64,000 nt of DNA, taken from positions 2,666,001-2,730,000 of the forward strand of contig NZ_CP016279.1 of assembly GCF_001542625.1 (NCBI RefSeq), read 5' to 3'. This document shows, piece by piece, positions 1-64,000 of this stretch; position 1 is the first letter of the stretch; every line of letters begins with the position of its first letter. The position numbers and the translations under genes are program-made. The notes beneath the pieces are model-generated. The model was not told the DNA's origin. It did not search any database and saw only the letters and a list, made by a program, of their open reading frames with translations. Origin of the DNA: Streptomyces griseochromogenes (GTDB lineage: Bacteria > Actinomycetota > Actinomycetes > Streptomycetales > Streptomycetaceae).

Positions 1-1
1 G

Positions 2-3000
2 GCCTCGGGTATCACCATGTTCCCGCTGTCGGGCCGGCTCTCCTACTTCCTCGGCTGGCGCGGCCCGAGCATGAGCGTCGACACCGCCTGCTCGTCCTCC
101 CTGGTCGCCCTGCACCTGGCCGTGCAGGCGCTGCGCGCGGGCGAGAGCGACATCGCGCTGTGCGGCGGCGTCAACGCCCTGCACCACCCCCGCATCCCGG
201 TGATGTTCTCCAACGCCCAGATGCTGGCCCCGGACGGACAGTGCAAGACCTTCGACGAGGCCGCCGACGGCTACGCGCGCGCCGAGGGCTGCGGCATCAT
301 CGTCCTCAAGCGGCTGTCCGACGCCGAGCGCGACGGCGACCGGATCCTCGCCCTGGTGCGCGGCACCGCCGTCGGCCAGGACGGCGACAGCGCCGGCCTG
401 ACCGTGCCCAACGGCCCCGCCCAGGAGAAGGTGATCCGCAGCGCACTGGCCGCCGCCCGCCTCGCGCCCGAGGACATCCAGTACGTCGAGGCGCACGGCA
501 CCGGTACCCCGCTCGGCGACCCCATCGAGTTCGGCGCCATCGGCGACGTGTTCGTCGACTCCCACACCAAGGACCGGCCGGTGCTGGTCGGATCGGTCAA
601 GACCAACCTGGGCCACATGGAGCCCGCCTCCGGCATCGTCGGTGTCATCAAGACGGTGCTCCAGCTGCGCTCGGCCACGGTCTATCCGCACATCAACCTC
701 CACACGCCCTCCGGGCGCATCCCCTGGGACCTCTACCCGGTGCGGGTGCCCACGGCCTGCGAGCCGTGGGAGGCCGAGGTCAGGCGGGCGGTCGTCAACA
801 GCTTCGGGTTCGCCGGGACCATCGGCGCGGTGGTGCTGGAGCAGGCGCCCGAACAGCCTGCCGCGCCGCAGACCACCGGAGCCGCGCCGCTGTTCACCCT
901 GTCCGCGAAGAACGCCACCGCCCTGCGTGAACTCGTCGACGGATACCGCCGGTTGCTGGAGGAGCGGCCCGAGCTCCCGGTGGCCGCGCTGTGCCACAGC
1001 GCCAACACCACCCGCGCCCACCACCCCTACCGCATCGCCGCGCCCGTCGCCGACCGCGCCGCGCTGGCCAAGCTGCTGGAGAGGGCCGCCGGGCAGGAGC
1101 ACGAGGGGCCCTCGGGCATCCGCAAGACCGCGTTCATGTTCACCGGCCAGGGCTCCCAGTACGCCGGCATGGGCGCCGCCCTCTACGAGGCGTTCCCCGT
1201 CTTCCGCGCCCGGGTCGACGAGTGCGACCGGCTGTTCGCCGGACACCTCGGCCGCTCCGTGCGCGAGCTGCTGCTCGGCACCGCGGCCGACCCCGAGGCC
1301 ATCGACCGCACCGAGTACACCCAGCCCGCCCTGTTCACCCTGGAGTACGCCCTCGCCCAGCAGTGGATGGCCTGGGGCGTGCGCCCGAACGTGCTCATCG
1401 GGCACAGCATCGGCGAGGTCGTCGCCGCCGCCGTCGCCGGACTGTTCAGCCTGCCCGACGCCGTCACGCTGGTCGCGGCCCGCGCCCGGCTGATGCAGTC
1501 GGTGCGCAGTGAGGGCGGCATGGCCGCGATCACCGCACCGGTCGAGGAGGTCGCCCCGCTCCTGGAGGGCCACGCCGACCTGGCGCTGGCCGGGGTCAAC
1601 GCCGTCGACCAGACGGTGATCTCGGGCGCCACCGCCGCCCTCGACGAGGTCGTCGCCCACTTCACCGAGCAGGGCGTCCGCGTCGAGAGCCTGAAGGTCT
1701 CGCACGCCTTCCACTCGCCCCTGATGGCCGAGGTCTACGACGACTTCCGCGCCGCCCTCGACGGCATCACCTTCCACGAGCCGAAGATCAGCCTCATCTC
1801 CAACGTCACCGGACGCCTCGCCCGGTTCCGCGAGATCGGCACCCCGGACTACTGGGTGCGGCACATCGGCGAACCCGTCCGCTTCCTCGACGGCATCAGG
1901 GCCGTCGCCAAGCGCGGCCGGCACGCCCTGATCGAGGTCGGCCCGCAGGCCGGGCTCACCGCGCTCGCCCGGCGCAGCGTCACGGTCGAGGACCATCTGT
2001 GGCTGGCCAGCCTGCGCCGCCGCGACACCACCACCGCGACCACCCTCACCGCGCTCGCCGGCTACTACGCGGACGGCCTCACCGTCTCCTGGGACGGCTA
2101 CCACGCCGGCCACCCCGCCCCCGCCCGGGTGGACCTGCCGACCTACGCCTTCCAGCGCAAGCGCTACTGGCTGCCCACCGCCACCCCCCGCAGGGCCGCC
2201 GCGAACGGCAGCCCACGGCACCTGCTGCTCGGCATCGAGGAGCGGTTCGCCAGCGGGGTACGGGAGTTCAACGCGGAGTTCACCACCGAGGAGCTCGGCG
2301 CGCTCGCCGACCACTCCGACGGCGGCCGTACCGTCCTGCCGGCCGGCGCCTACGTCGACCTGCTGCTCGCCGCCCAGGACGCGGCCTGGGGCCACACCCG
2401 CTCCGCCGTGCGCGACCTGAGGCTGCTCGCCCCGCTGGAGCTGCCCGCCGAGACCATGACCGCGCTGACCACCCGCTGGCGGCCGCGTCACGGCGGCGGC
2501 GCCGAGGTGGAGGTGTTCACCGTCGTCGGAGGCGAGGAGAACCTGCACGCCACCGCGGTCGTCGCCGCCGAACGCGAACCCCTCGTCCCCGTCTCGGAGC
2601 TGGCCGAGCTGGACGCCACCCTCGCCCCGGCCGGGCAGCAGATCGACGACGAGGACATCTACACCGACCTCGCTTCCGTCGGCCGCCCGCAGGGCCCCCG
2701 GATGCGGCTGCTGCTGCGCGCCGCCCGGCACGGCGACGGCCTGGTCACCGGCGAGCTGACCGGCCGCGACGCCACCGCCGTCGAGCACGTCCCGGCCGAA
2801 CTGCTGGAGGCCGCGGTCCAGGCCCTGGTCGTCCTCGACCCCGAGGGCCCGGTGTTCGTGCCGCGCGAGATCGCCTCCGTACGGCACTTCCGCAAGCCGC
2901 GCGGCGAGAACCTGCGCGTCCTCGCCCGCATCCGCGGCGAGCAGGACCGGCGCCTGGCCGACGTCCTGCTGCTGGAGAACGGCGACCCGGTCGCCGAACT

Positions 3001-5239
3001 GCTCGGCGTCCGCATGGCCCGCCCCGAGGGCCGCGTCGGCCGCCGCCAGTTCCTGCACCGCCCCGACTGGGTGCGCCGGGCCCTGCCCGCCAAGGAGCAC
3101 GCGCCGTCCCGGCACATCGTCCTGCTCGACCCCTCCGCCGTCCGCGCCGCCGAACTCGCCGCCGAACCCGGCCTGAAAGTCACCTGGCTGCCCGATCTCA
3201 CCGACCTCAAGGCCGCCCTGGAGGACCCCACCGTCACCGACGTCTGCCGGATCTGGCGGCAGCTGCCGGCGCCGATGTCGGCCGGCCGGCTGCGCGCCGA
3301 GTGCGAGGTCAACTACCACGAACTCCTCACTCTCATCGGCGCGTTGGACGCCTGCGGCACCCCCCGGCCGCCCCGGCTGTGGCTGGTCACCGAGGGTGCC
3401 CAGTGGCTGCCCGGCGACCCGGCCGGCGACGGCGGGCACCTCGGCGCCGCCACCCTGTGGGGCTTCGGCCGGGTGCTGCTGACCGAGTACCCGCAGTACC
3501 GCGCGACGCTCGTGGACCTCGCACCGGGCAGCGGCCTCGCCCCGCTCGCGGACGAATGGCGCAGCGAGCCGCCCGGCGAGTACCAGGTCGCCCACCGCCC
3601 CGGCCGCCGCTATGTGCGCCGGCTGCTCGCCGGTGACTCCACGCTCACCTGGACCGGGGGATTCGAACTGCGCGCCCCCTTCTCCGGGGACCTCTCCGAC
3701 CTGGCCCTGGCATCGGTCACCGACCGGGCGCCCGCGGCCGAGGAGGTCCAGGTCCGCGTGCACACCGTCGGCCTGACCGCCGAGGACGCCCGCACCGCCC
3801 TCGACACCGGCCGCGCCGAGCGAGCGGAGGAGGACGCGACCGAGGAGGAACCCCCGCCGCTGCTGGGCCAGTTGGCCCGCGGCACGGTCCTCGCCGCCGC
3901 CGACGGCACCGGCTTCGCAGCCGGCGACGAGGTCCTCGTCCGGCACGACGGCACCTTCCGCTCCACGCTCACCGTGCCCGCGGTGGCCGTCGTCCACGCC
4001 ACCGGCTCCGACGACACCGCGCCCCGCTTCCGCCTCGACGAGACCGGCGAGGCCCTGCGCACCGCCCTGTCCGACCCGGCGGGACGGACCTGGGTGACCC
4101 TGCCCGAGGACCCGGCCGAGGAGCGGCCCGACCCCGTCGACGAGGGCCCGGCCGGACTCCGCCCCGACCGCACCTACCTGGTCACCGGCGGTCTCGGCGG
4201 CCTCGGCCTGGTCACCGCCCGCAAGCTGGCCGCCCTCGGCGCCCGGCACCTGACCCTGGTCAGCCGCAGCGGCCGCGCCACCGAGGAGGCCTCACCGCTC
4301 CTCGCCGACCTCGCCGCCGACGCAGAGATCGACGTCGTACGCGCCGACATCTCCCGTGCGGAGGACGTCCAGCGCCTGGTACGGCACCTGGCGGCCGGAC
4401 CGTACCCGCTCGGCGGGATCGTGCACGCGGCCGGCTCCTACGACAAGAAGCTGATCTCCGAGCTGACCTGGGAGTCCATCGACGCCCAGCTGGCGGCGAA
4501 GGCCTACGGCGGCTGGCTGCTGCACGAGGCGGCCGAGGAGTCCTTCCCCGAGCTGGAGTTCTTCGTCACCTACTCCTCCATCGCCTCCGTCCTCGGCGGC
4601 GCCACCCAGGGCCACTACGCCGCCGCCAGCGCCGCCCTCGACGCACTCGCCGAGTGGCGCGGCCGGCGCGGGGTGCCGGGGCTCTCGGTGAACTGGGGCG
4701 CCTGGGCCCGGGTCGGCATGTCGGCCCGCCTGGAGGAGCACCTCAGCCAGGAGATCGAACGCAGCGGCGTCCGCTTCTTCTCCCCGACCCGGGCCCTGGA
4801 CACCCTGGCCCGGCTGTGGGGCCGGCCACGCACCCAGCGGATCGTCGGCGAGTTCGACTGGGACCGCTATGTGTCGGGCAGCGCCACCGGCGACCTGTTC
4901 TACGACCGGCTCGCCCGGCAGACCCCCGACGACGACGGCACCGGGATCGACCTCACGGCGCTCGCCGCGCTGCCCGAGGCCGAACGCCTGGCCACCGTCA
5001 CCGGTGTGGTCCGCGACAAGGTCGCCGCCGTCCTGCACCTGGAGGAGGGCGACGAGCTGGACGTGTCCACCGAGTTCGTGTCGCTCGGCCTGGACTCCCT
5101 GATGGCTCAGCAGGTCAAGGCCGCGCTGGAGCAGACCTTCCGGCTGGCCCTGCCGGCCTCCCTCACCCACGACCACCCCACGGTCCGCGCACTGGCCCGG
5201 TTCGTCGACGGGCTGCTCGGCCCGGTACCGGCGGCGTGA
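2..5239 (+). CDS. Type I polyketide synthase module (5' truncated): KS-AT-DH-[ER remnant]-KR-ACP
   Basis: The reading frame is open from base 2, so the N-terminal part of the KS lies outside the window. The KS active-site Cys is in VDTACSSS (codon 89-91), with the His motifs EAHGTGT and NLGH. The AT has GHSIGE (Ser codon 1406-1408) and HAFH, which normally indicates malonyl-CoA. The DH keeps HxxxGxxxxP (His codon 2312-2314). The KR has GGLGGLG and a catalytic Tyr (codon 4616-4618), although the usual downstream Asn is Ser (YAAAS). The ACP Ser is in LGLDSL (codon 5096-5098). Between the KR structural and catalytic halves, near 3730-4010, lies a short stretch resembling the N-terminal half of an enoylreductase without an NADPH-binding half. 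There is no thioesterase; a separate type II enzyme follows. It could be an iterative PKS or the last module of a modular one. Confidence 0.95.
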   Translation, partial: ASGITMFPLSGRLSYFLGWRGPSMSVDTACSSSLVALHLAVQALRAGESDIALCGGVNALHHPRIPVMFSNAQMLAPDGQCKTFDEAADGYARAEGCGIIVLKRLSDAERDGDRILALVRGTAVGQDGDSAGLTVPNGPAQEKVIRSALAAARLAPEDIQYVEAHGTGTPLGDPIEFGAIGDVFVDSHTKDRPVLVGSVKTNLGHMEPASGIVGVIKTVLQLRSATVYPHINLHTPSGRIPWDLYPVRVPTACEPWEAEVRRAVVNSFGFAGTIGAVVLEQAPEQPAAPQTTGAAPLFTLSAKNATALRELVDGYRRLLEERPELPVAALCHSANTTRAHHPYRIAAPVADRAALAKLLERAAGQEHEGPSGIRKTAFMFTGQGSQYAGMGAALYEAFPVFRARVDECDRLFAGHLGRSVRELLLGTAADPEAIDRTEYTQPALFTLEYALAQQWMAWGVRPNVLIGHSIGEVVAAAVAGLFSLPDAVTLVAARARLMQSVRSEGGMAAITAPVEEVAPLLEGHADLALAGVNAVDQTVISGATAALDEVVAHFTEQGVRVESLKVSHAFHSPLMAEVYDDFRAALDGITFHEPKISLISNVTGRLARFREIGTPDYWVRHIGEPVRFLDGIRAVAKRGRHALIEVGPQAGLTALARRSVTVEDHLWLASLRRRDTTTATTLTALAGYYADGLTVSWDGYHAGHPAPARVDLPTYAFQRKRYWLPTATPRRAAANGSPRHLLLGIEERFASGVREFNAEFTTEELGALADHSDGGRTVLPAGAYVDLLLAAQDAAWGHTRSAVRDLRLLAPLELPAETMTALTTRWRPRHGGGAEVEVFTVVGGEENLHATAVVAAEREPLVPVSELAELDATLAPAGQQIDDEDIYTDLASVGRPQGPRMRLLLRAARHGDGLVTGELTGRDATAVEHVPAELLEAAVQALVVLDPEGPVFVPREIASVRHFRKPRGENLRVLARIRGEQDRRLADVLLLENGDPVAELLGVRMARPEGRVGRRQFLHRPDWVRRALPAKEHAPSRHIVLLDPSAVRAAELAAEPGLKVTWLPDLTDLKAALEDPTVTDVCRIWRQLPAPMSAGRLRAECEVNYHELLTLIGALDACGTPRPPRLWLVTEGAQWLPGDPAGDGGHLGAATLWGFGRVLLTEYPQYRATLVDLAPGSGLAPLADEWRSEPPGEYQVAHRPGRRYVRRLLAGDSTLTWTGGFELRAPFSGDLSDLALASVTDRAPAAEEVQVRVHTVGLTAEDARTALDTGRAERAEEDATEEEPPPLLGQLARGTVLAAADGTGFAAGDEVLVRHDGTFRSTLTVPAVAVVHATGSDDTAPRFRLDETGEALRTALSDPAGRTWVTLPEDPAEERPDPVDEGPAGLRPDRTYLVTGGLGGLGLVTARKLAALGARHLTLVSRSGRATEEASPLLADLAADAEIDVVRADISRAEDVQRLVRHLAAGPYPLGGIVHAAGSYDKKLISELTWESIDAQLAAKAYGGWLLHEAAEESFPELEFFVTYSSIASVLGGATQGHYAAASAALDALAEWRGRRGVPGLSVNWGAWARVGMSARLEEHLSQEIERSGVRFFSPTRALDTLARLWGRPRTQRIVGEFDWDRYVSGSATGDLFYDRLARQTPDDDGTGIDLTALAALPEAERLATVTGVVRDKVAAVLHLEEGDELDVSTEFVSLGLDSLMAQQVKAALEQTFRLALPASLTHDHPTVRALARFVDGLLGPVPAA

Positions 5240-5264
5240 CAGCCCCAAGGGACGGGAAACCACG

Positions 5265-6869
5265 ATGACCGACATACCCAGGGAGCGCTGGACGCTCCAC
5301 CACTCCTCCCGGGCCCACGCCGGAAGCCGCCCGGAGCACCCGGCAATCATCTGCGAGGGCCGCGTCACCACCTACGACAAGCTCCACCGCGACAGCAACC
5401 GCGCCGCCCACGCCCTGCGCACCAGCGGGGTCCGGCGCGGCGACCGGGTCGCCTACCTGGGCCGCGAGTCCGCCAACTACTACCTGGTGATGATCGCCTG
5501 CGCCAAGGCCGGCGCGGTCCTGGTGCCGGTCAACTGGCGGCTCACCCCGAGCGAGGTCGACCACATCCTGCGCGACTCCGGCGCCGCCCTGATCTTCGTC
5601 GACGACGAGTTCTGGGACACCGTCGCCACCGTCCGCCACCAACTGCGCGGACTGCGCAAGGTGATCCGGGTCGACGGCACCGACGCCGACGGCGAACCCT
5701 CCCGCGGCGCGGGCCTGCTCGCCTGGGCGGCCGACCAGCCCGACACCGACCTCACGCCGGGCACCGGCCCGGACGACGCGGTCATCCAGATCTACACCAG
5801 CGGCACCACCGGCCTGCCCAAGGGCGCGGTCCTCGCCCACCGCAGCTTCTTCACCCTGCCCCACGCGAGTCACGAGCAGGGCGTGGACTGGATCGACTGG
5901 CTGCCCGAGGACGTCGGCCTGATCTCCCTGCCGGGCTTCGGCGTGGCCGGCATCGGCTGGTTCCTGCACACGTTCAACGCGGGCGGCACGAACGTGATCA
6001 TGCCGCAGTTCGACCCGCAGGAAGCGGTGCGCCTCATCCGTACCCACCGGGTCACCACCACCTTCGCCGCCCCGGCCATGCTCCAGGCGATGGCGGCCGA
6101 ACGCGGCGCCGGACCCGAGGCGTTCGCCTCCCTGCGCAAGATCGCCTACGGCGCCGCCCCCATGTCCGAAACCCTGCTCAAGCAGTGCCTGGAGACCTAC
6201 CGCTGCGCGTTCGCGCAGATCTACGCCAGCACCGAGACCGGCAGCGTGGCCGTCTGTCTGCCGCCCGAGGTCCACCACCCCGGCAGCACCGTGCTCACCT
6301 CGGTCGGCAGGCCCTGCCCCGGCAACGAGATCAAGGTGATCGGCTCCGACGGCGAGACCGTCCCGGCCGGCACCATCGGCCAGATCTGCGTCCGCACACC
6401 CTCCCGGATGCTCGGCTACTGGAACCTGCCCGAGGCCACCGCCCGCACGCTGGTGGGGGAGTGGCTGCACATGGGCGACGCCGGCTACCTCGACGAGGAC
6501 GGCTACCTCCACCTGTGCGACCGCATCAACGACACCATCATCGTCGCCGGGCAGAACATCTACCCCGCCGAGGTCGAGAAGGCACTGGCCGCACACCCGG
6601 CGGTCGCCGACGCGGCGGTGGTCGGACTCCCCGACGAGCGCTGGGGCGAGAGCGTGCACGCGGTGGTGGTCCTGCGTCCGGGCGCGAGCGCCACCCCCCG
6701 CGAACTCCTGCTGTCCCTGCGGGGCCGGATCGCCGACTACAAGATCCCGGGCACGTACCACTTCACCGACTCCCTGCCCCGCAACCCGTCGGGCAAGATC
6801 CTGCGCCGCGCGGTGCGACAGCAACTGACGGCCCCGGCCAGGGACGCACTCTCGGGAACGATCGTCTGA
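5265..6869 (+). CDS. Acyl-CoA ligase / AMP-dependent synthetase
   Basis: A 534-residue ANL-superfamily enzyme expected to activate a carboxylic acid as its acyl-AMP and then as a CoA or ACP thioester. Visible motifs are the P-loop YTSGTTGLPKG near residue 180, the A5 motif YASTETG near 325, the hinge region DRINDTIIVAGQNIYPAE near 422, and the C-terminal catalytic Lys in NPSGKILRR. The start follows the PKS stop by 25 bases with a purine-rich ribosome site. Its position suggests that it loads a starter acid or activates a product acid for the adjacent PKS. The substrate cannot be read from the sequence. Confidence 0.93.
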   Translation: MTDIPRERWTLHHSSRAHAGSRPEHPAIICEGRVTTYDKLHRDSNRAAHALRTSGVRRGDRVAYLGRESANYYLVMIACAKAGAVLVPVNWRLTPSEVDHILRDSGAALIFVDDEFWDTVATVRHQLRGLRKVIRVDGTDADGEPSRGAGLLAWAADQPDTDLTPGTGPDDAVIQIYTSGTTGLPKGAVLAHRSFFTLPHASHEQGVDWIDWLPEDVGLISLPGFGVAGIGWFLHTFNAGGTNVIMPQFDPQEAVRLIRTHRVTTTFAAPAMLQAMAAERGAGPEAFASLRKIAYGAAPMSETLLKQCLETYRCAFAQIYASTETGSVAVCLPPEVHHPGSTVLTSVGRPCPGNEIKVIGSDGETVPAGTIGQICVRTPSRMLGYWNLPEATARTLVGEWLHMGDAGYLDEDGYLHLCDRINDTIIVAGQNIYPAEVEKALAAHPAVADAAVVGLPDERWGESVHAVVVLRPGASATPRELLLSLRGRIADYKIPGTYHFTDSLPRNPSGKILRRAVRQQLTAPARDALSGTIV

Positions 6870-6898
6870 CGTCCCCTCCACCAGCTGAAAGGAACCGC

Positions 6899-7975
6899 AT
6901 GCCTTCCGACTCCGGGGACATTCCAGGGGCGCGGGGAACCGCGCGACAAGCCACGACGCACCCGCACCCCGCAGACGACGCGAACCCCCCTGTCCAGATC
7001 GGCATCCTCCTCCCCACCCGAGAACAAGCCATCAACGGCACCTACGCGGCAGCCCCCCTGCTCGACTTCGCCAAAGCCGCGGAAGCGCTCGGCTTCGATT
7101 CCCTCTGGGCCGGAGACTCCCTCACCGCCCGCCCCCGCCTCGACCCCCTGGTCGTACTCTCGGCCGCGGCCGCCGCCACGACCCGCATCACGGTCGGCAC
7201 CGCCGCCCTCACGCCGGCCCTGCGCCACCCCCTCATCGGCGCCAACATGATCGCGAGCCTCAGCCACGTCGCCGCCGGCCGGCTGGTCCTCGGCCTCGGT
7301 TCCGGCTTCCCCATGGCCGAGACCGAGGAGGAGTTCGCCTCGGTCGGCGCCTCCTTCCAGGGCCGCGTGGGGCGCCTCGACGAGATCACCGCACTGTGGC
7401 GCACGGCCTGGCGTTCCGGCGACGAGGGCGAACCCACCGAGTTCGAGGGCAGGTTCTGGCAGGCGGAGCACCTGGACCGGCTTCCGTCCCCCGCGGTCCC
7501 CGGCGGCCCGCCCCTGTGGCTGGCCGGCAGTGACACACCGAAGGTCCTCGCCCGCGCGGCGACCCGCTACGACGGCTGGCTGCCCTTCCTCCCGGACGTC
7601 GACGCCTACGCCCGGGCCCGCCGCCGCATCGCGGAACTCGCCCAGGAGGCGGGCCGGACGGTGACGCCCGCGCTGTACGCCACGATCACCGTGAACAGCG
7701 ACGAGGCGGCCGCCAGGGCCGAACTGGAGCACTACATCAGCCACTACTACGGCCGCTCCCTGGACCAGATGCGGACCATCCAGGCCTACGCCTGGGGCAG
7801 CGCCGAGAAGTGCGCCGAATGGCTCGGCGGATATGTCCGCGCCGGTGCCCGGCACCTGGTCGTGCGCATCGGATCCCTCGACCCCGAGCCGCAGTTGAAG
7901 GAGATCGCCGAGGTGCTGCTGCCCGCGGTACGCGCCCTCGGCCCGTCCACCACCGTAGGGAGTACCCCGTCGTGA
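6899..7975 (+). CDS. Luciferase-like flavin- or F420-dependent monooxygenase
   Basis: A 358-residue LLM-class oxidoreductase. Family features are the N-terminal strand VQIGILLPTRE, the segment LGFDSLWAGDSL, ITVGTAALTPALRHP, GRLVLGLGSGFP, and the late motif LAGSDTPKVLARAA. The chosen ATG lies 30 bases after the ligase stop with an AAAGGAA ribosome site. About 45 low-complexity residues precede the family domain. The stop overlaps the next start (GTGA), so the two are translationally coupled. The likely role is flavin- or F420-dependent oxidation of a polyketide intermediate; which cofactor is used is not visible. Confidence 0.88.
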   Translation: MPSDSGDIPGARGTARQATTHPHPADDANPPVQIGILLPTREQAINGTYAAAPLLDFAKAAEALGFDSLWAGDSLTARPRLDPLVVLSAAAAATTRITVGTAALTPALRHPLIGANMIASLSHVAAGRLVLGLGSGFPMAETEEEFASVGASFQGRVGRLDEITALWRTAWRSGDEGEPTEFEGRFWQAEHLDRLPSPAVPGGPPLWLAGSDTPKVLARAATRYDGWLPFLPDVDAYARARRRIAELAQEAGRTVTPALYATITVNSDEAAARAELEHYISHYYGRSLDQMRTIQAYAWGSAEKCAEWLGGYVRAGARHLVVRIGSLDPEPQLKEIAEVLLPAVRALGPSTTVGSTPS

Positions 7976-8772
7976 CCACCGCCATCGGCACCGTCGGCAG
8001 CCAGATGTCCACCGAGGGACACTGGTTCCACCCCGTGGAGCCCTCCCCGGACGCCTCGATCCGGCTGTTCCTGCTGCCCCACGCGGGCAGCGGCGCCATC
8101 ATCTACCGCGACTGGGAGAGCCTGCTGCCCCCGGACATCGCCCCGCAGGCGGTGACCCTGCCCGGCCGGCACAACCGCCGCGAGGAGCAGACCTACGAGA
8201 ACTTCTGGCCCCTGCTCGACGCCCTGCACGAGGCGGTCCTGGGCGACCTGGACGAGCGGCCGTTCGCGTTCTTCGGCCACTGCCTCGGCGCCCAGCTGGC
8301 GTTCCGGCTGGCGATCCGGATGGAGGAGGAGGGCGGCCCGGCCCCGGTGATGGTCGGCATGTCCGGCTGGTCGCCGGTGGGCTTCTTCCAGCCGACGGAG
8401 GAACAGAGCCGGATGCCGGAGCCCGAACTGATCGAGTGGATCAAGAAGTTGGGCTCGTTCCCGGCCGAGGTCTACGACAACCCCGAGATGCTCGCGCTCG
8501 TCGTGCCCGCACTCCGCTCCGACCTCAGGGTCGCCGGGGACTACGACGACGACGGCGCCGGCGTCAGCTGCCCGCTCGCCTCCTACGGCGGCCGCAGCGA
8601 CCCGCTCCAGGAGGCCCCGGACGCCATGTCCCACTGGGCCGGGCGCACCCCCGCCTACCTGGGCCACAACGAGTACGAGGGCGGCCACTTCTACATCGAC
8701 ACCCACGCCCGTGCCGTCACCGCGCACTTCGCGCACCGGCTGCAGCGGACCGTGGCCGCCGCCGCGAGCTGA
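7972..8772 (+). CDS. Type II thioesterase (alpha/beta hydrolase)
   Basis: A 266-residue editing thioesterase of the kind that frees stalled acyl chains from PKS carrier proteins. Motifs seen are LFLLPHAGSGA near residue 26, a nucleophile elbow FFGHCLGA, and a C-terminal catalytic His in GGHFYI. The nucleophile position reads GHCLG rather than the usual GHSxG, so the nucleophile may be Cys instead of Ser; this is seen in some family members. The GTG start overlaps the preceding stop. An alternative ATG exists at 8005. Confidence 0.9.
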   Translation: MTTAIGTVGSQMSTEGHWFHPVEPSPDASIRLFLLPHAGSGAIIYRDWESLLPPDIAPQAVTLPGRHNRREEQTYENFWPLLDALHEAVLGDLDERPFAFFGHCLGAQLAFRLAIRMEEEGGPAPVMVGMSGWSPVGFFQPTEEQSRMPEPELIEWIKKLGSFPAEVYDNPEMLALVVPALRSDLRVAGDYDDDGAGVSCPLASYGGRSDPLQEAPDAMSHWAGRTPAYLGHNEYEGGHFYIDTHARAVTAHFAHRLQRTVAAAAS

Positions 8773-8924
8773 GCCGCGAGGCGGCGTCAGCGCCGTGTCA
8801 GCGGGGCGCGGGACAGTGCTCGAAGGACTGTCGTACCGAGCGCGGTCCCGTGCCTTGCACGCGCGTCGCGGACACCTTCGGCACGCCCCCCACCAGCACG
8901 GAAAACGACCTAGGAGGGTCGTCC

Positions 8925-10394
8925 ATGACCACCGAAGCGGAACTGACCGGCAGCGCGGCCTCGGCCGCACCGCCACCGGACATCGAGGAGGCCGAAGGCA
9001 AGCCCGCCTGGGGTGCGCTCCTGGTGGTGCTGGCCGGCTTGTTCATCGCCAACATCGACTTCTTCATCGTCAACGTCGCCATCCCCTCGCTGCAGCGGAA
9101 CATGCACGCGACCAGCGCCGAGATCCAGCTGGTGGCCGCGACCTTCAACATCGGCCTGTCCGCCATGCTCATCACCGGCGGACGGCTCGGCGACCTCTAC
9201 GGCCGCCGGAAGGTGTTCTCCATCGGCCTGGGGCTGTTCACGCTCGCCTCGCTGGCCTGCGGCATCGCCCCGAACATGGGTGAGCTGATCGCGGCACGGG
9301 CGGTGCAGGGTGCCGCTGCCGCCCTGGTCATCCCGCAGGTCCTCGGCATCCTGACCACGGCCTACCAGGGCAAGGCCCGGGCCGTCGCGTTCAACGCCTA
9401 CGGCATCACCATGGGCGCCTCGGCCGTGTTCGGCCAGCTGATCGGCGGCCTGCTGATCAAGGCCGACGTGTTCGGCTGGGACTGGCGGACCATCTTCCTG
9501 ATCAACGCCCCGATCGGTGCCGTCGTCCTGCTGCTCAGCCCGAAGACGGTGCCCGAGTCCCGGGCCGAGGGCCACACCGGTCTCGACTGGACCGGCGTGA
9601 TCCTGGTGACCGCGGGTCTGTCGGCCGTCGTGCTGCCGCTGGTCGAGGGCCGCGAGCAGGGCTGGCCGACCTGGACCTGGGAGTGCCTGATGGCCTCCGT
9701 ACCGCTGCTGGCCGCGTTCTGGTACACCCAGCGCCGCAAGGCGGCTCGCAACAGGTCGCCGCTGGTCCACCCGAGCCTGTTCGAGGACCGCGCGTTCGGC
9801 GTGGGCGTGGTCTCCCTGATGGTGTTCTTCGCCGCGATGGCCTCCTTCTTCCTGGTCCTCGCGCTGTACCTGCAGGAGGGCCGCGGCCTGAGCGCGCTCC
9901 AGTCCGGTCTGCTGTTCATCCCGCTCGGCCTCGGCTTCTTCATCGGCTCCGCGCAGGCGCCCAAGGCAGCGGCCAAGCTCGGCAAGCAGGTCCTGACCGT
10001 CGGCGCGGTGCTGCAGGCGGCCGGCAACATCGCCCTGGCCGCGACCGCGTGGCAGCTGGACAGCAGCGGCGCTGTGGGCTGGTGCATTCCGGCCATGGTG
10101 CTCGCCGGATTCGGCATGGGCTTCGTGGTCGCCCCGCTCGCCTCGCTGGTGCTGGAAGGCGTGGCTCCGCAGCACGCGGCCGCCGCGTCCGGGGTCTTCT
10201 CCACCGCCCAGGAGATGGGCAACGCCATCGGTATCGCGGTGATCGGCGTGGTCTTCTTCGGCGTCGCCGGCCACCACGGCAGTGCCCACACCTACGCCCA
10301 CGCCTTCGGTTCCAGCCTGCTGGTGCAGGCGGGGATCTGCGTCCTGGTGGCAGCACTGGTCCAGTTGCTGCCGCGCAAGGCGGAGACGTCCTGA
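8925..10394 (+). CDS. MFS drug-efflux transporter (DHA2, EmrB/QacA type)
   Basis: A 489-residue membrane protein with the spacing of about 14 hydrophobic segments. It has the MFS motif A variant GRLGDLYGRRKVF near residue 85 and the N-terminal run FIANIDFFIVNVAIPSL typical of EmrB/QacA pumps. The ATG follows a strong GGAGG site inside a 152-base spacer after the thioesterase. It is the likely exporter and self-resistance pump for the polyketide product. Confidence 0.92.
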   Translation: MTTEAELTGSAASAAPPPDIEEAEGKPAWGALLVVLAGLFIANIDFFIVNVAIPSLQRNMHATSAEIQLVAATFNIGLSAMLITGGRLGDLYGRRKVFSIGLGLFTLASLACGIAPNMGELIAARAVQGAAAALVIPQVLGILTTAYQGKARAVAFNAYGITMGASAVFGQLIGGLLIKADVFGWDWRTIFLINAPIGAVVLLLSPKTVPESRAEGHTGLDWTGVILVTAGLSAVVLPLVEGREQGWPTWTWECLMASVPLLAAFWYTQRRKAARNRSPLVHPSLFEDRAFGVGVVSLMVFFAAMASFFLVLALYLQEGRGLSALQSGLLFIPLGLGFFIGSAQAPKAAAKLGKQVLTVGAVLQAAGNIALAATAWQLDSSGAVGWCIPAMVLAGFGMGFVVAPLASLVLEGVAPQHAAAASGVFSTAQEMGNAIGIAVIGVVFFGVAGHHGSAHTYAHAFGSSLLVQAGICVLVAALVQLLPRKAETS

Positions 10395-10534
10395 GGTTTT
10401 CGAGGAGGGTTCAGGTTGCCTAGGGGCGCGGGGCGAGACATCCTCCGGCTCTGCCGGGTGGGCGCGTCGAGCCGCCGGGCGTCCGCACCCGCCGACGAGC
10501 CCTGCACACACGGCGATTAGGGCAAAGACCAACC

Positions 10535-10571
10535 GACGGGCACGTGGAAGAAGATCCTCCGCGTGCCCGTC
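10535..10571 (+). terminator. Hairpin between MFS and P450 genes
   Basis: Arms GACGGGCACG and CGTGCCCGTC pair perfectly over 10 bp, with a further GGA/TCC pair inside the loop. It lies 140 bases after the MFS stop and 87 bases before the P450 start. It may end the upstream transcript or reduce read-through into the P450 gene. There is no T-run. Confidence 0.5.
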
Positions 10572-10657
10572 AGTCATGCATCAGAACCGAGTCAGCAACA
10601 TCCTCCACGATGGCCGAAACAACCCGCCCCGATTCAGCCGACCCAACGGAGGAAACC

Positions 10658-11851
10658 ATGGCTGACTCCTGCGAGCCCCTTCCAGCGTGGCCCATGCCCC
10701 GCAGCTGCCCCTACGCACCCCCGGACGCCTACGAGGGCCTGCGCAAGGATCCGCCGCTGAAGGTGCGCATACGCGGCGGCGAGGCCTGGCTGGTCACCCG
10801 GCACGCGGACGTCCGTCAGGTGCTCAACGACAACCGGTTCAGCTCCGACGACCAGCAGCCCGGCTTCCCGATCCGCATCCAGCTGCCGCCCGAGCCCGGT
10901 GTGATGTCCTTCAGCCGTATGGACGACCCCGAGCACGGCCGGCTGCGCCGCATGGCGATGACCGAGTTCACCGCCCGCCGCACCCGCGCCCTGCGCCCCG
11001 AGGTCGAACTCCTCGTGGAGCAGCTGCTGGACGAGCTGGCCGCGGGCCCCAACCCGGTCGACCTGGTGAAGAGTTTCGCGCTGCGGCTGCCCTCGCTGGT
11101 GATCGCCCGCATGCTCGGGGTGCCGGAGGACGACGAAGCGGACTTCGCCGAGCAGAGCCAGGTGATCCTCTCCCAGGACGCCAGTCCCGAGGAGACGTAC
11201 GGGGCGTTCGTCGAGATGTCGCAGTTCCTGGACCGGCTCGCCGCGCAGCGCACCGCCGATCCCCAGGACGACCTGATCAGCCGGCTGGCCACCCGGTACG
11301 TGGCCGCCGGTGAACTGACCCACCAGGAACTCGTCGCCATGGCTCGGTTCTTCCTGGTCGCCGGGCACGAGACGACGGCCCATCAGATCAGTCTCAGCGT
11401 CCTCAGTCTGTTGCGCGACCCGGACCAGCTGTCCGAACTGCGGGCCGACCCGGCCCTGTTCAAGCCGGCGGTCGAGGAACTCCTGCGCTACTGGTCCATC
11501 TCGCAGGACAACCAGGTGCGGGCCGCGGCGGCCGACGTGGAGCTGGGCGGGGCGCGGATCCGCAAGGGCGACGGCGTGATCGTGGCGATTCCCGGCGCCA
11601 ACCACGACGAGTCGGTCTACCCCGACCCCGACCGCCTCGACATCCGTCGCAACGCCTCCGGCCACCTCGCCTTCGGCTTCGGCGCGCACCTGTGTCCCGG
11701 CGCCTCACTGGCCCGCATGGAGCTGGAGGTGTGCCTGAGCGGCCTCTTCGCTCGCTTCCCCACCCTCCGCCTGGCCGTCCCGTCCGAGGATGTCCGCTTC
11801 CGCCAGAACACGATCGTGTACGGCCTGGAGGACCTCCCCGTCACCTGGTGA
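10658..11851 (+). CDS. Cytochrome P450
   Basis: A 397-residue soluble actinobacterial P450. The I-helix oxygen-binding motif AGHETT, the K-helix ELLRYW (ExxR) and the heme loop FGFGAHLCPG with its Cys ligand are all present. The overall look is CYP105-like, but the subfamily is uncertain. The ATG chosen has GGAGG eight bases upstream; an in-frame ATG at 10610 would add 16 residues. Its position at the end of the PKS set suggests a late hydroxylation or epoxidation step. Ferredoxin and reductase partners are not in the window. Confidence 0.94.
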   Translation: MADSCEPLPAWPMPRSCPYAPPDAYEGLRKDPPLKVRIRGGEAWLVTRHADVRQVLNDNRFSSDDQQPGFPIRIQLPPEPGVMSFSRMDDPEHGRLRRMAMTEFTARRTRALRPEVELLVEQLLDELAAGPNPVDLVKSFALRLPSLVIARMLGVPEDDEADFAEQSQVILSQDASPEETYGAFVEMSQFLDRLAAQRTADPQDDLISRLATRYVAAGELTHQELVAMARFFLVAGHETTAHQISLSVLSLLRDPDQLSELRADPALFKPAVEELLRYWSISQDNQVRAAAADVELGGARIRKGDGVIVAIPGANHDESVYPDPDRLDIRRNASGHLAFGFGAHLCPGASLARMELEVCLSGLFARFPTLRLAVPSEDVRFRQNTIVYGLEDLPVTW

Positions 11852-11936
11852 CGGCCGCATCTCCCGGGTGAGCAGGGGGGGCCGTGCCCCCACCGCGGCC
11901 CCGCCCCGGCTTCGCCCTGCCCTTCTAGTGGCCCCC

Positions 11937-12018
11937 CACCTCGCCCCCATGTGCAGGCATGGCGGTGGGCACACCGACTCACCTCGCCCCCCATATGCAG
12001 GCATGAGGTGAGCACACC
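11937..12018 (+). repeat. Imperfect tandem direct repeat, two 39-bp copies
   Basis: Copies at 11937-11975 and 11980-12018 both begin CACCTCGCCCCC, share TGCAGGCATG, and end GCACACC. The second copy also supplies the left arm of the terminator hairpin that follows. This looks like a local duplication of terminator DNA. Confidence 0.7.
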
Positions 12019-12045
12019 CATCCGCTCGGTGTGCTCACCTCATGC
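12001..12045. terminator. Bidirectional terminator hairpin
   Basis: A perfect 18-bp inverted repeat (arms 12001-12018 and 12028-12045, 9-base loop) lies between the P450 gene (+) and the isomerase-like gene (-), which converge here. The symmetry suits termination in both directions. Confidence 0.8.
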
Positions 12046-12060
12046 GTTCCCGTCAGGTGG

Positions 12061-12927
12061 TCAGGAGACGGCGTGGCTCAGCCAGAAGTCCAGCAACGCG
12101 CGGTCGCCCAGCACCGTCATGCGCGGGTTCTCGGGCCGCAGCCGCCCCTTGACCACCAGCAGCAGATCCGAGGGAGTGGCGACCACGGTGGCTTCGGCCG
12201 GGTCGGATTCCGCGGTGCTCCGGGTGACCCGCACCCCGTCGGGAGCGCAGGTGATCAGCCAGTTCGAGGCGCCGTCGGCGGACGGCTCGGCCGACCGGAA
12301 GCTCAGCGTCTCGCCGCCACGGGGCACCTGCGAGAACAGCGGGGAGAGGAACGGCCGGGCGGCGGGTGCCCCGAAGGCGCTCACACAGAAGTCCACGCAG
12401 TCCAGGGCGACATCGTTGTCCAACTCGAACGGCAGGCCGGCCATCAGGTACACGTCGGCCCGGTGCACGGCGGTCTCGAACACCGCCCAGCGTGGCCAGA
12501 ACTCCTTGTTCTGCTTTCCGTGCGGTGCCCAGATCGGCACCTCGGGGCCCACCCCGTCGATCGCATGCACCAGCCGGTCCGCGCCCTCGGTGAGGAACCG
12601 GGTGCGCAGTGCGGGGTCGGTGACGCGGCGCTCCGGGGCGGCATCCTGTGCCCCGAGTTCGGCCACCCGCTCGGTCCAGCTCTTGTCGTCGCCGGAGGCG
12701 GCCCCCTGGTCACCGGGCAGGATGAGCTCGGTGCTCCGGGCGGTCAGGATCGTCGTCGCCCAGTCGTGGCCCTGGCGGACATGGCGCACCAGGTCGCCCA
12801 GTGTCCACCCCGGGCACGTCGTGACCGGCTCGGACAGGGGGATCCCACGACTGGCGTCGGCGAGACGGGCCGCCTCCCGGCGTAACTCGGACGTGTAGCG
12901 GCTGCTGGTCAGGTTCGGGTCGGTCAT
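12061..12927 (-). CDS. Maleylpyruvate isomerase-family, mycothiol-dependent protein
   Basis: A 288-residue protein of the DinB-like mycothiol-dependent enzyme family. It has the N-terminal segment CPGWTLGDLVRHVRQGHDWA, whose His is a usual metal ligand, and the later segment HRADVY with another ligand-type His. The ATG is preceded by a GGGGTGAG site; an upstream start would add 27 unlikely residues. The gene diverges from the kinase-SnoaL-PrpD group and converges on the P450. Family members use mycothiol as cofactor or conjugate; the substrate here is unknown. Confidence 0.8.
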   Translation of the reverse strand: MTDPNLTSSRYTSELRREAARLADASRGIPLSEPVTTCPGWTLGDLVRHVRQGHDWATTILTARSTELILPGDQGAASGDDKSWTERVAELGAQDAAPERRVTDPALRTRFLTEGADRLVHAIDGVGPEVPIWAPHGKQNKEFWPRWAVFETAVHRADVYLMAGLPFELDNDVALDCVDFCVSAFGAPAARPFLSPLFSQVPRGGETLSFRSAEPSADGASNWLITCAPDGVRVTRSTAESDPAEATVVATPSDLLLVVKGRLRPENPRMTVLGDRALLDFWLSHAVS

Positions 12928-13021
12928 GTCGGTCTCACCCCGTAGATGGTCGGTACACATGTCGGTGCGCGCGGCCGCGAGCCGATGCCGTCGGCGCACG
13001 GCGTCCATTCGATCTCAGTGC

Positions 13022-13039
13022 GCTGATCGCTCGCTGACG
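13022..13039 (-). promoter_or_regulatory. Two heptamer repeats on the minus strand, 11 bp apart
   Basis: Read on the minus strand, CGTCAGC and GATCAGC start 11 bp apart, facing the isomerase-like gene. They share the TCAGC core with the plus-strand heptamers at 13071-13099. A tentative second half of a divergent activator site. Confidence 0.35.
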
Positions 13040-13070
13040 CGCTTCCCGTCGCCGCCAGGGCCTCTCGTGG

Positions 13071-13099
13071 TGTCAGCCATATGTCAGTGCCGGGTCAGC
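13071..13099 (+). promoter_or_regulatory. SARP-type activator site: three heptamers at 11-bp period
   Basis: TGTCAGC (13071), TGTCAGT (13082) and GGTCAGC (13093) form three direct heptamers spaced exactly one helical turn apart. A weak -10-like CAGAGT begins nine bases after the last repeat. SARP activators (the ActII-ORF4 type) bind direct heptamers with this period just upstream of -10. The site faces the lipid-kinase-like gene 148 bases downstream. Confidence 0.5.
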
Positions 13100-13143
13100 C
13101 GGCCTTGGCAGAGTCGTCCGTGTCGCACGCTCCTCCTCGCTCG

Positions 13144-13161
13144 AACCGGTCGGACCCGGTT
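13144..13161. promoter_or_regulatory. Small inverted repeat before the kinase gene
   Basis: AACCGG-N6-CCGGTT lies 86 bases before the kinase start. It could be a repressor half-site pair or chance in GC-rich DNA. Confidence 0.25.
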
Positions 13162-13246
13162 GTGCGGACTCGCCCGAGTGAGGGGGCCCATCTCGTTGCC
13201 GCCCCGGTCCGCCGCCGGTACGTCCGACGTGAGGAGAACGCCCGTC

Positions 13247-14197
13247 ATGGCAGACACCGCAGCGCCCGGACCCACCCGGGCCCTGATCCTGGCCAACCCG
13301 GCCTCCGGCAGTCACAGTCCCGAACTGGTGCGTGAGGTCAGGGAGTTGTGCGAGTCCTGTCTGGAGCGCGTCGAGGTCCACCCGACCACGGCACCGGGCG
13401 ATGCGACGGTCGCCGTGCGCCGGGTGCTGGAGCGCGCGCAGACCGCGCCGGACCTGATCGTCGCCATCGGCGGCGACGGTACGGTCCGGGAGGCCGTCCA
13501 GGGGCTCGTCCCCGCCGGCGGCCGGGCGACCCTGGCCGTGGTGCCCGGCGGCACCGGCAACTCCGGCTACAAGATGCTGTGGGGCGACCGCCCCTGGAGC
13601 GAGTCCCTGAAGGCGATCCTGACCGACTACGGCATCGGCGGCAGCGCCCGACTGCGCCGCCTGGACCTGGCCCGCCTCGCCGAGACCCGCAACTACGTCT
13701 ATCTGGGCGCCTGTTCGGGAGTGATCGCCGACGCACTGATCACCGCCCGGGACCTGCCGCTGACCGGCCGGGAGCGTTATGCCCGCGCCTTCGCGGACAC
13801 GGCCGCCCGGTACACGCCGTACCCGGGGCGGGTCATCGTCGACGGCCGCGTCGTGCACGAGGGCCCCACGGTCCTCGCCAACGTCGGCGGCGGCCGCTAC
13901 CGCGGCGGCCGGTTCCTCGTGCTGCCCGACTCGCTGCTGGACGACGGACTGCTCGACGTCTGTGTGATCGGCGGCCAGGTCGCGGCGGCCGATGTGCCCG
14001 GCCTGACGCTGAACGCCGCGCACATGGACCACCCGGCGACCGTGTACGCCCGCGGCCGCACGATCACCGTCGAGCGCACCGACGGCCGGCGGCTGCCGCT
14101 GGAACACGACGGCGAGTACCAGCACGGCATCGGCGCCGCGGCCACCTTCGAGGTGCTCCCCGGAGCCCTCCCGGTCTGGGCGCCGGTCACCCCCTGA
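13247..14197 (+). CDS. Diacylglycerol kinase-like lipid kinase
   Basis: A 316-residue DAGK-catalytic-domain protein expected to phosphorylate a lipid or alcohol with ATP. Motifs are the N-terminal LILANPASGS, the nucleotide loop IGGDGTVREAVQG near residue 75, and VPGGTGN near 101; the C-terminal half has HDGE. The ATG follows GAGGAG. It heads a plus-strand group with the SnoaL-like gene and lies downstream of the 11-bp-periodic repeats. A kinase of this family beside PKS genes may phosphorylate a metabolite or serve in membrane lipid turnover; the sequence does not decide. Confidence 0.88.
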   Translation: MADTAAPGPTRALILANPASGSHSPELVREVRELCESCLERVEVHPTTAPGDATVAVRRVLERAQTAPDLIVAIGGDGTVREAVQGLVPAGGRATLAVVPGGTGNSGYKMLWGDRPWSESLKAILTDYGIGGSARLRRLDLARLAETRNYVYLGACSGVIADALITARDLPLTGRERYARAFADTAARYTPYPGRVIVDGRVVHEGPTVLANVGGGRYRGGRFLVLPDSLLDDGLLDVCVIGGQVAAADVPGLTLNAAHMDHPATVYARGRTITVERTDGRRLPLEHDGEYQHGIGAAATFEVLPGALPVWAPVTP

Positions 14198-14260
14198 AGC
14201 CCGGACGAAGCCACCTGTCAGAAGAACAAGTCAAGCACGTCATTTAAGGAGATCGCCCGC

Positions 14261-14629
14261 ATGAGCGACCTGACCACCACCGTCTCCCGCTACCTCGACA
14301 TCTGGAACGAGGCGGACGCCGACAAGCGTGCCGCGGCCATCGCCGAGCTGTTCACCGCCGACGCCCCGTACATCGACCCGCTCGCGGCGGTCGAGGGCCA
14401 CGAGGGCTTCGGCGCCGTGGTGGCGGGCGCCCGTGACCAGTTCAAGGGTCTCACCTTCGAACTGCACGGCACGATCGACGCCCACCACGACCAGGCCCGC
14501 TTCCAGTGGGGCCTGGTGACCGAGCCGGGCACCGAGCCGATCGCCATCGGCTTCGACGTCGTCGTCACCGACGGCGCGGGCAGGATCAAGGGCGTCTACG
14601 GCTTCCTCGACAAGGTTCCGGCCGCCTGA
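14261..14629 (+). CDS. SnoaL-like / NTF2-fold small protein
   Basis: A 122-residue protein with the NTF2-like pattern: an N-terminal helix (VSRYLDIWNEADADKR), the segment LFTADAPYIDPLAAVEGHEGF, and a strand-rich C-terminal half. Members act as polyketide cyclases, hydroxylases or isomerases, and many are of unknown role. A clear AAGGAG site precedes the ATG. It follows the kinase gene by 63 bases and is probably co-transcribed with it. Confidence 0.85.
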   Translation: MSDLTTTVSRYLDIWNEADADKRAAAIAELFTADAPYIDPLAAVEGHEGFGAVVAGARDQFKGLTFELHGTIDAHHDQARFQWGLVTEPGTEPIAIGFDVVVTDGAGRIKGVYGFLDKVPAA

Positions 14630-14641
14630 GGCCCCGACTCG

Positions 14642-14671
14642 GCGGGAGCACCGGGGTGCCGGTGCTCCCGC
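14642..14671 (+). terminator. 13-bp hairpin after the SnoaL-like gene
   Basis: Arms GCGGGAGCACCGG and CCGGTGCTCCCGC pair perfectly around a GGTG loop, 12 bases after the stop. It is a terminator or attenuator before the MmgE/PrpD gene. Confidence 0.7.
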
Positions 14672-14721
14672 AGTCGTGTTCCCTCCCTCGACGCACGCAC
14701 GGCAAGGAAGGTAGCCGCCTC

Positions 14722-16293
14722 ATGACCGCTGTCCTCGCGGAGAGCGTCGCCCGGACCCTGTGCGCCGACTGGGCCGACCTGACCGACACTCTGCCCCGGG
14801 CGGCCGCACGCGGCCGCGGGCCCGCCGACACCCCGCTGCGCGAACTCTCCCACTGGGCGGCGACGTTGCGCCCGCAGCACATCCCGTGCCGGGTGCTCAA
14901 GCTCGCCGCGAGCCAGGTGCTGTCGCAGATCGCCTCGATCCGGGCCGGTCTCCAGCACCCCCTCGGCAGAAAGCTGGTGGCCGCCTTCGGACATCCGATG
15001 CAGCGCGACCCGCGGCAGGCCGCGGGCGTCTTCGCGGCGCTCGGCTCCTGGCTCAACCTCGACGACACCGCGTACGCCGGGCACCTGTCGAACTCCACGG
15101 TCGCCGTTCCCCTCGCCTTCGCCCACGCCCGGCAGCTGGACGGACTCTCGCTGCTCACCGCGGTGGTCGCGGCCAACGAGTGCGCGGCGCGTATCACCGC
15201 CTCCGCGACCCTCGGCCCCTTGCGCGGCCAGAGCGCGGTGCACACCCATCTGGCCGGTGCGGTGGCGGGCCGGCTGCACTGCGACCGTGCCTCGGCGAGC
15301 CTGTTCGAGAACGCCTTCGGACTGGCCTTCGCCATGCCCAACTGGCCGCTGATGCGCGCCTTCCTCGCCAGCGACGCCCGCCTGTTCAACACCTTCACGC
15401 CGGTGCGCACGGCGATGGACGCCTGCGACGCGGCGTACGCGGGGCTGCGCGGGGCGCCCGACATCCTGGAGCACGGCGACGGCTTCCTGGCCCGGTTCGC
15501 GACCGTGCCGCTTCCGCAGGCGGTGGCGAAGGGCCTCGGCCGGCGCTGGCACACGGACACCCTGTCGTTCAAGATGCACCCGGGCGGGCCCGGCATCGAC
15601 GCGGCCGTGGACTGCGCGGCCGAGATCCACAAGGAACTCGGCGCCCTGCGGGCGCGGGACGTGACGGAAGTCGTCGTCGAGGCCTCCCTGTACACGCTGT
15701 TCGCGGGGGAGCGGGCCGCCCGGTACGTCACCGGCCCCGGCTCCCCGCTGGGCGCGCTGGTCCTGGACGTGCCCTACCCGGTCGCCACCACGCTGCTCAC
15801 CGGGGAGTTCTCGGTGGACGACTTCTCCTCGCCGTATCTGGACGACCCCGACCGCTGGGCGCTGGCGCAGCGGATCCGGCTGGAGCACGACACGGAGATG
15901 ACCCGCCAACTGTTCCTGTCCGACGCCCCGTTCGGAGAAGCGGTGCGGGAGGCGGGGGAGCTGGCCGTGCCGTGGCTGCGCGGCTTCGGCGGGGACGAAC
16001 TCGTGGACCTGGTCGGCGCGTCGCGGGCCGACGACAGGGACTTCTCCCGGTCCACCAAGGCCACCGGCGCCCGGGTCACCGTACGGCTCGCGGACGGCCG
16101 CACGGTCTCCCGCACCCGGCTGATCCCGGTGGGCGCCGCCGGTCCGGAGACCCGGGCCGGCCACGCCGACCTGGTGCGGGAGAAGTTCCTGTCGGTCGGC
16201 GGCTCCCAGGAGGTGGCGGACACGGTCGGCCGACTGCACCGGATGCGTCCGCGGGCGGTCCGCCGCTGGATCGAGACGGCGTTCCTGGACTGA
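14722..16293 (+). CDS. MmgE/PrpD-family protein
   Basis: A 523-residue protein of the 2-methylcitrate dehydratase / cis-aconitate decarboxylase superfamily. Typical features are an all-helical N-terminal half containing GSWLNLDDTAYAGHLSNS and AANECAARI, the segment LSFKMHPGGPG, and a C-terminal MmgE-like domain. The ATG lies 92 bases after the SnoaL stop, across a hairpin, with a GGAAGG site. Family enzymes eliminate water or CO2 from tricarboxylic acids; here it may act on an acid made or activated by the PKS neighbourhood. The substrate is unknown. Confidence 0.85.
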   Translation: MTAVLAESVARTLCADWADLTDTLPRAAARGRGPADTPLRELSHWAATLRPQHIPCRVLKLAASQVLSQIASIRAGLQHPLGRKLVAAFGHPMQRDPRQAAGVFAALGSWLNLDDTAYAGHLSNSTVAVPLAFAHARQLDGLSLLTAVVAANECAARITASATLGPLRGQSAVHTHLAGAVAGRLHCDRASASLFENAFGLAFAMPNWPLMRAFLASDARLFNTFTPVRTAMDACDAAYAGLRGAPDILEHGDGFLARFATVPLPQAVAKGLGRRWHTDTLSFKMHPGGPGIDAAVDCAAEIHKELGALRARDVTEVVVEASLYTLFAGERAARYVTGPGSPLGALVLDVPYPVATTLLTGEFSVDDFSSPYLDDPDRWALAQRIRLEHDTEMTRQLFLSDAPFGEAVREAGELAVPWLRGFGGDELVDLVGASRADDRDFSRSTKATGARVTVRLADGRTVSRTRLIPVGAAGPETRAGHADLVREKFLSVGGSQEVADTVGRLHRMRPRAVRRWIETAFLD

Positions 16294-16302
16294 GCGGTCG
16301 CG

Positions 16303-17550
16303 TCAGGCGCGGTGCGTCACGTACAGGCGCACCGCGTCGTGCAGACGGTGGCGGACCCGGCCGGCCGGGTCCGGCTCGCCGGCCCGGATCATCTGCCGGT
16401 GCAGCAGTTCCTCCAGCAGGTCCGTGGCGACCCGCCGGGACGGTGTCACCCGGGACAGCAGCTCGTCGACGCCGAAGTCGCCCGGCACATCCTGGAGTTG
16501 GTGCAGCGATGCCTTCAGCGGAGGCGGCAGGGGCCGGTGGTACGCGGCCACGCTCGCCCGAAGCGACAGATCCCCGACGGACAGCGTGTCCAGCCGGTCC
16601 CGCTCGTCGGAAAGCCGGTCCGCCAGGTCGCCGAGCCGCCGGTGCGGGCGCGCCGTCAGCCAGAGTCCGGCGATGTGCAGGGCCAGCGGCAGCGCGCCGC
16701 AGTACCGCACGATGTCCAGCGCGGCCGGCCGCTCGGCCCGGACGCGTGCCGTACCCACCAGGTCCGCCAGTACCTGATACGCCTCCCGTCGGCCGAGCGT
16801 GCCGATCCGGTGGCACAACTGTCCCGGCAGCGCGGGCAGTTCACGGCGCGCGGCCACCAGGACGGCGCTGCGCCCGCCGTCCACGAGCAGCGGACGGACC
16901 TGCGCCTCGGTGACGACGTTGTCGAGGACCACCAGCACCCGCCGTGTGCTGAGCGCGTCCCGCAGCCGGGCGCGCGCCTCCTCGGGGCTCAGCGCACCGG
17001 ACGCCCGGCCGAGGGACCGCAGGACGCGGCGGACCAGCTGGTCGGGGGTGAAGGGGAGGCAGGACGTGGGGTGCAGGTCGACGAAGACCTGGCCGTCGGG
17101 GAACCGGCCGAGCGCCGTACGGGCGGTGCGCAGGACCAGTGAGGTCTTCCCGGCGCCCGGGGGTCCCACCACGACAGCGGGGTGGCCCTGACCGGGAAGC
17201 CGGGCCGTCAGCGCGTCCGCGAGCGCTTCCCGGCCGACGAGGCGGTGGCGGGGGGCCGGGGGCAGCTCGGCCGGCACGGCACAGCCGGCCGGTGCGGGCG
17301 GCTGTCCGTCCCTGGGCAGCCGTAACAGCCGGCGCGCCTCGGCGGGCGCCAGCCCGAGCGCCTCGGCCAGCAGCACCAGCGACTGTCTGCGGGGCCGGGC
17401 GGTGTGCCCGGTCTCCAGGTTCCGTATGGCCCGCACGCTCAGCCCGGACCGCACGGCCAGCTCGTCCTGGGTGAGACAGGCCGCCTCCCGCGCCCGCACC
17501 AGCGCGACGGCGAGACTCGGCCGGGGCCCCGGGGATTGCTGGAACGTCAC
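16303..17550 (-). CDS. XRE-HTH / NB-ARC transcriptional regulator
   Basis: A 415-residue protein: an N-terminal HTH_3 domain (LTQDELAVRSGLSVRAIRNL, about residues 26-45) followed by an NB-ARC ATPase with Walker A GPPGAGKTS near 130 and a Walker B-like VLVVLDNV near 210. It lacks the long TPR region of many Streptomyces NB-ARC regulators. Its GTG start is only seven bases after the stop of the DasR-like gene, so both are probably on one transcript. It could sense a ligand and tune the same regulon, or the neighbouring PrpD/PKS genes, which converge on it. Confidence 0.85.
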   Translation of the reverse strand: MTFQQSPGPRPSLAVALVRAREAACLTQDELAVRSGLSVRAIRNLETGHTARPRRQSLVLLAEALGLAPAEARRLLRLPRDGQPPAPAGCAVPAELPPAPRHRLVGREALADALTARLPGQGHPAVVVGPPGAGKTSLVLRTARTALGRFPDGQVFVDLHPTSCLPFTPDQLVRRVLRSLGRASGALSPEEARARLRDALSTRRVLVVLDNVVTEAQVRPLLVDGGRSAVLVAARRELPALPGQLCHRIGTLGRREAYQVLADLVGTARVRAERPAALDIVRYCGALPLALHIAGLWLTARPHRRLGDLADRLSDERDRLDTLSVGDLSLRASVAAYHRPLPPPLKASLHQLQDVPGDFGVDELLSRVTPSRRVATDLLEELLHRQMIRAGEPDPAGRVRHRLHDAVRLYVTHRA

Positions 17551-17557
17551 CCGTTCG

Positions 17558-18355
17558 TCACCCGTTCTCCCGGGCGGGCACCACGGACGGTCCGTCCGCC
17601 GGCCGGCGCAGCGCGGCGACGAACTTGTAGCGCGAGCCCCGGTACACGGAACGCACCCATTCCACCGGTGTGCCCTCGGCGTCCCGGGAGTGCCGGGACA
17701 GCAGCAGCATCGGCAGGCCCACGTCGGTGGCGAGGAGCTGGGCCTCGCGGGGCGTCGACAGCGAGGTCTCGATGGTCTCGTCGGCCTCCGCGAGATGCAC
17801 GCCGTACACCTCGGCGAGGGCCGTGTACAGCGACGGGTACGTCGCCAGTGACTGCCGCAGCCCCGGAAAGCGCCGTACGGACAGATGGGTCGTCTCGATC
17901 GCCATGGGATCGCCGCTGGCCAGCCGCAGCCGCTCGATGCGCAGGACCCGTTCGCCGACGCCGATGCCGAGCAGGCCCGACAGCTCGGCGTCGGCCGCGA
18001 CCTCGCCGATGTCCAGCATCTGCGAGGCGGGCTCCAGACCCTGGGCGCGCATGTCCTCGGTGTGCGAGGTGAGCTGGAGCGTCCGGTACAGCTTGGGCTG
18101 GGCGACGAAGGTGCCCTTGCCCTGGACGCGGTCGAGCCGGCCTTCCCCGACCAGCTCCTGCAGCGCCTGCCGGACGGTGGTGCGCGAGGTGCCGAGCCGG
18201 ACGGCGAGCAGGCGCTCCGCGGGCATGGCCGAACCGGGCTCCAACGCCCGCGTCATCTCCAGCACCTGCTGCTTGATCCGGTAGTACTTCGGCACGCGCG
18301 CGGTGCGACCGGGCGCCCTCATGGGCTGTTGGGCGCTGCTGACGTCGGTGGTCAT
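17558..18355 (-). CDS. DasR-like GntR (HutC-type) repressor
   Basis: A 265-residue GntR regulator: N-terminal winged helix ([12 protein letters not shown], then [19 protein letters not shown] near residues 73-91) and a C-terminal UTRA effector domain ([31 protein letters not shown]). Much of it resembles DasR, the repressor that responds to glucosamine-6-phosphate. It lies divergent to a chitobiose-type importer, as dasR does. Whether it is DasR itself or a paralogue needs comparison with the rest of the genome. DasR-type operators lie 53-220 bases upstream of its start, so autoregulation is likely. Confidence 0.88.
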
Positions 18356-18407
18356 GCCTGCCTTCCCGGCTGGGTGGGTGGGCTCCCGTTATAGCGACCA
18401 ACTGCCC

Positions 18408-18423
18408 TATGGTCTAGTCCAAC
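18408..18423. promoter_or_regulatory. DasR-type operator 1
   Basis: TATGGTCTAGTCCAAC keeps the core GGTCTAGNCC of the DasR responsive element. It is the site nearest the repressor gene. Confidence 0.65.
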
Positions 18424-18430
18424 CGATCCT

Positions 18431-18446
18431 GGAGGTCTAGTCCAGT
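18431..18446. promoter_or_regulatory. DasR-type operator 2
   Basis: GGAGGTCTAGTCCAGT lies 23 bp from operator 1, about two helical turns, which would suit cooperative binding. Confidence 0.65.
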
Positions 18447-18534
18447 AGGCGCGACGCGGCAAAGGGGGCGGACGCGCTCCGATGACTTTCTCGTAACGGC
18501 CGGGACCGCTTCCCGAACCACCCTTGACACCTCA

Positions 18535-18550
18535 AAAGGTCTAGGCCAAG
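18535..18550. promoter_or_regulatory. DasR-type operator 3, next to TTGACA
   Basis: AAAGGTCTAGGCCAAG follows TTGACA (18524-18529); GGTCTA begins 14 bases after the first T of TTGACA. The same arrangement recurs at 23511-23537. Confidence 0.7.
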
Positions 18551-18559
18551 CTCCACCGT

Positions 18560-18575
18560 ACTGGTCTACACCATT
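18560..18575. promoter_or_regulatory. DasR-type operator 4 (best match)
   Basis: ACTGGTCTACACCATT is the closest of the five sites to the published DasR consensus ACTGGTCTAGACCACT, differing at only a few bases. It lies about 94 bases before the GTG of the binding protein. Confidence 0.75.
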
Positions 18576-18668
18576 AGTGGCCAGGTCCCGAGCCCTACGT
18601 GCAACAGCGTCGTACGCAGGTCACCGCCGAGGGCGTGGGGGGTTAGTGGCATCCCTGAGGAGGGTGGC

Positions 18669-19949
18669 GTGAAGCGCAAGCTTGCTGCCGCGATCGTGAT
18701 CGCGGGCATGATGGTCTCCGTCTCGGCGTGCGGCGGCGACGACGGCAAGGACACGGGCAAGGACGCGGGACCGGACAGCTGGAAGGGCCAGACGCTGACC
18801 GTCTGGACGATGGACGGCTCGGCGCCGCCGCAGTGGACGAAGGACGTCCAGGCGGCTTTCGAGAAGAAGACCGGCGCGAAGCTGAAGTTCGAGATCCAGA
18901 AGTGGGACGGGATCCAGCAGAAGATCACCACCGCCCTCTCCGAGTCCAACCCGCCGGACGTCCTGGAGGTCGGCAACACCCAGACCCCGGCCTACGCCGC
19001 CACCGGCGGACTCGCCGAACTGGGCGACCTCAAGCAGCAGATCGGCTCCGACTGGACCCCGTCGGTCTCCGCGTCCTCGGTCTACGACGGCAAGCAGTAC
19101 GCCGCCCCCTGGTACTTCGCCAACCGCGTGGTCATCTACAACAAGAAGATCTGGGCCAAGGCCGGCATCAAGGACACCCCGAAGACCCGTGACGAGTTCT
19201 TCAAGGACCTGGAGGCCATCGGCAAGAAGACCGACGCCGAGCCGCTCTACCTGCCCGGCCAGAACTGGTACTTCTTCGACGGCCTGACCATCGGACAGGG
19301 CGCCGACCTGGTGAAGAAGAACGGCGACAAGTACGTCTCCAACCTCGCCGACCCGAAGGTCGCCGCGGCCATGGACATCTACAAGAAGTACGCCGCCTAC
19401 TCCAAGGCCCCCAAGGACAAGGACGAGGCCACCCCGCAGCAGGCCCAGGTCTTCGCCAAGGGCAAGACCGGCGCGTTCATCGGCATGGGCTGGGAGGCCG
19501 GCACCGCGATCCAGGCCAACAAGGCCATCGAGAAGGACCTCGGCTACTTCACCATCCCGGGTGCCACGGCCGGCAAGCCCGAGGGTGTCTTCCTCGGCGG
19601 CTCCAACCTCGCCGTCGCCCAGGGCAGCAAGAAGCAGTCCCTCGCCCAGGAGTTCCTCAAGCTCGCCCTGTCCGACCAGTACGAGGGCGAGCTGGCCAAG
19701 CTGAACGGCGTCATCCCGAACAAGCAGTCCCTTCAGACCAACCTCAAGGGCAACGCCGTCGCCGAGGCCGCCGCTCCCGCCGCGGCGGTCGGCGGCACCA
19801 CCCCGCTGATCCCCGAGTGGGCCGCGGTGGAGAACACCCCGAACCCGATCAAGTCCTACATGACCGCGGTGCTCGGCGGTAAGTCCCCGGCGGACGCCGC
19901 CAAGCAGGTCGAGGGCGAGATCAACAAGCGCCTGGCCCAGCAGAACTGA
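18669..19949 (+). CDS. Sugar ABC transporter substrate-binding lipoprotein (DasA-like)
   Basis: A 426-residue extracellular binding protein. The signal peptide MKRKLAAAIVIAGMMVSVSAC ends in a lipobox (VSAC), so it is lipid-anchored on the membrane. The mature part is a family 1 solute-binding protein (LTVWTMDGSAPPQW, NPPDVLEVGNTQTPAYA, GKTGAFIGMGWEAG). Its arrangement with two permeases, a GH3 hexosaminidase and a DasR-like repressor points to chitobiose or GlcNAc import, as for DasABC. There is no ATPase gene nearby; such importers usually borrow MsiK, encoded elsewhere. Confidence 0.9.
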   Translation: MKRKLAAAIVIAGMMVSVSACGGDDGKDTGKDAGPDSWKGQTLTVWTMDGSAPPQWTKDVQAAFEKKTGAKLKFEIQKWDGIQQKITTALSESNPPDVLEVGNTQTPAYAATGGLAELGDLKQQIGSDWTPSVSASSVYDGKQYAAPWYFANRVVIYNKKIWAKAGIKDTPKTRDEFFKDLEAIGKKTDAEPLYLPGQNWYFFDGLTIGQGADLVKKNGDKYVSNLADPKVAAAMDIYKKYAAYSKAPKDKDEATPQQAQVFAKGKTGAFIGMGWEAGTAIQANKAIEKDLGYFTIPGATAGKPEGVFLGGSNLAVAQGSKKQSLAQEFLKLALSDQYEGELAKLNGVIPNKQSLQTNLKGNAVAEAAAPAAAVGGTTPLIPEWAAVENTPNPIKSYMTAVLGGKSPADAAKQVEGEINKRLAQQN

Positions 19950-20040
19950 TGACCCGCGCCGGGGGTGCCCGAGGGCGCCCCCGGCTCAGTCGTTCGCAGG
20001 GCCGATGCGGCCCAAGCCGCCACGGAAGAGATGGCAACTC

Positions 20041-21039
20041 ATGTCAGTGCAGACCAAAGGCACGGACACGGCCGGGAAGCCCGCTGTCCGCAAAGCCCGG
20101 ATACCCGGGCCGCCGGCGGGTGAGGACCGCGGCTCCCGGTCCCCGTCCCGCCGCGGCGCAGCCGCCCCCTATCTGCTCCTGCTGCCCGCGCTGCTGGCCA
20201 CCCTGGTGCTGCTCGGCTGGCCCCTGGTGAAGAACGGCATGCTGTCGTTCCAGAACCTCAATCCGCGCCAGCTCATCCAGCACCTCACCGAGTGGAACGG
20301 GGCCGACAACTACAAAGAGGTCCTCACCGGCGCGGACTTCTGGCACGTCGTCGAGCGCTCGGTGGTCTTCACCGCGATCAACGTCGTGCTCATCATGGTG
20401 CTCGGCACCCTGATCGGGCTGCTGCTCGCCAGGCTCGGCAGGAAGATGCGGCTGCTGCTCATGGTCGGCCTCGTCCTCGCCTGGGCGATGCCGATCGTCG
20501 CGGCCACCACCGTCTACCAGTGGTTGTTCGCGCAGCGCTTCGGCGTCGTCAACTGGGTCCTGGACAAGCTGGGCTGGCACTCCATGGCCGACTACAACTG
20601 GTTCGGCACCCAGACCTCCACCTTCTCCGTGATCATCCTGCTGATCGTCTGGGAGTCGGTGCCCTTCGTGGCGATCAACCTCTACGCCGCCACCACCACG
20701 ATCTCCAAGGAGCTGTACGAGGCCGCGTCCCTGGACGGCGCCGGTGCCTGGAAGAGCTTCACCTCGGTGACCTTCCCGTTCCTGCGGCCCTTCCTGTACG
20801 CCACGACCTTCCTGGAGGTCATCTGGGTCTTCAAGGCGTTCCCGCAGATCTTCGCGCTGAACGAGGGCGGCCCGGACCACCTCACCGAGACCCTGCCGAT
20901 CTACGCCTACGTCCAGGGCGTCGGCAACCAGCACTTCGGGGTCGGCGCGGCGATCTCGTTCCTGACCATCGTGGTCCTGCTCGTCATCACCTCGTACTAC
21001 CTGCGCATGGTGCTCAAACAAGAGGAGGACGAGCTGTGA
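20041..21039 (+). CDS. Sugar ABC transporter permease (MalF/DasB type)
   Basis: A 332-residue inner-membrane permease with about six hydrophobic segments; the first (YLLLLPALLATLVLLGWPLV) follows a basic N-terminal tail. The EAA loop that contacts the ATPase reads YEAASLDGAGAWKSF near residue 228. The ATG has a GGAAGAG site. The stop overlaps the GTG of the second permease (GTGA), so the two subunits are made in step. Confidence 0.92.
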   Translation: MSVQTKGTDTAGKPAVRKARIPGPPAGEDRGSRSPSRRGAAAPYLLLLPALLATLVLLGWPLVKNGMLSFQNLNPRQLIQHLTEWNGADNYKEVLTGADFWHVVERSVVFTAINVVLIMVLGTLIGLLLARLGRKMRLLLMVGLVLAWAMPIVAATTVYQWLFAQRFGVVNWVLDKLGWHSMADYNWFGTQTSTFSVIILLIVWESVPFVAINLYAATTTISKELYEAASLDGAGAWKSFTSVTFPFLRPFLYATTFLEVIWVFKAFPQIFALNEGGPDHLTETLPIYAYVQGVGNQHFGVGAAISFLTIVVLLVITSYYLRMVLKQEEDEL

Positions 21040-21866
21040 AGCGCTCGCTCTTCGGCCGTATCTGGCCCAACGCGACCGCCGTCGTCCTCTTCGCCGGCTT
21101 CGTGTTCCCCGTGTACTGGATGTTCGCCACGGCCTTCAAGCCGACCGGGGACATCATCTCCGAGGACCCGGTGTGGTTCCCGGCGAACCTCACCTTCAGC
21201 CACTTCCAGAAGGCCGTCGACGCGGACAACTTCTGGACGCTGGTCGCCAACTCGGTCACCGTCACGGTCTGCTCGGTGCTGCTGTCCCTCGTCATCGCCC
21301 TGTTCGCCGCCTTCGCCCTCGCCCGGCTGCGGTTCAAGGGCCGGCGCGGCCTCATCGTCACCTTCATGCTGGCGCAGATGGCCCCCTGGGAGGTCATGAT
21401 CATCGCCATCTACATGATCGTGCGTGACGCCGACATGCTCGACAGCCTGGTCCCGCTCACCGTCTTCTACGCCGTCATGGTGCTGCCCCTGACCGTCCTG
21501 ACGCTGCGCGGCTATGTGGCCGCCGTGCCGAGGGAGCTCGAGGAGTCCGCGATGGTCGACGGCTGCACCCGCACCCAGGCCTTCGTCAAGGTCATCTTCC
21601 CGCTGCTGGCGCCCGGTCTGATGGCGACCTCGCTGTTCGGCTTCATCACCGCCTGGAACGAGTTCCCGCTCGTCCTGATCCTCAACAAGGCCAACGACAA
21701 GCAGACCCTGCCGCTGTGGCTGTCGCAGTTCCAGACCGCCTTCGGCGATGACTGGGGCGCCACGATGGCCGCCTCGTCCCTGTTCGCGCTGCCCATCCTG
21801 ATCCTCTTCATCTTCCTGCAACGCAAGGCTGTCGGCGGTCTGACCGACGGCGCCGTGAAGGGATGA
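21036..21866 (+). CDS. Sugar ABC transporter permease (MalG/DasC type)
   Basis: A 276-residue permease. It opens VKRSLFGRIWPNATAVVLFA with a hydrophobic segment, and its EAA loop reads EESAMVDGCTRTQAF near residue 170. The GTG start sits in the 3' end of the first permease with an AGAGGAGGA ribosome site inside that gene. Together with DasA-like and DasB-like proteins it forms the importer; its end overlaps the GH3 start (ATGA). Confidence 0.92.
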   Translation: MKRSLFGRIWPNATAVVLFAGFVFPVYWMFATAFKPTGDIISEDPVWFPANLTFSHFQKAVDADNFWTLVANSVTVTVCSVLLSLVIALFAAFALARLRFKGRRGLIVTFMLAQMAPWEVMIIAIYMIVRDADMLDSLVPLTVFYAVMVLPLTVLTLRGYVAAVPRELEESAMVDGCTRTQAFVKVIFPLLAPGLMATSLFGFITAWNEFPLVLILNKANDKQTLPLWLSQFQTAFGDDWGATMAASSLFALPILILFIFLQRKAVGGLTDGAVKG

Positions 21867-23386
21867 CATCGCCGATGACCACATTCGCCACGACGGGATC
21901 CGACAGCGGCTCCGCCGCGGGCAACACCCTCACCCGCGACGCCCTCGCGGTGCTGCAGCCGGGCTTCGACGGCACCACCGCGCCGGACTGGGTGCGCCGC
22001 CGGCTCGGCGAGGGGCTCGCCTCCGTCGCCCTGTTCGGCCGCAACGTCGTCACCGAGGAGCAGGTCACCGCGCTCACCGCCGAGCTGCGCGCCGAGCGGG
22101 AGGACCTGCTCGTGGCCATCGACGAGGAGAGCGGCGACGTCACCCGCCTGGACGTGCGCACCGGCTCCTCCTTCCCCGGCAACCACGCCCTCGGCGCCGT
22201 CGACGACCCCGCCCTCACCCGGGGAGTGGCCCGCGAGCTGGGCCGGCGCCTGGCCGCCTGCGGCGTCACCTTCGACTGGGCGCCGTCCGCCGACGTCAAC
22301 GCCAACCCCGACAACCCCGTCATCGGCGTGCGCTCCTTCGGCGCGGACACCGCCCTGGTGGCCCGGCACACCGCCGCCTGGGTCGAGGGCCTGCAGTCCA
22401 CGGGCGTCGCCGCGTGCACCAAGCACTTCCCCGGGCACGGCGACACCAACGTCGACTCCCACCACGCGGTCCCGCGCATCGACGTGGACGCCGACACGCT
22501 GTACGAGCGCGAACTGCCCCCCTTCCGTGCCGCCATCGAGGCCGGCACCCGGGCCGTGATGAGCGCCCACATCCTCGTCCCCGCCCTCGACGCCGAGCGC
22601 CCCGGTACCCTCTCCCGCCGCGTCCTCACCGAGCTGCTGCGCGGCGAACTCGGCTTCCAGGGCCTGATCGTCACGGACGGCATGGAGATGCGCGCCATCT
22701 CCGGCACCTACGGCCTGGAGCACGGCGTGGTCCTCGCGATCGCGGCGGGCGCGGACGCGATCTGCGTCGGCGGCGGCCTGTGCGACGAGGCCACCGTGCT
22801 GAACCTGAGGGACGCGCTGGTCGCCGCCGTACGCTCCGGTGAACTGCCCGAGGAACGCCTGGCCGACGCGGCCGCCCGGGTGCGGGAGCTGGCCCGGTGG
22901 ACGGCCGAGACCAGGAAGGACGCCGAAGCCGTCGTACCCGAACCGGAGATCGGACTCGTCGCGGCCCGCCGCGCCCTGGCCGTGACCCGGGCCGGCTCCG
23001 CCGCGCCGGTCACCGAACCGGTCTTCGTCGCCCAGTTCAACCCGGCCCCCAATATCGCCGTCGGCGGCCAGACCCCCTGGGGCGTGGCCGCCGAGCTGCG
23101 GCGGCTGCTGCCGGGCAGCGCGGAGGGCTCCTTCAGCGGACCCGACGCGGGCGGTGCGGCTCTCGCGGCGGCGGGCGGCCGCCGGGTCGTCGCCGTGGTC
23201 CGCGACGAGCACCGGCACTCCTGGATGGGCACCGCCCTCGACGCGCTGCTCGCCGCCCGCCCGGACACCGTCGTGGTCGAGATGGGCGTCCCGCAGGCAC
23301 CGCCGCGCGGCGCCCCGCACATCGCCACCCACGGCGCCGCCCGGGTCTGCGGCGTGGCGGCGGCGGAGGCCGTCGTCGCGGGCTGA
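21863..23386 (+). CDS. Glycoside hydrolase family 3 beta-N-acetylhexosaminidase (NagZ/DasD type)
   Basis: A 507-residue GH3 enzyme. The signature KHFPGHGDTNVDSHHAVP near residue 190 is the NagZ-type loop carrying the catalytic His, and the nucleophile Asp is in TDGMEMRAI near 272. A C-terminal domain of about 170 residues follows. No signal peptide is visible, so it likely acts in the cytoplasm on imported chitobiose, releasing GlcNAc. It is translationally coupled to the second permease. A downstream ATG at 21875 is an alternative start. Confidence 0.9.
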   Translation: MTSPMTTFATTGSDSGSAAGNTLTRDALAVLQPGFDGTTAPDWVRRRLGEGLASVALFGRNVVTEEQVTALTAELRAEREDLLVAIDEESGDVTRLDVRTGSSFPGNHALGAVDDPALTRGVARELGRRLAACGVTFDWAPSADVNANPDNPVIGVRSFGADTALVARHTAAWVEGLQSTGVAACTKHFPGHGDTNVDSHHAVPRIDVDADTLYERELPPFRAAIEAGTRAVMSAHILVPALDAERPGTLSRRVLTELLRGELGFQGLIVTDGMEMRAISGTYGLEHGVVLAIAAGADAICVGGGLCDEATVLNLRDALVAAVRSGELPEERLADAAARVRELARWTAETRKDAEAVVPEPEIGLVAARRALAVTRAGSAAPVTEPVFVAQFNPAPNIAVGGQTPWGVAAELRRLLPGSAEGSFSGPDAGGAALAAAGGRRVVAVVRDEHRHSWMGTALDALLAARPDTVVVEMGVPQAPPRGAPHIATHGAARVCGVAAAEAVVAG

Positions 23387-23406
23387 ACCACACCGTCACC
23401 CGCTCG

Positions 23407-23437
23407 GGCCGGCACCGGAACCTCACCGGTGCCGGCC
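23407..23437 (+). terminator. Terminator after the GH3 gene
   Basis: Arms GGCCGGCACCGG and CCGGTGCCGGCC (12 bp) flank a 7-base loop and are followed by TTCGCTTT. It ends the importer operon, so the next operon needs its own promoter. Confidence 0.8.
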
Positions 23438-23510
23438 TTCGCTTTGCCCAACGGGCGGCAGTTGTGCGGCAGTTGAGGGGCACTTTAACGGGGCTACCGA
23501 CCGGTAGTCG

Positions 23511-23537
23511 TTGACAGCTCAATTGGTCTAGTCCAGC
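23511..23537 (+). promoter_or_regulatory. Promoter with DasR-type operator for the dioxygenase operon
   Basis: TTGACA (23511-23516) is followed by ATTGGTCTAGTCCAGC (23522-23537). The layout TTGACA-N-CTCAA-NN-GGTCTAG-N-CCA is shared base for base with the importer promoter at 18524. The operator overlaps the expected -10 region, so binding should block initiation. Confidence 0.75.
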
Positions 23538-23577
23538 TTGAAGGGGCGCTTCGGTTCGATCACCATGGAGTGACGGC

Positions 23578-24597
23578 ATGCACCAGCCCTCCCCCTACCT
23601 CCACCGAGCGGCGTCCGGCCGCCCCTACTTCAGCGCGGACGGCGAGAGCTATCTCGCCCCGACCCCTCTGCGCGACCTGGAGAAGTCCCGGCCCCTGCGA
23701 GTGCTGTCCGAGGAGGACTTCGCCTTCTGGCAGACCTACGGCTATGTCGTCGTCCGGGAGGCCATCACCCCGGGCGAGGCGAAGGGCCTGCTCACCTTCG
23801 CCTGGGACTTCCAGGGCCTCGACCCCGACCGTCCCGAAACCTGGTACGAGGAACCGGAGTTCCGTTCCGAGCTCGACCGGCACCTGTTCATCTACGGCTT
23901 CGTGGAGGCCTACCACCACCAGCTCCTGTGGGACAGCCGCCAGACCCGGCGCGTCTACGACGCCTTCGTGGACGTGTGGGACTGCGAGGAGCTGTGGGTC
24001 ACCCTGGACCGGCTCAACCTCAACCCGCCCAACGTCCGCACCCGTTCCCGCTCCCTGATCGAACCCACCGACGAGGGCTTCGACATCGAGCTGCACTGGG
24101 ACGTCGACACCACTCTCGCCGTGCTGCCGCAGCGGGTGCAGGGCATCATCGCGCTGGGCGACGCCCGGCCCGAACTCGGCGGCTTCCAGTGCGCCCCGGA
24201 GCTGTTCCGCCGCTTCGAGCGGTGGCGGACCGCCCAGCCGGCCGGCCGCGACCCGGTCCGGCCCGGGACCGACCGCGCCGAGTTCCCCGTGGTCCGGCCC
24301 GAACTCCAGGCCGGCGACCTGCTGATCTTCAACGGGCTGCTGGCGCACGGCGTGGCGCCGAACAGCTCCGCGGGCGGCGTCCGTGCCGTCCAGTACCTGT
24401 CGATGATGCCCGCCCTGGAGGAGCACACGGAGCTTCGCGGATCGCGCGTCGAGTCCTGGCGCACCCTCGCCACCCCCGACTGGAACGCCACCCTGCTCGG
24501 CGACGCGCGCAGGCCGGAGGCCCTCCGCTACGGCACCGCCGAACTGAACGACCTGGGGCGGAAGTTGCTGGGACTCGACTCCTGGGCGGCACAGTGA
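23578..24597 (+). CDS. Phytanoyl-CoA dioxygenase-like Fe(II)/2-oxoglutarate oxygenase
   Basis: A 339-residue PhyH-family enzyme. The iron-binding facial triad is visible as HWD near residue 172 and a distal His in LLAHGVAPNSS near 256; an Arg in GVRAVQY about 13 residues later could bind 2-oxoglutarate. The ATG follows GGAGTG and lies downstream of a DasR-type promoter. Its stop overlaps the next GTG. It likely hydroxylates a small amino-acid-like substrate made by the operon; the substrate is unknown. Confidence 0.88.
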   Translation: MHQPSPYLHRAASGRPYFSADGESYLAPTPLRDLEKSRPLRVLSEEDFAFWQTYGYVVVREAITPGEAKGLLTFAWDFQGLDPDRPETWYEEPEFRSELDRHLFIYGFVEAYHHQLLWDSRQTRRVYDAFVDVWDCEELWVTLDRLNLNPPNVRTRSRSLIEPTDEGFDIELHWDVDTTLAVLPQRVQGIIALGDARPELGGFQCAPELFRRFERWRTAQPAGRDPVRPGTDRAEFPVVRPELQAGDLLIFNGLLAHGVAPNSSAGGVRAVQYLSMMPALEEHTELRGSRVESWRTLATPDWNATLLGDARRPEALRYGTAELNDLGRKLLGLDSWAAQ

Positions 24598-25907
24598 ACC
24601 GGATCTGCCTGTGCCTGCCCACCAACCGGGCCTGCCCCGCCACCATCACCGCTGTCCACCGGGAAGCGGCCTACGCCGCCGACCGCTTCGGCGCCGACGT
24701 CCAGCTCCTGATCCTCGACTCCAGCGACGCCCGCACCCGCGCCGAGCACGCCCGCGTCGCGGCAGCGCTGCCCCGGGCGGCCGGGGTCACCGTGCACCAC
24801 CTCGACGAGCGGTCACAGCGGGCCTTCCTGCGCCGGGCGATCGCACGGACCGGCCTGCCCGGCCCGGACCGGTTGCTCGGCCTCCTGCTCCCGCCCGGCG
24901 TCTCCTACGGCTCCTGCACCGACCGGGCGTTCCTGCTGGCCGCCGCGCTCGGCTGCCACTCGGTGCACCGCCGGGACTCCGACAGCACCTACCAGCTCCT
25001 CGACGGTGAGCCGGTCCACCCCGTCCACCACGAACTGCCGTGGCTCGGCCGCCCGGCCGCCGAGGCCTCGGCCGCCGTCACCCGCACGGACCTGGACCCG
25101 GCCCACGCCCACCGCCCGGTGTCGATGGCCGGGGCCTCCTTCATCGGCGAACTCTCCGTCGACATCGGTGAGATACGGCACCTGGACGAGGGCGTCTACC
25201 ACGACGTGGTCGGTCTGTGGGCGCCCGCCGACGCGTCACCGGAGCAGCGGTGCGCGCTGGTCGAGGAGTCCTTCACCGGAGCGGGCACGGCCCCCTTCAC
25301 CGGCGACCACTCCACCCTGACCCTCGTGGACCCGATGCGGGTCGACATGTGCAACATCGCCTTCCACCGGGACGTGTACGAGCGGATCCCACTGCCCCCG
25401 GCCACCGACACCATCGGCAGCGACTACTTCCTCATCCACCTGGTCCACGACGCCACGCTCCCCGGCATCCTGCACAACCGGCACATCGAGAACTTCTACA
25501 CCCCCGAACGCCGCACCGACGCGGGCTTCTCGGCCTACCAGACGCGCTTCGTGAAGTTCCTGCTGTCGATGCTCCACTTCCACCACGTCTACGACCGGAT
25601 GACCGCCGAGGGGCCCCGGCTCCTCGACGACCGGCAGCATGTACGGGCGGACCGGATCGTCGCGTTCCTGCGCGACAGCACCTGGCTGGACCCCGCCGAG
25701 AACGTGTGGCGCCTGGACCGCCTCGACACCGGCTACCGCAAACTGGGCGGCCGCTACGAGGAGTTCGCCGAGCACCTCGCGGGACGCCGCGAGCGGCTGC
25801 TGGCCGAGGCCCGCCGGGACATCGAGGACTTCGCCCTGCTCGTCGAGGCCTGGCCCGCACTGGTCGACGCCGCCCGGCGCACCGGACTCGGACCCGGGGG
25901 CCGGTGA
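24594..25907 (+). CDS. Unrecognised protein with a DSDS motif, possibly GT-A-fold-like
   Basis: A 437-residue protein I cannot place with confidence; it resembles proteins annotated only as a DUF family in Streptomyces (DUF6271 is possible). The N-terminus VNRICLCLPTNRACPATI looks like the first strand of a nucleotide-sugar-binding fold, and RRDSDSTY near residue 127 resembles a metal-binding DxD region of GT-A glycosyltransferases. Later segments include VDMCNIAFHRDVYERIP and GSDYFLIHLVHDA. No signal peptide or membrane segment is visible. It is coupled on both sides by four-base overlaps, so it must work with the dioxygenase and decarboxylase. Confidence 0.75.
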   Translation: MNRICLCLPTNRACPATITAVHREAAYAADRFGADVQLLILDSSDARTRAEHARVAAALPRAAGVTVHHLDERSQRAFLRRAIARTGLPGPDRLLGLLLPPGVSYGSCTDRAFLLAAALGCHSVHRRDSDSTYQLLDGEPVHPVHHELPWLGRPAAEASAAVTRTDLDPAHAHRPVSMAGASFIGELSVDIGEIRHLDEGVYHDVVGLWAPADASPEQRCALVEESFTGAGTAPFTGDHSTLTLVDPMRVDMCNIAFHRDVYERIPLPPATDTIGSDYFLIHLVHDATLPGILHNRHIENFYTPERRTDAGFSAYQTRFVKFLLSMLHFHHVYDRMTAEGPRLLDDRQHVRADRIVAFLRDSTWLDPAENVWRLDRLDTGYRKLGGRYEEFAEHLAGRRERLLAEARRDIEDFALLVEAWPALVDAARRTGLGPGGR

Positions 25908-27109
25908 CCGTGGAGATCAGCGCGCGGCTGGCCGCCGCACTGGCCGCCGCACCGGCCGACCGCCTGGTCTACGACCTCGACGGCATCGAGGCCCAGTACG
26001 ACCGGCTGCCGGCCGAGTTGCCCGGCGTCCGGGTCCGCTTCGCCCTGAAGGCCTGCCCCGTGGACGAAGTGCTGCGGTGCCTCGCGGACCGGGGTGCCGG
26101 CTTCGACGCGGCGAGCCCCGCCGAGATCGTCCAGGCCCTGCACACCGGCGTGCCCGTGGACCGGATCCACTACGGCAACACCGTCAAGTCCGACGCGGAC
26201 ATCGCCGCGGCCCACCGGCTCGGCATCCGCACCTTCGCCACCGACAGCGTGCAGGACGTGCGGGCGATCGCCGAACACGCCCCGGGCGCCCGGGTGTTCT
26301 GCCGCCTCGCCACCAGCGGGGACGGTGCCCTGTGGGGCCTGAACCGCAAGTTCGGCTGCTCGGCCGAGGACGCCGTCCGGATCCTCACCACGGCTCGTGC
26401 GTGCGGCCTCGTCCCTGCGGGCCTGTCCGTGCACGTCGGCTCCCAGCAGCTGACGGGTGAGGCCTGGCAGCAGGCCTTCGACGCGCTCGCCGGCGTACTG
26501 GTGCCGCTCGCGGGGCTGGGGATCGTACCGGACCACGTGAATCTCGGCGGCGGCCTGCCCGCGCTCGGCTACCTCGACCGGCACGGCAACCCCCTCGACG
26601 CGCCCCTGGACAAGATCCTCACCGTGATCCGCGAGGGCATGGAGTACCTGAGCGGCCTCACCGCCGCCCCGCTCGCCTTCGTCATGGAACCGGGCCGCCA
26701 CCTGGTCGCCGACCACGGCGCGGTCCGCGCCCATGTGTACCGGCTGACCGAGCGGGCCCAGCCGGACGGGACGCGCGCCCGCTGGCTGTACCTGAGCGTC
26801 GGCAAGTTCAACGGCCTGTACGAGATGGACCAGGTGCGGCACCGGCTGGTCTTCCCCACGCGGGCGGACGCGGACGGCGAAGACGACGCGGCGTACGTGT
26901 CCGCCGTCGTCGCGGGCCCGACCTGCGACAGCGACGACGCCTACGGCGGCGGCCGGCATCCGGTGCGCGTACCGCGTGCCCTCGCCTCCGGCGACCCCGT
27001 CTGGATCCTGTCCGCCGGCGCCTACGCCACCAGCTATACGACCCAGGGCTTCAACGGCATCCGCCCACTGCCGTGCGTGTGCGCACGCGGCCCGGAAGGA
27101 CACCACTGA
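25904..27109 (+). CDS. PLP-dependent ornithine/diaminopimelate-type decarboxylase
   Basis: A 401-residue fold-type III (alanine-racemase-like) decarboxylase. The PLP Lys is in RFALKACP near residue 47; HVGSQ and NLGGGLP bind the cofactor phosphate, EPGR lies near 265, and the active-site Cys and Asp are in GPTCDSDDAY near 340. The GTG start overlaps the preceding stop. It likely decarboxylates a basic or hydroxylated amino acid to an amine, which the following acetyltransferase could cap. Confidence 0.9.
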   Translation: MTVEISARLAAALAAAPADRLVYDLDGIEAQYDRLPAELPGVRVRFALKACPVDEVLRCLADRGAGFDAASPAEIVQALHTGVPVDRIHYGNTVKSDADIAAAHRLGIRTFATDSVQDVRAIAEHAPGARVFCRLATSGDGALWGLNRKFGCSAEDAVRILTTARACGLVPAGLSVHVGSQQLTGEAWQQAFDALAGVLVPLAGLGIVPDHVNLGGGLPALGYLDRHGNPLDAPLDKILTVIREGMEYLSGLTAAPLAFVMEPGRHLVADHGAVRAHVYRLTERAQPDGTRARWLYLSVGKFNGLYEMDQVRHRLVFPTRADADGEDDAAYVSAVVAGPTCDSDDAYGGGRHPVRVPRALASGDPVWILSAGAYATSYTTQGFNGIRPLPCVCARGPEGHH

Positions 27110-27110
27110 C

Positions 27111-27614
27111 ATGAGAGACGTCATACGGAGCATCACCGAGGCCGACTGGCCCGAGGTCGCCGCCCTGGAGGCCGGGGCGTACGCGGACACCGCGCTCGCG
27201 GAGGGCGAGGCCGCGCTGCGGTCCCGGGCCTCGGCGGGCACCTGCTTCGTCCTGGACCTCGACGGCCGGCTCGCGGGTTATGTGCTGGCCCTGCCGTACC
27301 CGATGTTCCGCTACCCCGACCTGGCCCGGGCGGAGCGGGTCGCCCACCACTCGCCCAACCTCCATCTGCACGACCTCGTCATCAGCGCGCCCCTGCGGCG
27401 CAGGGGACTGGGCAGCCGGCTGGTGGGGCACCTGACCGACGCGGCGGGGGCACGCGGCTTCCGGACGATGTCGCTCATCGCGGTCGGCGGCAAGGAGCCG
27501 TTCTGGCGGGCCAACGGCTACCGGGCCCACCGCGGGGCCCGGCTGCCGGCCGGTTACGGCAGCGACGCCGTGTACATGTCGACGCGGCTGGCCGCGCACC
27601 GGGAGGCGAGCTGA
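27111..27614 (+). CDS. GNAT acetyltransferase
   Basis: A 167-residue GCN5-like N-acetyltransferase. The acetyl-CoA-binding loop reads RRRGLGSRLVGHL (the R/QxxGxG/A pattern) near residue 100, after the strand LHDLVIS. It starts one base after the decarboxylase stop and its own stop overlaps the MFS start (TGATG). The context suggests acetylation of the amine made by the decarboxylase, either as a biosynthetic step or as self-protection. Confidence 0.88.
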   Translation: MRDVIRSITEADWPEVAALEAGAYADTALAEGEAALRSRASAGTCFVLDLDGRLAGYVLALPYPMFRYPDLARAERVAHHSPNLHLHDLVISAPLRRRGLGSRLVGHLTDAAGARGFRTMSLIAVGGKEPFWRANGYRAHRGARLPAGYGSDAVYMSTRLAAHREAS

Positions 27615-28798
27615 TGTCGGACGTCTCCGGCTTCCGCCGCGCCAAGTGGGCGATCGCGGCGCTGTTCTGTTTCCTCGGCTTCCAGTACGCCACCTGGGCC
27701 GCCCGGCTGCCCGCGCTGAAGGCCAGGCTCGATCTGGGCGCGGGCGAACTGGGCCTGCTGCTGATGGCCTGCGGCGCGGGCGCCGCTGCCTCCTTCCCGC
27801 TCGTCGCCGTCCTGATGCGCCGCCTCGGCTCCCGGCGACTGTCGCTCGCCTCCGCCCTGTGTCTCCTGGCGCTGCTGGCGGCCCTGTCGGTGGTGCCGGA
27901 CTACCCGCTCGCCCTGCTGGTCATCTGCGGTGACGGCATCGCGGTCGGCTGTCTGAACGTCGCGATGAACGCCCAGGGCGCCGCCCTGGAGACCGAGTAC
28001 GGCCGCACCGCCATGTCCCAGCTGCACGCGACGTTCAGCGCGGGCCTGCTCGCCGCCGCCCTCCTGGCCTCCGGAGTCACCGCCGTCACCCCGTCCGTGC
28101 CGGCCCACTTCGCCGTGGCCGCCGCCCTGTTGCTGCTCCTGCTGCTGTACGCGCGCCGGGGTCTGCTGCCGCACACGGAATCCGCTTCCGCCGGCCCGGA
28201 CACACCGAAGAAGCGGGCACGGCCGGTCCTGCCGGCCGGCAAGACCCTGCTGATGGGCTGTGCCATGGCGTTCGGCACCATCACCGAGGGCGCCATGAAC
28301 GACTGGTCGACGCTCTACATGAAGGACGTCGTCGAGGCATCCCCGGCGGTGGCCCCGCTGGGCATCGCGGTCGTCTCGGTCATGATGCTGCTGGCCCGGG
28401 TGCGCGCGGACCGCTGGCGCAGCCGCTGGGGCGACGGACGCGTGGTGCGCACCGGCAGCGCCGTGGCGGGCCTGGGCCTCGCCCTCGCCCTGTCGGCCGG
28501 AGGGGTGGTGCCCACCCTGCTCGGTTTCGCCTGCGTCGGCCTCGGCGCGGCGGCCGTGACCCCGTGCGTGTACGTCGCCGCCGCCGGACGCGGCTCCGAC
28601 GCGCTGGCCCTGGTCGCCGCGACGGGCACGACAGGACTGCTGGCGGGACCCGCCCTGATCGGCTTCGTCGCGGGCGTCGGCGGCCTCACCCTCGGCATGG
28701 CCACGGTCGCCGCCTCGGCCCTGATCGTCACCCTGGCCGCCACCCGCATCCCGTGGCGGGAGAGGGCGCCGGTGGCGGCCGGGGCGCCGGCGCCGTGA
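27614..28798 (+). CDS. MFS transporter (12-segment exporter type)
   Basis: A 394-residue membrane protein with the repeating hydrophobic segments of a 12-helix MFS protein; it begins WAIAALFCFLGFQYATWAARLP, resembling YbjJ/fucose-permease-like carriers. A conserved MNAQGAALE segment lies in the first half. As the last gene of the dioxygenase operon it is the likely exporter of the product. It ends two bases before the stop codon of the convergent NmrA-like gene. Confidence 0.87.
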   Translation: MSDVSGFRRAKWAIAALFCFLGFQYATWAARLPALKARLDLGAGELGLLLMACGAGAAASFPLVAVLMRRLGSRRLSLASALCLLALLAALSVVPDYPLALLVICGDGIAVGCLNVAMNAQGAALETEYGRTAMSQLHATFSAGLLAAALLASGVTAVTPSVPAHFAVAAALLLLLLLYARRGLLPHTESASAGPDTPKKRARPVLPAGKTLLMGCAMAFGTITEGAMNDWSTLYMKDVVEASPAVAPLGIAVVSVMMLLARVRADRWRSRWGDGRVVRTGSAVAGLGLALALSAGGVVPTLLGFACVGLGAAAVTPCVYVAAAGRGSDALALVAATGTTGLLAGPALIGFVAGVGGLTLGMATVAASALIVTLAATRIPWRERAPVAAGAPAP

Positions 28799-28801
28799 CG
28801 G

Positions 28802-29647
28802 TCACTCGAAGAAGCGGCGGTTCTCGCGCACGAAGTCGGCGAACCCGAGGGCCGCACGACCGGTGAGATCGGGCACGGCCGAGGTGACGGTCTCCGCGCC
28901 GCCGTCGCGGTAGGCGCGGGCGACCTCGATCAGGGCGTCCACGTGGAACTCCGGCATTCCGCGGCTCAGCATCGCCGCGCGCGCCTCGTGGTCGGGCAGG
29001 CCCACATAACGCACCGGCCTGCCGAGGACGCCGGAGAACGCCTCCGCGGCCTCGGCGTAGGTCAGTGCCTCGGGCCCGGTGAGGTCGTAGACGCGGCCGT
29101 CGTGCCCGTCGCCGGTGAGCACCCGCGCGGCGGCCCGGGCGATGTCGCCGACGTCGACGAAGCTGATGGGCGCGGTGATCAGCGGCAGCATGAACTCCCC
29201 GGCCTCGCGGACGGAGGACTGGCGCAGGAAGTTCTGCAGATAGAAGTTGGGCCGCAGGATCGTCCAGGGCAGCCCGGACGCCACCAGCGCCTCCTCGACG
29301 GGCCGGTGCAGCCGGGCGATCGGCGAGAGCCCCTCGTCGGCCCGCCAGACCGACAGCTTGACCACCCGGACGCCCGCCGCCCGGGCGGCTTCGACCATGT
29401 TGAGCTCGTGGGCCGTCTGGTCGGGGCCCGTCGCGCCGATGAGGAACACGGTCTCCACGCCCTGGAGCGCGGGCCCGAGCGTGTCCGGCTCGGCCAGATC
29501 GAGCGTCACCGCCCGTCCGCCCGACCCGGTCACCTCGGCCGTGGCGCGCGGATCACGGTAGGCCGCCCGCGCGGCCACGCCGTCGGCGTGAAGACGAGCG
29601 AGCAGAGCCGTTCCGACATTTCCGCTCGCGCCGGTCACCAGAATCAT
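28802..29647 (-). CDS. NmrA-like NAD(P)-binding reductase
   Basis: A 281-residue protein with the N-terminal Rossmann motif GASGNVG and the atypical SDR pattern (LDLAEPDTL, VFLIGATG, LPWTILRPNFYLQNF). Family members are NAD(P)H-binding oxidoreductases or redox sensors. The ATG at 29647 has an AGGGGG site eight bases upstream; a GTG at 29653 is possible but too close to the site. The role is unknown. Confidence 0.87.
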   Translation of the reverse strand: MILVTGASGNVGTALLARLHADGVAARAAYRDPRATAEVTGSGGRAVTLDLAEPDTLGPALQGVETVFLIGATGPDQTAHELNMVEAARAAGVRVVKLSVWRADEGLSPIARLHRPVEEALVASGLPWTILRPNFYLQNFLRQSSVREAGEFMLPLITAPISFVDVGDIARAAARVLTGDGHDGRVYDLTGPEALTYAEAAEAFSGVLGRPVRYVGLPDHEARAAMLSRGMPEFHVDALIEVARAYRDGGAETVTSAVPDLTGRAALGFADFVRENRRFFE

Positions 29648-29690
29648 CGTCACATCCCCCTAGCGGTGCGGTTGCGTACCGTCGGCCACC

Positions 29691-30671
29691 CTAGACGGAG
29701 TGCCTGAAGCGGCTCCGGTACTCCGTCGGGGTCGTGTTGAGCCTGCGCCTGAACGCCCGGATCAGCGTGTCGACGGTGCCGAAACCGCAGACGGACGCGA
29801 CGCGTTCGAGGGTCTCGGCGGTGGTTTCCAGCCGGTTGCGGGCCACTTCGACGCGGGCGGACTCGATGTAGGCGGCCGGGGTTGTGCCGAGTTCGGTCTT
29901 GAAGATCCGGGTGAGCTGCCGTTCGCTGACGTGGGCGTGCTCGGCGAGGTCGGTGATGGTCAGGGGACGGGCGATGTTCTGGGTGATGTGGTGGCGCAGG
30001 CCGGCCATGCGCCGGGTGGTCGAGACCGGCTCGATGGGGACGCTGAACTGGCTCTGCCCGCTGGGCCGTTTCAGGTACATCACGAGCTGCCGGGCCACCC
30101 GCAGCGCCACGGCCTCGCCGAAGTCCTCGGAGACCAGGGCGAGGGAGAGATCGAGACAGGCGGTGATGCCCGCCCCGGTCCACACGTCGCCCGCCCGGAT
30201 GAAGATGGGGTCGGCGTCGACCTCGACGGCCGGATGGTCGGCGGCGAGCTGCTGCGCGGTCGACCAGTGCGTGGTGGCGCGCTTGCCGTCCAGCAGACCG
30301 GCGGCGGCGAGGAGGTGCGCGCCCACACAGACGGACGCCACGCGCCGGGACCGGCCGGCGAGTTCCTTCACCCGGCCGACCACGGCCGGGTCGGTCAGGG
30401 CGTGCACCCGCCGCTGGTCGTCGATGTCGACCGAGCCGGGAACCATCAGGGTGTCGATCCTCTTCCCGGACACCTCCCGGAAGGTGATGTCGGGCAGGAC
30501 GCGCACCCCGGCCGAGGTGGTGACGGGGTCCATGGTCTCGGCGGCCAGGACGACGTGATACCCCGTCTCGTCGTCGGTCTCCCGCCGCAGCAGGGCGAAC
30601 ACCTCCGGGGGACCGGTGACGTCGAGCAGGTCCACGCCGTCGAAGAGGACGACGACGATCAGCCGTTCCAC
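29691..30671 (-). CDS. GlxA-type transcriptional regulator (DJ-1/PfpI plus AraC HTH)
   Basis: A 326-residue regulator: an N-terminal DJ-1/PfpI-like domain (LFDGVDLLDVTGPPEVF, then VASVCVGAHLLAAAG with the nucleophile-elbow Cys) and a C-terminal AraC double HTH (HVSERQLTRIFKTELGTTPAAYI, then CGFGTVDTLIRAFRR). The GTG at 30671 was preferred because the family domain starts there. It is divergent from the isochorismatase-like gene and probably controls it. Confidence 0.88.
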   Translation of the reverse strand: MERLIVVVLFDGVDLLDVTGPPEVFALLRRETDDETGYHVVLAAETMDPVTTSAGVRVLPDITFREVSGKRIDTLMVPGSVDIDDQRRVHALTDPAVVGRVKELAGRSRRVASVCVGAHLLAAAGLLDGKRATTHWSTAQQLAADHPAVEVDADPIFIRAGDVWTGAGITACLDLSLALVSEDFGEAVALRVARQLVMYLKRPSGQSQFSVPIEPVSTTRRMAGLRHHITQNIARPLTITDLAEHAHVSERQLTRIFKTELGTTPAAYIESARVEVARNRLETTAETLERVASVCGFGTVDTLIRAFRRRLNTTPTEYRSRFRHSV

Positions 30672-30826
30672 GCTGCCCAAGGGGGACTCCGTCCGACGCT
30701 GGAGAAGGGGTGTCCGTATCTGCAAGTTACATGACATTGCTGCCATGCGGGGCGGCTCCTAGCGTGGAGTCCGGCCGCCGAGGAGTGGCCACGACCTTCC
30801 GACGCACAGACCCAGAAGGGGCGGCA

Positions 30827-31417
30827 ATGCCTACCACGACCCTCCGTGAACTCAACGGCTTCGACCAGACCCCGGCCTCGCTGGCCGACGCCACACTGAT
30901 CCTGATCGACTACCAGAACACCTACACCCGTGGCGTGATGGAGCTGGAGGGATGGGAGCCCGCCCTGGACGCCGCCGCCGACCTCCTCGCCCGCGCCCGT
31001 GCCGCCGGTGCGAAGGTCGTCCACGTCATCAACGACGGCGGCGAGGGCACCCCGTACGACATCCGGGCCGAGATCGGCCGGATCCACCCCCGGGTCGCCC
31101 CGGCCGACGGTGAGACGGTCGTCGTCAAGCAGGTGCCCAACGCCTTCCTGGACACCGACCTGGGCGACCACGTCGACGCCGCCGGCCACAAGGACGTCGT
31201 CGTCGCCGGGTTCATGACCCACATGTGCGTGCTCTTCACCGCCCAGGGCGCGTTCCTGCGCGGCAACCGGCCCACCGTCGTCGCCGACGCCTCCGCGACC
31301 CGTCCGCTGCGGACGGCGGTGGCCGAGGTGAGCGCGGGTCAGGTCCACCACGGCGCGCTCGCCACGATCGAGGACCTGTGGGGGGTCGTCGTGCCGTCGG
31401 CGGACGCGCTGCGCTAG
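30827..31417 (+). CDS. Isochorismatase-like cysteine hydrolase
   Basis: A 196-residue hydrolase with the family triad: Asp in LILIDYQNTY, Lys in VVVKQVPNAF and the nucleophile Cys in GFMTHMCVLFT. This Cys-containing version is found in amidases and ureidohydrolases rather than true isochorismatases, so an amide or imide substrate is more likely. The GlxA-type regulator lies divergently upstream. Confidence 0.9.
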   Translation: MPTTTLRELNGFDQTPASLADATLILIDYQNTYTRGVMELEGWEPALDAAADLLARARAAGAKVVHVINDGGEGTPYDIRAEIGRIHPRVAPADGETVVVKQVPNAFLDTDLGDHVDAAGHKDVVVAGFMTHMCVLFTAQGAFLRGNRPTVVADASATRPLRTAVAEVSAGQVHHGALATIEDLWGVVVPSADALR

Positions 31418-31467
31418 CTGAGCGCCGCATCCGCGCTCGGAATTCACTGTTCCGAACCCCGGATTTT

Positions 31468-31508
31468 GAATCCAGGATTCCGAATCGAATACTCCGAATC
31501 CTGGATTC
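31468..31508. repeat. AT-rich 13-bp inverted repeat
   Basis: Arms GAATCCAGGATTC and GAATCCTGGATTC (31468-31480, 31496-31508) pair perfectly around a 15-base loop. Further GGATT/AATCC copies lie on both sides, giving several nested GAATCC/GGATTC units in a stretch much richer in A+T than its surroundings. It begins 51 bases after the hydrolase stop. It could be a terminator without a T-run, an operator cluster, or a mobile-element scar. Confidence 0.6.
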
Positions 31509-31656
31509 CGGAATTACGTGCAGTCTGATCGCACAGGGCGTCAATCGGAGCGCTGTGTCATGGGACGGTATTTTCTTTCCCTCATGGCGGGATAACGTCA
31601 TTCCCGCCCGGCGCGGATGGGGATCCGCGCACCGTTTCGAGGGGGAGAGAAAGAAC

Positions 31657-32805
31657 GTGGCAACACGCAGAACATTTATCGGCGGCGCCGGCGCGGTCGG
31701 TGCCGCGGCACTGGTCGGCAGCACCGCTCCGGCGTCGTCCGCGGCGAGCGGCCCGTCCGCCGCGGACCCGGCGCAGGCACAGAGCCAGGCCCGCGACGCG
31801 ATCCGCGCGGTCAATGCCGACATGCGGCGCAACTACGCCGCGCTCAAGTCGGAACTGATCACACACCTGGGCCCGGTCATCATCGTCCAGAACGACTCCC
31901 GGGGCGGGAAATACTTCCTGGTCCACAATGGCGAGACTATTTCCGAGCAGCCGGTTTCCGAGATATTCGAGCTGGCCAAGTCGATCGCCCACATTCCGCT
32001 GGGCATCTTCTCCGTTCTCGCGCCCTATCTGAACAAGCGGGTGCCGGCGCAGCACGCCGACGACATCGACCCGCACGATCTGGAGATGGTCGCGTTCAAG
32101 GGTCCCGAGACGGACGGCTGGGTCCAGCCGCTCCAGGACTTCGCCAAGACCGTCACCACCGCCCGGCAGCAGCTGGCGGCGGCCGACCTCCCCGCGAAGC
32201 TCCAGGCCTCCAGCACGCACATCCTCGACGGCGCGCTGAAGTTCGTCGACGAGGCCACCAGGCGCCGTGCGTTCGACATGAAGTCCTTCGAGGACTTCTC
32301 CGGCGGTGTGTACGGCGACATCCGCACCAACATGTACCACGCGGCCAAGGCGCAGATCGCGGGCGTCAAGGACATCATGACCCGCTGGAGGGCGAAGGTC
32401 GGGGACAAGGCGTGGCCGGGCCTCTACGTGGTCGTCCTGTCCATCTGGACCACGTCCGTGCTCAACCAGAACAGCATCATCGTCAAGAACTACATGGACC
32501 AGGACCGGGTCGGGACCCATCTGATCGACCTGCCCACCGCCCAGGTCCCGGTCGACCCGGTCCTCATCGCGCTCGACAACCTCGCCCGCATCGTGCAGGA
32601 CAACGTCGCGGCCGAGATGGTCTTCCCGGTGGACCAGGAGATCGCCGACGCGCTCAAGGGCAAACAGGACCTGCTCTCCACGGAGATCGAGGACCAGCTG
32701 GGCGCGGGTGCGAGCGCCGCCGTCGCGGGCGGCGCCGCGGACCCCGCGGCCTGTCCCTTCCGCCACAGGACGGCACAGCGCGCGGGCGCGCGGCTGAACG
32801 CGTAA
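31657..32805 (+). CDS. Tat-exported protein of unknown family
   Basis: A 382-residue protein. The N-terminus TRRTFIGGAGAVGAAALVGS is a twin-arginine signal with an Ala-rich region and probable cleavage near ASSAA. The mature part is largely helical (about 340 residues) with a conserved-looking core SEIFELAKSIAHIPLGIFSVLAPYLNK and a C-terminal ACPFRHR. I do not recognise a domain. Tat export implies that it folds, perhaps with a cofactor, before secretion. The GTG start has a GGGGGAGAGA site. It is flanked by the inverted repeat upstream and a hairpin downstream, so it is probably transcribed alone. Confidence 0.82.
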   Translation: MATRRTFIGGAGAVGAAALVGSTAPASSAASGPSAADPAQAQSQARDAIRAVNADMRRNYAALKSELITHLGPVIIVQNDSRGGKYFLVHNGETISEQPVSEIFELAKSIAHIPLGIFSVLAPYLNKRVPAQHADDIDPHDLEMVAFKGPETDGWVQPLQDFAKTVTTARQQLAAADLPAKLQASSTHILDGALKFVDEATRRRAFDMKSFEDFSGGVYGDIRTNMYHAAKAQIAGVKDIMTRWRAKVGDKAWPGLYVVVLSIWTTSVLNQNSIIVKNYMDQDRVGTHLIDLPTAQVPVDPVLIALDNLARIVQDNVAAEMVFPVDQEIADALKGKQDLLSTEIEDQLGAGASAAVAGGAADPAACPFRHRTAQRAGARLNA

Positions 32806-32859
32806 CAGTCATCGGGCGCGCCCGGCTGGGGGGCCGGGCGCACCGGTGAGACACCGGAC

Positions 32860-32913
32860 ACGGCTTCCTCCCGGGCGGGCCGGCGCGAACCGCCGGCCTC
32901 GGGAGGGAGCCGT
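32860..32913 (+). terminator. Long hairpin between the Tat protein and MFS genes
   Basis: Outer arms 32860-32873 and 32900-32913 pair over 14 bp with one mismatch, and an inner GCCGGCG/CGCCGGC stem extends the structure. It lies 55 bases after the Tat-protein stop. Confidence 0.65.
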
Positions 32914-32938
32914 TGTCATGTGACCGACGGGGGGACCC

Positions 32939-34162
32939 ATGGCCTTCGCTCTCACCATCAAACGTCTGTCCGCTCTGTGGCCCGTCGCCGGGCTGGTGCT
33001 GCTGGCAGTGAACCTCCGCGCGGCGATCACGGGAGTCCCGCCGCTGCTGGACCAGCTGCGGGCCGTGACCGGGCTCAGCGGGCTCGACGTGAGCGTGCTC
33101 TCCACACTGCCCGTGCTCTGCCTGGGCGGATTCGCCTGGCTCGCACCGCCGTTGGCCCGCCGGGTGGGCCTGGACGCGGCGCTGGCGGGCGGCCTCGCGC
33201 TGATCGCCGGGGGAGTGCTGCTGCGGTCGGTGCCGTCACCGCTCGCGCTGTTCGCCGGCACCCTGCTCGCCGGCGCCGGTATCGCCATCGGAAACGTCCT
33301 CATGCCGGTGGCCGTCAAGCGTCATTTCCCCGACCGGACAGGGGTGTTCACGGGGCTCGCGATGATGCTGATGGCCGCCAGCGGCGCGCTGGCGGCCGCC
33401 ATGGCCGTACCCCTCGGCACCCTCGCCGGCTGGCGCGTGGCCCTTGCGGTGTGGGCGGCCCCCGCCCTGCTCGCCGTGCCGGCCTGGGCAGTGCCGGCCT
33501 GGCAGGGCCGTCGTGAACGCCCCGAGCCGTTCCCGTCCGCGCCGCGGGCCGCGCAGGGTTCGCTGCTGCGCTCCCCGCTCGCCTGGTCGGTGGCCGCTTT
33601 CCTGGGCACCGTGTCCCTGATGTTCTACGTGCTGGTGGCCTGGCTGCCCACGATCATGCGCGACCACGGCTTCCCGCCGGCCGAAGCCGGAGTGATGGTC
33701 TCGGCCCTCCAGATCATCAGCATTCCCCTGGGTCTCGCCGTCCCCGTGGCCGCCGCCCGGATGTCCGGCCAACGGCCCCTGGTCATCGGCGTGGTCGTCG
33801 CCATGGCGGTGGGACTGGCCGGTCTGCTCCTCGCGCCCGCGGCGGGCTGGCTGTGGGTGGCCGTCCTCGGGCTCGCCACCGGAAGCGCCTTCCCGCTGGC
33901 CTTCACACTGCTCGGCCTGCGCTCGCCGAGCCCGCAGGTCGCCGCGCGCCTGTCGGGCATGGCGCAGACCATCGGCTATCTGACGGCCGGCGCCGGCCCG
34001 CTGACCGTCGGTGTGCTGCACGAAGTCACCGGCGGCTGGCGGATCCCGCTGCTGCTCCTGCTCGTCCTGCTGCTCCCCGAAACCGCCTTCGGCCTACTGG
34101 CCGCCCGCTCCGGCCATGTTCGCCTCTCCGTCGGGGGCCGCCCGCGACACACGACGAGGTGA
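32939..34162 (+). CDS. MFS transporter, CynX/NimT family
   Basis: A 407-residue 12-helix MFS protein. The start LVLLAVNLRAAITGVPPLLDQLR and the segment FAGTLLAGAGIAIGNVLMPV are typical of the CynX/NimT (cyanate or 2-nitroimidazole) group, whose real substrates are mostly unknown. The ATG follows a GGGGGGA site. It ends just upstream of the operators of the persulfide island but is not obviously part of it. Confidence 0.88.
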   Translation: MAFALTIKRLSALWPVAGLVLLAVNLRAAITGVPPLLDQLRAVTGLSGLDVSVLSTLPVLCLGGFAWLAPPLARRVGLDAALAGGLALIAGGVLLRSVPSPLALFAGTLLAGAGIAIGNVLMPVAVKRHFPDRTGVFTGLAMMLMAASGALAAAMAVPLGTLAGWRVALAVWAAPALLAVPAWAVPAWQGRRERPEPFPSAPRAAQGSLLRSPLAWSVAAFLGTVSLMFYVLVAWLPTIMRDHGFPPAEAGVMVSALQIISIPLGLAVPVAAARMSGQRPLVIGVVVAMAVGLAGLLLAPAAGWLWVAVLGLATGSAFPLAFTLLGLRSPSPQVAARLSGMAQTIGYLTAGAGPLTVGVLHEVTGGWRIPLLLLLVLLLPETAFGLLAARSGHVRLSVGGRPRHTTR

Positions 34163-34189
34163 TCCCGAGGCCTTTCCCCGCTCTTGAAA

Positions 34190-34205
34190 ATACCCCCGGG
34201 GGTAA
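34190..34205. promoter_or_regulatory. CstR/CsoR-type operator 1
   Basis: ATACCCCCGGGGGTAA matches ATACCC-N4-GGGTA(A/T). It lies about 60 bases before the MBL-rhodanese start. Confidence 0.75.
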
Positions 34206-34224
34206 TCATGCTACCGTCGAAGAC

Positions 34225-34240
34225 ATACCCCCTGGGGTAA
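34225..34240. promoter_or_regulatory. CstR/CsoR-type operator 2
   Basis: ATACCCCCTGGGGTAA lies 35 bp from operator 1 and 25 bases before the MBL-rhodanese GTG. The pair probably represses the detoxification operon cooperatively. Confidence 0.75.
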
Positions 34241-34265
34241 TTCATCGACGGAAGGAGTCACCCCC

Positions 34266-35633
34266 GTGTTCTTCGTCGACACGATCGAGGTGTCGGGACT
34301 CGGCAACCGCTGCTATCTGGCAGGCGGCGAGCGGACGGCGGTGGCGGTCGACCCGCCGCGCGACATCGACCGGGTGATCACGGCGGCGGCGCGGCGCGGG
34401 GTGCGGATCTCGCACGTCGTGGAGACGCACATCCACAACGACTACGTCACCGGCGGCCTGGAGCTGGCCCGGGTCACCGGCGCCGCCTACCTCGTTCCCG
34501 CCGGGGCCCGCGTCTCCTTCGAGCGCACACCGGTCGGCGACGGCGACCGTACGGTGATCGACGCCGCCGCGGGGTTGACCCTGCGCGCGGTCGCGACGCC
34601 CGGGCACACGCCGCACCACATGTCCTATGTGCTGGAGGAAGGCGGCACGGCCGTCTCCGTGTTCACCGGCGGTTCCCTGCTGATCGGCACCGTCGGCCGC
34701 CCGGACCTCGTGGAGCCGCGACTGACCGAGCGCCTCGCTCGCGCCCAGCACGCCTCCGTGCACCGCCTGGCCACCGAGCTGCCCGACGAGACGGCGGTGC
34801 TGCCCACACACGGCTTCGGCAGCTTCTGCTCGTCCGCCCAGGCACAGGGGCAGTCCACCACGATCGGCAAGGAGAGGGCGTCCAACGAGGCCCTCACCCG
34901 GGACGTGGACACCTTCGTCGCCGACCTGCTGGCGGGCCTGGACGACATACCGGCGTACTACACGCACATGGGTCCGGCCAACGCCGCCGGGCCCGCGCCC
35001 ATCGATCTGACCCCGCCCGCCGTGGCGGACGCGGACGAGATAGCCGCCCGGCTGGCCGCGGGGGAGTGGGTGGTGGACCTGCGCAACCGGGTCGCGTTCG
35101 CCGCGGGGCACGTCCCGGGCTCGTTCAACTTCGAGGCGGTGGGCCAACTCGCCTCCTATCTGGCCTGGCTGATCCCGTGGGGCAAGCCGGTCACACTGCT
35201 CGCGGAGTCCGCCGAGCAGCTCGCCGACGCGCAGCGCGAGCTGGTCCGCGTCGGCATGGACCGCCCGGCCGCCGCGGCCACCGGGGAACCGGGCGGCTGG
35301 GTCCGCCCGCACGAAGCCCTGGCCTCCTTCCCCCGGGCCGCCTTCGCCGACCTCGCCGGCCGGTACCCGGCGCCGGACGTCGTCCTCCTCGATGTGCGGC
35401 GGACCTCGGAGCGCTCGGGCGGGTTCGTCGAGGGCTCGCTCCACATACCGGTGCACACCCTGCACCGCCGCCTCGGCGAGATACCCGCCGGCCGCGTGTG
35501 GGTGCACTGTGCGGGCGGCATGCGCGCCGCCATCGCCGCCTCCCTGCTGGACGCGGCCGGCCGTGATGTCGTCGCCGTGGACGACGTCTTCGGCGCGGCC
35601 GAGGAGGCCGGGCTCCCGGTCCGCACCGGTTGA
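34266..35633 (+). CDS. MBL-fold persulfide dioxygenase-like / rhodanese fusion (CstB architecture)
   Basis: A 455-residue protein: an N-terminal metallo-beta-lactamase domain with ETHIHNDYVTGG (His55, His57, Asp59) and PGHTPHH near 115, a middle rhodanese-like domain without Cys (VVDLRNRVAFAAGHVPGS), and a C-terminal rhodanese with Cys in VHCAGGMRAA. This is the CstB layout, in which persulfide is oxidised to sulfite and thiosulfate can form. At the place where persulfide dioxygenases have an iron-ligand Asp (TGD) this protein reads FTGGSLLIG, so its metal site may differ. The GTG follows GGAAGGAG, and two operators precede it. Confidence 0.88.
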   Translation: MFFVDTIEVSGLGNRCYLAGGERTAVAVDPPRDIDRVITAAARRGVRISHVVETHIHNDYVTGGLELARVTGAAYLVPAGARVSFERTPVGDGDRTVIDAAAGLTLRAVATPGHTPHHMSYVLEEGGTAVSVFTGGSLLIGTVGRPDLVEPRLTERLARAQHASVHRLATELPDETAVLPTHGFGSFCSSAQAQGQSTTIGKERASNEALTRDVDTFVADLLAGLDDIPAYYTHMGPANAAGPAPIDLTPPAVADADEIAARLAAGEWVVDLRNRVAFAAGHVPGSFNFEAVGQLASYLAWLIPWGKPVTLLAESAEQLADAQRELVRVGMDRPAAAATGEPGGWVRPHEALASFPRAAFADLAGRYPAPDVVLLDVRRTSERSGGFVEGSLHIPVHTLHRRLGEIPAGRVWVHCAGGMRAAIAASLLDAAGRDVVAVDDVFGAAEEAGLPVRTG

Positions 35634-35704
35634 GCGCGCCGGATGCCGGACACATCCGCGACGACACTCCGTACCGACGAGGGAAACAGGAGCGCAGAGC
35701 CACG

Positions 35705-36103
35705 ATGAGCGACTTCCGATCAGACCCGCGCGTCCCCGGCCGGGTGACCGTCCAGGAGGCTGCGACCCGCACCGGCCACGGGAACACCGTCGAACGCGGT
35801 GCGGGCGGTGCGGACTCCGTGCTGCTCGACGTCCGCGAGCCCGCCGAGTGGGAGGCGGGCCATGTGCCGGGAGCGGTGCATCTGCCGCTGTCCGCGCTGG
35901 CCGCCGGGGCCGGGCTGCCCGCGCCCGCGCAGGCGCGGCCGCTGGTCGTGATCTGCCGTTCGGGCAACCGCTCCCGGCAGGCGGCCGAGCTGCTCGTCGC
36001 GCGGGGCGCGGACGCCGTGGACGTGATCGGCGGCATGCGGGACTGGGCCGGCGCGGGACTGCCCGTGGTGGACGCGCGAGGCGGGAACGGGACCGTCGCG
36101 TGA
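35705..36103 (+). CDS. Single-domain rhodanese
   Basis: A 132-residue sulfurtransferase with LLDVREPAEWEAGHVPGAVHLPL and the active-site loop VICRSGNRSRQAAE, whose Cys would carry persulfide sulfur. It follows the fusion protein by 71 bases and overlaps the exporter start (GTGA), which fits one operon. It probably transfers sulfane sulfur between the dioxygenase and other acceptors. Confidence 0.9.
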   Translation: MSDFRSDPRVPGRVTVQEAATRTGHGNTVERGAGGADSVLLDVREPAEWEAGHVPGAVHLPLSALAAGAGLPAPAQARPLVVICRSGNRSRQAAELLVARGADAVDVIGGMRDWAGAGLPVVDARGGNGTVA

Positions 36104-36846
36104 GCGCTGTGCTGTTCGCGCTGGCCGCCGGGGCCGTCATCGGCCTGGCGCTCGGCGCGCTCGGCGGCGGCGGCAGTGTCCTCGCCGTCCCGGCCCTGAT
36201 CTACCTGCTCGGCTTCACCCCGGTCGCGGCCACCACCGCGAGCCTCGTGGTCGTCGGAGTCACCTCCGCCACCGCGCTGTCCGCGCACGCCCGGGACGGC
36301 CATGTCCGCTGGCGTACCGGGCTGTTGTTCGCCGCGGCCGGGACCGTCCCCGCGATGCTGGGCGGCGCGCTCGCCGGGCGCCTGCCCGCGGCCGTTCTGA
36401 CGGCGGCCTTCGCCGTGGTGGCAGCGGCGGCCGCGGTGCGGATGCTGCGGCCCCGGCCCGCGTCGGACACCGCGGTGCCGGTGCGACCGGGCCGGGCGGC
36501 GGCCGCGGGCGCGGGGCTCGGCGCGGTCACGGGTGTCCTCGGCGTGGGCGGCGGCTTCCTCGCCGTGCCCGCGCTGGTGAGCGTGCTCGGCATGCGGATG
36601 CGCGACGCGGTGGGCACCAGCCTGCTGGTGATCACCGTCAACTCGCTGGCCGCGCTGGCGATGCGGGCCGGTACGGCCGACGGTCTGGACTGGGCCGTCA
36701 TCGCGCCCTTCGCCGGAGCCGCGATCCTCGGCGCCTGGGACGGCAAGCGGCTGGCCGCCAAGGTGTCCGGATCCGCACTGCAGCGCACCTTCGGCCTGGT
36801 GCTCCTGGGCGTGGCCGCGTTCATGATGGTCGACGCGGTGCTGTGA
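36100..36846 (+). CDS. TauE/SafE-family sulfite exporter
   Basis: A 248-residue membrane protein with about eight hydrophobic segments and the family repeat GALGGGGSVLAVPALIYLLG in the first half and GVLGVGGGFLAVPALVSVLG in the second. Members export sulfite or organosulfonates, which fits removal of sulfite formed by the upstream enzyme. The GTG overlaps the rhodanese stop. It converges with the CstR-like gene 32 bases away. Confidence 0.88.
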   Translation: MSAVLFALAAGAVIGLALGALGGGGSVLAVPALIYLLGFTPVAATTASLVVVGVTSATALSAHARDGHVRWRTGLLFAAAGTVPAMLGGALAGRLPAAVLTAAFAVVAAAAAVRMLRPRPASDTAVPVRPGRAAAAGAGLGAVTGVLGVGGGFLAVPALVSVLGMRMRDAVGTSLLVITVNSLAALAMRAGTADGLDWAVIAPFAGAAILGAWDGKRLAAKVSGSALQRTFGLVLLGVAAFMMVDAVL

Positions 36847-36877
36847 TGCGCGGTCGCACAACGGCCCGCGCGGGCCC

Positions 36878-37833
<956 letters not shown>

Positions 37834-37843
37834 GCCGCGCGCA

Positions 37844-37880
37844 CCGAGGGCGCCCGCGTACACCGCGCGGGCGCCCTCGG
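37844..37880. terminator. 15-bp terminator hairpin
   Basis: Arms CCGAGGGCGCCCGCG and CGCGGGCGCCCTCGG flank a 7-base loop, 10 bases after the membrane rhodanese stop. It sits between convergent genes and can serve both. Confidence 0.8.
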
Positions 37881-37913
37881 CCGTCGTGACGGTGCTCCGC
37901 ACCCTCCTCCCGT

Positions 37914-37929
37914 ATACCCTGGGGGGTAT
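37914..37929. promoter_or_regulatory. CstR/CsoR-type palindrome 4 in a convergent spacer
   Basis: ATACCCTGGGGGGTAT has both half-sites, yet lies between two gene ends, just after the aminotransferase stop on its strand. No start codon faces it closely. Confidence 0.6.
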
Positions 37930-37934
37930 ATCCG

Positions 37935-39668
37935 TCAGCCGGTGCCGAGCGGGGTCCGTTCCAGGCAGACGGGAGGCAGCGGGAACCAGCGCATGCGCTC
38001 GAAGTCCTCGGACAGCCCGGTGGGGCCCTCGTCGAGGCGGCCGGAACGGGAGCGAAGCAGTTCGCGGGCGCGGTCGAGCTGGCCGGCCAGCGCGTCCTCG
38101 CTCAGCCGGCGGCGAGGGGCGGCCGGGGCGGTGATCCGTCCGTCGGCGGCGAAGCGCACATCGGTCAGCCGCAGCAGGCGGCCGGCGGCGCCGGCGTGGT
38201 GGTGCCACTGGCCCGTGTGCGGGTCGAAGCGGTAGTCGGGCAGGAGCCGGTGGCCGTGCGTGGCGATCAGATCGACGGCGTCGACCAGATAGTCGCGCAC
38301 GGCGTCGCTGATGAAGTAGTTGAAGTTCAGGCGGATCCAGCCGAGTTTGATGCCGTCGCAGCCGCGCGCGACCTCGTCGAGCAGGGCGTGCGAGGTGGCG
38401 GCGTCGATCGCCAGCAGACGGTGTCCGTACGGGCCCGCGCAGGAGCAGCCGCCGCGGGCCTGGATGCCGAACAGGTCGTTGAGCAGGGCGACGACGAAGT
38501 TGTGGTGCAGATGCGAGCCGTCACGGTGGCGGATGCGGAAGGAGACGATGGACAGCCGGCGGGCATGCCGGTTCCCGAGGATCTCCATGCGGGGGTTGGC
38601 GGCCCAGCGTGCCAGCGCATGGCGCAGATGGCGTTCCTCGGCGGCCTGGATCGTGGCCGTGCCCACGGCCTGCTTGAGCGTGAAGACCAGCCCGGCCCGG
38701 ACGGACTCGACGATCGCCGGTGTGCCGCCCTCCTCGCGGGAGACCGGGTCGTCGAGATAGCGATGGCCGAGCGGGTCGACGAAGGTGACCGTACCGCCGC
38801 CGGGCGTGGTGGGCACACGGTTGCGGATCAGGTCCCGGCGGATGACGAGGACACCCGGAGTCTGCGGGCCGCCGACGAACTTGTGCGGGGACAGGAAGAC
38901 CGCGTCTTTGTGGTCACCCGCGCCCGGCGCGCTCGCCGCGACCCGGATCGGGACGTAGGGGGCGGCGGCCGCGTAGTCCCAGAACGACAGGGCGCCATGG
39001 GCGTGCAGCAGCCGTGCCACCCGGTCGGTGTCGGTCAGGATCCCGGTGACGTTGGAGGCGGCCGAGAAGCTGCCGATGCGCAACGGGCGGTCGGCGTACC
39101 GGCGCAGGCCCGCCTCCAGCGCGCCGAGGTCGATGTGGCCGTCGGGGTCCTCGTCGATCACCACCACGTCGGCGACGGACTCGCGCCAGGGCAGTTCGTT
39201 GGAGTGGTGCTCGTACGGCCCCACGAACACCACGGGCCGTTCGGCCGGGGGCGGCGGGTCCGGGCGGCGCAGTTCCAGGATGCCGACCAGCTTGTTGACC
39301 GCGGCGGTGGCTCCCGAGCCGCAGAAGATCACGAGGTCGTCGTCGGTGCCGCCGACCGCGTCCCGGACGATCCGGCGGGCGTCCTCGCGCAGCACGGTCG
39401 TCTGCAGTCCGGTACGGGAGCTCTCCGTGTGGGTGTTGCCGTAGACCGGGAGCACCCGCTCGCGGATGAAGTCCTCGATGAAGTCGAGCGAGCGGCCGGA
39501 GGCGGTGTAGTCGGCGTAGACGATCCGCTTCGGGCCGTACGGGCCGTCCAGCACCTCGTCGTCGCCGACGAGCCCGCGGCGTATGCGCTCCAGCAGCGCC
39601 GACGAGGCCGGTAACGACGAGGCGCTCACGACCGCGGCCCGATGTCGCTCGTGGGCGGCCGTCGGCAT
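37935..39668 (-). CDS. Class V aminotransferase / cysteine desulfurase-like PLP enzyme
   Basis: A 577-residue fold-type I PLP enzyme. The PLP Lys is in FLSPHKFVGGPQT, the cofactor Asp in SFWDYAAAA, and Cys residues lie in RGGCSCAGPYGH near residue 410, where desulfurases have a mobile Cys. A C-terminal extension of roughly 110 residues goes beyond the usual SufS length of about 400. An operator of the CstR type lies 178 bases upstream of its start, linking it to the persulfide island, so it may make or remove cysteine-bound sulfur. True substrate unknown. Confidence 0.87.
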   Translation of the reverse strand: MPTAAHERHRAAVVSASSLPASSALLERIRRGLVGDDEVLDGPYGPKRIVYADYTASGRSLDFIEDFIRERVLPVYGNTHTESSRTGLQTTVLREDARRIVRDAVGGTDDDLVIFCGSGATAAVNKLVGILELRRPDPPPPAERPVVFVGPYEHHSNELPWRESVADVVVIDEDPDGHIDLGALEAGLRRYADRPLRIGSFSAASNVTGILTDTDRVARLLHAHGALSFWDYAAAAPYVPIRVAASAPGAGDHKDAVFLSPHKFVGGPQTPGVLVIRRDLIRNRVPTTPGGGTVTFVDPLGHRYLDDPVSREEGGTPAIVESVRAGLVFTLKQAVGTATIQAAEERHLRHALARWAANPRMEILGNRHARRLSIVSFRIRHRDGSHLHHNFVVALLNDLFGIQARGGCSCAGPYGHRLLAIDAATSHALLDEVARGCDGIKLGWIRLNFNYFISDAVRDYLVDAVDLIATHGHRLLPDYRFDPHTGQWHHHAGAAGRLLRLTDVRFAADGRITAPAAPRRRLSEDALAGQLDRARELLRSRSGRLDEGPTGLSEDFERMRWFPLPPVCLERTPLGTG

Positions 39669-40144
39669 ATGTCCACTTCTATGTCTGCTTCATGGCGCTG
39701 CGCTGAGCTGCCGGTCATGGCCGGGCCTTTCGCGTCGGCGCCGGCCGCTGCCGACGTCCGGTCGGCCGCGGACGGCGCGGCGGATCAAGAGGTCGACGGG
39801 GCGCGGCGAGGACCGTGACGCCCTCGTGCGAACCGTCGCGAGAACATACCCTACCGGGTATCCCGCCAGGGGGAACGGGGTGAATCAGCCGCCCGCCCGG
39901 ACGAGGCGCACGACGGGCGAAGAGCCGTGCCGAGCCGTCTGCGCACCCCTGGACACCCCTGCTGTCCGCAGGAGTTCGCCGTCGCCGGCGCGGCCGGCAC
40001 GCCGACCCCCACGGCTCGCGTGGCCTCTTCCCCCGAGCGGTTTCGGCCGCCGGCCACAGGAGTGCCACGGCAGTGCCACCGCGCCCGCGAAGGATGAAGT
40101 CATCGCCACCGAGGCGAACGGACTCGCAGAGGAGGGATGCGCTC
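39669..40144. other. Divergent spacer between aminotransferase and lasso cluster
   Basis: This 476-base region contains no convincing gene. It holds CstR-type operator 5 at 39846-39861 and, at its right end, the GGAGG site (40131-40135) for the lasso cyclase. No clear -10/-35 pair was recognised. Confidence 0.6.
39846..39861. promoter_or_regulatory. CstR/CsoR-type operator 5
   Basis: ATACCCTACCGGGTAT is 178 bases upstream of the aminotransferase start and 284 bases upstream of the lasso cyclase. The first is the more likely target. Confidence 0.65.
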
Positions 40145-42037
40145 GTGGACGGCTGGTTCTTCGTGGTCCTGCCCGACTGCGAGGGCGCACGGCACATCGC
40201 CGGGCGGCTCGCACCGCACACACGGCTGGTCCAAAGCCACCCATCGGGCCGCCCGCTGCTGCTGGCCGACGTGCCCTCGGCGCAGTTGGTGACGGCGCGG
40301 CGGGGGCCCGCGGCGGCGGCCGTGATCGGAATGTCGTCGGCGACCGAGCGGCTGCTGGGCGGAGCGCTGGGCGCCCACCCGACCACGGACGTGCTCGACC
40401 GGCTCGCCCACCGCCTGGCCGGCAGCTTCCATCTGGTCGCCGCGGACGGCGACCGGCTGCGGGTGCAGGGGTCGGCGAGCGGACTGCGGCGGGTGTTCCA
40501 CGCCGTGATCGACGGGGTGCGGGTGGTCTCGGACCGGGCGGACGTGCTGGCCCGGCTCGGCGGATTCCCGCTCGACGACACCTCGCTCGCGGTACGCCTG
40601 CTGCGGGTGCTGCCGCATCCCCTGGGGGAGCGGCCGATGTGGCGCGAGGTGAGCGCCGTACCGCCGGGATCCGCCCTCCTGCTGGACGCCCCGGGCGGGC
40701 GGACCCGTACGACCGTCTGGTGGCGCCGCCCCGAGCCCGAACTCGACCGGCGCTCCGGTGCCCTCGGACTGCGGGCCGCCCTCGAAGCGGCGGTGCAGGT
40801 CCGCACGTCGGCCGGTGGCACGGTGCACTGCGACCTGTCGGGCGGCCTGGACTCCACGCCACTGTGCTTCCTCGCGGCCGAGAGCGGCGCGGACGTCGTC
40901 GCCACGACGATGTACAACGACGACCCCGGCGGACGCGAGGACCTCCTCTGGGCCCGCCGGGCCCTGCCGGCCATGCCGGGACTGCGGCACGAGGTGGGCC
41001 GCCTCGACGACATGCCGCAGTTCTTCGAGGGCATGGAGGGGATCGGGCAGCGCCTGGACGAGCCCTCGCAGGCGTACCTGACGTCACCCCGCATCCGGTA
41101 CAGCGTCGAACGGGCGGCCGCGAACGGAGCCACGGTCTACGTCAACGGCCTGGGCGGCGACCATCTGCTGCACGGCCTGCCGGTGTGGGAGCACGCGCTG
41201 CTGCGCCGCCGTCCGCTGCTCGCCCTGCGCCGGGTGCGCACCACCATGGGGCTCGACGGCCGGCCGGTCCTGCCGGTCCTGCGGGAACTGCTCGACCGCG
41301 AGGGCTACGGCGCGTGGCTGCGGCGCTCGGTCGGCGCCGCCCGCCCGGTGCGCGAACAGAAGTCGGACCTGCGCATGGAGTGGGACCAGCCGGTCGCGCT
41401 GCCCCGCTGGCTGACCCCGGACGCCACCGGCGCGCTGCTGGCCCGGCTGCGCGAACTCGCCGCGGACGCCGAGCCGCTGGGACCGGACCGGGCCCGGCAC
41501 GCGGAGCTGGCCATGGTGCGCGACGGCAGCCGGATCGTACGGGGCACGCAGCAGTTCGCGGCGACCCTGGACATGCCCTTCGAAGCACCCTTCTTCGACG
41601 ACCGGGTCATCGAGGCGTGCTTCGCGGTACGTCATGAGGAACGCGACTCCCCGATGGAGTTCAAACCGCTCGTGAAGGCGGCCATGCGGGGCGCGCTGCC
41701 CGACGCATTCCTGCGGCGGGGTACGAAGATGGGCGGCAGCGTCCAGGCCGCCCGAGGACTTCGCGACCACTGGCCCACCGTCCTCGCCCTGTGCGAGCAC
41801 TCACCGCTCACCACCCGCGGTGTCATCGACTTCTCCGCCCTGGCCTCGGCCGAGTCGCCCGAGCACATGGGGACCCGCGACGCGTTCCTCGACGCGACCG
41901 TCAACTGCGCGGTGTTCGCCCGCAACCAGGAGGCGCCCGAGGACCGGGAGGGGACCCGGAGCCCACGGCGGCACGAGGCCGGCCCGGATCGCGACCACGA
42001 CAGCAAGGAGCACACCCATGACCCTGCGGCTGCATGA
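40145..42037 (+). CDS. Lasso peptide cyclase (asparagine synthetase-like, McjC type)
   Basis: A 630-residue asparagine-synthetase homologue. The C-terminal ATP-pyrophosphatase motif DLSGGLDSTP (near residue 237) is intact; the N-terminal glutaminase-like half lacks the catalytic Cys after the start, as in McjC proteins. The cyclase adenylates the ring Asp or Glu of the precursor core and closes the macrolactam with the freed N-terminus. The GTG is nine bases after GGAGG. Its 3' end overlaps the RRE gene by 20 bases. It is first in the cluster, whereas many actinobacterial clusters begin with the precursor. Confidence 0.92.
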   Translation: MDGWFFVVLPDCEGARHIAGRLAPHTRLVQSHPSGRPLLLADVPSAQLVTARRGPAAAAVIGMSSATERLLGGALGAHPTTDVLDRLAHRLAGSFHLVAADGDRLRVQGSASGLRRVFHAVIDGVRVVSDRADVLARLGGFPLDDTSLAVRLLRVLPHPLGERPMWREVSAVPPGSALLLDAPGGRTRTTVWWRRPEPELDRRSGALGLRAALEAAVQVRTSAGGTVHCDLSGGLDSTPLCFLAAESGADVVATTMYNDDPGGREDLLWARRALPAMPGLRHEVGRLDDMPQFFEGMEGIGQRLDEPSQAYLTSPRIRYSVERAAANGATVYVNGLGGDHLLHGLPVWEHALLRRRPLLALRRVRTTMGLDGRPVLPVLRELLDREGYGAWLRRSVGAARPVREQKSDLRMEWDQPVALPRWLTPDATGALLARLRELAADAEPLGPDRARHAELAMVRDGSRIVRGTQQFAATLDMPFEAPFFDDRVIEACFAVRHEERDSPMEFKPLVKAAMRGALPDAFLRRGTKMGGSVQAARGLRDHWPTVLALCEHSPLTTRGVIDFSALASAESPEHMGTRDAFLDATVNCAVFARNQEAPEDREGTRSPRRHEAGPDRDHDSKEHTHDPAAA

Positions 42038-42275
42038 CCACGTGTCCACGACCGAGACCGAGTACGGCGTGGTCGCCCTCGACCAACGCACCGGCCGCTA
42101 CTGGCAGCTCACGGCCTCCGCCGCCGTGGTGGTCACCGCCCTGGCACGCGGCGCCACCGCGGAGGAGGCGGCGAAGGCCCTCACCGACCGCTACGACGTC
42201 GACGCGGAGCGGGCGCGCGGGGACGTGGAGGCCCTGATCGGATCGCTGCGCTCGGCCGGGCTGGTGGCGCGATGA
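42018..42275 (+). CDS. Lasso RiPP recognition element protein (PqqD-like, B1)
   Basis: An 85-residue stand-alone PqqD-family protein with the winged-helix pattern GVVALDQRTGRYWQLTASAA and a C-terminal helix ending SLRSAGLVAR. In split lasso systems it binds the precursor leader and hands it to the peptidase. It overlaps the cyclase stop and the B2 start (ATGA), which indicates coupled translation. Confidence 0.93.
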   Translation: MTLRLHDHVSTTETEYGVVALDQRTGRYWQLTASAAVVVTALARGATAEEAAKALTDRYDVDAERARGDVEALIGSLRSAGLVAR

Positions 42276-42685
42276 GCATCCCGGTCCTGCCCGCCGAACC
42301 GGTCCGTGTGCCACTGGGGCGGCGCCTGGCCACGCACGCCGCGGTGGGCGCGGCGCGGGTGCTCGCCCGCCGCCCGCCCCGCCAGATCCGCGCGGTGCTG
42401 CTGCGGGTGCGGCGCGGCGCGCGCCCGGCGACCGTCACGGAGGCCTCCTGGGCACGGGACACCGTGCTCACGGTCAGCCCGCGGTGCTGCGGCTCCCGCG
42501 CGTGCCTGGTGCGCTCGATCGCCACCTGTCTGCTGTGCCGGACCCGTTCGGCGTGGCCGGTCTGGTGCGTCGGGGTGCTCAAGGCCCCGCCGTTCGCGGC
42601 GCACGCCTGGGTGGAGGCCGAGGGCGAGCTGGTCGACGAGGCCACGGACGGCTCCTGCTACACGCGCCTGATCACCGTCGAGTGA
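42272..42685 (+). CDS. Lasso leader peptidase (transglutaminase-like, B2)
   Basis: A 137-residue protein of the B2 family. The catalytic triad is visible: Cys in SRACLVRSIA near residue 77, His in FAAHAWVEAEG and Asp in ELVDEATD. It removes the leader after the penultimate Thr so that the cyclase can act. It overlaps B1. The precursor genes follow 68 bases later. Confidence 0.93.
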   Translation: MSIPVLPAEPVRVPLGRRLATHAAVGAARVLARRPPRQIRAVLLRVRRGARPATVTEASWARDTVLTVSPRCCGSRACLVRSIATCLLCRTRSAWPVWCVGVLKAPPFAAHAWVEAEGELVDEATDGSCYTRLITVE

Positions 42686-42699
42686 CAGGCCCCGGACTT

Positions 42700-42717
42700 C
42701 CGCCGGAATCCCGGCGG
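42700..42717 (+). promoter_or_regulatory. Small hairpin before the first precursor
   Basis: CCGCCGG-AATC-CCGGCGG lies between B2 and the precursor genes, 36 bases before the first ATG. It may affect transcript stability. Confidence 0.4.
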
Positions 42718-42753
42718 TGTACGACGACGAACCGCGGAAGGGAGGTGAACGGC

Positions 42754-42876
42754 ATGGACAAGGAGACCTACGAGGTTCCCGCCGTGGTGGAACTCGGCTC
42801 CTTCGGCGAGGAGACCGGTGTCTTCGGCATCCGCAACGGTGACGAGATCACCTGGTTCTTCGACACCTGGCAGTGA
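42754..42876 (+). CDS. Lasso peptide precursor A1
   Basis: A 40-residue peptide with a strong GGGAGGTG site. The 22-residue leader has the lasso motif YEVPAVVELGSF (the YxxPxLxxxGxF pattern, with Val at the Leu position) and Thr21 at the penultimate position. The predicted 18-residue core is VFGIRNGDEITWFFDTWQ: Val1 would form an 8-residue ring with Asp8. Glu9 would allow a 9-residue ring, but the second precursor favours position 8. The tail is rich in Trp and Phe that could act as steric plugs. There is no Cys, so it would be a class II lasso. Confidence 0.88.
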   Translation: MDKETYEVPAVVELGSFGEETGVFGIRNGDEITWFFDTWQ

Positions 42877-42928
42877 GCCCGAGGCACCGACCACCGCTTT
42901 CACAACACCGTATGAGGAGGTGACACAG

Positions 42929-43051
42929 ATGCAGAAGGACGTTTACGAGGTGCCGGCGCTGGTCGAGCTCGGCACGTTCGAGGAGGAGACCGGATTCTTC
43001 CGGAACGGGGCCAACGAGGCCTTCTTCTTCTTCCAGAACCAGAACGACTGA
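42929..43051 (+). CDS. Lasso peptide precursor A2
   Basis: A 40-residue paralogue of A1 with an AGGAGGTG site, 52 bases after the A1 stop. The leader (YEVPALVELGTF, Thr21) is the same length as that of A1. The predicted core FFRNGANEAFFFFQNQND has Phe1 and Glu8, giving an 8-residue ring, followed by four consecutive Phe and a polar end. Only RNG and the aromatic tail are shared with the A1 core, so one enzyme set would make two clearly different products. Too short for ordinary gene callers. Confidence 0.88.
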   Translation: MQKDVYEVPALVELGTFEEETGFFRNGANEAFFFFQNQND

Positions 43052-43078
43052 CCCTCGTCGGTCGGCTGGTGAGACGGT

Positions 43079-43125
43079 CCGCCGGGTGCGGTGGGACACG
43101 CCCGTGTCCTCACCGCACCCGGCGG
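43079..43125 (+). terminator. Strong hairpin after the precursor pair
   Basis: A 15-bp stem plus a 7-bp stem separated by a single bulged base closes a two-base turn, 27 bases after the A2 stop. There is no T-run. It likely stabilises the precursor mRNA 3' end and limits read-through into the exporter genes. Confidence 0.75.
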
Positions 43126-43173
43126 GCCTCGCGAGAACGGACGGGACGAGCGATGGACGGGGGAAGGGGGCGC

Positions 43174-44874
43174 ATGCGCGCGAGTGACCGGCTGCTGCTG
43201 TCGACGGTGGCACGCCAGAAGGGGCTGTTCGCGGCCCTTGCCGCGGTCCGGCTGTGCGAGACGGCCGCCGGCCTGCTCCTGCCGTACGCCGTCGCGCGGG
43301 CGATCGACACGGTACTGCGCCGCGGCGACACGATCGCCCCCCTGGTCCTGGTCTGCGCCCTGCTGCTCCTGACCACCGTCACGGAGATGGCCGGCCAGAT
43401 CGCCGAGGCGCGGGTGCGGGCCGGCAGCACGGCGCGGCTGCGCGACGACACGTTCGCGCACCTCTTCCGCGTGGGGCTCGCGGTGCGCGGCCGGTTCGGC
43501 TCCGGCGACCTGCTGAGCCGTGCGACGGACTCCACCGCGCAGGCCGGCGGCGCCGGACCCGGCCTGCTGCAGGCACTGTTCTCCGCGCTGACCGCCGCCG
43601 GAGGACTCGTGGCCCTGCTGCTCATCGACTGGCGGCTGGTGCTCGTCTTCGTCCTCGGGATTCCGGTGGTCGTGCTGCTCGCGCGGGTGCTCATCCGCCG
43701 CAGCACCGTGCTGACCCTCCAGTACCAGCAGGCGCAGGCGGAACTGTCCGAGCGGTTCGTCGACGCCGTCGGCGGCGCGCGCACCATCCGCGCGGCGGCC
43801 GCCGTGGAGGGGGAGACCGCGCGGGTCCTGGTCCCGCTTCCCCGTCTGCGCGCCGCGGGGACCGGATTCTGGGAGGCCCAGCGCCACGCCGGGTGGTATC
43901 TGGCGCTGCTGGCCCCGAGCCTGCAGATCGGGGTGCTGGCCACCGGCGGGTACGGGGTCGTCTCCGGACGCCTCACGGCAGGTCAGCTGCTGGCCGCCCA
44001 GATGTACTTGACGTTCGCGATGCGGCTGATGTCACAGGTCGGGATCTTCGCCGAGCTCGGGCGGGTGCGTGGCTCGGCCGAGCGACTGCGGGAGGTCTTC
44101 GCCGTGCCCGCCCCGCGCACCGGGAACGGCGCGCTGCCGCCCGGGGAGGGCACGCTCGTGCTGTCCGGCGTCACGGTGCGCACCGCCGACGGGGTGCCGG
44201 TGCTGGACCGGCTCTCGCTCAGCGTGCCCGCCGGCGGCACCCTCGCGGTGGTCGGCGCCTCCGGCGCGGGCAAGACCACCCTGGCGCTGGTCGCCGGGGG
44301 TGTGCTGGAACCGGACGAGGGGACGGTGACGCTCGACGGCGCAGACCTCGCCGCGACCCGCCGGTCCGAGGTCGGCGCCGCCGTCGCGTACGCCTTCGAA
44401 CGCCCGCATCCGCTCGGTGGCACCGTCGCGGAGATGATCGGCTACGGCGACCGGCCGCCGCCCGCGTCCGCGATCCGCGCCGCCGCACGCGCGAGCCGGG
44501 CCGACGGCTTCATCCGCCGTCTGCCCCGGGGCTACGACACGCCCGTTGACGAACTGCGGCTGTCCGGCGGGGAGTTGCAGCGCCTCGGGATCGCCCGCGC
44601 GGTGTGCCGCGGCGCCCGGGTCGTGATCCTGGACGACGCGATGTCGAGCGTGGACACGGCGACGGAGAGCGAGATCGCCCGGGCCCTGCGCGAGTCGCTG
44701 GGCCGCACCACGCGCATGGTGGTGGCCCACCGGATGTCCACGGCCGCGGCCGCCGACCGGGTGGCGTGGCTGGAACGGGGCCGGATCCGGGCCGTCGGCC
44801 GGCACGACGAACTCTGCGCCGATCCGGCCTACCGCGCCGTATTCGGCGTCGGCGCCCAGAACGCGGAGGTCTGA
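43174..44874 (+). CDS. ABC exporter subunit 1 (fused membrane and ATPase domains)
   Basis: A 566-residue half-transporter: six membrane segments in the first 300 residues, then an ATPase with Walker A GASGAGKTT, signature LSGGELQRLG, Walker B VVILDDAMSSVD and H-loop VVAHRMS. The residue after the Walker B Asp is Asp instead of the catalytic Glu, as in the degenerate half of heterodimeric exporters. The start at 43174 has a GGAAGGGGG site; 43153 would add seven residues. It pairs with the next gene to export the lasso peptides and give immunity. Confidence 0.88.
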   Translation: MRASDRLLLSTVARQKGLFAALAAVRLCETAAGLLLPYAVARAIDTVLRRGDTIAPLVLVCALLLLTTVTEMAGQIAEARVRAGSTARLRDDTFAHLFRVGLAVRGRFGSGDLLSRATDSTAQAGGAGPGLLQALFSALTAAGGLVALLLIDWRLVLVFVLGIPVVVLLARVLIRRSTVLTLQYQQAQAELSERFVDAVGGARTIRAAAAVEGETARVLVPLPRLRAAGTGFWEAQRHAGWYLALLAPSLQIGVLATGGYGVVSGRLTAGQLLAAQMYLTFAMRLMSQVGIFAELGRVRGSAERLREVFAVPAPRTGNGALPPGEGTLVLSGVTVRTADGVPVLDRLSLSVPAGGTLAVVGASGAGKTTLALVAGGVLEPDEGTVTLDGADLAATRRSEVGAAVAYAFERPHPLGGTVAEMIGYGDRPPPASAIRAAARASRADGFIRRLPRGYDTPVDELRLSGGELQRLGIARAVCRGARVVILDDAMSSVDTATESEIARALRESLGRTTRMVVAHRMSTAAAADRVAWLERGRIRAVGRHDELCADPAYRAVFGVGAQNAEV

Positions 44875-46785
44875 GTGCCGAACTCGCCACGTCACGCACA
44901 CGACCGGCAGGACCAGCAGCACAACGCGGCGGGCGGCCCCCTGACGGTCCGCCGGCTGATCGGGCCGGTGCTGCGCTCCCACCGCGGGCACCTCGGTGCC
45001 CTCGCCGCCTGGTCCGTCGTCGAGACCGGGCCCGTCCTGCTGTCCGGCACGATCGTCGGGGCCGCGCTCGACCGCGGGTTCCTGGCCGGGCGCCCGGGCC
45101 TGGGACTGCTGCTCCTGCTCGGATACGGCGGCTGCCTGGTGCTCGGCACGTTCGGCACCCGCCAGGCCATGCCGCACGCGGCGGCCGTCGTGGAGTCGCT
45201 GCGCGACGCCCTGACCCGGCACGTGGTCCGGGCCGGGCTGTGCCGCGCCGTGTACGGCGACGGTGCGGCCCCGGGGCCGTCCGCCGACGTCTCCGCCGTC
45301 ACCCGGGCGACCCGTCAGGTGGAGACGGTCCGGCAGCTGGCCGGCGGGCTGCTGCTGACGCTGCGCACGGTGGCCTTCGGCGTGGTCGCCGCCCTCGTCG
45401 GCCTGTTCGCGCTCGATCCGGTCATCGCGGCCGTCACCGGCGGCTCGGTGCTGGTGGCCGGCGCGCTCATGACCCGGCTGACCCCGCTGCTCAGGCGGCG
45501 TCATGTCGCCCTGCTGGAGGCCCAGGAGGAGCTGGCCCGGCGGGCGGGACCGCATCTGTCGGGCATCCGGGACGTGGCGACCTGCGGCGCGTGGGAGACG
45601 GCGACGCGGACGGTGGGCGGGTGCGTCGACGCCGAGGCGGCGGCCCTGCTGGCGGAGGCCCGCGCCGGTACCGGACGCATCGCCGTCATCGCGGCGGGCG
45701 CGCGGCTGCCGTTCGCGGTGGTTCTGCTGTGCTCGGCCTGGCTGGTCCGCTCGGGGCTGCTGACACCGGGCGCGCTGATCGGCGCGATGGTGTACCTGCT
45801 GCAGGGCATCGAACCGGCGCTGCGCGCCTTGGTGCAGACCGTCGGCACCATGGGGCTGCAACTGTCGGTCACCCTGCGCCGCACGGCCGCGTTCGCCGAC
45901 GTCGTCCCGCCCCGCCCGGGCGGTACCGCCCCGGTCACCGGCTCGGACGTCGCGCTGACCGACGTGTCGTTCGCCTACGGCCCCCACGCCGAGCCCGTCC
46001 TGTCCCGGGTGACGCTTCGGGTTCCGGACGGCTCGCATCTGGCGGTGGTCGGGCCGAGCGGCGTCGGCAAGTCCACGCTCGCCCTGCTGATCGGCGGCAT
46101 CGAGCATCCGGCCGGCGGAACGGTGACGCTCGGCGGCACACCGGTCGGCCTGCTGGACACCGCGGAATTGCGCCGTCACGTCGCCGTCGTCCCCCAGCAG
46201 TCGTACATCTTCGCCGGGACGCTGCGGGAGAACCTCACGATGCTCTCTCCCCACGCCACCGACACCGAACTCGAAGCCGCTATCAGCCTGTTGGGCCTGG
46301 AGGGGACCGTGCGGCGGCTCGGCGGGTACGGCGCCCGGATCTCCGGATCGGCGCCCCTGTCCCAGGGAGAGCGTCAACTGATCACCCTCGTACGGGTGTA
46401 TGTCTCCCGCGCCCGGATCGTGATCCTCGACGAGGCGACCTGCCATCTGGAGCCGGTGGCCGAGAAGCGGGCGGAGGAGGCCTTCGCCGCCCGGCCCGGC
46501 ACCCTGATCGTGGTGGCACACCGGCTCTCCTCGGCGCTGCGCGCCCGCCGGATCGCCGTGGTCGCGTCGGGCCGCCTCACCGTGGGCACACACGCCGAAC
46601 TCCTGGACCGCGCACCGGAGTACGCGGCGCTGATCGGCCACTGGCGGTCCGGTGATCCGCTCGGCCGGAGGGAACCGGTGCGGTACGGCCCCGTCGGTAG
46701 AGTCGGAGCGCGTCCGGGTACCCGCACCGGTGGCGGGACCGCCCCGGCCGCCCTGACGGAGCCGGACGTGGAGGCAGAGCCGTGA
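44875..46785 (+). CDS. ABC exporter subunit 2
   Basis: A 636-residue half-transporter starting at the GTG directly after the stop of subunit 1. The ATPase has Walker A GPSGVGKST, a variant signature LSQGERQLI, Walker B IVILDEATCHLE with the catalytic Glu, and H-loop VVAHRLS. It supplies the active site that subunit 1 lacks. A polar tail of about 50 residues follows the ATPase. Its end overlaps the response regulator start (GTGA). Confidence 0.9.
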   Translation: MPNSPRHAHDRQDQQHNAAGGPLTVRRLIGPVLRSHRGHLGALAAWSVVETGPVLLSGTIVGAALDRGFLAGRPGLGLLLLLGYGGCLVLGTFGTRQAMPHAAAVVESLRDALTRHVVRAGLCRAVYGDGAAPGPSADVSAVTRATRQVETVRQLAGGLLLTLRTVAFGVVAALVGLFALDPVIAAVTGGSVLVAGALMTRLTPLLRRRHVALLEAQEELARRAGPHLSGIRDVATCGAWETATRTVGGCVDAEAAALLAEARAGTGRIAVIAAGARLPFAVVLLCSAWLVRSGLLTPGALIGAMVYLLQGIEPALRALVQTVGTMGLQLSVTLRRTAAFADVVPPRPGGTAPVTGSDVALTDVSFAYGPHAEPVLSRVTLRVPDGSHLAVVGPSGVGKSTLALLIGGIEHPAGGTVTLGGTPVGLLDTAELRRHVAVVPQQSYIFAGTLRENLTMLSPHATDTELEAAISLLGLEGTVRRLGGYGARISGSAPLSQGERQLITLVRVYVSRARIVILDEATCHLEPVAEKRAEEAFAARPGTLIVVAHRLSSALRARRIAVVASGRLTVGTHAELLDRAPEYAALIGHWRSGDPLGRREPVRYGPVGRVGARPGTRTGGGTAPAALTEPDVEAEP

Positions 46786-47438
46786 GCAGTGACCGTTCCA
46801 TCGGCGTCGTGCTCATCGACGACCATCCGGTGGTGCTGGCCGGTATCGAGTCCTGGGTGGCGCACGCGGACACGGGGGTACGGGTGGTGGCCAAGGGCGC
46901 CGATGTGTCGGTCGCGGTCACGGGAGCGGGGCGGGACGCCGACGTGGTGATCCTCGATCTGCAGCTCGGCTCGGGGGTGCCCGCGTACGCCGCCCTGCGC
47001 CGGCTCGTCGCGGAGCACCGGCAGGTGATCGTCTACACCATGCAGGACAGCCCGCAGGCGGCCCTGACCTGTCTGGACATAGGCGCGTTCACCTACCTGA
47101 CGAAGGCGGAGGGTGAGGAGCACCTGCTCCAGGCCGTGCTGGCCGCGGCCGAGGGAGTGCCGTACACACCGCCCGCGCTGGCCGGGGCGTTCGGCAGCGA
47201 CACCCGGCGCGAGCGCCCGCGGCTGGCCTCCCGCGAGATCGAGGTGCTCCTCGAATGGTTCCAGTCGGAGTCCAAGGCGATGGTCGCCGAGAGCCTCGGC
47301 ATCTCGGTGCGTACCGTGAACACCTATCTGGACCGGGTGCGGATCAAGTACGCGAACGCGGGACGGCCCGCGACGACCAAGGCGAACCTGGTCGCCAAGG
47401 CGGTGCAGGACGGGCTGATCTCACTGGAGGAACTCTGA
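46782..47438 (+). CDS. NarL/LuxR-type response regulator
   Basis: A 218-residue regulator: a receiver domain (VVLIDDHPVVLAGIE; phosphorylation Asp in VVILDLQLG near residue 60; Lys in YLTKAEGEE) and a C-terminal LuxR HTH (LASREIEVLLEWFQSESKAMVAESLG, then SVRTVNTYLDRVR). It is coupled to the exporter gene. Its 3' end overlaps the convergent kinase gene by 18 bases. It probably controls the lasso cluster or exporter in response to one of the two kinases. Confidence 0.9.
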   Translation: MSSDRSIGVVLIDDHPVVLAGIESWVAHADTGVRVVAKGADVSVAVTGAGRDADVVILDLQLGSGVPAYAALRRLVAEHRQVIVYTMQDSPQAALTCLDIGAFTYLTKAEGEEHLLQAVLAAAEGVPYTPPALAGAFGSDTRRERPRLASREIEVLLEWFQSESKAMVAESLGISVRTVNTYLDRVRIKYANAGRPATTKANLVAKAVQDGLISLEEL

Positions 47439-48734
47439 CCGGTCCGTCCGCGGGGCGGCCGGATGCGCGTGGCCCTCGACGACGTACACGGACTCCACCC
47501 ACAGCCGGCCGCGGTCCTTGACCGTGCGGATGCGCACGCCGTGACCGGGGTCCGGCACGGGCGGCGCGTCGGCACGGTCGATGACCGCGCTGACCCGTAC
47601 CAGACGCGCACCGCGCACGACCGTGGTCCTGGCGGTGTGCTCGGCCGCGACGAGCGCCGCGAGCACCGGTTCCGTCAGCGCCTGCCGCACCGGCCGGGGC
47701 AGCTCCACCGGGTCGCCGCGCACGGCCAGATGAACGCTGGCGCCGCCGCGTTCGGCGGCGTCGATGCACGCGCGCAGCTCGTGCACCAGGGGGTCGGCGG
47801 CGTAGTCGTGCTCCGCGAACAGCCTGCGCAGCCTGGTGGCCTGGAGCGCGCACCGGCGCCGTACGGACTCCTCGCGCGGGTCGACCGAGCCGTCGGCGAG
47901 CCCGGCGAGCAACGGCAGCACACTGCGGTCCAGATCGTGGTAGCGGGCCTGCTGGTCGGCGTGCATGTGCGCGGCGACGGCCGCCTCCGTCTCCCACCGC
48001 TCCCGCTCGCGCAAGGTCGCCGAGGCCCGGGCCGCACGGTCCGAGAGGAGCTGTACGGCGAGCGCCGTCGACACCTGGAAGGTACAGATCGCCAGCGCGC
48101 TCACGGACATGCCCGCGATGACGGAGCGGGACGGCAGCCCCGCGTGCACCAACTGCCCCACCGTGACGGCCAGATGGCAGCCGAGGAACAGCCAGGTAGC
48201 CGTGCGGGGCCGGTCGAGCAGGAGGACGACACCGAACCAGCCGACCTCGAGGAACGACCAGTGGGCGTTGCCCATGAAGGACTCGGCGGGCAGCCGGCTC
48301 GTCGCGGCGACGGACGCCGCGAGCGTGACGGCGACCATGGCCGCCGTCCAGCCGCGGGAGGCGGGCCCCGCCGTCCCCGGGCGGGCGCGGGCCTTGCGGC
48401 GGAGCCAGGGCCCCTGGCGCAGGTTTCGCCAGGCATCCGCCGCGAGAACGGCGCTGAGCAGGGCGAACGCGGTGAGGTCCAGCCAGGCGCCGGAGTGGTC
48501 GCCGAGGTGGGCGAGCATGAAGGGAAGGGCGAGGCCGCAATGGATGACGGCGAGGATCAGCAGCGCCGCGAGGTGCAGCCCGCCGCGCATACGGGCCTCG
48601 ATCTGCCGGGCCACCTCGACCTGGCGGGACGCATCCGCCCGTCCGGTCGCCCCGGGGCCGCGGGGCGTCTCGGCGTCCTGCCCCCGACCGGCCCGCTCGG
48701 GCGGCTCGTGCCCCTCGGCCGACGGGTCAGCCAC
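47421..48734 (-). CDS. Histidine kinase-like membrane protein (degenerate)
   Basis: A 437-residue protein with about five hydrophobic segments near residues 60-230, a possible phospho-acceptor helix RYHDLDRSVLPLLAG, and a C-terminal region in the place of the ATPase domain. Clear N-box and G-box motifs are missing (only DPGHGVRI resembles one), so it may be a partner or pseudo-kinase. The GTG start overlaps the stop of the upstream kinase gene, so both kinases are made from one transcript. Confidence 0.75.
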   Translation of the reverse strand: MADPSAEGHEPPERAGRGQDAETPRGPGATGRADASRQVEVARQIEARMRGGLHLAALLILAVIHCGLALPFMLAHLGDHSGAWLDLTAFALLSAVLAADAWRNLRQGPWLRRKARARPGTAGPASRGWTAAMVAVTLAASVAATSRLPAESFMGNAHWSFLEVGWFGVVLLLDRPRTATWLFLGCHLAVTVGQLVHAGLPSRSVIAGMSVSALAICTFQVSTALAVQLLSDRAARASATLRERERWETEAAVAAHMHADQQARYHDLDRSVLPLLAGLADGSVDPREESVRRRCALQATRLRRLFAEHDYAADPLVHELRACIDAAERGGASVHLAVRGDPVELPRPVRQALTEPVLAALVAAEHTARTTVVRGARLVRVSAVIDRADAPPVPDPGHGVRIRTVKDRGRLWVESVYVVEGHAHPAAPRTDRSEFLQ

Positions 48735-49839
48735 GAGGCCACTCCATCCGTACGGTCGTCCCTTCACCGGGCCGCGAGGCGACCGTGGCGCGGCCTCCGA
48801 CGGTGTGCATGCGCGCGACGACGGACCGGGTGAGCCCGTGCCGATGGCCGGGCACGACGGCGGAGTCGAAGCCGACGCCGCGGTCCCGGACGGTGACGAC
48901 GGTGCGGTGACCGTCCCGGCGCGCGCTGACCTCGGCACGGTCGACTCCCGCGTGCCGTGCCACATTGCGCAGGGCTTCCCCCATGCTGCCGCGCAGGGCG
49001 TCGGCGGCCGGCCGCCAGGTGGACCCGAGGTCCGTGCCGAACCGGACGCTGACCTGCAGCGGGTGGGCGCGGATCTCCTCGTGGAGCAGCACGGCCAGAT
49101 CGACGTCGCCCGTCCCGTCCTGCTCCTGCGTGAGCCGCTCCAGGTCCCGGCGCGCCTGGGCGCGCAGCACCTCGGGGCGCAGGTCCGAGCGGGGCAGCGA
49201 GGCCATGAGCAGGGTGGCGCAGGCGGTGTCGTGCAGCGTGGCCAGATACTCCCGTTCCGCGGCGTGCCGGGCCGCGGCGACCCGCAGATCGCGCCGGACC
49301 GCGGCAGCGGAGGCGGCGGCCTCGTCGGCCGCGCGGGACCGCCTGAGCAGAAACCCGTAGAAGGCGCGGGCCAGCGCGGACTGCACCAGGAGCCACAGCA
49401 CGTTGGGCAGGGCGGCGCCCCACGTGGCCGGGCGGTCCAGGACCACGCCGGCGAGATCGGCGCCGGCCAGCAGCAGCGCCGCCGCCGTCCCGGTCGGGCC
49501 CGGCCGGGTCATCTGGTAGGTGACGGCCACGATGCTGACGGTGACCAGAATCCAGGTGTTGCCGTGCCTGCCCTCACTCGCGGGCACGGTGTACGTCTGG
49601 CTGAGACAGAACCCGCTGACCAGGGTGAGGTCGACCACGGTGAGCAACCGAGGGCGCAGGCCCGAGCGCAGCCAGAAGAAGTACCCGACCGCCCAGGCGA
49701 CCGCCACGGCGGCGATCGCGCCCGCGAGCGGCAGCTTCGCCGCCGGCACCGCGATGACACCGCACACGGCGGCGCCGACCGTGACCAGCCGCGACCAGGC
49801 GGACGTCGTCACGGCATAGCCCTCGAACTGCCGCTCCAT
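48727..49839 (-). CDS. Sensor histidine kinase (HisKA_3/NarX-like)
   Basis: A 370-residue kinase with about five to six membrane segments in the first 170 residues. The phospho-acceptor helix reads YLATLHDTACATLLMA; the N-box GEALRNVARHAG and G-box VRDRGVGFD are intact. It is the likely active partner of the response regulator at 46782. The ATG at 49839 was chosen because of an AGGGG site ten bases upstream; the frame stays open to 49959, so a longer start is possible. It is divergent from the SARP gene. Confidence 0.82.
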   Translation of the reverse strand: MERQFEGYAVTTSAWSRLVTVGAAVCGVIAVPAAKLPLAGAIAAVAVAWAVGYFFWLRSGLRPRLLTVVDLTLVSGFCLSQTYTVPASEGRHGNTWILVTVSIVAVTYQMTRPGPTGTAAALLLAGADLAGVVLDRPATWGAALPNVLWLLVQSALARAFYGFLLRRSRAADEAAASAAAVRRDLRVAAARHAAEREYLATLHDTACATLLMASLPRSDLRPEVLRAQARRDLERLTQEQDGTGDVDLAVLLHEEIRAHPLQVSVRFGTDLGSTWRPAADALRGSMGEALRNVARHAGVDRAEVSARRDGHRTVVTVRDRGVGFDSAVVPGHRHGLTRSVVARMHTVGGRATVASRPGEGTTVRMEWPRG

Positions 49840-49841
49840 GA

Positions 49842-49865
49842 CCCGCACGCCCCTGGGCGTGCGGG
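49842..49865 (-). promoter_or_regulatory. Perfect hairpin over the kinase ribosome site
   Basis: CCCGCACGCCC and GGGCGTGCGGG pair around two bases, immediately before the chosen ATG, and include the AGGGG that would bind the ribosome. If the start is correct, the stem could hide it. Confidence 0.4.
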
Positions 49866-50101
49866 TGTCCGAGGGGGAGGTTCGAGGTGAGGAGTCAGTG
49901 GTCACCAGGAAAGATGATGCGGGGGATCGGTGGCTCGCCGACAGTTCAATTTGCGACATGGAATGACGGGTATGCGCGGCATGTGGGTTGATTGACCGTC
50001 ACACTCCGTCGACCACCGATATTAGCGTTCTGTCCGTACCACCTGATGACGGCGGCCCTTCGACCGGGGGCGGCCGGATCAGCACAAGGGGGAACGGACG
50101 C

Positions 50102-52000
50102 GTGCACAAGATCGGCGTACGACTGCTCGGTTCACTGGAAGTGACGTATGGCGCCCTGCGGTTGACCGTTCCGGCCGGCCGTCCGCAGGCGCTGCTCGCG
50201 ACTTTGTCCGTCCGGCACGGGGAGCTCGTGACCGTGGACGAGATCGCGGCGCGACTGTGGGACGACGATCCGCCCGGCGCCGCGCGGACGACGGTCCGCG
50301 GTCATGTCAAACGGCTGCGCAAGGTGCTGGACAGCGCCCAGCCCGGCGCCGACTCGGTCATCGACGGCGGACGCGGCGGATACCGCCTCAGCGCCGGGCG
50401 GACCGAGGTCGATGTCACGGAGTTCCGCCGGCTGATGAGGGAGGCCACCGGGCCCGGGCTGCCGGCGGGACCCGAGGCGGAGGTGCTGGACCGGGCGCTG
50501 GCGCTGTGGCGCGGCCCGGTGCTGGCGGGAATCGACGCGCCCGCGCTCCAGCGCGACGAGGTGCCGCCGCTGGAGGAGCTGCGGCTTCGGGCCGTGCACC
50601 GGCGCGTCGCGATCGGGATCGACGAGGAGGACCCGGGCGACCACATTCCGCTGCTGCGGCGGACGCTCGCCCGCGACCCCCTCCAGGAACGGTTCTGGGC
50701 TCAGCTGATCCTGGCGTTGTACCGATCGGGCCGCCCCGCGGAGGCGCTGCGCGAGTACGACAGGTGCCGTCGGCTGCTCGGCGACCGGCTCGGTGTCGAT
50801 CCCGGCCCGGAACTGGCCGGGCTGCACCAGAAGATCCTCACCGGCAGCCCGGATCTCGCGGCGCCGCCCCGCCGGGTACGCCGTACCGCGTCCGTGCGGA
50901 CCACCCCGGTCGCCGCGCCCGTCGCGGCGTCCCCGGGCGGGTGTCCGGTACCCCGCCAGCTCCCCTCCTGCGACACCCACTTCGTCGGCAGGGACGCCGA
51001 ACTCGGCGCGCTGGACGACGTGTTGCTGCCGCAGGGCGGGCCGCACGCCGCGGACGCGGGACGGGTGCTGCTGCTGGACGGTCCCGCGGGCGTCGGAAAG
51101 ACGGCACTGGCCGTGCACTGGGCCAACCGGCGCCGCGACCGGTTCCCCGACGGCCAGCTGTACCTCGACCTCGACGGGTTCAGCACCGGCCGCCCGATGC
51201 ACCCGGACGACGCGCTCCAGGCCCTGCTCATGGGCCTGGGCGCGGCGGCGGACAGGCTGCCCTCCCGCACCTGGGAACGCGGCGCGCTGCTGCGCACCGC
51301 GCTGGCCGACCGGCGGGTGCTGCTGGTGCTGGACAACGTACGGTCCCCGGAGCAGGTGCGACCGCTGCTGCCCGGCGCCGCCGGTACGGCGCTGATCACC
51401 AGCCGCAGTCGGCTGCGGTCGCTGGTGGTCAGGGGCGGGGCGCACCGTCTCACGCTCGATCCGCTCGGTCCCTCGGCGGCGACGGCGCTGCTCGGCGAGC
51501 TGCTGGCCGACGGGCTCGGCGGCCGCGGCGGTCCGGTGGCGCCGGAGGTGCTGCGCGAACTGGGCGAGTTGTGCGGCGGGCTGCCGCTCGCGCTGCGCAT
51601 CCTCGCCGAACAGGGTCGGCACCGGCCCGATGTGACGCTGCCCCGGCTGGCCGCGCGGCTGCGCGGCGGCCGCGGCGCACAGGACGTGTTCCGTCTGGGC
51701 GAGGACAGCACGGACCTGCGCACGGTGATGTCCTGGTCGCTGCGCGATCTCACCGAGGGAGCCGCCCGGCTCCATGAGGCCCTGGAGGTACGGGCGTCCG
51801 GCGCGACGACGTCGGTGGGACCGGCGGACGCGGCCGCCGTCCTCGGGGTGCCCCGGCACACGGCGGCCCGGCTGCTGGACGAGCTGGTGCAGGTCCACCT
51901 CCTGGAGCACCAGGACGACGACCGCTACCGCCTGCGCGGGCCCTTCCCCTCGGTCTCGGAGCACGACGACGCACGGCACTCGGTGGGCGCGGCGACCTGA
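50102..52000 (+). CDS. SARP-family regulator with NB-ARC domain (AfsR-like, short)
   Basis: A 632-residue regulator: an N-terminal OmpR-like winged helix (LTVPAGRPQALLATLSVRHGELVTVDEI, then GHVKRLRKVL), a BTAD domain (residues about 90-250, ending DRLGVDPGPELAGLHQKIL), and an NB-ARC ATPase with Walker A LLDGPAGVGKTAL near 325 and VLLVLDNVRSPEQVRPLLP near 410. It ends soon after the NB-ARC and lacks the long TPR region of AfsR. The GTG at 50102 follows AAGGGGGA. It could activate the adjacent lasso cluster or another locus. Confidence 0.9.
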   Translation: MHKIGVRLLGSLEVTYGALRLTVPAGRPQALLATLSVRHGELVTVDEIAARLWDDDPPGAARTTVRGHVKRLRKVLDSAQPGADSVIDGGRGGYRLSAGRTEVDVTEFRRLMREATGPGLPAGPEAEVLDRALALWRGPVLAGIDAPALQRDEVPPLEELRLRAVHRRVAIGIDEEDPGDHIPLLRRTLARDPLQERFWAQLILALYRSGRPAEALREYDRCRRLLGDRLGVDPGPELAGLHQKILTGSPDLAAPPRRVRRTASVRTTPVAAPVAASPGGCPVPRQLPSCDTHFVGRDAELGALDDVLLPQGGPHAADAGRVLLLDGPAGVGKTALAVHWANRRRDRFPDGQLYLDLDGFSTGRPMHPDDALQALLMGLGAAADRLPSRTWERGALLRTALADRRVLLVLDNVRSPEQVRPLLPGAAGTALITSRSRLRSLVVRGGAHRLTLDPLGPSAATALLGELLADGLGGRGGPVAPEVLRELGELCGGLPLALRILAEQGRHRPDVTLPRLAARLRGGRGAQDVFRLGEDSTDLRTVMSWSLRDLTEGAARLHEALEVRASGATTSVGPADAAAVLGVPRHTAARLLDELVQVHLLEHQDDDRYRLRGPFPSVSEHDDARHSVGAAT

Positions 52001-52084
52001 CGCCGCGGGAATGGAGAAGCGGAACCGGAACAGCGCCGCGCCCCGTTCCCGACGACCGGGGCGGGGCGCTGCCGAGCGGGCGGT

Positions 52085-52261
52085 TCATCGAACGGCGATG
52101 ACGTTGGTGGCCTTCGCACCGACGATCTCGAAGACGACCCGCTGACCCTCGCGGGTGGTCTGTGTCTCCATGCCGGAGAACGGGCGCCGCTCGCCGTCCT
52201 CGTCGGCGATGATGCCCACACCGTCCGCCCTGTTGTAGAAGGCGATCGTTCCAAGAGGCAT
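52085..52261 (-). CDS. Cold-shock-domain-like small protein
   Basis: A 58-residue protein that aligns by eye with the cold-shock fold: GTIAFYNRADGVGIIADEDGE at the start and GQRVVFEIVGAKATNVIAV at the end. The RNA-binding KGFGFI motif is changed to DGVGII, so the aromatic RNA-stacking residues are mostly absent. The ATG at 52261 is eight bases after GGAGG; an ATG at 52267 is too close to it. It may bind nucleic acid weakly or have a different role. Confidence 0.75.
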   Translation of the reverse strand: MPLGTIAFYNRADGVGIIADEDGERRPFSGMETQTTREGQRVVFEIVGAKATNVIAVR

Positions 52262-52464
52262 CGTCATTTCCTCCGTGGGTTGGTCGTGAAGCAACTGATC
52301 TCCCCCGGTGAGCAGAGCATCACGCAACGTGTCCGGCGGAGGAAGGGGTCCATCGGCGCGTCGGCCAGGGTTTGACCGGATGTCAGCGGGGTCTGGGTCT
52401 TGGTTCCCTTTGTCAAGATCCAGCCGCCGGCTTCCCGCCCCTGCTCCCAGGAAGGAGCCCACGC

Positions 52465-52731
52465 ATGCGACGCAGAGCACGCTCCGCCGGCGCGATCGCC
52501 CTCGGGCCGGCCCTCGCCGGCCCGTTGGCTCCCGCCGCCGCACAGGCCGCGCCGGCGAGCCACGCAGGACCGTCGCACCGCTCGGTTCCGGCATCCCGTG
52601 GACGACACCGGTCTGTACTTCCTGATGCCGTCTCCATGAAGCCGGCGCTGTTCCACTGCTCGGCGCGTTCGGGCAGGGCGGCCGCGTCCTGGCGACGGCG
52701 AGCGAACGATCGGTGCGGCTGTGGGACGTGA
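52465..52731 (+). pseudogene. Signal-peptide-like fragment before WD40 debris
   Basis: An open frame opens with MRRRARSAGAIALGPALAGP and an AAAQAAPA cleavage-like end, following an AGGAAGG site. After about 40 residues the frame loses any protein-like character. It may be the N-terminal remnant of a secreted protein whose gene has decayed. Confidence 0.35.
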
Positions 52732-52971
52732 CGAACCGGCGAGCTGAGCACCCTGCCGGATCAGCGGGCCGCGCCGACGTGGGTGGCGTTCCGGCCCGGC
52801 GGCGATGCCATCGCCACCGGCCACTCCGACGGATCGACACGGCTGTGGGACACCGGCCTGGACAGGGTCGCCGCCCGCATCTGCGCCGGCGCGTACCCGC
52901 GGATCACCAGAGCCGAATGGGCACGGTACTTCGCGGCGGTCGACTACGACCCACCCTGCCCCACCACCTGA
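52668..52971 (+). pseudogene. WD40-repeat protein remnant
   Basis: Two pieces in different frames read as WD40 repeats: GGRVLATASERSVRLWDV (from 52668) and FRPGGDAIATGHSDGSTRLW (from about 52786), the latter running to a typical C-terminal end RITRAEWARYFAAVDYDPPC. The frame change between them and the lack of upstream repeats mark a decayed gene. Large WD40 regulators of this kind are common in Streptomyces. Confidence 0.7.
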
Positions 52972-53011
52972 CATCCGCCTCCACGCATCCGGAGCCCACA
53001 GGGCACACAAG

Positions 53012-53063
53012 CCGCCGCACCCCTCCTGGCCCACATTCATGCGGGCCAGGAGGGGTGCGGCGG
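53012..53063. terminator. 21-bp bidirectional terminator
   Basis: Arms 53012-53032 and 53043-53063 pair perfectly over 21 bp with a 10-base loop; TCGTTTT follows on the plus strand. It is 19 bases from the stop of the minus-strand MurA-like gene and also faces the WD40 remnant. Confidence 0.85.
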
Positions 53064-53081
53064 TCGTTTTCCCGAAGGTGC

Positions 53082-54611
53082 TCAGATGTCCCGGAAGATC
53101 TCGATCTGCGCCCCGATCGAGTTCAGGCGCTCGGCGAGGTCCTCGTAACCCCGGTTGATGACGTAGACGTTGCGCAGGACCGACGTGCCCTCGGCCGCCA
53201 TCATCGCCAGCAGGACGACCACCGCGGGGCGCAGTGCCGGCGGGCACATCATCTCGGCGGCGCGCCAGCGGGTCGGGCCCTCGACCAGCACCCGGTGCGG
53301 GTCCAGCAACTGCAGCCGGCCGCCGAGGCGGTTGAGGTCCGTGAGGTAGATCGCGCGGTTGTCGTAGACCCAGTCGTGGATGAGGGTCTTGCCCTGCGCG
53401 ACCGCCGCGATGGCCGCGAAGAAGGGGACGTTGTCGATGTTCAGGCCCGGGAAGGGCATGGGGTGGATCTTGTCGATCGGCGCCTCCAGCTTGGAGGGCC
53501 GGACCGTCAGGTCCACCAGGCGGGTGCGGCCGTTGTCCGCGAAGTACTCGGGGCTGCGGTCGTGGTCGAGGCCCATCTCCTCCAGGACCGCCAGCTCGAT
53601 CTCCAGGAACTCGATGGGGACGCGGCGGACGGTCAGTTCCGACTCCGTGACCACCGCCGCGGCCAGCAGGCTCATCGCCTCGACCGGGTCCTCGGAGGGG
53701 GAGTAGTCGACGTCGACGTCGATGTTCGGCACGCCGTGCACGGTCAGCGTGGTGGTGCCGATGCCCTCGACCTTGACGCCGAGCGCCTCCAGGAAGAAGC
53801 ACAGGTCCTGGACCATGTAGTTGGAGGACGCGTTGCGGATGACCGTCACCCCGTCGTACCGGGCGGCGGCCAGCAGCGCGTTCTCGGTGACCGTGTCCCC
53901 GCGCTCGGTCAGCACGATCGGGCGGTCGGGGCGGACCGTGCGGTCGACCTGCGCGTGGTACTGGCCCTCGGTGGCCGCGATGTCCAGGCCGAACCGGCGC
54001 AGCGCGATCATGTGCGGCTCGATGGTGCGCGTGCCGAGGTCGCAGCCGCCGGCGTACGGCAGCTTGAAGTGGTCCATGCGGTGCAGCAGCGGACCGAGGA
54101 ACATGATGATCGAGCGGGTGCGGACGGCCGCCTCCGCGTCGATCGCCGCCATCTCCAGCTCGGCCGGCGGGACCAGCTCCAGGTCGACACCGTTGTTGAT
54201 CCAGCGGGTGCGCACGCCGATGGAGTTGAGCACCTCCAGAAGGCGGTACACCTCCTCGATCCGGGCCACCCGGCGCAGCACCGTGCGCCCCTTGTTCAGC
54301 AGCGAGGCGCACAGCAGGGCCACGCACGCGTTCTTGCTGGTCTTCACGTCGATGGCGCCGGACAGTCGACGGCCGCCGACCACGCGCAGATGCATCGGAC
54401 CCGCATAGCCCAGCGACACGATCTCGCTGTCCAGGGCTTCGCCGATTCGGGCGATCATCTCAAGGCTGATGTTCTGGTTCCCGCGCTCGATGCGGTTGAC
54501 GGCGCTCTGGCTGGTGCCGAGCGCCTCCGCGAGCTGCGTCTGTGTCCAGCCTCGGTGTTGCCGGGCGTCACGGATGAGCTTGCCGATGCGTACGAGGTAG
54601 TCGTCTGACAT
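53082..54611 (-). CDS. HTH-MurA fusion (UDP-GlcNAc 1-carboxyvinyltransferase with XRE domain)
   Basis: A 509-residue protein. Residues 1-70 are an XRE helix-turn-helix (GWTQTQLAEALGTSQSAVNR); the rest is a MurA-like enolpyruvyl transferase (GAIDVKTSKNACVALLCAS, VTENALLAAA, PGLNIDNVPFFAAI). The catalytic Cys that fosfomycin attacks is present in GGCDLGTR. In MurA the enzyme joins phosphoenolpyruvate to UDP-GlcNAc, the first committed step of peptidoglycan synthesis. The attached DNA-binding domain suggests that the protein also senses substrate and controls transcription. An inverted repeat begins 12 bases upstream of its start. Confidence 0.9.
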   Translation of the reverse strand: MSDDYLVRIGKLIRDARQHRGWTQTQLAEALGTSQSAVNRIERGNQNISLEMIARIGEALDSEIVSLGYAGPMHLRVVGGRRLSGAIDVKTSKNACVALLCASLLNKGRTVLRRVARIEEVYRLLEVLNSIGVRTRWINNGVDLELVPPAELEMAAIDAEAAVRTRSIIMFLGPLLHRMDHFKLPYAGGCDLGTRTIEPHMIALRRFGLDIAATEGQYHAQVDRTVRPDRPIVLTERGDTVTENALLAAARYDGVTVIRNASSNYMVQDLCFFLEALGVKVEGIGTTTLTVHGVPNIDVDVDYSPSEDPVEAMSLLAAAVVTESELTVRRVPIEFLEIELAVLEEMGLDHDRSPEYFADNGRTRLVDLTVRPSKLEAPIDKIHPMPFPGLNIDNVPFFAAIAAVAQGKTLIHDWVYDNRAIYLTDLNRLGGRLQLLDPHRVLVEGPTRWRAAEMMCPPALRPAVVVLLAMMAAEGTSVLRNVYVINRGYEDLAERLNSIGAQIEIFRDI

Positions 54612-54623
54612 GAGGTTGAGGCT

Positions 54624-54639
54624 ATCTCAGATATGAGAT
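54624..54639. promoter_or_regulatory. Inverted repeat at the HTH-MurA promoter
   Basis: ATCTCAGATATGAGAT (ATCTCA-N4-TGAGAT) begins 12 bases upstream of the start codon, a natural operator position for the protein's own HTH domain. Confidence 0.5.
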
Positions 54640-54756
54640 GGCGCCTGTTGGGGGGTCCATTCGGGTGATACGGCGTCAGTGACCAGTGCGTTTGCGGGAA
54701 GTATCGTAGTTGGGGATGGTTAGTCCGATATCAATTAGACATGCCGGTTTCTCACA

Positions 54757-55110
54757 CTATTGGCCGGATATCGCGGAAGTCCTCGCGTATTCCCGGGCGA
54801 AGAACAGGGGTGGCTCGAAGGTGACGGCGGGTACGGGGTCCGTCGTGTACACCGGTATGGCGGTGACGACGGCGTAACGGACCCGTTCGACGCGGCCGTA
54901 CTCGTCGCACACCTCCAGCACGCCCGGCTCCGGGCAGTGCCAGGAGAAGCGTGTGGCGTCGTCCCCCAGGGCGTTGGCCACCGTGCCGGTGCCGCGTCCG
55001 TCGTCCAGGAACTCCAGCTCCGAGGCTTCCATGACGCCGTGGTCGAAGGGGGAGCTGTCCCAGTGGCCGGTCAGTGCGTTGTCGAGGGGCATGCGGCGAT
55101 CCTCGCTCAT
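54757..55110 (-). CDS. Hypothetical protein, beta-rich
   Basis: A 117-residue protein from the ATG at 55110; further in-frame starts at 55092 and 55125 are possible. It reads GHWDSSPFDHGVMEASELEF, TRFSWHCPEPGVLEVCDEYG and ends after FFAREYARTSAISG. The alternating hydrophobic strands suggest a small beta-barrel (lipocalin- or DUF-like), but I do not recognise the family. It has no signal peptide. It is divergent from aconitase across the palindrome at 55192. Confidence 0.6.
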   Translation of the reverse strand: MSEDRRMPLDNALTGHWDSSPFDHGVMEASELEFLDDGRGTGTVANALGDDATRFSWHCPEPGVLEVCDEYGRVERVRYAVVTAIPVYTTDPVPAVTFEPPLFFAREYARTSAISGQ

Positions 55111-55191
55111 CGCGCTGTGGCGCATGCCACCGGAAAACGGCGGCGCCGGACCCGGCCGGACATGACCAGCCAGCCCCCATGTACTAGAGTT

Positions 55192-55207
55192 ATCTCGACA
55201 TCGAGAT
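55192..55207. promoter_or_regulatory. Palindrome upstream of aconitase (MarR/TamR-like)
   Basis: ATCTCGACATCGAGAT (7-bp arms TATCTCG/CGAGATA) lies between the hypothetical gene (-) and acnA (+). It has the form of a MarR-family operator; in S. coelicolor the MarR protein TamR controls aconitase. No tamR gene is in the window. Confidence 0.55.
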
Positions 55208-55251
55208 ATCTGCACGAGGCGCACCGCAGCCGCCGCGCCAGTAAGGGCTAC

Positions 55252-58056
<2,805 letters not shown>

Positions 58057-58075
58057 GCGGCAGGCAAGCGGTACA

Positions 58076-58107
58076 GGGCCGCATCCCCGGTGACGGGGGT
58101 GCGGCCC
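58076..58107 (+). terminator. Terminator after acnA
   Basis: GGGCCGCATCCCC and GGGGGTGCGGCCC pair over 13 bp with one wobble, a 6-base loop, and TTC following, 19 bases after the stop. Confidence 0.75.
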
Positions 58108-58226
58108 TTCGCCGTACCGTGACCGGGTCATCGTCCCGGCTCAGGTGGAGCACAGGCTTCCCCCAGCGGACCGGGACAGAATCGCTACATGTCCGTCACC
58201 CCAGGGTCCTTCGCGGAGCGCGGCAG

Positions 58227-59738
58227 ATGAGCCACCGCCCGTGGAGCCGCTCACTGCGCACACGCCTGCTGGTCCTCGTCACCGCCACGCTCGTGTGCCT
58301 GTGCGCCGCGCTCGCCCTCACCAGCGTCCTCGCCCTGCGCGCCTACCTGCTGGGCAACCTGGACGACCGGGTCGACGACGCCGCCGCACGCAGTGCGGGC
58401 GGGGCCGCGCTCCACCCCGAACTCCCCGCCGGCCTCGCCTTCCCCGACGAGGGCGGCCGGCCCGAGGGGCTGCTCGCCGCCCGGCTGGACGCCGACGGAC
58501 ACCTCGTCTCCGCCGCGGTCGTCACCCGGGACGCGGCCCCACGCCCCCTCACCGGCGCCCAGCGCGCCGCCCTCACCGGCATCAGGGCCGACGGCTCGCC
58601 GCACACCCGCACCGTGCCCGGCCTCGGTACCTACCGGGTCACCGCCCTCGACGCGAGCGGCATTCGCGTCCTCACCGGCCTGCCCATGGACGACGTCCGG
58701 GCCACGCTGCGCAGGCTGGCCGAGATCGAGGGGGTCGTCGGCGCCGCCGGACTCGCCGTCGCCGTCGGCGTCTGCGCGGCCATCATCCGGCGCCGGCTGC
58801 GCCCCCTCGGCCGTGTCGCGGCCACCGCCGTCGAGATCTCCCGGGTGCCGCTCGCCCACGGCCGGGCCACCGCACTGCCCCGGGTGCCCGAACGCGACAC
58901 CGGACCCGGCAGCGAGACCGGTCGGGTCGGCGCCGCCCTCAACCTCATGATCGACCACGTCGAGGCCGCGCTCGCCGAGCGCCGGCGCGGAGAGGAGCGC
59001 ATGCGCCGCTTCCTGGCCGACGCCAGCCACGAGCTGCGTACCCCGCTCGCCTCCATCGCCGGATACGCCGAGCTGATGAACCGTGTCGCGCCCGATGCCG
59101 CCTGGCGCCGGGTCGGTGCCGAGTCGGCACGCATGACCGCCCTGGTCGAGGACCTGCTCCTGCTCGCCCGCCTGGACGAGGGCCGGCCCCCGCCGGCCGA
59201 GGAGGCGGATCTGGCGGACCTGGTCACCGAGGCCGTACGGCACGCCCGGACGACCGACACCGGCCACCTCTGGCAGCTCCACCCGCCTCAGCCCGCGCCG
59301 GTCACCGGCGACGCGACCGGGCTGCGCCGACTGGTGGCCGCCCTGCTGGCCAACGCCCGGACGCACACCCCGCCCGGTACCACGGTCACGGTCGGCGTCG
59401 AGTCCACCGCCACCCACCACGTCGTCCGCGTCCACGACGACGGCCCCGGCATCCCGCCCACTCTCCTGCCCGCTGTCTTCGACCGTTTCACCAGGGCCGA
59501 CACCTCGCGCTCCAGGGCCCCCGGGTCCGCGGGCGGTGCGGGCCTGGGCCTCGCGGTCGCCGCGGGGATCACGGCGGCACACGGCGGCCGGATCCGCGTG
59601 GACAGCGTCCCGGGTCACACCGAGTTCACGGTCGAACTCCCGGCGGCCGCCCCGGCGCACACGGCCGGACCACCACCCCGGAACAGGATGCCGGCCACCC
59701 CGCCCCCGGCCCCCCTGCCCCTCGGCAGCTCCGCCTGA
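58227..59738 (+). CDS. Sensor histidine kinase (orphan)
   Basis: A 503-residue kinase: a membrane segment near residues 11-35, an extracytoplasmic region of about 150 residues, a second segment (VVGAAGLAVAVGVCAAII), HAMP, the phospho-acceptor motif FLADASHELRTPLASIAGYAEL, N-box LLANARTHTP and G-box VHDDGPGIP. No response regulator gene is next to it in the window. The chosen ATG starts MSHRPWSRSLRTRLL, which suits a membrane anchor. Stimulus unknown. Confidence 0.9.
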   Translation: MSHRPWSRSLRTRLLVLVTATLVCLCAALALTSVLALRAYLLGNLDDRVDDAAARSAGGAALHPELPAGLAFPDEGGRPEGLLAARLDADGHLVSAAVVTRDAAPRPLTGAQRAALTGIRADGSPHTRTVPGLGTYRVTALDASGIRVLTGLPMDDVRATLRRLAEIEGVVGAAGLAVAVGVCAAIIRRRLRPLGRVAATAVEISRVPLAHGRATALPRVPERDTGPGSETGRVGAALNLMIDHVEAALAERRRGEERMRRFLADASHELRTPLASIAGYAELMNRVAPDAAWRRVGAESARMTALVEDLLLLARLDEGRPPPAEEADLADLVTEAVRHARTTDTGHLWQLHPPQPAPVTGDATGLRRLVAALLANARTHTPPGTTVTVGVESTATHHVVRVHDDGPGIPPTLLPAVFDRFTRADTSRSRAPGSAGGAGLGLAVAAGITAAHGGRIRVDSVPGHTEFTVELPAAAPAHTAGPPPRNRMPATPPPAPLPLGSSA

Positions 59739-59744
59739 GTCCCC

Positions 59745-62438
59745 TCACTCCGCCAGCAGACCCGTGATGTCCGGCAACGTCACCTCGGCCCAGATCACCT
59801 TGCCCTGCGGCGTGTACCGGGTGCCCCAGCGCTCGGTCATCTGCGAGACCAGGAACAGACCCCGGCCACCCTCGTCGGTCGTCGCGGCATAGCGCAGATG
59901 CGGCGAGGTGCTGCTGCCGTCGGCCACCTCGCAGATCAGCGTGCGGTCACGGATCAGCCGCACATGGATCGGCTCGGAGCCGTAGCGGATGGCGTTGGTG
60001 ATCAGCTCGCTCAGGACGAGCTCCATACCGAAGCCCAGCTCGGCCAGGCCCCACTCCTGCAGCTTGTCGGACACGGCGCCGCGCATTCCCGACACGGCCG
60101 CGGGATCGCGCGGTACGTCCCAGTCGGCGACGTTCCCGGGCGGCAGCGCCCGGGTGCGCGCGATGAGCAGCGCCACATCGTCCTTGGGGCGCGCGGGCAG
60201 CAGCTCGTCCAGCACCGCCTGGCAGCTCACCTCCGGCGGCCGGTCGGGGTGCCCGGCCAGCGCCCGGCGCAGCAGCTCCATGCCCACGTCCAGGTCACGC
60301 GAACGGTCCTCGACGAGGCCGTCGGTGTACAGGACGAGCTGGCTGCCCTCGGGCAGTTCCAGCTCGGCCGTCTGGAACGGCATGCCGCCCAGGCCCAGCG
60401 GCGGCCCGGCCGGCAGATCGGGGAAGGTGGCGCTGCCGTCGGGATGGACCAGCGCGGGCGCCAGGTGCCCGGCACGGGCCATGACGCAGCGGCGCGTGAC
60501 GGGATCGTAGATCGCGTACAGACAGGTGGCGCCCACGATCTCCGCGGCCTCCGCCGCGCAGGCCTCGTCCTGGTCGATGCGGCCGACCAGGTCGTCCAGA
60601 TGGGACAGCAGCTCGTCGGGCGGCAGGTCGAGCGTGGAGAAGTTGTGCACCGCGGTGCGCAGCCGTCCCATGGTCGCGGCGGCGTGCAGGCCGTGCCCGA
60701 CCACGTCGCCGACGGCCAGCGCCACCCGGCTGCCCGGCAGCGGGATCACGTCGAACCAGTCCCCGCTCACCCCCGACTGGGCGGGCAGGTAGCGGTAGCC
60801 GACCTCCAGGGCGCTCTGCTCGGGCAGTGCCCGCGGCAGCAGGCTGCGCTGAAGCGTGACCGCGAGGGCGTGCTCCCGGGTGTACCGGCGGGCGTTGTCG
60901 ATGCTGATCGCGGCCCGGGCCACCAGCTCCTCCGCCAGCGACAGTTCCTCCTCGTCGAACGGGTCCCGCTTGGAACGCCAGAAGTTGGCCATGCCGAGCA
61001 CGACGCCGCGGGCCTGGATCGGCGCGGCGATGAGCGAGTGGATGCCGTACTCCAGGATCTGCCGGGTGCGCTCCGGGTCCTGGATGTGCCAGCCCGTCGC
61101 CGTCGACAGGCTGGTCACCAGCTCGGTGTGGCCGGCGTCGTAGCCGCGCGCCTGGGGCGTGGAGGGCAGGAAGTCGATCAGCCGGCCCTTTTCGTACAGC
61201 GGGTGGTCTTCCTGGATGCCGTGAACGGCGACACGCCGCATGTCCGTCGCCGAGGGGCCCGGCTCCTCGCCGTGCAGCACGGCGTCGGCCAGGTCCACGG
61301 TGACGAAGTCGGCGAAGCGGGGGACGGCGACCTTCGCCAGCTCGTCGGCCGTGCGGACCACGTCGAGGCTGGTGCCGATGCCCAGCCCGGCATCGTACAG
61401 AAGTTCGAGCCGCTCGCGTGTCACCTCCGCCCTGCCCGAGACCGCCTGGAGTTCGGTGGAGTCGCGCAACGTCACCACGGTGCCCCGGGGGCCTCCCGCG
61501 CGGTCCGTGGGCCGCTGATTGACCGCCAGCAGCCGTCCCCCGGCGAAGTGCACCTCGTCGGTGGCCTCGCGCCCGGAGGCCAGCAGCTGCGCCATCTCAG
61601 GGTCGAGCGCCGACAGCTCCCGCACGTCGTGCCCCTCGGCCTCCGGGGGCAGCTCCAGCAGCCGGCGGGCCTCGTCGTTGGCCAGCAGCAGCTGCCCGTC
61701 GTCATCGACGATGAGCACGCCTTCCCGCACCGAGTGCAGCACCGTGTCGTGGTGCTCGTACATCCGGGTCATCTCGGCCGGGGCCAGGCTGTGGGTCTGG
61801 CGGCGCAGCCGTCTGCCCACCAGTGCCGTCCCGCCGGTCGACAGCACGAACGCTCCGGCGCCGGCAGCGAGGATGATCGGCAACTGCCGGTCCACCTCGT
61901 TGGTCACGTTCTTGACCTTCAGTCCGGCGGAGACGAGGGCGATCACCTTCCCGTTGTCGCCGTAGATCGGAACGGTCGCCTGTACCTCGTGGCCGAGCGG
62001 GCCGTGGACGCTCTCGGTGTAGACCTTCCCGTGCAGCGACGGTTCGATCGTGCCCACGAACCGATGGCCGATCTTGCTCGGGATGGGGTGGGTGTAGCGG
62101 ATGCCCTTGGTGTCCATGACCACGATGAAGTCGACGCCCGCGGCCTTGCGCCCGGCCTCGGTGAGCGGCTGGAGCACCTTGGACGGGTCGGGGGTCTCCA
62201 GGGCCTGCTGGACGCCCGGAGCGTGCGCGAAGGTCTGCGCGACGGCTATGGACCGGCGCTTGGCCTCCGTGGTGGTGTCGCGTTCCGATTGCAGGACGAG
62301 TGCGATGACGCCGCAGGCCACGAGTACGACCACCAGCGCCACCTGGAGGACGAACACCTGCCCGGCGACGCTGCGCGGACTCTTGCCGGCGAGGGAGCGC
62401 CAAGAGATTCGCCTGAATCGGCCAATAAGGTCCGACAT
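59745..62438 (-). CDS. Multidomain SpoIIE-type PP2C phosphatase (CACHE-PAS-GAF-SpoIIE-HATPase)
   Basis: An 897-residue signalling protein. In order: a membrane segment near residues 30-50, a periplasmic single-CACHE sensor (FIVVMDTKGIRYTHPIPSKIG, typical of citrate/carboxylate sensors), a second membrane segment, PAS (LHSVREGVLIVDDDGQLLLAN), GAF (about 345-510), SpoIIE phosphatase (VSGDWFDVIPLPGSRVALAVGDVVGHGL, VLYTDGLVE) and a C-terminal RsbW-like ATPase (ELVLSELITNAIRYG). Such proteins control anti-anti-sigma factors. It converges with the orphan kinase; their stops are six bases apart. Confidence 0.93.
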   Translation of the reverse strand: MSDLIGRFRRISWRSLAGKSPRSVAGQVFVLQVALVVVLVACGVIALVLQSERDTTTEAKRRSIAVAQTFAHAPGVQQALETPDPSKVLQPLTEAGRKAAGVDFIVVMDTKGIRYTHPIPSKIGHRFVGTIEPSLHGKVYTESVHGPLGHEVQATVPIYGDNGKVIALVSAGLKVKNVTNEVDRQLPIILAAGAGAFVLSTGGTALVGRRLRRQTHSLAPAEMTRMYEHHDTVLHSVREGVLIVDDDGQLLLANDEARRLLELPPEAEGHDVRELSALDPEMAQLLASGREATDEVHFAGGRLLAVNQRPTDRAGGPRGTVVTLRDSTELQAVSGRAEVTRERLELLYDAGLGIGTSLDVVRTADELAKVAVPRFADFVTVDLADAVLHGEEPGPSATDMRRVAVHGIQEDHPLYEKGRLIDFLPSTPQARGYDAGHTELVTSLSTATGWHIQDPERTRQILEYGIHSLIAAPIQARGVVLGMANFWRSKRDPFDEEELSLAEELVARAAISIDNARRYTREHALAVTLQRSLLPRALPEQSALEVGYRYLPAQSGVSGDWFDVIPLPGSRVALAVGDVVGHGLHAAATMGRLRTAVHNFSTLDLPPDELLSHLDDLVGRIDQDEACAAEAAEIVGATCLYAIYDPVTRRCVMARAGHLAPALVHPDGSATFPDLPAGPPLGLGGMPFQTAELELPEGSQLVLYTDGLVEDRSRDLDVGMELLRRALAGHPDRPPEVSCQAVLDELLPARPKDDVALLIARTRALPPGNVADWDVPRDPAAVSGMRGAVSDKLQEWGLAELGFGMELVLSELITNAIRYGSEPIHVRLIRDRTLICEVADGSSTSPHLRYAATTDEGGRGLFLVSQMTERWGTRYTPQGKVIWAEVTLPDITGLLAE

Positions 62439-62535
62439 GCGATATTTCTAGCACCGGCATTTCCGGGTGGCTATGGCTGGTCCGGGTGATGGACGGTAAA
62501 AGGTGCCGATATGTGGCACGTACGGCTGCTCTGGG

Positions 62536-62565
62536 CGGACCCGGTGGCCGTGCACACCGGGTCCG
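62536..62565. terminator. Hairpin upstream of the SpoIIE gene
   Basis: CGGACCCGGTG and CACCGGGTCCG pair over 11 bp with an 8-base loop. It may be the terminator of a now decayed gene. Confidence 0.4.
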
Positions 62566-62838
62566 CGAGCCGGGCAGGTGAGGGGGTGGTGGTGTCCCTG
62601 CCCAGGTGGTGCCGGCTTGTGGTGGCGAGACCTTGAGCGAGTCTCACCCTGTGGACGCGACAACGTTGTCGTGTGGTCTGTACATGACTCTACCGCCTCA
62701 ATAGACAACGATGTCAAGCAACTTGAGGTAGCCCGACCGGGTGGTCCTTGGCTGTGTCTGCCGGGGCGTATGTGGTCTCCCGTGCTAAGGGTGGCGCGCG
62801 TTAACGTCCCCGCGGCTTGTGCGACCTGAGGTGCGCGA

Positions 62839-62949
62839 TCCGTCCGTCAGGAGGAAGGGCCGCGGGATGTCGTCGCTGCCGCCCGCGCAGCCCGTGCCGG
62901 GCATGTGGGTCAGGCTGAAGCCGCGGATGCGGGTGGCGTCGTACTGGAC
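62839..62949 (-). pseudogene. GH92 alpha-mannosidase remnant
   Basis: VQYDATRIRGFSLTHMPGTG followed by CAGGSDDIP is the conserved N-terminal-domain motif of GH92 mannosidases (GFSxTHxSGTGC...DIP). Nothing family-like surrounds it, and it lies downstream of the C-terminal end of the GH92 gene at 63308, so it cannot be part of that gene. Confidence 0.6.
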
Positions 62950-63091
62950 GGCGGCGGCGGACCCGAGGTGCGCTTCCGGGGCCGGACCCCCGCCGGGATC
63001 ACGGCCAGGCCCGCCGAGGGCACGGTCACCGACGGCACGACCGACACCGTGGACCTCTCCTTCACGACTGGACCGTCGGCGGCTCAGGACC

Positions 63092-63245
63092 GCGTACCGC
63101 AATGTCGCGGGCGCCGGCAAGGACCCGGTGGCGACATACGTCTTCGCCACCGAGCCGTTCACTGCGCCGGCCGGCAGGGCCGTCAGGAGCGTCCGGCTCC
63201 CGCGGAACACCGATCCGCACGTGTTCACCCTGGCCACCGGCCGGG
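63092..63245 (+). pseudogene. Remnant of a secreted glycosidase C-terminal domain
   Basis: In one frame the plus strand reads AYRNVAGAGKDPVATYVFAT and later VRSVRLPRNTDPHVFTLATG, a pattern found at the ends of secreted sugar hydrolases in Streptomyces. There is no start codon or upstream domain. It overlaps the region of the GH92 remnant on the other strand. Confidence 0.45.
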
Positions 63246-63257
63246 CCCGTACGTGCC

Positions 63258-63290
63258 GAAGGGGCGGGCCCGCGAGGGACCCGCCCCTTC
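63258..63290. terminator. Terminator after the GH92 gene
   Basis: GAAGGGGCGGG and CCCGCCCCTTC pair over 11 bp around an 11-base loop, 17 bases from the stop of the minus-strand GH92 gene. Confidence 0.7.
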
Positions 63291-63307
63291 CTCGTGCCCG
63301 CGCTGGG

Positions 63308-64000
63308 TCAGGCCAGCAGCTCCACCTCTGCCAGCGCCGACGCGCCGTCCAGGACCAGGCGGTACTTGGCGTACGAGCCTGGTGCGGCGATGGTGAACGG
63401 CCGGGTCTGGCGGTCCCAGGTGAACGATTCGCCGGAGCGTTGGTCCAGGGTCTTCCAGGTCTTGCCGTCCACGGAGCCCTGCAGGGTCCAGCCCGACGGT
63501 GCCATGGTGCGGTCGGCCGACGAGGTCAGCGTGTACTGGACGGGCTTCACGGCACCGCCGACCGGCAGATCCACCGAGGTGACCGTCGCGCTCGTCGCCG
63601 ACGTGTTGTCGAACAGGGCCCCGTCACCCTTCAGCACGTCCGCGCGCGGCGTCGGTACCTTGTCGTCCTGGGCGACGGAGACCGGGGCCGCGTTCTTGCC
63701 CGTGCCCCAGGTCGAGGGCTTGGACCCCATGAAGAACTCCAGCACCCCGCCCTTGGACAGCAGCGAGTGGGGGAGCGAAGTCGACGTCCAGGGGCGGCCG
63801 TCGACCTTCACGCCCTGCACGTACACGTTCTGAGCGTTGTTGCGCGGCGCCTCGATCACCAGGTCCCGGCCGTTCTCCAGGTGCACGGTCGCCTTCTTGA
63901 ACAGCGGGGAGCCGATCGCGTACTCGCCGCTGCCCATGACCAGCGGGTAGAAGCCGAGCGAGGAGAAGAGGTACCAGGCCGACTGCTCGCCGTTGTCCTC
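63308..64000 (-). CDS. GH92 alpha-mannosidase, C-terminal part (runs off the window)
   Basis: The frame is open to the window edge, so only the last 230 residues are seen. It begins EDNGEQSAWYLFSSLGFYPL, the GH92 catalytic-domain ending (NGEQSAW, then GSGEYAIGSPLFKKATVHL), followed by a beta domain (VYVQGVKVDGRPW) and a C-terminal discoidin-like (F5/8-type) carbohydrate-binding domain ending LVLDGASALAEVELLA. GH92 enzymes are calcium-dependent exo-mannosidases, usually secreted. A terminator follows its stop. Confidence 0.92.
   Translation of the reverse strand, partial: EDNGEQSAWYLFSSLGFYPLVMGSGEYAIGSPLFKKATVHLENGRDLVIEAPRNNAQNVYVQGVKVDGRPWTSTSLPHSLLSKGGVLEFFMGSKPSTWGTGKNAAPVSVAQDDKVPTPRADVLKGDGALFDNTSATSATVTSVDLPVGGAVKPVQYTLTSSADRTMAPSGWTLQGSVDGKTWKTLDQRSGESFTWDRQTRPFTIAAPGSYAKYRLVLDGASALAEVELLA

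Follow-up and report, generated by a model that had tools for sequence, protein, structure and literature searches.

A probable two-precursor lasso-peptide cluster in Streptomyces griseochromogenes, with an eight- or nine-residue ring predicted for one of its products

The analysed stretch of Streptomyces griseochromogenes DNA (64,000 nt, hereafter the window) carries seven + strand genes, arranged C-B1-B2-A1-A2-D1-D2 and adjoined by regulatory genes. The initial annotation had described a complete set of cyclase, RiPP recognition element (RRE), B2 peptidase, two precursors and a two-subunit exporter, and this description stands: all of the genes are there, and B1, B2 and both leaders score above curated lasso cut-offs. 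The features are as follows.

40145..42037, + strand: C, asparagine-synthetase-like cyclase, GTG start (Pfam PF00733 Asn_synthase, 98.9 bits; ATP loop SGGLDS)
42018..42275, + strand: B1, PqqD-like RRE (NF033530, 105.4 bits, cut-off 70); its start overlaps the 3' end of C
42272..42685, + strand: B2, transglutaminase-like leader peptidase (NF033537, 106.3 bits, cut-off 33); its start overlaps B1
42754..42876, + strand: precursor A1, leader MDKETYEVPAVVELGSFGEETG, core VFGIRNGDEITWFFDTWQ (lasso_leader_L3, 19.7 bits, cut-off 19)
42929..43051, + strand: precursor A2, leader MQKDVYEVPALVELGTFEEETG, core FFRNGANEAFFFFQNQND (lasso_leader_L3, 23.4 bits, cut-off 19)
43153..44874, + strand: D1, ABC exporter half (PF00664, PF00005)
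44875..46785, + strand: D2, ABC exporter half (PF00005, 85.6 bits; canonical Walker B, LDEA)
46782..47438, + strand: LuxR-type response regulator (PF00072, PF00196), overlapping D2
47421..48965, - strand: putative pseudo-histidine kinase (kinase-like fold, Foldseek E 8e-5, low TM-scores)
48727..49959, - strand: sensor histidine kinase (PF02518, 39.8 bits)
49988..52000, + strand: SARP-type pathway activator (Trans_reg_C, BTAD, NB-ARC)

The features by which a lasso cluster is recognised were found together: an asparagine-synthetase-like cyclase with an ATP loop (PF00733, SGGLDS), an RRE with a transglutaminase-like peptidase (NF033530 and NF033537, both above cut-off), and precursors with Thr at position -2 and Asp or Glu at core positions 7-9 (Asp8 and Glu9 in A1, Glu8 in A2). 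The cyclase itself lies below every NCBIfam cut-off, the best being NF033561 (216.7 versus 300 required). B1 matched the TfuB1 structure 6jx3 (E 3.4e-15), and a sequence search for solved structures related to C or B2 found none. Motifs in B2 were seen around Cys78, His111 and Asp122, presumably the catalytic residues. Of the exporter halves, D1 has a degenerate site (its Walker B ends Asp-Asp) and, compared with the start of its counterpart in Streptomyces sp. L-9-10 (L033; 72%), may truly begin at the ATG at 43174, and D2 has a membrane domain (PF00664) at 27.6 bits, just under the cut-off of 28. The ABC ATPase domains of both halves score above their cut-offs. Homologues of D1 and D2 are present at 7 of 10 related loci.

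Both leaders have 22 residues and end in Thr-Gly, and both cores have 18, bearing out the equal lengths first reported. Neither core contains Cys, which sets A1 and A2 apart from the disulfide-bearing classes I, III and IV; of the marks of class II (threading and a steric lock without a disulfide), the lack of Cys is the one observed. Against Pfam DUF5972 (cut-off 22.6), A2 scored above with 29.6 and A1 below with 21.2. A precursor-shaped pattern, written after A1 and A2 had been seen, matched only these two ORFs in the six frames of the window and was found in 0 of 200 first-order Markov simulations of it, and chance ORFs were set aside on this ground.

Taken together, the region is very probably a two-precursor lasso-peptide cluster, whatever the ring sizes. 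Lasso clusters are a known kind of locus; here, one enzyme set should make two different lasso peptides. The genes, families, synteny and core conservation are direct observations, from which each biochemical step is drawn by homology. B1 would bind the leaders of both precursors (Tyr-x-x-Pro...Leu-Gly-x-Phe), and B2 would cleave after Thr-Gly, with Thr at -2. The cyclase would then adenylate the ring acid and couple it to the free N-terminus during threading of the tail, which bulky tail residues would lock in place, and a D1-D2 heterodimer would export both peptides.

The histidine kinase, pseudo-kinase, response regulator and SARP activator probably control the operon. The response regulator stays with the clusters in L034, L087 and L088 (identity 62-64%). 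Homologues of the pseudo-kinase occur in the same three loci, the shared part starting near 48587, read downwards. A Pfam search of this ORF gave no match, and because its predicted structure has a pTM of 0.42 and its structural matches have low TM-scores, just the kinase-like C-terminal part was relied on. The sensor histidine kinase has homologues in L033 (where it ends at the contig edge), L034, L087 and L088, and the SARP gene was matched at 7 of 10 related loci.

In a cyclase tree of 42 rows (one search's matches were used only where they came with a locus), C and ten other cyclases share one side of a branch supported at 100/100. The tree is unrooted, with the midpoint used for display only, and the placement of G1265, on a long branch, is unsure. 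These 11 cyclases come from Streptomyces and from the family to which Amycolatopsis xylanica belongs. Precursors lie 3' of B2 in 10 of the 11 clusters; thus the placement of precursors after the enzymes, rightly observed at first and thought uncommon, is a trait of the group rather than an oddity of this strain. Two or three precursors were found in 7/11 clusters, and one only in G109, G1207, G1138 and G1265. All 31 rows outside the group (cyclases 41-46% identical to C, most with citrulassin-type cores) are labelled ACBB; a precursor lies upstream of C in 27/27 of L038-L064 and also in L076, L084, L085 and L086. The 20 group precursors were sought by leader patterns, by which divergent ones may be missed. 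The group may also be larger than listed, because the first scan skipped members at 45-57% identity that further searches recovered. A wide spread was set aside on surveys that were samples (cyclase searches scored three candidates per genome): of 396 genomes sampled across the phylum, only the own genome matched the precursor profile, and the cyclase, at 1e-125, matched its own and one citrulassin-type genome among 394 of the class. Plasmid copies of this group were likewise rejected: 6 plasmid records matched at 1e-50, with identities of 39.9% at most.

The initial annotation placed an acid at core position 8 of both precursors, which is correct (Asp8 in A1, Glu8 in A2), and an eight-residue ring in both, which holds for A2 and is about balanced for A1. 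In A2, Glu8 is the sole acid among positions 7-9, and the ring should comprise eight residues, Phe1 to Glu8. A1 has the adjacent acids Asp8 and Glu9, each of which could close the ring: eight residues (Val1-Asp8) and nine (Val1-Glu9) are about equally probable, and the two candidate rings have equal mass. The calculated values for the cyclised products are [M+H]+ 2213.045 and [M+2H]2+ 1107.026 for A1, and 2194.973 and 1097.990 for A2, the linear cores being 18.011 heavier.

One reading, to which we give close to an even chance, is that the same cyclase closes a nine-residue ring through Glu9 in A1 and an eight-residue ring through Glu8 in A2. MAFFT puts Glu9 of A1 opposite Glu8 of A2, and Glu9 is invariant in 7/7 A1-type cores and in 9/9 cores with acids at both positions, in which position 8 varies between Asp and Glu. 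Trp stands three residues after position 9 in 8/9 of these double-acid cores and likewise three after Glu8 in two L034 cores; however, this tail rule is not general, because 4 of the 8 cores with Glu8 as single acid lack an aromatic residue at the corresponding place. In the G1485 cluster the acid sits at position 8 in two precursors and only at position 9 in another (AGPPAQAQEILW); the G1265 precursor likewise has its acid at position 9 only. All 10 cores with a single acid among positions 7-9 use Glu, versus Asp8 in 4/9 double-acid cores (Fisher p 0.033, uncorrected for kinship, the Asp7-Glu8 core of G333 not being counted as single-acid). Caulosegnin enzymes natively produce rings of 8 and 9, although ring changes by one residue usually reduce production (both from the available text of PMC13352647). 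Counted from the leader, acids are most frequent at position 8 (18/20 group precursors, versus 11/20 at position 9).

That same count speaks for the other reading, held at a comparable probability, in which Asp8 closes an eight-residue ring in A1 and Glu9 merely begins the loop. A carboxylate is kept at position 8 in 9/9 double-acid cores despite the Asp/Glu swap, and the ring size would then equal that of A2 and of citrulassin N, as far as the latter is described in PMC12971885. Against a ring through Asp8 stand the invariance of Glu9, the tail register, the use of Glu in all single-acid cores and the group precursors with an acid at position 9 only. The group, with enzymes that are all related, is a natural test of ring-acid choice by lasso cyclases, and its test material includes Asp/Glu8 adjacent to Glu9, Glu8 alone in the partner and Glu9 alone in a relative.

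Between the window and L033, enzymes and leaders drift while the cores stay. The A1 core is identical (0 nonsynonymous changes, pS 0.40) and the A2 core has one change (1 nonsynonymous and 3 synonymous, pS 0.34), compared with pN 0.16 and pS 0.46 for C. Lasso cores have been called hypervariable (available text of PMC12971885). The A1-type core (GxRNx[DE]ExxWxxDTW) occurs seven times in 6 clusters that span two families (Streptomyces and that of Amycolatopsis xylanica), and its persistence while cyclase identity drops to about 48% suggests a conserved target. The four consecutive Phe singled out in the A2 tail are present, but the run itself is not kept, becoming YFFF in the nearest relative and YWFL in Amycolatopsis. 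A2 is most improbably a decayed or unused duplicate that leaves A1 as the sole product: the four single-precursor clusters are compatible with this but give no direct support, and A2 shows the substitution counts above, has its own GGAGGTGA site and has a counterpart in L034. A further-reaching reading, which we hold at somewhat below an even chance, is a kept pair in which one cyclase would make rings of nine and eight residues, or in which A1 would form two ring isomers of equal mass; the A1-type core would then have a fixed target.

These ring positions presuppose a leader cut after Thr-Gly, which is likely in both precursors. Thr at -2 is a known leader recognition residue in lasso precursors, and Gly1 is frequent among other lasso peptides. 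The latter, and the Gly that follows Thr in 18/20 group precursors, would suit a B2 cut between Thr and Gly that yields Gly1 cores and rings one residue larger; we consider this very unlikely, given the recognition role of Thr at -2, the Cys or Ala that replaces Gly in two group precursors, and the L020 precursor, which encodes the exact core of citrulassin N (LLQSSGNDRLILSKN) with Thr-Gly directly before it, that peptide beginning after the Gly, with a Leu1-Asp8 ring demonstrated by MS/MS (available text of PMC12971885). Val and Phe in place of Gly at position 1, truly present as first remarked, are hence not unusual for this group, with Gly1 in 0/20 group precursors and Leu1 closing the citrulassin N ring.

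The earlier annotation had also put both cores up for comparison with described lasso peptides; neither the A1 and A2 cores nor their fragments were found in the papers searched, and they may yet be listed in supplementary tables of mined lasso peptides. The felipeptins, an Amycolatopsis pair, are a known case of a single actinobacterial cluster giving two lasso peptides. Felipeptins are class IV with a disulfide (available text of PMC9266682), unlike A1 and A2 with their Cys-free cores. As described in the available part of PMC12971885, citrulassins share with this cluster the leader type, the Thr-Gly that precedes the core, a bulky first residue and an acid at position 8, but have the order A-C-B1-B2 and one 15-residue core, in contrast to two 18-residue cores after B2. 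Membership among them was rejected, because it needs Arg9 just outside the ring (converted to citrulline next to Asp8 in citrulassin N; same source), where A1 has Glu9 and A2 has Ala9. Caulosegnins I-III, from Caulobacter segnis, similarly pair one enzyme set with several different cores, with rings of 8 and 9 that are established there and a mere possibility here (available text of PMC13352647). The aborycin/siamycin cluster, in the available text of PMC6409603, shares A, C, B1, B2, ABC, histidine kinase and response regulator genes and a nearby SARP gene, but differs in its four-Cys core, one precursor listed before C and extra disulfide genes. Fusilassin/fuscanodin shares the B1/B2 split, with TfuB1 (6jx3) matching B1, and differs in its native nine-residue ring and four-gene cluster (available text of PMC13352647).

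By the sequence features tested, the window holds a lasso-peptide cluster, probably of class II, and citrulassin membership was rejected on those features. The host genome is a single 10.76 Mb contig, whose plus strand here carries the cyclase (C), RRE (B1), peptidase (B2), two precursors (A1, A2) and two ABC half-transporters (D1, D2). The pairs C-B1, B1-B2 and D2-regulator overlap, D2 starts at the base directly after D1, and a GGAGGTGA site lies ahead of the start codon of both A1 and A2. At Walker B, D1 has Asp-Asp and D2 Asp-Glu, a pattern typical of heterodimeric exporters in which one site is weak. In the papers searched, supplementary tables excepted, neither core appeared and core fragments returned no relevant title.

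By scanning genome contigs with a cyclase pattern, we found two loci, in Streptomyces sp. L-9-10 (L033, 75% cyclase identity) and Amycolatopsis xylanica (L034, 64%); the nearest named relative by cluster belongs to Streptomyces, consistent with a host of that genus. Within the genus, 65 of 392 genomes had a cyclase match at 1e-100, and at least 50% identity was reached in this sample by the own genome, G109 (55%) and G333 (50%) only, with the rest at or below 45%. In the A. xylanica family, 10 of 390 genomes (including A. xylanica) matched at 1e-125, seven of which belong to the cyclase group. This group comprises 11 clusters, in which 20 precursors were found: two each in the window, L033, G333, G1468 and G1336, three each in L034 and G1485, and one each in G109, G1207, G1138 and G1265. 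A fully supported branch (100/100) parts the 11 cyclases from 31 citrulassin-type and other A-C-B1-B2 cyclases, although in this unrooted tree the words group and clade presume a root outside the 11. The initial annotation had placed the precursors downstream of the enzymes, unlike A-C-B1-B2, and this order was borne out. C-B1-B2-A is common to 10/11 group clusters; in G1265, the exception, A-B1-B2 on the opposite strand converge on C with other frames in between. Among 30 loci (L035-L064), A lies 3' of B2 in three (window, G109, G333) and 5' of C in 27.

As a natural test of how the ring acid is chosen, the window cluster is unusually clear. The eight-residue ring initially proposed for both peptides stays the prediction for A2, where Glu8 is the sole acid among positions 7–9, but in A1 the two candidates, Asp8 and Glu9, are about balanced. 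Closure of the A1 ring through position 8 is consistent with an acid at this position in 18/20 group precursors, including all nine cores with acids at both 8 and 9 (double-acid cores). Closure through Glu9 has close to the same probability: Glu at 9 is invariant across the nine double-acid cores, A1 Glu9 pairs with A2 Glu8 in the MAFFT alignment, and two group precursors (G1265 and the third of G1485) lack an acid at 7–8 but carry one at 9. Glu also occurs in 10/10 single-acid cores versus Asp8 in 4/9 double-acid cores (p 0.033; sequences related). Trp stands three residues past position 9 in 8/9 double-acid cores, and both Glu9-only cores have an aromatic residue there; however, this tail rule is not general, holding in four of eight single-acid Glu8 cores (window A2, L033 A2 and two of L034, versus G109, one of G333 and two of G1485). 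One G333 core has Asp7 and Glu8. Passages of a review (PMC13352647) report that a one-residue ring change significantly lowers production, that caulosegnin enzymes make native rings of both 8 and 9, and that fusilassin tolerates ring sizes 7–10.

Comparison of the window with L033 gives no nonsynonymous and four synonymous changes for the A1 core and one and three for the A2 core, counts that are small because the cores are short, though A1 and A2 agree in direction; nonsynonymous changes in the leaders number 5 (A1) and 11 (A2), and C has pS 0.461 and pN 0.160. All seven A1-type cores (six clusters) share N6, E9, W12, D15, T16 and W17. Thr is found at −2 in 20/20 group precursors and Gly at −1 in 18/20. 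An identical Thr-Gly precedes the citrulassin N core as encoded in L020, a genome of the host genus; for the citrulassin N product itself, PMC12971885 describes MS/MS proof of a Leu1-to-Asp8 ring. The bulky residue annotated instead of Gly at core position 1 agrees with the absence of Gly1 from all 20 group precursors. The third G1485 precursor (L091 9137, minus strand) has Thr-Cys before the core and an acid only at 9, while the other two have an acid at 8.

Other loci in the genome and window.
G000:C1:6269937-6271911 (L003, L067), outside the window: second lasso cluster, citrulassin type, core LLQRHGNDRLILSKN
G000:C1:1882641-1883645 (L093): single peptidylarginine-deiminase family gene (PF04371, 360 bits)
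Window 36878-37833: presumably a small CsoR-type repressor-like protein (minus strand) adjoining a rhodanese-like protein (plus strand)
Window 37935-39668, minus strand: class V aminotransferase-like protein (PF00266), 5' of the cluster
Window 47421-48587, minus strand: putative pseudo-histidine kinase, no Pfam match; adjoins the regulator in L034, L087 and L088

In the second lasso cluster the precursor lies 5' of its cyclase, and citrulassin-type precursors are present in many genomes of the host genus. Given the deiminase gene, this strain may citrullinate its citrulassin.

A response regulator, the pseudo-histidine kinase, a histidine kinase and a SARP activator lie 3' of the cluster genes. 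By tblastn against ten related loci, where absences are soft because the loci reach unequal distances, we found SARP-like matches in seven, histidine kinase matches in four (one truncated at a contig end), response regulator and pseudo-kinase matches in three (L034, L087, L088), and no match to the aminotransferase-like protein. Kinase and pseudo-kinase share a single 756-codon open frame in L088, which suggests that the two act together. Regulatory genes of this kind are also described near aborycin (PMC6409603), so such a module is not unique. The G1207 pseudo-kinase homologue (L087 13082-14440) meets a stop soon after the match start (56–79 codons), and may start later or be broken.
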